DNA of 27,703 nt from a virus. Each line of letters begins with the position of its first letter. Position 1 is the stretch's first letter. The notes below the pieces were generated by a model, which worked only from the letters and a program-made list of their open reading frames with translations, did not search any database and had not been told where the DNA came from. Made by a program: the position numbers and the translations under genes. This document shows, one piece after another, positions 1 through 27,703 of the stretch. The stretch is from positions 1 to 27,703 of the IMG/VR virus record IMGVR_UViG_3300032053_000412. The stretch is one strand, 5' to 3'.

Positions 1-345
1 TATAACCATTGGGGTTCTTCGTTTACCGTAGTTTGGGTTATCCTTATAGTACTTTCCAAACATGGGATTTCGTTCTCCAGAAAATCGTTCACTTAATTTC
101 TGTCGAACATTTGTTCGTTTTGATGGATTATTCTCACCTAATATATCTGTTCGCGGGATTCCTAAATGCGAACATGAATTACAAGTTCTTCGTTGATGAA
201 TCGCGTTTTTACAATGTGATTTCGCGTTCTTTCCTTTATGAACTACGAGACTTCCGCACTTTGGACACTTTCTCGTAATATCGTTCCATTGCTCTTTTGT
301 TAACACTATCTCTGTGACGTTCTCTATATCGGCGTTGTCGTTCAC
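1..345 (-). CDS. Homing endonuclease-like protein, N-terminal part, cut by window edge
   Basis: The frame is open for 115 codons from a GTG at 345 to the window edge, so the C-terminal part is missing. A GGAG lies 7 nt before the GTG and an in-frame TGA lies two codons upstream, which fixes the start. Residues 25-60 hold a CPKC ... CNSC zinc-finger arrangement (C27, C30, C55, C58). Residues 66-110 are rich in Gly, Asn, Pro and Lys with GENNPSK and GERNPMFGK, the look of NUMOD3 DNA-binding repeats found in phage homing endonucleases. Zinc finger plus NUMOD3 is the usual N-terminal half of free-standing GIY-YIG, HNH or Vsr-like homing enzymes; the catalytic domain would lie beyond the window, so its class is unknown. 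The first 36 codons overlap another frame (236..397). The family-level call is fairly secure; activity is not shown. Confidence 0.7.
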   Translation of the reverse strand, partial: MNDNADIENVTEIVLTKEQWNDITRKCPKCGSLVVHKGKNAKSHCKNAIHQRRTCNSCSHLGIPRTDILGENNPSKRTNVRQKLSERFSGERNPMFGKYYKDNPNYGKRRTPMVI

Positions 346-397
346 GATTCATCTCCGCTAGTTCTTCTTTCGTTCTATGTAGTTTGTGGCGTCCCAT
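236..397 (-). CDS. Small basic hypothetical protein overlapping the endonuclease gene
   Basis: A 53-residue ORF starting at the second of two adjacent ATG codons (397). An AGGAG lies 6 nt before it, a better spacing than for the first ATG at 400. The product is very basic and dominated by Arg, Lys, Glu and Tyr, including RQRRYRERH and ERYYEKV, a predicted single charged helix. Similar Tyr-Arg-Asn helices occur at the front of some phage HNH and homing proteins. Its last 36 codons overlap the start of the zinc-finger frame below it. It may be a real small gene translationally coupled to the GTG start at 345, or the displaced N-terminus of that gene after a frameshift. It is the first gene after the promoter at 467-495. 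Confidence 0.45.
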   Translation of the reverse strand: MGRHKLHRTKEELAEMNRERQRRYRERHRDSVNKRAMERYYEKVSKVRKSRSS

Positions 398-466
398 CAT
401 TCACTCCTACTATAAGTATTGCGTTACTCAAAAAATCGTTACTAAACCTTTGTGTGCGTGTATTAT

Positions 467-495
467 AATATAACTAATTTCCCGTTCAAAGTCAA
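467..495 (-). promoter_or_regulatory. Sigma70-like promoter upstream of the small ORF and endonuclease
   Basis: On the minus strand TTGACT (495-490) is followed by a 17-nt spacer and TATATT (472-467). Each box matches the bacterial consensus at five of six positions. The -35 box overlaps the stop codon of the reductase gene. Downstream, a 7-bp direct repeat AGTAACG occurs twice (443-437 and 428-422) around a run of T and might be an operator. No other gene-free stretch in the window shows so clear a host-type promoter. No experimental support. Confidence 0.5.
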
Positions 496-2474
496 GGGGT
501 AGCAGTAGGAATCTCGCACACATCGTTGTTACAGAACTTGTCCACTTCCGCCTCTTCTCCCTTTACATTAGACATATTAAGTTTCTTGAGTTTATTAAAT
601 TTGTTGAGGTATGTCTTTTCGTCAATCTTCTCGTATGGCATCTGACGGTACGCCCCTTCTTCGTGTCGTGGAAGGAATGAGATACCCTTCAACTGGTACT
701 GATGGTAGTCAAGTGCGTGTGCGAGTTGTGGGCCTTCCGTCACTGGGTCGAATGTAATTGTCGCACTGACCTGGTTATCTGCCCAGTACTTCTGCATAAA
801 CGCGGCGACCGCAAGTTGCTCCCACATCGACACTTCGGACACTGCGCGGATACCCTCACCAACATCAACTGGTATCTCAACGACTACGGTTGTGTCCTCT
901 GAGCCATAGCAAGGTTCAACGGTGTAGCCCGCCTTCTCAAGTGGTTTCACGAGTGTTGAGAACTTCGCAAGTCGAATCCTACGAATGTAGAAGCGACTCT
1001 CTGGGTAATGAACTCCAGGCGTTGCACCGGCTAGCAACGACACGGTTCCACTTGGCTTGACAGATGTGGTTTTTATACTGCGGGGTATTGCCATCCAGTC
1101 CGAGTATACCTTGTCCCAGTTCTGAATCGTGTCATACCCCTCCGTCAACCACTCACGCAAGGTATCTACACCGCGCTTGGTAATGAACTGCGCGACACCA
1201 CTTACACTACAACCAATCCTTCGGTTGCGTAGCATTACGCGGTTCGTTTCGGGCCAATGTGTCTTTCCAAGCGTCACCGTTTTTGCGTAGAGGTACGCGA
1301 ACTTCAATGTTCGTAGGTAGTCCTCTTTCGTTGTGTGGTTGAATGGGAATGTCTCAACCAGGCAGCATAACTCGTATGACTCTAATGTCTGCTCGAGGCA
1401 CGGGTTACCTCCGTCCGCTCGGTAGTCCTTGTTATCAGGTCCGTTATTCATTCGAGAGAACCCACGCATATTGTCTAGCCACGCAAATCCTGGTTCACCA
1501 TTACTGACTACTCGCTCGCAAGCTGGGGCATAGTCCATACCAATCTTAGCGAAGATAGAGTTGTTGGAAGTCCATCCGTAGGCCTCTCGGGCAGGATTCT
1601 TGGTGTAATTTTTCAGGTCAAGGTACTCCTGATTCGTTGCGTCACCAAACACAATCTCGGCGGTTCGTCTTACATTTCCGGCGACTACCGCCTTACCGAT
1701 GTGATTCATTATGTCTACGATTGCGGTAATGGAGATGGGTGAACCTGTTTCTCTGTCAAGTGTACCGCGAATTGCGGTGTGTAAGTCCATAAGTGGTTTA
1801 CTACCGGCGGATATACCGCCGAATCCCTTTATTGGTTCACCCTCTTTGCGGATAAGTGAGTAATCAAATACGATGGGCGCAGTTGCGAAGAAGTATGACT
1901 CAATCAGTAGTCGTACACTCTCAACCCACCCCTCACGAGTATCGGGTATGGTGTAATTTTCAGTTTCGCGTTTGGTGTTGGGGCCTTTCACCGTAATCTG
2001 CGTTGCACCTACGGTGTCGAATCCCACTCCGACCCCAAGCATCGAGGCGTCCATAAGGAATGTGAATGGTTTTGCTCCATCATCCTTCAATGTCTTTGTA
2101 CTCACAAACGCGCAATTATTAAGAGCGGCGTACAATCCACGCTCTTCTGTAATAGGTGAACCCATTGCCCATAGTCCGCGGCCAGGCGGTAGGAACTTCA
2201 TCTCGAACATTCGCTCGAACATCTCTTGCGCGGACTTCTGCGCCTGCCAGGCGTTCCAACCGAGGCCGTGTTCATCTATCCACTTCCTCTGCATATTATA
2301 TGTACCCTCTACTACACGCTTACAAGTTTCGTACCACTGCTCATTCGTACCGTCCTCTTTAAGACGAGAGTAGGTACGCATATACACAAGTTCGCCAAGC
2401 CCATTGAAACCAAAGGGGGGATGCTTTGTTTTGTACTGCTCTATAAAGTTCTCCGATAGTTTGAATTTGTCCAT
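492..2474 (-). CDS. nrdJ: Adenosylcobalamin-dependent ribonucleoside-triphosphate reductase (class II)
   Basis: Reduces ribonucleotides to deoxyribonucleotides for phage DNA synthesis using a B12 radical. The 660 residues follow the monomeric Lactobacillus leichmannii type. The cysteine set is complete: C121 (in NNCAF) and C370 as the redox pair, C359 in NPCLE as the thiyl-radical site with E361, and C648/C653 as the C-terminal CX4C that shuttles electrons. The spacing from C359 to C370 (11) matches the family. GNVRRTAEI (267-275) fits the substrate-binding region. No intein or intron is seen. Start ATG has GGAG 7 nt upstream. It is the last gene of the replication run, 13 nt after the helicase stop. 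Being oxygen-independent and small, this class needs no partner subunit, but it needs cobalamin from the host or its surroundings. Confidence 0.93.
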   Translation of the reverse strand: MDKFKLSENFIEQYKTKHPPFGFNGLGELVYMRTYSRLKEDGTNEQWYETCKRVVEGTYNMQRKWIDEHGLGWNAWQAQKSAQEMFERMFEMKFLPPGRGLWAMGSPITEERGLYAALNNCAFVSTKTLKDDGAKPFTFLMDASMLGVGVGFDTVGATQITVKGPNTKRETENYTIPDTREGWVESVRLLIESYFFATAPIVFDYSLIRKEGEPIKGFGGISAGSKPLMDLHTAIRGTLDRETGSPISITAIVDIMNHIGKAVVAGNVRRTAEIVFGDATNQEYLDLKNYTKNPAREAYGWTSNNSIFAKIGMDYAPACERVVSNGEPGFAWLDNMRGFSRMNNGPDNKDYRADGGNPCLEQTLESYELCCLVETFPFNHTTKEDYLRTLKFAYLYAKTVTLGKTHWPETNRVMLRNRRIGCSVSGVAQFITKRGVDTLREWLTEGYDTIQNWDKVYSDWMAIPRSIKTTSVKPSGTVSLLAGATPGVHYPESRFYIRRIRLAKFSTLVKPLEKAGYTVEPCYGSEDTTVVVEIPVDVGEGIRAVSEVSMWEQLAVAAFMQKYWADNQVSATITFDPVTEGPQLAHALDYHQYQLKGISFLPRHEEGAYRQMPYEKIDEKTYLNKFNKLKKLNMSNVKGEEAEVDKFCNNDVCEIPTATP

Positions 2475-2487
2475 TAAGTTTCTCCGC

Positions 2488-3939
2488 TTACTCTACTGGT
2501 TCAGGTGGTTCATTTTCGCCCTCAAACCCACCAAGTTTATCCTCTGGTTCATCTCTCATATCAAGTGACGGTTTATCATCCTCTAACTCATCCTTACGTC
2601 TCCTCAGCAACTTACGCATACCGATGTTACCCGCCTGCATATCCTTCTTCGCCTCTCGTCCTTGCGGTGTGGACTCCTCGAACAACTGAATAAGTCCGGT
2701 TGATGTGTTCATCTTCGATGGGAAGGTCATACCGTCCGGACCGAATCGGTTCTTGATAAGGTGCCAGCGGCCAGTACCACCTATCTTGTCCTGAATCTTG
2801 CGCGATAGAGACATAACGAAGTCCGCGACCATTAACTTGCTGAAGGCCTCTGATATCTTCTCTCCACCGATAACATCCTCTTCCATAGCGGAGCGATTCG
2901 CTTGGGATGCAGTCCATACAGGAATCCTATACTCACCCGCAAGTGTACGCAAGTCCTCATATATATTCTCCAACTGGTGCCGTACCTCTCTGAAACCAGA
3001 TATCGGTTTTACTAAGTCGCCGTAGTCAACGATTACAAGGTCGGGTGGATATCCCTGAAGGATGCACGACTCGATGTGGGCGCGAAGTGTCTGCACTGAT
3101 GCAGTTTTCGGTGGGTAGTACTTTATGAGTAACTGACCCTCCACTGTTTTGAGTATACCTTCAATATCATCCTTGTGATACTTCAAGTTCTGAGCAGAGA
3201 TACCACTAAAGTTCGCATCGTACCGGCGACCTACGTAGGGCTCTTGCAACTCCATCGTGTAGTGAATCACCGTCCTACCTTGCTTGACGGCGTGGGCACC
3301 AACTGCAACAAGCCCCCATGTCTTACCGCCACCCGGTGGTGCGACCAGAACGAACAAGTCTCCACCCGCACTCCCACCATCACTCGCATCATTGATAACA
3401 TCCCACGGAGTAGGGACGCAGACTCTGGCGGCCTCACTCATTCTAAAGTCAAGACCGGTTTTCCATACATGACCCAAATCTTTCTTGATTCCCGCCTTCA
3501 TAGCCTTATCAATGCGTTGCTTGATGGCGTCATAGTTACCCTTCTGTAGATGCTCTACTCCATCCATCAGTGCGCGCTTCAGTTCCTGATTTTTGCAGAA
3601 CTCCAGCGACAAGTCCTTCACCTGTGGAAGGTCTGTGTGATTGGTGTAACTATGCGCGTCCTTCATCATTATACCGATGGAGGCTTTTAGCGACTCCATC
3701 TTCACGTTCTCGTTTATACGAATGACCATGGCCTCCCATGACGGGCAAGTCTTGTACTGCTGGAAGTAGTCCATGATATCCTTGACTACCCACTGCGCGG
3801 CGTCAGAGTCAAAGTACTTCTTGTCCATGATATCGAATATCATAGACATATACTCCTGGTCTGTTATCAGTAAGGTTATCACCTTCGTCTGAAACGAGTG
3901 GCCGTAGATTAGGAATGTGTCTCTCTCTAACTCACTCAC
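2488..3939 (-). CDS. 41: Replicative DNA helicase, DnaB/T4 gp41-like
   Basis: A 483-residue SF4 (RecA-fold) helicase that would form a hexameric ring and unwind the fork ahead of the polymerase. The N-terminal 150 residues are helical, as in the DnaB/gp41 N-terminal domain. Walker A is APPGGGKT (200-207), Walker B is LVIVDYGDL (301-309), TASQANRSA (343-351) fits the polar sensor motif, and KNRFGPDG (396-403) is the region holding the arginine finger in DnaB. The last 50 residues are acidic and probably unstructured, a plausible protein-contact tail. The start overlaps the exonuclease gene by 8 nt, implying coupled translation. Whether a separate primase acts with it cannot be told, since none is in the window. 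Confidence 0.9.
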   Translation of the reverse strand: MSELERDTFLIYGHSFQTKVITLLITDQEYMSMIFDIMDKKYFDSDAAQWVVKDIMDYFQQYKTCPSWEAMVIRINENVKMESLKASIGIMMKDAHSYTNHTDLPQVKDLSLEFCKNQELKRALMDGVEHLQKGNYDAIKQRIDKAMKAGIKKDLGHVWKTGLDFRMSEAARVCVPTPWDVINDASDGGSAGGDLFVLVAPPGGGKTWGLVAVGAHAVKQGRTVIHYTMELQEPYVGRRYDANFSGISAQNLKYHKDDIEGILKTVEGQLLIKYYPPKTASVQTLRAHIESCILQGYPPDLVIVDYGDLVKPISGFREVRHQLENIYEDLRTLAGEYRIPVWTASQANRSAMEEDVIGGEKISEAFSKLMVADFVMSLSRKIQDKIGGTGRWHLIKNRFGPDGMTFPSKMNTSTGLIQLFEESTPQGREAKKDMQAGNIGMRKLLRRRKDELEDDKPSLDMRDEPEDKLGGFEGENEPPEPVE

Positions 3940-5035
3940 TTGCAGTCTCCTTCACTTTATGAGACAACTGCGCCAGTTGGTCGATAGTTGTCCAGTGTGT
4001 TCGTAACCATATTTCCATATTAGGTATACCCGCCCAAAGTTTGTCCTGAAATACCATCTTCATAATCTCGAACTTGTTTAGTGTTGGTATTGGTTGACGG
4101 ATGCGTTCAAGTACCTTTGACTTGGTGGCGGCTGATATGTCTACATTACCAAGTTGCATAAGGTTCACATTACGCTCCACTACCTCTCGTCCATCGTACA
4201 AACGTTCAAGTAGTGTGTCTGACTCTTTGGGGTGATTCACCATCGCCTGTGCCGCGTCAATGACTTCCTTGACTTCGACCTTTCGATTCTCCGTTAACAT
4301 GGGCAGTTTCTTGATGATTGTCTTGTCACCGAATCCCTTGATACCACCGATGTTGTCTGACTTGTCACCACGACCACTGATGGCGCGGAACAGACAGAAG
4401 TTCTGTGGCGGAACTCCGTACTCTTCCTTCACTAAATCGGCGGTGTAGATTTTCTTCTTGGTGGGACTCCACACTTCCACTCGCTCGTTGATGAGTTGTA
4501 GGAAATCCTTGTCTGAGGACATAATTGTAACCTTACTCTCGGGCAGTACATTGGTGGTGATGTAGGCCATCACATCGTCCGCCTCTACATTCTCAAGTGC
4601 TAGCATTACAACCGGCAAGTGCGTGAGGTACTCCGCAACGCGGAACAACTCGTGGCGTAGCATCTTCTCTTCGTGCGTCTTGTCCGAGAACACTTCGGAG
4701 CGATTGAGTCGTACATCTGGCGTTCGGCGTTCCTTATACTCGGGAAACAACTTCTTTCGTCTGACGGAACCACCCTTACCATCAAACACTATTATGACTC
4801 GTGTCGGTTGAGTTACTTCGATTGCGTAACCTACTGAGCGGAGGAATCCACTGATACCACCTATATGAAGTCCATCATCGTTCATAACAGGCACTGCGGC
4901 GAACACACGGATAAAGGTATTGAGTCCATCCACTATCAGTACCCGTGAGTTCGCCGACTGAGGTTCATTCTCAAGTTGCCCGAGTTTGGATTTCAATTCC
5001 TCAAACAACTCTTTGTGCCGCTGTGTTGTAGTCAT
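3932..5035 (-). CDS. rnh: 5'-3' exonuclease / flap endonuclease, T4 RNase H-like
   Basis: Removes RNA primers and 5' flaps on the lagging strand. The 367 residues carry the FEN/PIN nuclease acidic residues: D36 in LIVDGLN, D85 in IVFDG, the E/D cluster ENVEADD (148-154), SSDKDF (173-178), and GDKSDN (223-228). The helix-3-turn-helix DNA-binding loop follows at GIKGFGDKT (231-239). RRKKLFPEYKERR (92-104) is the usual basic arch-like segment. The length is close to T4 RNase H plus an extra N-terminal helix of about 30 residues. Downstream it overlaps the helicase gene by 8 nt, and upstream only one base separates it from the 74-residue ORF. Confidence 0.88.
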   Translation of the reverse strand: MTTTQRHKELFEELKSKLGQLENEPQSANSRVLIVDGLNTFIRVFAAVPVMNDDGLHIGGISGFLRSVGYAIEVTQPTRVIIVFDGKGGSVRRKKLFPEYKERRTPDVRLNRSEVFSDKTHEEKMLRHELFRVAEYLTHLPVVMLALENVEADDVMAYITTNVLPESKVTIMSSDKDFLQLINERVEVWSPTKKKIYTADLVKEEYGVPPQNFCLFRAISGRGDKSDNIGGIKGFGDKTIIKKLPMLTENRKVEVKEVIDAAQAMVNHPKESDTLLERLYDGREVVERNVNLMQLGNVDISAATKSKVLERIRQPIPTLNKFEIMKMVFQDKLWAGIPNMEIWLRTHWTTIDQLAQLSHKVKETASE

Positions 5036-5036
5036 A

Positions 5037-5261
5037 TCAGTTACCTATCGCTAACTTACCATCCACTAACTTTCCTTTGACTGTTGTGATAAGATGAAGT
5101 TCCACCTCATCACCAGAAATATGTATCTTCACATCGTCTATGTTTGGTATGTAGGCACTTGTGATAATGCAGTTCTTGAATGAGGCAATATCTTGCGCCG
5201 AGTTAAATGTCAATCCTTCGGCGTAATCTTGAATGTGTCCGTGTATTGTATGTCTGTACAT
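5037..5261 (-). CDS. Hypothetical 74-residue protein in replication operon
   Basis: Not recognised. The ORF has a very good Shine-Dalgarno (GGAGG about 8 nt before ATG) that overlaps the end of the recombinase gene, and it ends one base before the exonuclease start, so it is clearly part of the operon. The second half looks like a small beta-sheet domain with alternating hydrophobic residues (VKIHISGDEVELHLITTV). No cysteine pairs, signal peptide or membrane segment. The position between UvsX and the flap exonuclease suggests a replication or recombination accessory role, but nothing in the sequence names one. Confidence 0.75.
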   Translation of the reverse strand: MYRHTIHGHIQDYAEGLTFNSAQDIASFKNCIITSAYIPNIDDVKIHISGDEVELHLITTVKGKLVDGKLAIGN

Positions 5262-5264
5262 AAC

Positions 5265-6458
5265 TTATTCCTCCGATGTATCGTCTGAAATCTCCACGTT
5301 GTCCAGAGTTTCAGAGTTTGACTTGTACTTCATAATGAAGGCGTCACACAGCATGCCATATAGTTTCTCTCGTAGTTCGGTATCAGTCGTGAGCGTCTCA
5401 TTCCACTTTTTCGTAGACACTTCGATACCGCCCTTGATACTGACCTTTGGTTTGGTTCCGCCGGTAACGGTTGCGAGTTCCGCAAGTTTCAGTGCGTTCA
5501 ACCACGAACCATAGCGGTCTATACCACGGTCGAAGTAGATGTTCATATCTGATGTACGGAACGGTGGGCCTACTCTGTTCTTCGTAACCTTACCACGAAT
5601 GGTGACTCCGAGTACGTCTTTACCGACCTTGATTTGACCTGTTCTGTCGAGGCGGATTCGGACTGATGAGTGGAACCCAAGCGCCTTGCCACCAGATGTG
5701 GTGTACTTGTCTCCAAACATAGCACCGAGCTTGTCACGCAACTGATTAGTGAACACGAGTGCGATGCGTTGCTTGGAAATCAGCGCGGTGAGTTTGCGCA
5801 TAGCTTTCGACATGATGATTGCCTTCGCAGTTGCCCATCCCTCTTTATCGTAGTCTTGCTCCATCTCAATCTTCGTTGTCGCACCCATGATGGAGTCAAC
5901 TGCGATGAGTAGTAGGCGCTCGGGGTACTTCTCCCTAACGTCCATAATCATCTTCTCCATTGAGGTAAATACATCTTCGAGGCACTCCAACTGAACATGG
6001 AGCATATTTACGGTATTCACTCCGATTGCGTCCAAGAACTGTGGTGACGCGGCGAACTCCGTATCAAACAGAACTGCGATACCGCCCTTCTTCTGCGTCT
6101 CAGCAATGATGTGCGCTACCACTAGTGATTTACCAGACGACTCAAGACCCGTTATTTCGGTAATCCTACCAACGGGTATTCCACCATGAGGGCGGTTTGC
6201 GATTCGTAGGTCGAGTATGTCATCACCAGTAGATATCCATTCGTACACATCGGAGGCCTCTGTGTCGTTTCCACCTAAGAAGTGTACGGCCTTAAACTCT
6301 TTGAATTGTGAATTGATGGACTCCGCGATTGCGGCGGCGAGTTTGTCTCTCTCGATAGGAACACGCGGAGCATCATCCATTGATTTAGTGGACGGTGCTA
6401 CAAATTCAAGTTCCTTCTTTGAGACTCCCTTACCCTTTACTTTATTCTTCTTTCGCAT
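5265..6458 (-). CDS. uvsX: UvsX/RecA-family recombinase
   Basis: Strand-exchange ATPase for recombination-dependent replication and repair. In 397 residues: Walker A GLESSGKS (104-111), a Glu in FDTEFA (131-136) where RecA proteins keep the catalytic glutamate, Walker B LLLIAVDSI (182-190), TNQLRDKLG (237-245) and GGKALGFHSSVRI (256-268), matching the DNA-binding loop 2 side of RecA folds. The first 30 residues are basic and low complexity, as in UvsX and RecA filament-linking tails, and the last 15 are acidic. Length is almost that of T4 UvsX. It follows the SSB gene after a hairpin, and its AAGGAG ribosome binding site is just downstream of that hairpin. Confidence 0.92.
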   Translation of the reverse strand: MRKKNKVKGKGVSKKELEFVAPSTKSMDDAPRVPIERDKLAAAIAESINSQFKEFKAVHFLGGNDTEASDVYEWISTGDDILDLRIANRPHGGIPVGRITEITGLESSGKSLVVAHIIAETQKKGGIAVLFDTEFAASPQFLDAIGVNTVNMLHVQLECLEDVFTSMEKMIMDVREKYPERLLLIAVDSIMGATTKIEMEQDYDKEGWATAKAIIMSKAMRKLTALISKQRIALVFTNQLRDKLGAMFGDKYTTSGGKALGFHSSVRIRLDRTGQIKVGKDVLGVTIRGKVTKNRVGPPFRTSDMNIYFDRGIDRYGSWLNALKLAELATVTGGTKPKVSIKGGIEVSTKKWNETLTTDTELREKLYGMLCDAFIMKYKSNSETLDNVEISDDTSEE

Positions 6459-6482
6459 AGGTTTTCTCCTTGAAAGACACGA

Positions 6483-6510
6483 GTGGGGATAGGTTTTACC
6501 CTACCCCCAC
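6483..6510 (-). terminator. GC-rich hairpin between SSB and uvsX genes
   Basis: Two 11-nt arms (6483-6493 and 6500-6510) pair around a 6-nt loop. One position is A opposite C on the plus strand but becomes a G-U pair in RNA made from the minus strand, so the structure favours the coding-strand transcript. No U-run follows, so it is more likely an attenuator, a processing or a stability element for the abundant SSB message than a full terminator. Confidence 0.55.
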
Positions 6511-6538
6511 CGCGTTTATTTGTTGGGTAAGAGGTTAG

Positions 6539-7357
6539 TTACTTTGCAGAGGCTGCTGCGTCCGCGGCCTTGAACATCTTGTCAAACGCCTTCGCAACAT
6601 CCTTGACACCTTCCTTGACAGGAGGTTTCTTTGCCGTTGTGACTGCCGGTTCATCTTCGTCCGCGTCGGGATTAGGCGTGGTATCAACACCCGCCGTCTC
6701 CTCTTCGGGATTTAAGAACTTATCGAGGACTTCCAGCAACTCTTCGAATGTTGGTTTCGGATATACTTCGAAGATTTCCTTCTGCTCATCCAGAAGTTTC
6801 GTCATCAACGCATCGTCCTTCGTCAGAGGTGTCTGCGTAGGCAGAACCGTCATCTCTGTCTCTGGGAAATCCTTACCGACTTGCTCCTTCGTCTTGAACT
6901 CGATTGTAATGTCGCGTCCACTATGAGGGTCGGTGATATCACCCCACTCAGGTTCGGCCATCGTGGTGAGAAGTTTCTCGTAGATTTGCTTTCCAAATCC
7001 CCAGAACTTCACACCCTCTTGCTCCTTGCCTCTGATAACGACACACGCAAAGGTACGCATCTTCGGGTCCATCTTGCGCCCCATCTTCCAGTCGTTCTGG
7101 TCACCAGTCCGTTTCAACTTATCTGCGAAGTCAACGATGGGGTCTTTCTCACCAAATGTTTTCAGTGAGAGGTAAGGTCGCTTTGCTAACTCGAAGTGGA
7201 AGTACAACTCGATAAACGGATTGTCCGGTTGGAATTTATACGGAACAATACGAATCTTTGTCTTTCCGGGTTCTGGTTTCCATGTGTCTCTGGATTTATT
7301 CGTCTGCGATTTGAGGGTTGTCAGACGCTTGCGGATTTGTTCTAAGTTTAGGCCCAT
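6539..7357 (-). CDS. 32: Single-stranded DNA-binding protein, T4 gp32-like
   Basis: Coats single-stranded DNA at the fork and organises UvsX and the helicase. The 272 residues show the gp32 plan: a short basic N-terminus (IRKRLTTLKSQTNKS, 8-22) for cooperativity, a core with aromatic and basic residues (TKIRIVPYKF, ELYFHF, KFWGFGKQIYEKL) and an acidic tail segment near residues 228-240 followed by a Lys/Ala-rich end. T4 gp32 binds zinc through three cysteines and a histidine; only one cysteine is seen here, so the zinc site is absent. The start ATG follows AGGAG. The gene is preceded by the longest gene-free stretch of the window, which presumably carries its control region. Confidence 0.88.
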   Translation of the reverse strand: MGLNLEQIRKRLTTLKSQTNKSRDTWKPEPGKTKIRIVPYKFQPDNPFIELYFHFELAKRPYLSLKTFGEKDPIVDFADKLKRTGDQNDWKMGRKMDPKMRTFACVVIRGKEQEGVKFWGFGKQIYEKLLTTMAEPEWGDITDPHSGRDITIEFKTKEQVGKDFPETEMTVLPTQTPLTKDDALMTKLLDEQKEIFEVYPKPTFEELLEVLDKFLNPEEETAGVDTTPNPDADEDEPAVTTAKKPPVKEGVKDVAKAFDKMFKAADAAASAK

Positions 7358-7601
7358 AATAGGTTCTCCTAATTGGTTAAGTGTTTATTGGTTATCTGTT
7401 AAGTATCTAAGCAGTGTAGTCTTTATTAGTTATAGTAACATAGTATTTAATGTTACACAACTGACTGTAACCGCTTTCAACTAACAGTTGTATTAATACA
7501 TATCACCGAGCTAGCTCAAAATCGTGTCACATTCAGGATTTATTTTGGGGTATCATATGTGAGGCTTCATAGATGTATTAAGTTTGATAGACTCAATATA
7601 T
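7358..7601. other. Longest intergenic region, upstream of SSB; probable control region
   Basis: No ORF with a ribosome binding site is seen in these 244 A/T-rich bases. Two perfect palindromes lie close together, TGTATTAATACA (7489-7500) and GAGCTAGCTC (7508-7517). A pair of 7-nt inverted arms, ACAACTG (7456-7462) and CAGTTGT (7485-7491), overlaps the first. On the minus strand a TTGAAA has TGTAAC 17 nt downstream, a weak promoter match, and TGCTTA (7413-7408) resembles a T4 MotA box, but without a good -10 at the right distance. The region likely holds the SSB promoter and operator; which element acts is not decidable by eye. Confidence 0.4.
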
Positions 7602-8018
7602 TTATTCGGGTTTCTGGTCGTGTACAAGCTTTATGACTTCAAAAATTTCTGTATGGACTTGCTTAAGTCCCGCATCTGATGTGAGTAACATTGTATTACG
7701 ATAGTTCTCCCACTTCATAGGGAAGGACTTGTCTACCTTACCATCATTCAGTAATGAAATAACAAAGTTGAGTGCGTTGATAGTATACAGAGTATTAGTT
7801 TCCTTCTTGCGGTGTAACGAGATGGTGTTCTCCAGCATAGTTGGAGGGGGGCCCAACGTAACATCAATGTTGTAGGTACACATCAGTTCCTTTGGGTTGT
7901 CTACGTTCTTTAAGACGAAGATTTTGTCAAAGACTACAGAGTAGGTCTTTAGAATCTGGTCTACAGTGTCTTGTAACTTGGCCTTAGTGGTGAAGGAACA
8001 TAAAAGTTGCGTATTCAT
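7602..8018 (-). CDS. Conserved phage hypothetical protein, 138 residues
   Basis: I cannot assign a function. The protein is an alpha/beta mix with no cysteine motif or membrane segment; it has ELMCTYNID, NTISLHRKKETNTLYTINALN and WENYRNTMLL, stretches that read like those of a small uncharacterised protein I associate with marine T4-like phages, from memory only. It follows the 605-residue gene after 12 nt, with a weak GAGA ribosome site, so it is probably cotranscribed with it. It is the last gene before the SSB control region. Confidence 0.75.
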   Translation of the reverse strand: MNTQLLCSFTTKAKLQDTVDQILKTYSVVFDKIFVLKNVDNPKELMCTYNIDVTLGPPPTMLENTISLHRKKETNTLYTINALNFVISLLNDGKVDKSFPMKWENYRNTMLLTSDAGLKQVHTEIFEVIKLVHDQKPE

Positions 8019-8030
8019 CGGCAGTCTCTT

Positions 8031-9848
8031 TTAAGGTTTCTGTGATGCGATTGTCTTGACGTAATCGGATATACCAACCTCACGATGGATGAGTTTGACG
8101 GTAGGTACTCCGTTGTCTATGGGGTCTATGTAACCAGTGCCTTTCTTAACATCACCGACACCTCTACTCCGCTGACTTAACCCAATTACTTTCTTAACCT
8201 TATCTAAACCGGACAACTTACTTAAATCACCATACTTCTGAGTATATTCTTGCGCGGCGGCTTCGGCGGTAATGATTCCAATTGAACTATCATCGAACCC
8301 AGTCTTTGTATTCATGTGGAACGCAATCAAGTCAGATGATGGTTGCGCAGTTGCACCAGTCTTTTCCATCGCCTCACCCATATTCTTTTCCATCCAACCA
8401 GCAAGGTGGGCGAGACTAACATCACCACCACGAACCATTTCAGTAAGTTGTGCGCGGAGAAGGGCCTTGGTGCCTTCGTAGTTCTTCACGGGGACACCAA
8501 GACGCTCATACTCCTTAATCATCTTCTGGTCAATTTCTGGTTTATCGAAGAGGTTATTTACATCTTCCTCACCGACCTTCTTATACTTTAAGTAATCACC
8601 TTGCTTCTCAAAACCGCGCCTCTTACCATCAAGTTTAACTAGGGCCTTTTCATATCCAGGCAAGAACGAAGTCTTAGGCATCTGCGCTACATCTACACCA
8701 TCACGACCAACATGACCACGGGACATTTCCTTGAAGAAGTGCGATTTGATATCCATTGTCATATTTACATAGTCAGAGGCATCCACTTCATACTGCTTAC
8801 CGGCAATCTCTACTGGGATATCTTGTTTCTCTGCATCATGGAGATATCCGTTTATATCTTTTCGAATGTTCGCGCCAAGTTGATTCGGTTCCTCACCTTG
8901 CTTGGTGGACTTGACACTATAGAACGCCATTTTCAATCCGCGTTCTTGGTCACCTATGAAGGCGACAATATCGTTCTTTGGTGCAGACGCAGTTAGCATA
9001 TGCGCCTGCACACCCGTACCCAGTAATTCTTGCAGAGACTTCATTTCACCAACTTCACCTATCCACTTTTGAAGATGCTCCTTCTTCACATCGGGATGTT
9101 TCTGCTTGAATTTCGTTAGTTTAGCCTCATCGTCTAATAGAACCGCGGCCAACCGCACCTTACCGCGATACCCTTCAAGTCGTTGCGTTAGAACCGTGTG
9201 CGCTTGTTTGATACCTTCTGGTGTAGACACATCAATTGGTTGTCCCGTGGCATCAACAATCTGACGAACCTCGACAGACTTTCCGGTGGGTGCAGTTATC
9301 GTCTTATATTCGTTGTGATAGATGCCTTGTGATATTTCTGCCGATTGTAAGTATGGCGCGGATGGTCTTTCACCCTTCTTTGGTGTGGGAACCTTTTGTC
9401 CAGGTGTTTTGGTGGGTTTCTCTCCGGGGTTTCCACCCTTCTTGTCTACGGACGCTTGCGCCTTCGCCTTCTCGTCTTTTGTAAGTGGTTCCAACCGAGT
9501 CTTGTCCTCTGATGACTTGAATAGAACCTTCCCATCCCTACCATAGTATCTAAACGCAATATGGTCGAGACGTTTCTTGCGAGCTTCTGCGCCTGCGCCA
9601 GTTTCGCCTTTATTGGTAGTCTTAGGACGAGCCTTCAGTTTCGCGGATGGTTTCTTCTCATGCAGTTGTGTCGCAACTTGATAGATGCCGTTTGAGTACT
9701 CATTGATGAACTCCTCATCAAGACCGAGCTCTACCAATGCCTCACGAAGTACGCGGATATGCGTTGGATTGGTGAAGTCAACAATACCATCGGGTATATA
9801 TGCCGACACATCCGTCAGAACTTGGTCATAATCAATAGTCTTACTCAT
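8031..9848 (-). CDS. Large protein with possible PD-(D/E)XK nuclease motif
   Basis: The ATG at 9848 is chosen, giving 605 residues: it has GGAGG 6 nt upstream, whereas the frame's earlier TTG at 9890 would lie inside a promoter-like motif and has no ribosome site. Residues 20-60 form a helical segment; 65-165 are Lys/Pro/Gly-rich and probably disordered. In the middle, E268, D293 (KNDIVAF) and SVK (311-313) on a predicted strand, followed by QLGANIRKDI, resemble the E, D and (D/E/S)XK residues of PD-(D/E)XK nucleases such as restriction enzymes. The C-terminal 250 residues are unassigned. Its gene sits between the polymerase and a conserved unknown, and a copy of the ATATTTAT motif lies 31 nt upstream, so it may be a late, virion-related protein instead. 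Nuclease function is inference. Confidence 0.7.
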   Translation of the reverse strand: MSKTIDYDQVLTDVSAYIPDGIVDFTNPTHIRVLREALVELGLDEEFINEYSNGIYQVATQLHEKKPSAKLKARPKTTNKGETGAGAEARKKRLDHIAFRYYGRDGKVLFKSSEDKTRLEPLTKDEKAKAQASVDKKGGNPGEKPTKTPGQKVPTPKKGERPSAPYLQSAEISQGIYHNEYKTITAPTGKSVEVRQIVDATGQPIDVSTPEGIKQAHTVLTQRLEGYRGKVRLAAVLLDDEAKLTKFKQKHPDVKKEHLQKWIGEVGEMKSLQELLGTGVQAHMLTASAPKNDIVAFIGDQERGLKMAFYSVKSTKQGEEPNQLGANIRKDINGYLHDAEKQDIPVEIAGKQYEVDASDYVNMTMDIKSHFFKEMSRGHVGRDGVDVAQMPKTSFLPGYEKALVKLDGKRRGFEKQGDYLKYKKVGEEDVNNLFDKPEIDQKMIKEYERLGVPVKNYEGTKALLRAQLTEMVRGGDVSLAHLAGWMEKNMGEAMEKTGATAQPSSDLIAFHMNTKTGFDDSSIGIITAEAAAQEYTQKYGDLSKLSGLDKVKKVIGLSQRSRGVGDVKKGTGYIDPIDNGVPTVKLIHREVGISDYVKTIASQKP

Positions 9849-9878
9849 ACAGCGCCTCCGAATTTGTGGTGTCTCCCT

Positions 9879-9888
9879 AATAAATATC
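9879..9888 (-). promoter_or_regulatory. Candidate phage late promoter element GATATTTATT
   Basis: An exact 10-mer also found at 20238-20247 and 22438-22447, on the same strand each time. It overlaps the polymerase stop codon and ends 31 nt before the start of the 605-residue gene. Position and A/T character suit a -10-only late promoter of the T4 kind, though the sequence is the reverse complement of the T4 late box. Confidence 0.4.
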
Positions 9889-11203
9889 AAAGAGACTGAA
9901 AACGGTCGGTGACATTGGTGAGTTCGTGGTATGTGCTACCAACATAGACCTTCGCGGGGTACTCGTTTTCGCACTCCAGTGCAGTTTTTACCTTACGGAT
10001 GAAGTCAAGTCCGTCCTCCGGGTGGAAGTCAATGAGAATCGAGTCATAGGTGTATAGTACCAACTTTGACCGGCGCTCGTGGAACAGAGGCAGAACCTTC
10101 TCAAGAGTCATTACATTGTGTTCAGTCTCATGTAACTGAATGAAGTAGTTGAACAACTTTGACGAGTGCATAAGTTCCATACTCTTACTATAGAGTTTTC
10201 GCTGACCTATCGGAGACACTATATACTTGTTCTTGAGGAATGAAATCCACAAGTAGTCAACGAATATCCGGACGGCATCGAAAAAGGGTATATGTCTATA
10301 CTCATCCGAGACACTACCATACAGCATATGAAATGATATGCGTTTGGACTCGTTGTACTGCTCCTCTGTGAGTGTGTCCGTCTTAAAGTACATCTTACCT
10401 AAGAACTCATGGACATTTCCCGGCGGAAACTTATATCCTATTAGATTTGCGATAAGTCGTAAATGGTAGGCGTCATAGTCAATCAGAATCATCATACCGA
10501 CCGTAAATCGACTTGTATACGCAAGTCGTGTACCATCCCCTTTGTTGAGGGCCGCAAAGTTTATCCCGCCGAATCGGTTTGACGGTCTACCGGTTGCAGT
10601 GAACAGATTGTACTCCGAGTACACCAACTTTCCGTCCTTGTGGATTCCCGAGGATTCAATCTGCTGAAATACATCAGTAGCATTGTAGTTTAGGAACTGA
10701 AAGGATGGGTCATCTATGTTCAGGCGGTTCGCCTCGATTACCTCAAGCATCTTCGATGATAAAACCTGGCACGACTCGATATGCTTGGACAGAGGAATGA
10801 TGCGATTGACATTGATGAATCGCTTAGGGTAGTTTCGCTTGATGAGGGTGTGGGCCTTCGTATCAATAAGTTTCAGGTCAATGGGTATACCACTATCCAC
10901 ATATTGTAATAGGTTTACATCAATGACTTTGGATAGTGGGAATAAGTGCCGGAACTCTTTGCGGTTGGGGACGAACTTGTATGCGTTCCCGTTATATGTC
11001 CAGGGCCAGGACACGACTTCGGAGTGATTGTGCGGTACTACAAACTCATCTCCGTTATCAAGGAAACGAATGTACACCAGCGATGGCAAGTTGTCGCACG
11101 GGTGTGCAGTATCGTCTGCGAGAATCGGAATGATGATTGTTTCGGTGGTGTCGAGTCGCCGTATAAATGACTCTCTGTCATCGGGTGTGAGTATTGTAAC
11201 CAT
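9887..11203 (-). CDS. DNA polymerase, family A, compact and divergent
   Basis: Template-directed DNA synthesis. In 438 residues the three palm/finger motifs of DNA polymerase I are readable: FTATGRPSNRFGGIN (201-215, cf. TATGRLSS), motif A LIDYDAYHLRL (240-250) with catalytic D242, motif B KRISFHMLYG (287-296) with K287, F291, Y295, and motif C YTYDSILID (384-392) with D387. Differences from E. coli Pol I: the Glu of DYSQIELR is His247, the conserved Arg four residues before the motif B lysine is Tyr283, and HDE is YDS. The first 130 residues could be a shrunken exonuclease-like domain, but no DXE is seen, so proofreading within this chain is unlikely. The start ATG has GGAG 7 nt upstream. 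T4 relatives normally use a family B enzyme (gp43); this placement with gp32/UvsX/gp41 genes is notable. Confidence 0.85.
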   Translation of the reverse strand: MVTILTPDDRESFIRRLDTTETIIIPILADDTAHPCDNLPSLVYIRFLDNGDEFVVPHNHSEVVSWPWTYNGNAYKFVPNRKEFRHLFPLSKVIDVNLLQYVDSGIPIDLKLIDTKAHTLIKRNYPKRFINVNRIIPLSKHIESCQVLSSKMLEVIEANRLNIDDPSFQFLNYNATDVFQQIESSGIHKDGKLVYSEYNLFTATGRPSNRFGGINFAALNKGDGTRLAYTSRFTVGMMILIDYDAYHLRLIANLIGYKFPPGNVHEFLGKMYFKTDTLTEEQYNESKRISFHMLYGSVSDEYRHIPFFDAVRIFVDYLWISFLKNKYIVSPIGQRKLYSKSMELMHSSKLFNYFIQLHETEHNVMTLEKVLPLFHERRSKLVLYTYDSILIDFHPEDGLDFIRKVKTALECENEYPAKVYVGSTYHELTNVTDRFQSL

Positions 11204-11254
11204 TGAAAATCTCCATAACTGTTAGTACTAAGATACGAAGAATAGCTGACAAAA

Positions 11255-11881
11255 TCAAGAGATATCTGCCTTTTTGTACACAAGTTTGTTCGGGTTCTTT
11301 TTTTCTTCCACAAGCGGTGGGGCAAAGTACGCGCCTGACTGACCGTTCCAGAACTCTATGAGGTTTTGGAGTCGGAATTTCAATAACGGGTGAGAGCTCT
11401 CAAGTAATTTAATAGACCTATCATTTGTATTAAATACACCAGGCTCAATAATTCTCATAGTAAAATTGTCTATCACATCATACTCTGGACCTGATATTTT
11501 CCACCGAAGTTGTACGCCAACATAGAACGGTTTCTGTCCACCATCTATACCGGTGAACTGCGCCTCATCAATCTCATAGTAGGTTGCGTCAAGGACATTT
11601 GCTTGTCGAGCGAAGTACCGACTGAACCACCCACGCTTATAGTCTGAGGTTGATGGAGATGGCACAAAGATGGTGATGGGTTCAGGTAACTCATCAGTGA
11701 CTATACTATTGTACTGAACTGACTCCGATGGTATTGGAATAAGTTCAGTTGACTCATCGGTTGGAGCGCGACCGGTTAATATAGTACCAGTTTCGGTGAT
11801 GTTGTAGTAACCAGTGTACTCAGTAGTAGTACTACTCAAATAGAACTTCGCGCCGTTAGTATATAGGTTTAGAGTTTTCAT
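11255..11881 (-). CDS. Hypothetical protein, probably virion or baseplate associated
   Basis: 208 residues, not recognised with certainty. It is rich in beta-forming and aromatic residues, with a central WFSRYFARQANVLDATYY (125-120 region of the chain's second third) and a C-terminal IEFWNGQSGAYFAPP. No cysteines form a motif, and no membrane segment is seen. It overlaps the hub-like gene by ATGA, so the two are translationally coupled, which argues for a role in the baseplate or tail. It is the last structural-type gene before the polymerase, separated from it by 51 nt without obvious terminator. Confidence 0.7.
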   Translation of the reverse strand: MKTLNLYTNGAKFYLSSTTTEYTGYYNITETGTILTGRAPTDESTELIPIPSESVQYNSIVTDELPEPITIFVPSPSTSDYKRGWFSRYFARQANVLDATYYEIDEAQFTGIDGGQKPFYVGVQLRWKISGPEYDVIDNFTMRIIEPGVFNTNDRSIKLLESSHPLLKFRLQNLIEFWNGQSGAYFAPPLVEEKKNPNKLVYKKADIS

Positions 11882-14196
11882 AATCGTGGGGTAACCGGAT
11901 TAACTGGTTGATTGCCAATAAAATCAACTACTGAACTTGGTACGCCCGTATCAGGTACATCGGCTTGTTTCCCCGCCGCAACAGAACCATCAGTTTGTAT
12001 ACTATCTCCTGGTCGAGCATCCAGTAGAGAGATGGCAGTTCCGTTATACTTAGGTCGCATCTGACCAGTAATCTTGGTAGTCCATCCGTCTTGCGACACA
12101 TCGTGTGATATATCCTTTATCTGAAAGAAGGCGTTCTCTCTGTACTTAGTTGGAAGGTATGATACATTGAACGCATTGCCCCATGTCAGACCACCTATAC
12201 CATCAAGGGTTATACTAAGGTCGAGAGGTATTAAGGCACTTATACCGTCATTACTTTTTCTGGCCTCCAGTGCTCTGAATATGAAATTTATAGCCGCACT
12301 CTTCTCTTCACCCGACAACTCTACATTCCATCCCTTCGCCCGCGCGGCTTTTACCAAGTCTTGTATATCTTGTCCACTCTTTTGTTTTTCTGCGCGAACG
12401 TCTTTACGTTGTTGAACGTCCATAGTTCCGCCACCGCCTAACCCAGCTGGCGTACCACTCGGTGACTTCATCTGGGCAGCAAACCTATCAGTCACACCAT
12501 TCGTAAGACTCTTAAATATGCCAACCTTGTCGCGGTCAGCAACCGCCGACTCTAAGTCTACACCGGGTGGGGCATTTGATGCAATCATAACGGTTGACTT
12601 TAGTGCGCTAGGAATTATCATAGAAACTTCGGCTGCACGAACCATACTATTCTTCATATTCAAGTCAAACACATATGGTTTAGCCGCTTCCTTTGCTATT
12701 CCATACGCACACTTAAAATCGACTATACGATATGCGTTGTAGTTACCACCATCATACATCAGTTGCAAGTCCCATATTCCACCAGCCGCGTTGTTCATCG
12801 TGTTTAGAATTTTGTTAATGGCCTCCTGCATAGTCTCACTATTCTCAAACGCCGGTTTAACGACCCCATTCCAGTTTATCCACACGGCGCCCGCATCACC
12901 ATACTGCAAAGCCTTACCGGACTCATCCTTGAAGTTGTCAAACGGTCGAATTTCTCTTTTTTCCTTCTTCGTGTTGTCTACGGATATAGAAATTTCTTTT
13001 GCGGCGTCAAGACTCGGTGGATGACCCGTAATCAGTACATCGGTTGGGCTGAACGACCTCCACAACCACCCATCGTCAGGCCACCCGGAGAATGAGTTGC
13101 AAGGAATCCTGGAATCCACGGCGCTCAGACCACTCTGCAAGAATGGTTTTGCAAAGTTGGACTGCTCCTCCGTAGAGAAGAACTTGTTGAGGGTGTACTC
13201 TATGAACTCCCATGTCACATACATATTTGTGTTGGATGTTATCGCGGTAGGTGCGGTTGTTGGTGGTGGTTTATTTGCTGCCTTTGCCTCCGAGTCCCTG
13301 GCATCCTTATCAAGTTTCTCTTGCTGTTGCTCACTTAGACTCGGATTAAGGTTCATCTTCGCCTCAATGCCATTGAAGGTTCCGCACTTGGCGTACTTTG
13401 ATTCACCCTTATCCATCGGTGTACCGGGCCAACTCATCTCTCGCTTGATTTCCTTCTCTATAAACTCAGTAAGTTTCTTGTCGAGTGCGTTGCCTGTGGA
13501 TTTCAAGTTTATGTCAACCGTCATGGAACCAGGCCCAACAATAGTTGTGTCGCAGTCCCATGTACCATCATCCACGAATGTTATATTGAAGTTGCACACC
13601 AATCCAAACAATGCATCGTACCGACCACCACCCTTTCTGACTTGACCAGCAACGTAATCCTTCTCACCTGATTTCTTACCGTTACCATTTATAGTTTCTC
13701 GCAACCACTTATCGGACTCACCTTTCGGCAAAGTTTTTCTTAGGTCGATGGATAGTATTTCAGAATCCGAGGCAGACCACCCCCACTCAACCAGCACACC
13801 TATTCCGGGAATCATAAACAAGTCCTGAAGTAGCTCAAGTTGTGGAAGGGTGTAGGCCTTAAACTTTACATTGACCTCACGCATAATGCCGAGATGACCC
13901 TTAATAGTAGATGACAAACTGGTTATTCCGGGTCGCGGTTTGAGTTCAAGTGGAGTGTTTGCGTCATCAAATTTTAATGTATCATCGGCACCAAACGCAG
14001 ATGTGAGCGTGTATGATGATGGTTTGGTTTTGTGTTTTGCTGAGAACTCGGCGTTGGACTGCATCTTTATCCACGGAGTCTTACCATAGTTCCATAGTAA
14101 TTGCTCACGACTTGCGAGTGGTGACGATATAGCATTTCGTCTACGCGCAAGTTCAGTCTGCACGAAATCTGGTATAGGTGATATTAAGGTTGGCAT
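11878..14196 (-). CDS. Putative baseplate hub protein
   Basis: 772 residues. The N-terminal quarter contains VKFKAYTLPQLELLQDLFM followed by GIGVLVEWGW, and the C-terminal part has LSITLDGIGGLTWGNAF, TKYRENAFFQIKDISH and GWTTKITGQMRPKY. That ending (a strand-rich domain that closes with a 'ligand/solution exchange' type W-T-T-x-I-x-G pattern) is what I expect in gp27/gpD-like hub proteins that seat the tail tube on the spike. A charged, low-complexity linker (about 292-320) splits the two halves. It lies 2 nt after the gp53-like gene and overlaps the next gene by ATGA. The hub call rests on these patterns and gene order, not on a verified match; another large baseplate protein is the alternative. 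Confidence 0.6.
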   Translation of the reverse strand: MPTLISPIPDFVQTELARRRNAISSPLASREQLLWNYGKTPWIKMQSNAEFSAKHKTKPSSYTLTSAFGADDTLKFDDANTPLELKPRPGITSLSSTIKGHLGIMREVNVKFKAYTLPQLELLQDLFMIPGIGVLVEWGWSASDSEILSIDLRKTLPKGESDKWLRETINGNGKKSGEKDYVAGQVRKGGGRYDALFGLVCNFNITFVDDGTWDCDTTIVGPGSMTVDINLKSTGNALDKKLTEFIEKEIKREMSWPGTPMDKGESKYAKCGTFNGIEAKMNLNPSLSEQQQEKLDKDARDSEAKAANKPPPTTAPTAITSNTNMYVTWEFIEYTLNKFFSTEEQSNFAKPFLQSGLSAVDSRIPCNSFSGWPDDGWLWRSFSPTDVLITGHPPSLDAAKEISISVDNTKKEKREIRPFDNFKDESGKALQYGDAGAVWINWNGVVKPAFENSETMQEAINKILNTMNNAAGGIWDLQLMYDGGNYNAYRIVDFKCAYGIAKEAAKPYVFDLNMKNSMVRAAEVSMIIPSALKSTVMIASNAPPGVDLESAVADRDKVGIFKSLTNGVTDRFAAQMKSPSGTPAGLGGGGTMDVQQRKDVRAEKQKSGQDIQDLVKAARAKGWNVELSGEEKSAAINFIFRALEARKSNDGISALIPLDLSITLDGIGGLTWGNAFNVSYLPTKYRENAFFQIKDISHDVSQDGWTTKITGQMRPKYNGTAISLLDARPGDSIQTDGSVAAGKQADVPDTGVPSSVVDFIGNQPVNPVTPRL

Positions 14197-14198
14197 AG

Positions 14199-14507
14199 TT
14201 ACCTTGTATCGTTAATGGTTCGCACATAACTCAGTGCGAACTGAATGTCAGTAGGCACTCTTAGTTTTGTTCCGGGAGTAATGAAGAATGAGTCGGAGAT
14301 ACCGTTCGCCGAGGCAATAACCCACCATAAGGTAGAGTCTCCATAGACTCTGTGTGCGAGACTATCCAGTCTATCTCCATCACGAGTAATTATATACACA
14401 TCACTATCCGCGACAGGTATAACTGGGAATATGGTAGTCATGTAGTTCCTTTTACCAGTTGATGTCTCCTTGACTACTTCCGTATTTGCGTATCTGTCTA
14501 CTCCCAT
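14199..14507 (-). CDS. 53: Baseplate wedge protein, gp53/LysM-like
   Basis: 102 residues. The middle, DGDRLDSLAHRVYGDSTLWW followed by IASANGI and PGTKLRVP, is the LysM-like fold seen in phage baseplate proteins such as T4 gp53 and in tail protein X: a Gly-Asp-Leu turn, a Tyr-Gly-Asp helix end, and a closing 'PG..LRVP' strand. In T4, gp53 joins wedges and hub when the baseplate closes. The gene lies between the large 725-residue protein and the hub-like protein with gaps of 10 and 2 nt, which supports a baseplate role. It has a GGAG ribosome site. Family is likely; the exact T4 equivalence is inferred. Confidence 0.7.
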   Translation of the reverse strand: MGVDRYANTEVVKETSTGKRNYMTTIFPVIPVADSDVYIITRDGDRLDSLAHRVYGDSTLWWVIASANGISDSFFITPGTKLRVPTDIQFALSYVRTINDTR

Positions 14508-14517
14508 CGGTTACTCC

Positions 14518-16695
14518 TTAAGGAATTGGGACTCCTTGTATTTGTGTCGGTGGTTTAAGATTCGGTGTCTGAAGCCCGGCGGGCTGAAGTTTCTCTAATT
14601 TACCAAACCAGTTATCCCATGTCCAACTCTCTCTACCCATTTTACGTTGCGCGTAGAACTTAGTTGTAGTTGACTCAAGTGGTTCATCGCCTACTATACG
14701 GTATGTTACTCCAAGTTCCACCATGTGTGGTAGTCGTGCAAGAGTTTCATTGTCGAATAGGTTTATCTCCCACGGAGTGTTGTCGTCTACCGTTATGGTA
14801 AGACCTGAAATGTACCCGGCCACCTGACTAACTATGTCACCCACGGTTAGTTTGAGGAAAGGGCCAACCATTCGTTTGTAACTTGTATAACTCGGGTATA
14901 ACATCCCCACAAATCGGTTTATCTTCATCCAGTTCCATCGTAGCTCTTGCTCAGTATCAGTGTAGACCTTGAAGGTAAATCCGAAGTCACGAGTCGTTCG
15001 CTTGTATGTGTAGTACGTCTGCGGATTACCGATGTAGTTATACTCATTCCACTCGGGGTTAATAGTATCAGTGATAGCACTTAGTACTGCTCTAAACACA
15101 AGTGACTCATCATTCTTGATATCATAGAAAATCAGTGGTACAAGGTCGTGCGGGCTTTCTAATCTCGACCCATTCTCGCCTATTGCGCGTGGTAATGCAT
15201 TTGTAGCATCTGGCGAGACACCGGATGGATTGCCTGGGTCAGTAAACTTACTGGTTATCAGATGCGAACGGTTTGATGGCACTCGCTTTGCTAACTTCGG
15301 GTATATTCCATAGTTTTGAGATGGACCCGCAAGAGTATCTCTGTCAGTACTTATGTACATAGTTGACATTAATCCAAGTTCGCCATACGCTAACGATTTG
15401 TATACTTTCAGCAAGTCGGGGTTAGGTATTGGGAATGATGTACCGACTGGAACTTTTGTAGGAACCTCCGTAGCACCCGCACTCTTACCTGAACCGATTC
15501 CTGCCGTGATTGATGCTAAGTTACTTAGTGCAGACTTCGTAAGTCCCGCAATCGCATTTCCAATGGATGCCCCATTGACAAGTTTCTGTGCATTGTCTAT
15601 CAAACTCTTGAGTGAGGGACTCTCTGGTGTAATGTCGCGCGGGTACTGCGAATCCAATATAGTGTTCGTTGCTCGGTGGATACCATTACCAAATAAACTG
15701 AATCCTCCATACGGGGCGTTCCCAGCCGCGAGGTAACTAATGGTGTTGATTTCCGCCTCCCCACCACCAGCTGCCCTATCTCTCGGTGGTGCGTACTTAG
15801 ATATATTACTACCACCTGACGGTAGTATTGAGTTGAGCAGACTACTTACAGACGATAGGTTAATAGACTTGTCGCCTAGAAACATCTCCGACACCATATC
15901 TTGTAGTTTCGGTTGTGGGCCTCCCGGTGATGTTGAACGAGGTACTGCATTAAACGGAATGACCCCAAATCGGTTTCCAAGTTCGCCGTCATAGTCCTTT
16001 ACGGTAGAGTATGTGTTGTATCCGAAGTCAAGGATTCCAAGACCTTGCCCCTCTGTGAATGGATTGAGTCCATGCCTCGGAAGATGGATACCGAGATGCT
16101 GACCGCCTACATTTAGTAGCATAGTAACTGGGTTGAACAACCGCGTCTCTGGTCGTGCGTTAGTCATTTGTAGACCTTGCTCACGAAGAGTCCATAGTAA
16201 ACCCTTACCTGATAGTAGGAAGTTACCTACTCGGGCGATGTCCTCAAGTGCTATCGCAGTTGACTGAACTATACCACCGCGAACAAACCCATCATCGAAC
16301 CCACTACCCGCGTACCCAGAACCTCCCGTTCCATGAAGTAGTATTTCGGGTGGATACTTCTCGCCCCTACCACGGGAGTCACCAATCTGAAGAATATCGT
16401 TGCGTCTTTTTATGTAGGGGTAGTCGTTAAGCTTCTGGACAAGGGTATTCTTTCCGATTGTGATTATCTCTTGGTATGTCTTTGGAATCGGTGGTGCCTG
16501 TAGTCCGTGAGGGTCATACCTACCAACGCCTTTTGCGGTAGTTCCGAGCTTGGATGTTAGAATAGGTATCAAACTTGGCGTAGGTTGTCCGCCAAAATCT
16601 TTCGCAAGGTTAGACTTGTACTCCGTCTGAACCGTGGTGAACTTCGGAACACCGTTACTGAATATCGTTTTTCTCTTCTCTAATGGAATCGCCAT
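14518..16695 (-). CDS. Large tail/baseplate structural protein, function unassigned
   Basis: 725 residues without a family I can name. The first 400 are Gly/Pro/Ser-rich with long loops, as in virion proteins. The C-terminal 200 are better ordered: a WNWMKINRFVGMLYPSY segment, then GDIVSQVAGYISGLTITVDD and PHMVELGVTYRIVGDEP, an alternating-strand pattern reminiscent of tail-tube or baseplate-tube adaptor domains. No enzymatic motif. It follows the tape measure gene after 11 nt, with AAGGGAG before its ATG. In T4-like gene orders this place, after the tape measure, is taken by baseplate hub and tube-initiator proteins (gp48/gp54), so a tube-initiator role is a reasonable guess only. Confidence 0.6.
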   Translation of the reverse strand: MAIPLEKRKTIFSNGVPKFTTVQTEYKSNLAKDFGGQPTPSLIPILTSKLGTTAKGVGRYDPHGLQAPPIPKTYQEIITIGKNTLVQKLNDYPYIKRRNDILQIGDSRGRGEKYPPEILLHGTGGSGYAGSGFDDGFVRGGIVQSTAIALEDIARVGNFLLSGKGLLWTLREQGLQMTNARPETRLFNPVTMLLNVGGQHLGIHLPRHGLNPFTEGQGLGILDFGYNTYSTVKDYDGELGNRFGVIPFNAVPRSTSPGGPQPKLQDMVSEMFLGDKSINLSSVSSLLNSILPSGGSNISKYAPPRDRAAGGGEAEINTISYLAAGNAPYGGFSLFGNGIHRATNTILDSQYPRDITPESPSLKSLIDNAQKLVNGASIGNAIAGLTKSALSNLASITAGIGSGKSAGATEVPTKVPVGTSFPIPNPDLLKVYKSLAYGELGLMSTMYISTDRDTLAGPSQNYGIYPKLAKRVPSNRSHLITSKFTDPGNPSGVSPDATNALPRAIGENGSRLESPHDLVPLIFYDIKNDESLVFRAVLSAITDTINPEWNEYNYIGNPQTYYTYKRTTRDFGFTFKVYTDTEQELRWNWMKINRFVGMLYPSYTSYKRMVGPFLKLTVGDIVSQVAGYISGLTITVDDNTPWEINLFDNETLARLPHMVELGVTYRIVGDEPLESTTTKFYAQRKMGRESWTWDNWFGKLEKLQPAGLQTPNLKPPTQIQGVPIP

Positions 16696-16706
16696 ATGCT
16701 ACTCCC

Positions 16707-19358
16707 TTATCGGTTGAGGTCGGCCAACTGCGTTCCCACCTTACGACCGTCAAGATAAACGTCTGAGCGTTTATTTGCAATCGTCTCTATCAGTTTATCG
16801 AGTCGCTCGATTACTATATCTGTCTTATCCTTCGCTCCGGTGGCCGGCCCCCTTTCACCAGTTCCAAATAGTGCGCTAACGACTCCTGCGGCAGCAGTTC
16901 CAAACGACATAGCGGTAAGTCCGGCGCCAATTGCGGAAAGGGCACCCGCAGTTTGCAGTAAGGCACCATAGTCCACTACGGACAATCCCTTAATGAAATT
17001 CAGAACGGGGTCGGCCGCAATTGCAATCATTGCCATACCGGCACCAAGAGACATCATCGCAACACCTAAACCAGTGATTGCAAGAAGACCGGCTCCAAAC
17101 AATAAAGCACCTACACCAGTGAACATCAATGCACCGAGTCCAAACACCGCGGCCGAGAATCCTACAAGTGCAACTGCTGCCTTACCCATATCCTCCCATG
17201 AAATCTTGGTAAAGAAGTTGAGTGCGGCACCAACTAAATACAATGCACCACCCATTATTCCGAGTGCAACTGCGCCTGCGATTACATCACCCCCTATTTT
17301 GGAGATACCATACATCGCCGCAGTCAAACCAATCATTGCTACCGTACCTTTTGCGACTCCATCCCATGTAACACCGGTACTGAATTGCTGCATAGCCTTA
17401 GCGAGAATGTATACGGCGGTGGCGACCAAAATCATGGAGGCACCCGCGGCGAGCATATTCGCTGGTTTTACATCCCTCATAAATCTACTGAAACTGCCCA
17501 TAGGTTTTTCAATATCTGTTGGGGGTTTCCCAGTCACACTCTCCGCGGCTTTCCCTGCGAGATTTCCCAGTGTATTGGATTTCGAGCGACCAAACTTACT
17601 AATACTCTCACCAAAGAATGTCCCAATCCCCTTTGCCTTACCGACCCAATCAACTCTCGAAATAGTCAAGAGGGCAAGACTACCAATCGTTATCCACTTT
17701 GCCCACTCCGCAACTATATCATGTTCTGCAAAAAATCCGTGGATACCTTTAACAGCCGACGATATACCATCAAATATAGGCGCAAGCATCTGCATTACTG
17801 GTAACATAATTGACGACACATCACTCACTATCAATTTCCACGAGTTCTCCATCTTCTTCATTGTACCTTGAATATCATCATCAATAAGGGCTAACGCCTT
17901 TCTGTCAGCCTTCTCCTTAGGCGTCATACTCCGTTCCTTGTCTCTGAGCATAACCATCTTTGCAAACTCATCCGTGGTCATTCCAACGGCTGATGCATAG
18001 GCTTTCTGTGCAAGAGGTGCCATCTTGTTGAACTCTTCGAGAGATGTGACCTGACCGAGTACGGACTCCATCGCCTTACCCTGGTCACCTATAAGTGCGT
18101 AGTAACGCGCTGCATCAAGGTTCAACGTCTTACCGCTTAGTATCTGGGCCTCCATCTCTGCATTGAGAGAAGTCTCTATATCAAGAAGTCCATCCGTGAT
18201 ATCAGAGATTTGCTTCATACTCATACCGAGTTTGCGCGCCTCTACGGCGGTCTTGAGGAACGCCTTTGGATTCTGCGACATAAATGAGTACGACCCCTCT
18301 GCGGACTCGGCGATATCCTTCATCACTTGAGATACAGACACGCCCGAACTCTTGGCCATACTTTCCAAATCCTTACTCATCTGACCTATCACATCTCCCT
18401 TACCGATAAGCGTCATATTCTTGACAAACTCAGCGGAGTCACTTTCGGCGACACCGAATTTCGCAGACAACTCGGCTACGGCCTTTACATTATCTTTCGT
18501 TGCGAGAGTTGTGTTACCCGCAGCTTCAAATAATGCTTGTGCAGATTTGTAGGCATCCTCATATCCAACACCCAATGGTCTAAGTTCTCGGGCCGCACTT
18601 TCGGCGGCAACTACAATTTCTTTACTCTGCGATACGGTTAGACCTGTGGTTTTGCGGAACTCGTCACCGGCTTGCTGCATTTCTTTCCACTTTGCAAGGG
18701 ATAGTGCGAGTAGTCCGAGCATTATTAGCATAGGACTTTTCAATGCCTTGTCTATGCTTTGACCTATCTCAACAACTCGGTCTCTGGACAAACCAAACAA
18801 GTTTAACATCTGTTCTTGGGTTTCTCTTTGTTTATCCATCAAGACTTTAGTCGCACTCATCTGTTGATATCTTTCCAACGCAAGTTCGGCGGTTGCTCTC
18901 ATAGCCTTTTCTTCATTGTTGAGTGAGTTGAACAGATTTTCTTTTAACCCCAAATTATTTTTATTGAACAACTCCTCTTTGACTTTTAGTTTGAGAAGCC
19001 GGTCTTCAATAGAACTTATCTCTTCGTGATAAGGAACTTGTTGTTTCATTTGAGTAAGAATGCTAGCCCCTTCTGCCGAGAGTTTACGCTCAACGGATAA
19101 CACATCGGACAATAGCGTTATTTGCTCTTCGACATTACCTAATTTCTTAGATGAAAGAACCGTATCCATTCTTTGTATAACCAACTCTTCTTTCAAACTG
19201 CCAAGGAATTTTCGTTCGCTCGAACTAATTTTTTTTGCGTAATCTTCGAGTTCGGCCCAGGTCTCGGCAAGTTTTGTTGAATTTTCAACGAATCGAGTTG
19301 AGGCCTCCTCAATACCACTTAATTCTTCTTCAAATACCTTACTTTTCTTTTTGGCCAT
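16707..19358 (-). CDS. Tail tape measure protein
   Basis: Sets tail length and is threaded in the tube lumen before DNA ejection. The 883 residues show the typical layout: a long charged helical N-terminal half (1-200) with coiled-coil character, a first hydrophobic helix (about 212-226, MLIMLGLLALSLAKW), and a C-terminal half (about 555-830) with a series of Gly/Ala-rich hydrophobic segments that could insert in the host membrane. The last 60 residues are charged. It lies between small tail proteins and baseplate genes, exactly where a tape measure gene is expected. At about 0.15 nm per residue the tail would be roughly 130 nm, an estimate from the general rule for long-tailed phages. Confidence 0.85.
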   Translation of the reverse strand: MAKKKSKVFEEELSGIEEASTRFVENSTKLAETWAELEDYAKKISSSERKFLGSLKEELVIQRMDTVLSSKKLGNVEEQITLLSDVLSVERKLSAEGASILTQMKQQVPYHEEISSIEDRLLKLKVKEELFNKNNLGLKENLFNSLNNEEKAMRATAELALERYQQMSATKVLMDKQRETQEQMLNLFGLSRDRVVEIGQSIDKALKSPMLIMLGLLALSLAKWKEMQQAGDEFRKTTGLTVSQSKEIVVAAESAARELRPLGVGYEDAYKSAQALFEAAGNTTLATKDNVKAVAELSAKFGVAESDSAEFVKNMTLIGKGDVIGQMSKDLESMAKSSGVSVSQVMKDIAESAEGSYSFMSQNPKAFLKTAVEARKLGMSMKQISDITDGLLDIETSLNAEMEAQILSGKTLNLDAARYYALIGDQGKAMESVLGQVTSLEEFNKMAPLAQKAYASAVGMTTDEFAKMVMLRDKERSMTPKEKADRKALALIDDDIQGTMKKMENSWKLIVSDVSSIMLPVMQMLAPIFDGISSAVKGIHGFFAEHDIVAEWAKWITIGSLALLTISRVDWVGKAKGIGTFFGESISKFGRSKSNTLGNLAGKAAESVTGKPPTDIEKPMGSFSRFMRDVKPANMLAAGASMILVATAVYILAKAMQQFSTGVTWDGVAKGTVAMIGLTAAMYGISKIGGDVIAGAVALGIMGGALYLVGAALNFFTKISWEDMGKAAVALVGFSAAVFGLGALMFTGVGALLFGAGLLAITGLGVAMMSLGAGMAMIAIAADPVLNFIKGLSVVDYGALLQTAGALSAIGAGLTAMSFGTAAAGVVSALFGTGERGPATGAKDKTDIVIERLDKLIETIANKRSDVYLDGRKVGTQLADLNR

Positions 19359-19377
19359 ATAAGTATCTCAGTAAAAC

Positions 19378-19623
19378 TTACAGTTTGTACATATTCTGGA
19401 CTCTGCGTTCAATTTCGGCGAACTTGGGGTCATGTTTTCGAAGTTTCTCTATTCGTTCTTCCATACTTTTTCTGATTCTTTCCAAGTCCTCTACCGCTTT
19501 GAGGAACTCAGGGTCTGATGATAGTTTACTCGTAATCATCTTCGTTCGCTTCCTTGCGACCGCATCAAAAATTGCGGTAAGTAGTCGCTCTGCGATACCT
19601 TCGTTGAGGGGTTTCTTACTCAT
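19378..19623 (-). CDS. Small coiled-coil protein between endonuclease and tape measure
   Basis: 81 residues from the ATG at 19623. A GGAG 6 nt upstream lies in the last codons of the endonuclease gene; the earlier TTG at 19635 has no site of its own and is rejected. The chain is almost wholly charged helix, with LERIRKSMEERIEKLRKH as a likely coiled coil. No family recognised. It starts 8 nt before the endonuclease ends and stops 19 nt before the tape measure, so it is part of the tail operon and was probably the neighbour of the chaperone gene before the endonuclease came in. Confidence 0.75.
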   Translation of the reverse strand: MSKKPLNEGIAERLLTAIFDAVARKRTKMITSKLSSDPEFLKAVEDLERIRKSMEERIEKLRKHDPKFAEIERRVQNMYKL

Positions 19624-20197
19624 GAGATTCTCCAATTTCTGATATGACTCTTTTTACATCCTTTGAACTTTCTACTATAAATCGTTGTAACTCATATCCA
19701 TTCCGTTTTGCAATCTCGTTCTTCTGTTGGTCTACCAGCACTCTATGTGGTAATGAGTGCCAATACGAGTTGTCAACTTCTATCAACAAGTTTCCAATGC
19801 GACCATCGAAAAATCGACCATCCAGTTCTACTTCTCTTTCTATATCAACATTCCACCGACATTCGAGCGCATCAAGGAATTGTTTTCCAGAAACAGAAGT
19901 CATAAACGATGGTTTTACTGTTTTAATATATCGTATCCGAGAGTAACTCATTTTCTTGCGCGTTTCGATAGAAAATTTCTTACCTTTATTCACTCCAACA
20001 GAAGATGATGGTTTTCGAAATGGTTTTTTATAATACGCATCATATCCATCATCAGGAAAACCTCTAAACTTTTTAATATGACGTTTTCCTAATTGTGCTA
20101 TTCTTTGTTTTTGTATTTCTTCTGGAGTATGTTTTCTATTAAAGTTAGGATTGTTCTTTCCCTTCCTAACCGGATATCCAATTTTGGTGTAAGACAT
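19616..20197 (-). CDS. Free-standing homing endonuclease, NUMOD3 plus Vsr-like nuclease
   Basis: 193 residues from the ATG at 20197, which has TAGGGG 6 nt upstream; the frame's earlier TTG at 20239 lies in a promoter-like motif and is rejected. Two NUMOD3-type repeats are visible: KGKNNPNFNRKHTPEEIQ (12-29) and NKGKKFSIETRKKM (70-83). The C-terminal half is a Vsr/PD-(D/E)XK-like core: FFDGRIGNLLIEVDNSYWHS (129-148) with D131, E140 and W146-H147, then DQQKNEIAKRNGYELQRF, as in the EDxHD homing enzymes related to I-Bth0305I. Such enzymes cut endonuclease-free genomes and spread their own gene. It is wedged into the tail operon between the chaperone and the 81-residue gene and its end supplies the latter's ribosome site. 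Confidence 0.82.
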   Translation of the reverse strand: MSYTKIGYPVRKGKNNPNFNRKHTPEEIQKQRIAQLGKRHIKKFRGFPDDGYDAYYKKPFRKPSSSVGVNKGKKFSIETRKKMSYSRIRYIKTVKPSFMTSVSGKQFLDALECRWNVDIEREVELDGRFFDGRIGNLLIEVDNSYWHSLPHRVLVDQQKNEIAKRNGYELQRFIVESSKDVKRVISEIGESHE

Positions 20198-20219
20198 ATG
20201 AACCCCTAAAATGAAAATA

Positions 20220-20269
20220 GGACGGCAAACTACTATCAATAAATATCTGTTTGGAGTAGTTTTGAGTCC
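20220..20269 (-). promoter_or_regulatory. Imperfect hairpin in endonuclease leader
   Basis: The arms pair as GGAC plus AAACTAC against GTAGTTT plus GTCC, with a 3x3 internal loop; the apex carries the GATATTTATT motif (20238-20247). It begins at the stop codon of the chaperone frame and ends 22 nt before the endonuclease start. It may separate endonuclease expression from the tail operon. No U-run for a terminator. Confidence 0.4.
20238..20247 (-). promoter_or_regulatory. Candidate phage late promoter element GATATTTATT
   Basis: Second exact copy of the 10-mer, 41 nt upstream of the homing endonuclease start and inside the loop of a leader hairpin. A late promoter here would let the endonuclease be made separately from the tail message. 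Confidence 0.4.
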
Positions 20270-20511
20270 TATTTCTGCGCAATGGCTGGTCGTTTAGGAA
20301 CACTGGGCGGTGTTGTATTTCCACCATTTTTCGCATACTCTGCCTCCCTCTTCTTCCAGTCCTCAAGTTCCTTCATATAGAACCTTCGAAGGTAAACAGG
20401 CATATCGTATACAGTACCGTAGTCAAATCCACCCTCTGACGCCATGATGAGAGTGAATAATTCTCGGTGAAGGAGGATTTTATCTGTTACCGCCAGGCCA
20501 AAAAAACTCAA
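20269..20511 (-). CDS. Second frame of tail assembly chaperone, probably reached by frameshift
   Basis: Open frame of 80 codons that overlaps the end of the gp26-like gene by 32 nt in another phase. The only start codons are a TTG at 20511 and an internal ATG at residue 23; neither has a Shine-Dalgarno sequence, unlike nearly all other genes here. At the overlap is a T7 run (20500-20506). A +1 slip there would join residue 249 of the upstream protein to residue 5 of this frame, giving a 325-residue fusion. The protein has VYDMPVYLRRFYMKELEDWKKREAEYAK, a helix-rich segment of the kind found downstream of PF12322-type proteins. Many dsDNA phages make such a pair of tail chaperones (lambda G and GT). 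The coding frame is secure; how it is translated is inference. Confidence 0.72.
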   Translation of the reverse strand: MSFFGLAVTDKILLHRELFTLIMASEGGFDYGTVYDMPVYLRRFYMKELEDWKKREAEYAKNGGNTTPPSVPKRPAIAQK

Positions 20512-21247
20512 CGGTCAATGGAACCGATAAGCGTTCCTCATATCCACAGTCCCCATTCTTACATTCGTAGTCGAATGTCATATCAATTCCAGGTTGAACT
20601 TTTTGAAGATGGCGGCGAAGTGCGAGAGAGTCGCTTGCAATCATGTCTTTGTCAACAAAGTTAACAATGGACTGAATATCCCTCTTACTATTAACCGATG
20701 TGATAACCTTCTTCAAGCGGGTACTAAGGTCTGCGGAATATCGGTCATTCATCTTCTTCATAGCCTTTACTTCGACTTCAATCTCACTCTCATCTTTGCT
20801 CGTGAGAAACTTGAATGTAATCTTGTTCCCTGACGGTAGGTCGTAAGAAAACTCATTGATGCCTTTTGGTAGACCCGTGAAGTCCACCGTCTTATGCTCA
20901 AGGGCACTGAGGTCGATGGTGTCTTGCTGTTTATGTTCACATACCGGGCACGTCATTTGAACTTGGTAGTCCTTGCCGTATCCTAGAACTCGTGTAGCAA
21001 CCATCAACGCATTTTTGTCACCGATGAGAAGGTCGTCATAGTTGATTTGACTGACAATGACACTTCGCAGTACCATATCAATTGCCACGCCTTTCTTTAC
21101 GAGGTTTGTAGATGTGAGAATGTCCTCTTCCTTTGCGCCCATGTACCGAATGTCAAGCACACCTTTTGAGAGTGGGTTGTCTGTCGGATAAAACCATCCT
21201 TGAGACGGTAGCTCAAGAACTTCCGTAGCGAACTTCGTTTCTGTCAT
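20480..21247 (-). CDS. 26: T4 gp26-like baseplate/tail assembly protein
   Basis: 255 residues with the features of the T4 baseplate protein family that includes gp26 (PF12322): opening LELPSQGWFYP, then LVKKGVAIDMVLRSVIV and ILTSTNL segments. Two cysteine pairs, C100/C103 in CPVC and C229/C234 in CKNGDC, would bind one zinc ion across the chain. The start ATG has AAAGGA about 8 nt upstream. It follows a hairpin (21299-21337). Its place right before the tape measure region and its overlap with a second reading frame are typical of tail assembly chaperones, so it may act in tape measure folding rather than as a hub subunit. Family likely, precise role open. Confidence 0.75.
   Translation of the reverse strand: MTETKFATEVLELPSQGWFYPTDNPLSKGVLDIRYMGAKEEDILTSTNLVKKGVAIDMVLRSVIVSQINYDDLLIGDKNALMVATRVLGYGKDYQVQMTCPVCEHKQQDTIDLSALEHKTVDFTGLPKGINEFSYDLPSGNKITFKFLTSKDESEIEVEVKAMKKMNDRYSADLSTRLKKVITSVNSKRDIQSIVNFVDKDMIASDSLALRRHLQKVQPGIDMTFDYECKNGDCGYEERLSVPLTVEFFWPGGNR
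20500..20506 (-). other. Possible programmed frameshift site, run of seven T
   Basis: The upstream frame reads GAG TTT TTT TGG; the downstream frame reads AGT TTT TTT GGC. With seven T, two tRNA-Phe in the P and A sites could each slip forward one base and still pair perfectly, moving exactly into the second frame. A -2 slip would reach the same frame but with a mismatch in the P site. No stimulatory structure was identified. Confidence 0.45.
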
Positions 21248-21298
21248 TTTGTTTTTCCTTTGAAATGAATGTATGAACCATTACGAAACCCTTAAGAA

Positions 21299-21337
21299 CA
21301 GAAAGTCTCCTACCGAGGGACGATGGGAGACTTTCTG
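21299..21337 (-). terminator. Perfect 12-bp hairpin after the small tail genes
   Basis: Arms CAGAAAGTCTCC (21299-21310) and its exact complement (21326-21337) enclose a 15-nt loop, 13 nt downstream of the 54-residue ORF stop. On the minus strand the stem is followed by TTCTTAA, a poor U-tract. It may be a weak intrinsic terminator that lowers expression of the gp26-like and tape measure genes relative to the abundant tube, or a 3' end stabiliser. Confidence 0.6.
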
Positions 21338-21349
21338 ATGGCTGCATTG

Positions 21350-21514
21350 TTACAACGAACTTGGGCCTATTCCATATTTTGTTTCTATGGTCTTTACCCA
21401 TCCCTTATTACCTATTCCATTGTCTATCAGTTTTTCTTTTTCTTTTGCCCACTTAACCATATCGGTCGCACATTGTTTTCCATACTTCGCAGCAAGTTCA
21501 ACGGTCATTTCCAT
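21350..21514 (-). CDS. 54-residue protein, paralogue of the preceding gene's C-terminus
   Basis: A short ORF whose ATG (21514) has TAGGAG, overlapping the stop codon of the upstream gene, 9 nt before it. Its residues 7-26 and 46-51 (LAAKYGKQCATDMVKWAKE ... KYGIGP) match the C-terminal part of the 116-residue neighbour (LSSKYGKKFADEVVKFAED ... KYGIKP). This similarity supports that both are real and arose by duplication. No cysteine motif or membrane segment; mostly helix. Function unknown. A hairpin follows, making it the end of the tube transcript unit. Confidence 0.75.
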   Translation of the reverse strand: MEMTVELAAKYGKQCATDMVKWAKEKEKLIDNGIGNKGWVKTIETKYGIGPSSL

Positions 21515-21526
21515 GATAAAACGCTC

Positions 21527-21877
21527 CTAATCCAAGTCCAAATCCACTGGTTTTATACCATACTTCTTGAGGAACGAACCTCCACCCGGGCCGTGACCGT
21601 ATGTTGCTTTTTCATATTCATCTTCTGCGAACTTCACTACTTCATCGGCAAACTTCTTACCATACTTACTCGACAATTTGTCATAAGCGTGTTTTGTTTT
21701 TCGTTTATATGGATTTGGATTAATGCCCTTGCGTTCTCCCTCATTCTCATAGTAATCTGCGGCTGAATAGGCGTCATAATATACATTTATGAGAGCGAGT
21801 TTTTCCTTATCTGGTGGCGTTACACTCTCTTTTAGTAATTGCTTCTTTTTCCATTCACGGATATCAAATGTACTCAT
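21527..21877 (-). CDS. Hypothetical 116-residue protein after tail tube
   Basis: Not recognised as a known family. The chain is mainly helical and charged, with EWKKKQLLKESV near the N-terminus, a tyrosine-rich part (YYDAYSAADYYENEG) and a C-terminal module LSSKYGKKFADEVVKFAED ... FLKKYGIKP that is shared with the 54-residue ORF directly downstream. It starts 16 nt after the tail tube stop and is probably on the same message as the tube. Small proteins here in T4-like phages are often of unknown role; nothing suggests an enzyme. Confidence 0.75.
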   Translation of the reverse strand: MSTFDIREWKKKQLLKESVTPPDKEKLALINVYYDAYSAADYYENEGERKGINPNPYKRKTKHAYDKLSSKYGKKFADEVVKFAEDEYEKATYGHGPGGGSFLKKYGIKPVDLDLD

Positions 21878-21893
21878 AGTTCAGTCTCTCAAA

Positions 21894-22379
21894 TTAGTAC
21901 TGCAAGATTGCGTAGTCGTAACGAATCGTCAATTGAACATCAACAACCGCACTTTCTGCCCACGACCAATCACCGAACTGAGCTTGCTTAATGTATGCAC
22001 CTTTCAGTGTCCACTCTTCCACCTTGTCACCAACTGGTCCAAGCGCGTTGATGGTAACATCCTTCTTATAGAAGTCCGAGTATCCCTCACGACCCGTAAC
22101 AGACTCGTGTGACAATCGAACCCACTCCATAACTGCTTGTGCAGCGGATGGAACTATTGGGTCGTAGAGCGTGACTGTGATATCTTGCCATTCGCCCTTA
22201 CCTTTGATTTTTCTCTTAACATTGATGTGGTCAAGAGTAATGTCCTCAAACGCGATTGTTGGGCGGCTACCTGCATGAACCATAAACGCCGGAATTCCTT
22301 CTATGTACATAATAAAACGGGCCTTTACTTTTGGTTCGAATGCCACACCGAATATTTCGTTCTGGTCGATTATAGCCAC
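21894..22379 (-). CDS. 19: Tail tube protein, T4 gp19-like
   Basis: Forms the inner tube of the contractile tail. 161 residues, almost the length of T4 gp19. The pattern is typical: FIMYIEGIPAFMVHAGSRPTI opening, a DITVTLYDP strand near the middle, and a DWSWAESAVVDVQLTIRYDYA ending, all strands of the tube beta-barrel fold shared with Hcp proteins. The start is a GTG with GGGAG 7 nt upstream; no ATG lies nearby. It is preceded by a 164-nt gap with a strong terminator and two ATATTTAT motifs, so it is likely to have its own promoters, in line with the need for many copies. Confidence 0.87.
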   Translation of the reverse strand: MAIIDQNEIFGVAFEPKVKARFIMYIEGIPAFMVHAGSRPTIAFEDITLDHINVKRKIKGKGEWQDITVTLYDPIVPSAAQAVMEWVRLSHESVTGREGYSDFYKKDVTINALGPVGDKVEEWTLKGAYIKQAQFGDWSWAESAVVDVQLTIRYDYAILQY

Positions 22380-22437
22380 GATTGTTCTCCCATTACTTTG
22401 TGTAAAACACCTGATATCTCCATACCACTCTATCTCA

Positions 22438-22447
22438 AATAAATATC
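22438..22447 (-). promoter_or_regulatory. Candidate phage late promoter element GATATTTATT
   Basis: Third exact copy of the 10-mer, 59 nt before the tail tube start and just downstream of the terminator at 22500-22530, which is where a promoter for the tube unit would be needed. Confidence 0.45.
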
Positions 22448-22481
22448 ACGGTCACTTGAAAAATGTTTCTTTCCATACACC

Positions 22482-22491
22482 TATAAATATG
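22482..22491 (-). promoter_or_regulatory. Variant of the late motif, CATATTTATA
   Basis: Shares the ATATTTAT core and lies 103 nt before the tube start, immediately after the terminator. With the copy at 22438 it makes a tandem pair, found nowhere else in the window. Confidence 0.35.
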
Positions 22492-22499
22492 AGATGAAC

Positions 22500-22530
22500 A
22501 AAAAATTCGCACCCCGAAGAGTGCGAATTT
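22500..22530 (-). terminator. Intrinsic terminator with UUCG loop
   Basis: Arms AAATTCGCAC and GTGCGAATTT (22503-22512 and 22521-22530) pair perfectly. In the minus-strand RNA the loop closes further with a U-G and a C-G pair around UUCG, the very stable tetraloop, and six U end the structure (22505-22500). It sits 12 nt after the stop of the zinc-ribbon gene and closes that transcription unit. Best-formed terminator in the window. Confidence 0.9.
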
Positions 22531-22542
22531 CCCTTGTTTTCC

Positions 22543-23316
22543 TTACGCTATTTGAATAGGCGCACCACATCGGGGACAGAATTTGTAGTCAAAACGCGAC
22601 TTCTTACCGCAACTTACGCAGTATAATTTGTCCTCCGAAGTAACCTCTTGTGCTACCCCTCTTAGCCAGAACTTGAATGCTACGGATGGATAGTCCTTCT
22701 GTCCAAAGTATCCGTTTACGAATGATTGATTGGACTTGCCTCCTTCAACGGTTGCGCCCGCGACTCCACTGTCGGGGATTATGTTGTTGCTGGTGAATGA
22801 CATACAAGTTACCTTACCGCCGTATGTCACAGAACTCGCTTCATTACTCATCGCCCCCATTGAAGTCGAAACATACCAATCTGGGTCTGACCAGTATGGT
22901 TTGGGCCATCCCGAATCTCTTCGTCTAAGTGGTGTAGGTGGGGTGTATGATATAGTGATTTCAGGTTGTTTCTCAAACCAGACCTCAACTTCAAGCAGTC
23001 CATTCTCCGGACTTGATGGGTCTTGAACTTTAGAGTCCGAGAGTGGAACGAACTTGAACTTCTTACCACTGGACAAATCTCCATTTGTGATAAAACGCTC
23101 AATGGGAACTGACCCTTGGGCAGGTATGATTATCTCATCACCACCGAGTACATCCGTTCCATCAATTTTGATAGATGCGATTGCTCGCTTCCATGTTTGG
23201 TTTTTTATTTCGAGTGAATACTCACTGTTGAATGGTAGGTAGACGAACTTCCCATCGGTTTCACGAAGTGGTTGTCCATCCTTTTTTACGAGCACAATAA
23301 TGCTATTTTTATACAT
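22543..23316 (-). CDS. Beta-rich protein with C-terminal zinc ribbon, between sheath and tube genes
   Basis: 257 residues. The first 110 are strand-rich with GKFVYLPFNSEYSLEIKN, IASIKIDGTDVLGG, PIERFITNG and GKKFKFVPL, a pattern I have seen in uncharacterised phage and bacterial proteins and read as a beta-sandwich. The middle (125-215) is Gly/Ser-rich. The C-terminus has C233, C236, C247 and C250 as CVSC ... CPRC, a zinc ribbon. Start ATG follows AAGGAG at 7 nt. The gene stands between tail sheath and tube but is separated from the sheath by the homing endonuclease and ends at a strong terminator. Role unknown; a virion decoration or host-interaction protein is possible. Confidence 0.72.
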   Translation of the reverse strand: MYKNSIIVLVKKDGQPLRETDGKFVYLPFNSEYSLEIKNQTWKRAIASIKIDGTDVLGGDEIIIPAQGSVPIERFITNGDLSSGKKFKFVPLSDSKVQDPSSPENGLLEVEVWFEKQPEITISYTPPTPLRRRDSGWPKPYWSDPDWYVSTSMGAMSNEASSVTYGGKVTCMSFTSNNIIPDSGVAGATVEGGKSNQSFVNGYFGQKDYPSVAFKFWLRGVAQEVTSEDKLYCVSCGKKSRFDYKFCPRCGAPIQIA

Positions 23317-23340
23317 GTGCGTTCTCCTTGTTTGTTTTGA

Positions 23341-23381
23341 GAGTGCTCCGAGTATGCACTCAAATTTTCTTTAAACTCGGA
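23341..23381 (-). promoter_or_regulatory. Two mutually exclusive hairpins in a gene leader
   Basis: In minus-strand RNA, TCCGAGT can pair with ACTCGGA (23375-23381 with 23347-23353), or GAGTGC with GCACTC (23356-23361 with 23341-23346). Each hairpin's loop holds one arm of the other, so both cannot form. They lie 25-65 nt before the zinc-ribbon gene start and downstream of the endonuclease stop. Might control that gene's translation; could be chance. Confidence 0.35.
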
Positions 23382-23391
23382 CAAGTCAAAC

Positions 23392-24168
23392 TTATGTGGT
23401 ATGAGTGTGATTTTCCCAAATTACACTCGCGTCATATCCAGCGGATTGTAATTTGTTTAATCGCGCAGTATCTTTTTTCCAAGTTTCTTCAGCAGTCAAT
23501 TTGGTGTTGATATTAAAATCATGTTTGTTATACAACTTTGGATTCATATGCCAGTAATCGCCAAACACCTCGATTACTTGTTTAGTCTCTGGTATAAATA
23601 TATCCACACTTAATTTTACATCGGACAAGTAGTGTTCAAGAATCGCGTCCTTGTGTTTCTTTTTTACTTCTTCGAATACACGACGCTGGACGCTTGATAT
23701 TCGGTGTCCGTTACTTCGGGCAGACGGTAGACAAAATGGTGAGTGAACACCATATCTACCCATCATCGTTGCTTGTGATTTCTCTTGATTGTTATATCCG
23801 GCATCACCGTGTACTCTTAATTTGGTTTCTTTTACTTTCTTTTGTGTTTCGGAATTATTCCAATGATTTTTGGGTGAGTTGGCCCAAATAGTTACTTTCT
23901 GTTTTTGATAGTCAGAATGTAGATGACACGCACTTGAACAGAACATTCTTTTCTTTCCTGTTCTAGCATGTCGTTCATTCTTTCTTCTCTTGAACTTAAT
24001 CGCACAATGTTTACAAACTACAATTTCCCAATTTTTTGATTTGCGTTGCTCATACATACACCTACGAGAACACAATGTACTAAATTTCGTTCCCAGATAT
24101 TCACTATTACACCATTCACATTTGTGTTTGAAAGACCGAGATGGTAATTGCCCAGATAATTTGTTCAT
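23392..24168 (-). CDS. Free-standing homing endonuclease, zinc fingers plus Vsr-like nuclease
   Basis: 258 residues. Two zinc ribbons open the chain: C17, C20, C33, C37 and C52, C55, C77, C81. A middle basic region includes YNNQEKSQATMMGRYGVHSP (125-144), a DNA-contact repeat common in these enzymes. The nuclease core follows: SVDIFIPETKQVIEVFGDYW (187-206) then H207, with D189, E200, D204 and H207 the likely metal or general-base residues, and KKDTARLNKLQSAGYDASVIWE (231-252) as the closing helix and strand. GDYWHxNP is typical of the EDxHD/I-Bth0305I group. It has inserted between the tail sheath and the zinc-ribbon gene. Its ribosome site lies in a hairpin (24171-24213), suggesting delayed translation. 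A copy of the ATATTTAT core lies inside the gene at 23594-23601. Confidence 0.85.
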   Translation of the reverse strand: MNKLSGQLPSRSFKHKCEWCNSEYLGTKFSTLCSRRCMYEQRKSKNWEIVVCKHCAIKFKRRKNERHARTGKKRMFCSSACHLHSDYQKQKVTIWANSPKNHWNNSETQKKVKETKLRVHGDAGYNNQEKSQATMMGRYGVHSPFCLPSARSNGHRISSVQRRVFEEVKKKHKDAILEHYLSDVKLSVDIFIPETKQVIEVFGDYWHMNPKLYNKHDFNINTKLTAEETWKKDTARLNKLQSAGYDASVIWENHTHTT

Positions 24169-24170
24169 AG

Positions 24171-24213
24171 TAAAGTCCCTTATACCGTGTATACATAAGT
24201 ATAAGGGACTTTA
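24171..24213 (-). promoter_or_regulatory. Hairpin sequestering the endonuclease ribosome binding site
   Basis: A perfect 15-bp stem (24171-24185 with 24199-24213) with a 13-nt loop ends 2 nt before the endonuclease ATG. The only candidate Shine-Dalgarno, AAGGGA, is in the 3' arm and would be paired. T4 homing enzymes such as I-TevI are held off in the same way on read-through transcripts. Read on the plus strand the hairpin is followed by a T-rich tail, but no plus-strand gene would use it. Confidence 0.7.
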
Positions 24214-24247
24214 ATTTTTATCCAACCGGACGAATTAAAAATTCCCT

Positions 24248-26587
24248 TTATGCATTGGGGAAAGTTGCTCCCCCAGGAAGAATGTTGAAGTCGATTACGA
24301 TGAACTCCGCCGTTTTGGTCGGTTGCAAGTAAATCTGACCGTACATGATGTTGCGGTCAATGATATCAGGTGTGTTGTTCGTATCATCCATGATTACCTT
24401 GAACGCATAGAGTCCACTCTTTTGCTGTACCGATGCCATGTAAGGGTTCACAATGTTCAAGAATCGGTTGCGAGTTGCCGAGTTGTTCTGTTCGAACACA
24501 AGGTAGCGTGATGTAGACGCAACAAACTTCTTGAGATTGATAAGCAATCTACGGACATTGATACGGTCGAGCGCAGACGGCTTCACCTGAAGCGTTTTCT
24601 GACCCCACGCAACTACCCCTTGTCCGGGGAAGGTTGCAATCGGATTGATACGCGCCTCATAGAGGTCGTCTCTCTCGGAGTGATTCAACTTCGTCCTTGC
24701 CTCAATTACTTCGGTAAGTCCACCACGATTCAAACCAGCTGGGGCGAACCACTCGTAAGATACACGGTCGTTAAATGCATACACTCCCGGCATAATTACG
24801 GATGGAGGAACCCAAATCTGATTGTTCGTTGAGGACTCAACTACTTTAACCCACGGGTAGTAGACGGCCGTGTAGTTACTATCCAGTTGACCCGGAGACA
24901 AGTCCATCACATTGATTGCCTCAAGAACGGTGTCATTAATTTCAAGTCCGTCCATAATGTAGAAGCAGTCACCGCGAGTTTCGCAGATGTTCTTAGCATA
25001 AGTTGCAATGGCTGTGTGCAAGGAGTAGATGATACCAGGTACGACAACCAAGTTAGTGTCAATCTCTTCCGCACTTGCGATTCCATCGAGGGCCTTCTTA
25101 TATTGAGTAGTACCAGTTGATGTAGCCGTACTGCAATTGAATCCAAACACGTTTGTGTTCGTGATATTTTCTCCAACAGCGATTGATTGTGTTGGAACCA
25201 TACCATCCCACCCACCCTGGAACGGAACGATGAACTTCCTCTGAGCTGCGAAGGATGAACCCGTTACATTTGCAAGTGAACCGTAGTATGGGGCACCACT
25301 AAGACTTGTTCCAACTACTATATCGTCAAGACTGAATGACACGTTTGAACCAGCACCACCATTCGTTCCCGGAGGCGCGGTCAAGTAGTTCATATTGTCT
25401 GGATACTCGAAGTCGAATCCGAAGAACTTGCGGGAATCATACACACCATCAATTGATTGTGTAGTGACCATCGTTGCTGCAGGCCACGAGATACCCGTTG
25501 GCACCGGTTGAAGTAATGCCGCAAATCCGTAAGGAACGGCGTATGGGGAGAGTACACTAACACCATCTGCCATCTCTACACGAATCTGTGTGCTATTGTT
25601 TGCGTATGAACCACTTGCGACTATACGATTCAGACCATCAACAACCTGGTTCGAAGTGTACCTATCGCCAATCCTCTTTGCAATATAGTTAGATGAATTT
25701 GGGTCGAGGCTTAAGTTTGCAAATGTTTCAACGACTTCTGGACGGCGGTCAAGGTCTTGTGAACTGAATGTACCATTAACCGAACGAACTACTACCGTGA
25801 ATGAACCGTAGTTGTTTGATGCACCCGTTCCAGCCTTAATATCTTGAACACCAACCTTGATTTCGTCATTAGAGATGTTACCATCACCGAGTGTATGGAA
25901 TCGGAACAAGTTACTCTTTACACCAGAGAGTGTCTGTGACTGAATCCACGGGGTTGTACCGTGGTTGAATCCCGTTGCTGTTTGATACGCGGTGCCAGTT
26001 GTCACACTACCGGTAATACCTGTTCCTGTGGAACCACTAAAGTTGTCCGATAGTTTTGGATTGTAGTAGAGAAGGTATAGTTTCTTTGAACCAAACGGAC
26101 TGGTCCCGAATACCTTCGAGATATAGTTAGCACTCTTAATATCAAGCGATGCGCTATATGCAGTTGTACCATCACTAATAACGAAGTTGCCTCCACCATT
26201 AACACTTGCACTTATAGCCACATTCGTTACGGTGTTTCCACTGGTTTGTGCAAACGCAGCGACCGTGCCACTTGTTATATTCGAACCCGAACCAACGAGA
26301 ACGAAGATATTAGTATTCCATTTATCTGCGCCAAGTACACGAACGATGTTTGCTACACTCGCGTTCGCCATATACGATTCCACCGTTCGAGCTACATAGG
26401 TATTTACTGACGATGGGCCGAACTTAGCGTAAAAACTATTGATACCATCAATCTGAATCGGTACAAGCGCCGGCCCCTTCTCGGTAGGCCCGATAATTGA
26501 TGCACCAATCGCTGATACGCCTTGTGCGATGAAGGACAAGTCCTTCTCCCTCGTAAATACGCCAGGACTAACGATTTTTTCCGCCAT
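24248..26587 (-). CDS. 18: Tail sheath protein, T4 gp18-like
   Basis: Forms the contractile sheath. 779 residues, longer than T4 gp18 (659). The N-terminus has VSPGVFTREKDLSFI, the start that threads to neighbouring subunits, then a Rossmann-like part (ASIIGPTEKGPA). The centre is Ser/Thr/Gly-rich, the surface-exposed insertion that varies in length between phages. The C-terminal domain is well conserved: PGQGVVAWGQKTLQ, NVRRLLINLKKFVASTSRYL, a region where sheath proteins make the core. ATGGAG lies 7 nt before the start. The upstream 96-residue gene probably shares its promoter. The homing endonuclease follows, separated by the hairpin described above. Confidence 0.93.
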   Translation of the reverse strand: MAEKIVSPGVFTREKDLSFIAQGVSAIGASIIGPTEKGPALVPIQIDGINSFYAKFGPSSVNTYVARTVESYMANASVANIVRVLGADKWNTNIFVLVGSGSNITSGTVAAFAQTSGNTVTNVAISASVNGGGNFVISDGTTAYSASLDIKSANYISKVFGTSPFGSKKLYLLYYNPKLSDNFSGSTGTGITGSVTTGTAYQTATGFNHGTTPWIQSQTLSGVKSNLFRFHTLGDGNISNDEIKVGVQDIKAGTGASNNYGSFTVVVRSVNGTFSSQDLDRRPEVVETFANLSLDPNSSNYIAKRIGDRYTSNQVVDGLNRIVASGSYANNSTQIRVEMADGVSVLSPYAVPYGFAALLQPVPTGISWPAATMVTTQSIDGVYDSRKFFGFDFEYPDNMNYLTAPPGTNGGAGSNVSFSLDDIVVGTSLSGAPYYGSLANVTGSSFAAQRKFIVPFQGGWDGMVPTQSIAVGENITNTNVFGFNCSTATSTGTTQYKKALDGIASAEEIDTNLVVVPGIIYSLHTAIATYAKNICETRGDCFYIMDGLEINDTVLEAINVMDLSPGQLDSNYTAVYYPWVKVVESSTNNQIWVPPSVIMPGVYAFNDRVSYEWFAPAGLNRGGLTEVIEARTKLNHSERDDLYEARINPIATFPGQGVVAWGQKTLQVKPSALDRINVRRLLINLKKFVASTSRYLVFEQNNSATRNRFLNIVNPYMASVQQKSGLYAFKVIMDDTNNTPDIIDRNIMYGQIYLQPTKTAEFIVIDFNILPGGATFPNA

Positions 26588-26622
26588 ATTGTTTCTCCAT
26601 TATGTGAGTTAGTACTGCATCC

Positions 26623-26913
26623 TTATGCCACTGGCGGTTTTGGAATTGGAGTGAATACACCAGTTACTGGATTCAATTGACCTTCACCGTACTTTAGTTG
26701 AAATGTGCTAGCGAGATTCCTCTCTTGAGTGCGGATTGTGTCTAACTCTTTCTTTGCAGTATCGAAATCAACCGCGTTCTGTGTCATACGAAGTTCGATG
26801 GCCTCTTTATCAAGATACAAATTACCAAATTTATATGTGAGTTCACCGATTCTTCGCTGCAGGTCTGCGATTGCGTTTAGTTCTTCTTGCGTGAATTTTA
26901 CTTCATCTCCCAT
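26623..26913 (-). CDS. Small coiled-coil protein upstream of tail sheath
   Basis: 96 residues from the ATG at 26913, which has GGAGG 5 nt upstream; the frame's TTG at 26925 is rejected. One long amphipathic helix spans about residues 8-75 (FTQEELNAIADLQRRIGELT onward), followed by a Pro-rich tail. Similar small coiled coils are common in marine phage tail operons; I know no function. A variant late motif (26947-26956) lies 34 nt upstream and the sheath gene follows after 35 nt, so this is likely the first gene of the sheath unit. Confidence 0.75.
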   Translation of the reverse strand: MGDEVKFTQEELNAIADLQRRIGELTYKFGNLYLDKEAIELRMTQNAVDFDTAKKELDTIRTQERNLASTFQLKYGEGQLNPVTGVFTPIPKPPVA

Positions 26914-26946
26914 AACGACCTCCAAAATTGATTATGATTATTCGAC

Positions 26947-26956
26947 TATAAATATA
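26947..26956 (-). promoter_or_regulatory. Variant of the late motif, TATATTTATA
   Basis: Shares the ATATTTAT core with the other copies and sits 34 nt before the 96-residue gene, in the 45-nt gap after the glycosyltransferase-like gene, where the tail sheath unit needs a promoter. Confidence 0.38.
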
Positions 26957-26958
26957 TA

Positions 26959-27429
26959 TCAGGTTTTCGAAACTATGATTTTCTCTACCGCCTCAATAAC
27001 AATTTGTGGGTCTACAAATACGTTCGGGTCAAACTGCTCGGCCTCCCATGTCTCAAACTGATGATTCCGAAGGAATTTAGGGTCTTTTAGCAAGTTGGTG
27101 TTCTCTGGGTATCCGAAGAGCGCGGGGTCTGACTTGCCCCAAATCACCACACCGTATTTTTTTCGGTAGTGCGCCAGGTGTTGTAGGAAGTTGTCCACGG
27201 CGATGTAGGTGTCGCACTCATCAACGAGCATCTCTACAATCTGCACTGAACTATAATGAACAATTTCTCGGCATGACGGAATGGTTGACTCACTCCCATA
27301 CTGAAGCTGGGAGACTTCATGGCCTCTCTCCACTAGCGTTTTGACGACCTCATCCCAGTAGGGATAGTTCTTCGGGTTCTCTTTTCCATCCCGCATCGGT
27401 TTTGAGAATGGAGATATCAGTATGCTCAT
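26959..27429 (-). CDS. Glycosyltransferase family 9-like protein, C-terminal half
   Basis: 156 residues. The middle reads CDTYIAVDNFLQHLAHYRKK, then GVVIWGKSDPALFGYPEN, matching the nucleotide-sugar site of ADP-heptose-type transferases (D-S/N-x3-H-L-A, then a hydrophobic strand, G-x-S/T-D-P, and F-G-Y). It is only the second Rossmann half of such an enzyme; the first half appears to be the overlapping upstream ORF. The start ATG overlaps the previous stop as ATGA, so the two are translationally coupled and likely act as two subunits. Target might be host surface glycan, virion protein or DNA; the sequence does not say. The family call is moderate. Confidence 0.68.
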   Translation of the reverse strand: MSILISPFSKPMRDGKENPKNYPYWDEVVKTLVERGHEVSQLQYGSESTIPSCREIVHYSSVQIVEMLVDECDTYIAVDNFLQHLAHYRKKYGVVIWGKSDPALFGYPENTNLLKDPKFLRNHQFETWEAEQFDPNVFVDPQIVIEAVEKIIVSKT

Positions 27430-27703
27430 AAGTATAGGCTCCTAAATGCGTCCACGATGGATTTGTTCCACTGATGTTTCCACATCCAGTGGTATATGTT
27501 GAATCTCGTTATATCTCCGAATAAATTACTAGCGTCCGCGATACTAATTTGCCTAACGCCGGAGTCGGCGAGTGCGTCCGGGAAGCATGATGCGATGACT
27601 ATATTATTTCTACCATACCTCTCTATCAGTTCATCGAGTATATGTTTGAAGGCGTAGTGGTCACCTATACCATTGTCGAGTACTATGTACTTATTGTTAT
27701 CAA
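27426..27703 (-). CDS. Glycosyltransferase family 9-like protein, N-terminal half, cut by window edge
   Basis: The frame is open from the window edge for 91 codons to the TGA at 27426-27428. The visible part starts YIVLDNGIGDHYAFKHILDE, an opening strand and glycine turn as in heptosyltransferase-type N-terminal domains ('GIGD-H'), followed by alternating strands and helices (NIVIASCFPDAL, VRQISIADASNLFG). It ends by overlapping the next gene in the ATGA arrangement. The true start lies outside the window. Together with the downstream ORF it looks like one enzyme split into two chains. Moderately sure of the fold, not of substrate. Confidence 0.6.
   Translation of the reverse strand, partial: DNNKYIVLDNGIGDHYAFKHILDELIERYGRNNIVIASCFPDALADSGVRQISIADASNLFGDITRFNIYHWMWKHQWNKSIVDAFRSLYL

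Follow-up and report, generated by a model that had tools for sequence, protein, structure and literature searches.

The window, which is the whole stretch of 27,703 nt analysed here (IMGVR_UViG_3300032053_000412), is a 27.7-kb fragment of an uncultivated phage. On its minus strand it harbors a gp26-like ORF between the genes for the tail tube and the tape measure protein, and the 3' end of this ORF overlaps with a second ORF, referred to as ORF2. The features are as follows:

21894..22379, minus strand: tail tube protein, context (PF06841, E 3.9e-7; PHROG 4542, E 2.6e-30)
21247..20480, minus strand: gp26-like ORF, 255 aa, C-terminus ...VEFFWPGGNR; putative short chaperone form TAC-N
20511..20269, minus strand: ORF2 from its TTG, 80 aa
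20480..20511, minus strand: overlap of the gp26-like ORF and ORF2, 32 nt
20495..20506, minus strand: candidate slip site TTT TTT TGG CCT, with E codon 20506-20504, P codon 20503-20501 and A codon TGG 20500-20498
20502-20500, minus strand: predicted place of the P-site tRNA after a +1 slip, GGC at 20499-20497 being read next
20272..20499, minus strand: +1-frame extension, i.e. ORF2 after the slip from GGC, 76 aa, stop at 20271-20269; putative C-terminal part of the long form TAC-NC
16707..19358, minus strand: tape measure protein, context (PHROG 4372, tail length tape measure, E 1.1e-7)

A sequence-only reading of this DNA had described a gp26-like frame that ends inside a second open frame, and the ORF coordinates with their 32-nt overlap bear this out. 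It had also stated that neither the TTG of ORF2 nor its first internal ATG is preceded by a ribosome binding site. Indeed none was found before the TTG at 20511 or before that ATG, whereas nearly all other genes of the window have one of the GGAG/AGGA type. The overlap contains a run of seven T on the coding strand (20506-20500), which is read as GAG TTT TTT TGG CCT in frame 0 and as TTT GGC CTG in the +1 frame. Translation of the window with one base skipped forward at this run gives the stop-free product of 325 residues that had been predicted. The string TTTTTTTGG occurs once in the window with 0.30 occurrences expected and is therefore unremarkable by itself.

By its match to PF12322 (T4_baseplate, E 4.9e-12, 46.4 bits versus a curated cut-off of 24.5) the gp26-like ORF can be assigned to the T4 gp26/gp51 family, and it also matches PHROG 150 (E 2.5e-16). 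ORF2 has no match in Pfam and only a weak one in PHROG. The short-form ORF and ORF2 were modelled with AlphaFold2 as two separate parts from their plain translations, the input lacking some rows from annotated phage records. The model of the gp26-like ORF is confident (pLDDT 91) and resembles predicted phage baseplate hub/gp26 proteins in a fold search, e.g. that of SP-15. ORF2 is predicted to be a small helical domain (pLDDT 82), for which the fold search against viral models found nothing. Sequence and fold searches of the PDB gave no significant relative of either part, the HK97 chaperone 2ob9 appearing at E 0.84 only. The order of tail tube, gp26-like gene and tape measure is found in the window as well as in annotated relatives, and the region additionally contains small ORFs and a homing endonuclease. 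Since the gp26-like gene follows the tail tube gene and precedes the tape measure gene, it occupies the position of tail assembly chaperones.

Relatives were collected from viral contigs, genome contigs and annotated phages, and the resulting 107 loci fall into 99 clusters when grouped at 85% nucleotide identity. In this set, which is skewed to the best 80 of at least 595 relatives, i.e. to matches of the window's type, the +1 frame of ORF2 continues uninterrupted past the gp26-like stop in each of the 97 clusters whose downstream DNA is of sufficient length. By the same criterion a +1 overlap is found at 11 of 265 other gene ends (about 4%), and it is thus the phase kept among the relatives, not the string itself, that goes beyond chance. 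The -1 frame of the gp26-like genes is open in only 6 of the 97 clusters. Past the stop, ORF2 shows a median dN/dS of 0.20 (59 pairs) and by this measure is under purifying selection. It opens with a conserved F-F-[GT]-L and contains the conserved core GG[YF]...VYNMPI.LR. The same phase is present in the cultured phages immuto (Flavobacterium), Mel-JY01, SP-15, LIS04 and GXN1.

In the public records of these phages, ORF2 is a truncated separate gene in immuto and SP-15, a separate gene in Mel-JY01, and absent in LIS04 and GXN1. The loci concerned are L012:4839-4949, L015:4809-4928, L013:4746-4982, L016 and L017, and none is annotated as a frameshift. Hence the extension, which is truncated or missing in the entries of immuto, SP-15, LIS04 and GXN1, can be corrected there.

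The slip codon itself is conserved. The four-codon string TTT TTT TGG CCT forms the consensus with 74 of the 99 clusters, and the variants are TTT TTT TAC (8), TTT CTT TGG (6), TTT CTT TAC (2), TTC TTT TGG (2) and singles, among them TTT TTT TTC CCT in L105. At the P codon TTT occurs 91 times, CTT eight times and TTC never, although the gene bodies use TTT and TTC at 717:193 (p about 2e-9); a slip on this codon would mean that its third base is not dictated by the protein sequence. The preceding codon is biased to TTT as well (94 of 98 Phe codons, p 6e-6), and the slip may be helped by weak pairing in the E site or by a further opportunity to slip. The A-site codon is TGG in 83 and TAC in 10 of the 99 clusters. 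Four lineages have TTC TTT (L008, L059, L016, L112), and L014 has AAC TTT CTA. Because of the TTC TTT and TTT CTT variants, a single slip of the P-site tRNA on the second codon, with TGG in the A site, would suffice, and the tandem slip of both P- and A-site tRNA-Phe that had been proposed is unnecessary.

It is therefore very probable, as judged from the comparison of the sequences, that the two frames are one tail chaperone gene of the gp26/gp51 family whose long form is made by a +1 slip in the P site. Most ribosomes would complete the 255-residue short form. While tRNA-Phe occupies the second TTT in the P site and the Trp codon TGG in the A site is yet to be read, a fraction of them would move one base forward, from UUU UGG to U UUU GG, and continue with GGC, which would yield the 325-residue long form carrying the conserved helical extension. 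By analogy to lambda gpG/gpGT, many short copies would coat the tape measure protein and few long copies would recruit tail tube subunits. The features of a G/GT-type gene are present, namely the position between tube and tape measure, a startless second frame in the same phase, and a re-pairing slippery sequence near the end of the short frame. Both the tail-chaperone role and the +1 sign of the shift, as originally suggested, are supported by the comparison with about 100 relatives.

Two further features upstream of the T-run, both on the minus strand, probably belong to the signal:

20507..20509, minus strand: codon GAG just 5' of the T-run, third base C or G in 84 of the 99 +1 lineages and T in 3
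20513..20539, minus strand: synonymous G/C element, codons -12 to -7 and -4 (P codon = 0), GAGGA in the window

With the codon use for the same amino acids, T before the run would be expected in about 41 lineages instead of three. In contrast, all seven more distant relatives examined (L018, L019, L020, L021, L118, L114, L115) have T at this place, and in six of them ORF2 is in the -1 frame, L115 being ambiguous. Since the standard -1 heptamer is T TTT TTY, avoidance of T before the run would plausibly bar a -1 slip. However, A is also scarce at this position, a shortage for which the barring of a -1 slip does not account. In the element about 20-36 nt upstream, the third-base G/C content is 0.40-0.62 in codons -12 to -7 compared with 0.14-0.19 expected, and 0.58 in codon -4; in codon -2, outside the element, it reaches 0.85, whereas it is flat at 0.18 further upstream. 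This enrichment is common to 95 of the 99 lineages, and no comparable rise was found at the ends of other genes. Synonymous recoding would lead one to expect GGAGG in 4 lineages, but 40 of the 99 have it in the element, chiefly at -36 to -31. As both G and C are enriched, we do not claim a Shine-Dalgarno function for it. Complementary CCTCC motifs were not found downstream of the GGAGG element, and downstream RNA structure gave no strong or localized signal (mean z about -1.0 versus -0.25 in the gene body).

The +1 slip has to be weighed against other routes into the second frame. A Mu-like -2 shift, in which the P-site tRNA moves two bases back on the T-run, would reach the same downstream frame with one extra Phe. 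For TTT TTT TGG (86 of the 99 lineages, the window included) its pairing equals that at +1, and the CTT variants would, judging from the anticodon GAG, re-pair at either +1 or -2, the latter on TTC being tolerable. It is the four TTC TTT lineages and L014 that speak against it, since they mispair at -2 but re-pair well at +1, and the reverse case occurs in no lineage; we regard a -2 shift as improbable. Transcriptional slippage on the run, leading to a mixed mRNA population, would fit the seven T's of many lineages, but the run is rarely longer than seven, and CTT and TTC variants break it to three or four T's with the phase kept. Slippage of this kind is highly improbable, and the changes in the T-run, which could have broken the phase, do not do so. 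A standard -1 shift of the X XXY YYZ type was rejected, as the -1 frame is so seldom open and T so seldom precedes the run.

Alternatively, ORF2 could be a separate gene, with coupling or reinitiation leading to translation from its own TTG or an internal ATG. The TTG at 20511 is available for this, and some distant relatives, Cygsa01 (L117) and S-SCSM1 (L115), have a start codon that closely follows the gp26 stop. However, ATG, GTG and TTG are absent from the ORF2 frame up to and including the site with its conserved FGL segment in 46 of 99 lineages, and from the opening of ORF2 to 20 codons past the site in 34 of 99. Only four upstream starts of ORF2 come with a ribosome site. Most relatives seem to come from hosts with weak Shine-Dalgarno use, so that a missing ribosome site is uninformative there, whereas missing start codons still are informative; in the window, the TTG lacks a site that the neighboring genes have. 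A separate gene is thus very improbable, and no general start with a ribosome site, which would have spoken against a shift, exists for ORF2 among the relatives. A chance overlap or an assembly indel, finally, could draw on the similar overlaps at other gene ends, but is already refuted by the phase kept in every testable cluster, cultured phages included, and by the selection on ORF2, which leaves it a practically negligible probability.

T4 gp26 and gp51 both match PF12322, and gp51 has an extra C-terminus. The profile of ORF2 aligns in register with this C-terminus, which is weak alone (E 0.0021, probability 13%), whereas a joint profile of the -1-frame ORFs and gp51 C-termini is matched with E 1.7e-7 and a probability of 94%. 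The whole-length profile of the fusion gave no significant match to T4 gp51 or gp26. The match in register suggests that in T4 each of the two forms, short and long, has its own gene. Like the gene described here, T4 would thus have a long form with a C-terminal extension in the same Pfam family, but its gp26 and gp51 are paralogs with the extension in frame and without a frameshift, instead of one gene with a probable +1 shift. That gp26 and gp51 are the short and long tail chaperones is already published and not new here: they are described as T4-like tail chaperones by Vladimirov, Gautam and Davidson (2022; Virology, doi 10.1016/j.virol.2021.11.003), as far as can be told from its title and the papers citing it (PMC10885494, PMC12846349), according to which a mechanism other than frameshifting is argued. 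One of these two papers also refers to known poly-T -1 signals in T4-like chaperone genes. The -1 relatives 121Q, RaK2, 30-3, XacN1 and S-CAM8 belong to the same family and likewise show FF where the short frame ends and an extension downstream of it; this extension, however, follows T|TTT|TTY in the -1 frame. In a tree of 51 proteins, four -1 rows included, the +1 rows need two changes; the -1 and T4 branches are long, which makes any order of events tentative.

To our knowledge, programmed +1 shifts at sense codons are apparently rare in bacteria and their phages. CTT T is the well-known +1 slip sequence of the RF2 gene (prfB, CUU UGA), which slips in the P site as proposed here, and eight of our lineages have exactly CTT T. 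RF2, however, has a stop codon in the A site, where the relatives have the sense codons TGG or TAC, and the window has no Shine-Dalgarno sequence at the RF2-type spacing of 3 nt, the context being only GTTGAG; an RF2-type shift was rejected on these grounds. Lambda gpG/gpGT and other tail assembly chaperones are reportedly made by -1 frameshift (Xu 2004). Different tailed phages use -1, -2 or +1 shifts at these genes, with T4 as a named exception (2016 review, PMC5009743). The lambda proteins likewise come in a short and an extended form with a common N-terminus, are encoded between tube and tape measure, and have their slippery site close to where the short frame ends, but they belong to another sequence family than PF12322 and shift by -1. 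For the tail chaperone of HSTV-2 a +1 shift is very likely (PMC5009743), which is likewise a tail gene of a tailed virus but of another protein family. The SPP1 tail tube protein gp17.1* is made by +1 at CCC UAA (PMC6316719), i.e. also in a tail gene, but at a stop codon and in a different gene and protein family. The expectation that a +1 shift at a T4-like chaperone would be unusual hence holds for the gp26 family, for which we found no report of one, but not for tail chaperones as such. Our literature search, in which Vladimirov 2022 was represented by its title and citing papers, found no report of a +1 shift in the gp26 family, a TTT TTT TGG signal or the upstream element. The +1 variant, the directional base before the run and the conserved synonymous G/C-rich element upstream are therefore apparently new.

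If true, this would add about a hundred natural examples of +1 shifts at sense codons, whose consensus is clear and which include natural variants. Within the family, -1 shift, +1 shift and gene duplication appear as three routes to the same two proteins, and rules for the direction of a shift thus become testable. A tentative rule, which we hold to be somewhat less probable than its opposite, is that the direction is set locally: T before TTT TTY would give -1, C or G before TTT TTT TGG would give +1, and in T4 a duplicated in-frame copy would replace both. The +1 shift would then need the new 5' synonymous G/C element of about 36 nt, often with GGAGG at -36 to -31, too far upstream for the known Shine-Dalgarno stimulation.

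Some minor observations were made around these genes. For the extension ORF of the Synechococcus phage S-SCSM1 (L115:3171-3371) and of the Pseudomonas phage Cygsa01 (L117:2809-2982), an ATG directly follows the gp26 stop or overlaps with it. The annotation of this ORF reads baseplate hub assembly catalyst; it may be a separate gene or the product of coupled translation. ORF2 and the next small ORF of the window are separated by an inserted NUMOD3 homing-endonuclease-like gene (19616-20239, minus strand); this gene is absent in the closest relatives L002 and L003, where a gap of 42-71 nt takes its place. Between tail tube and sheath lies a gene for a 257-aa protein (22543-23316, minus strand) with a weak C-terminal zinc-ribbon match. 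Furthermore, the tail genes are adjoined by a replication block (492-7357, minus strand) encoding a B12-dependent ribonucleotide reductase, a DnaB-like helicase, a 5'-3' exonuclease, and RecA-like and gp32-like proteins.
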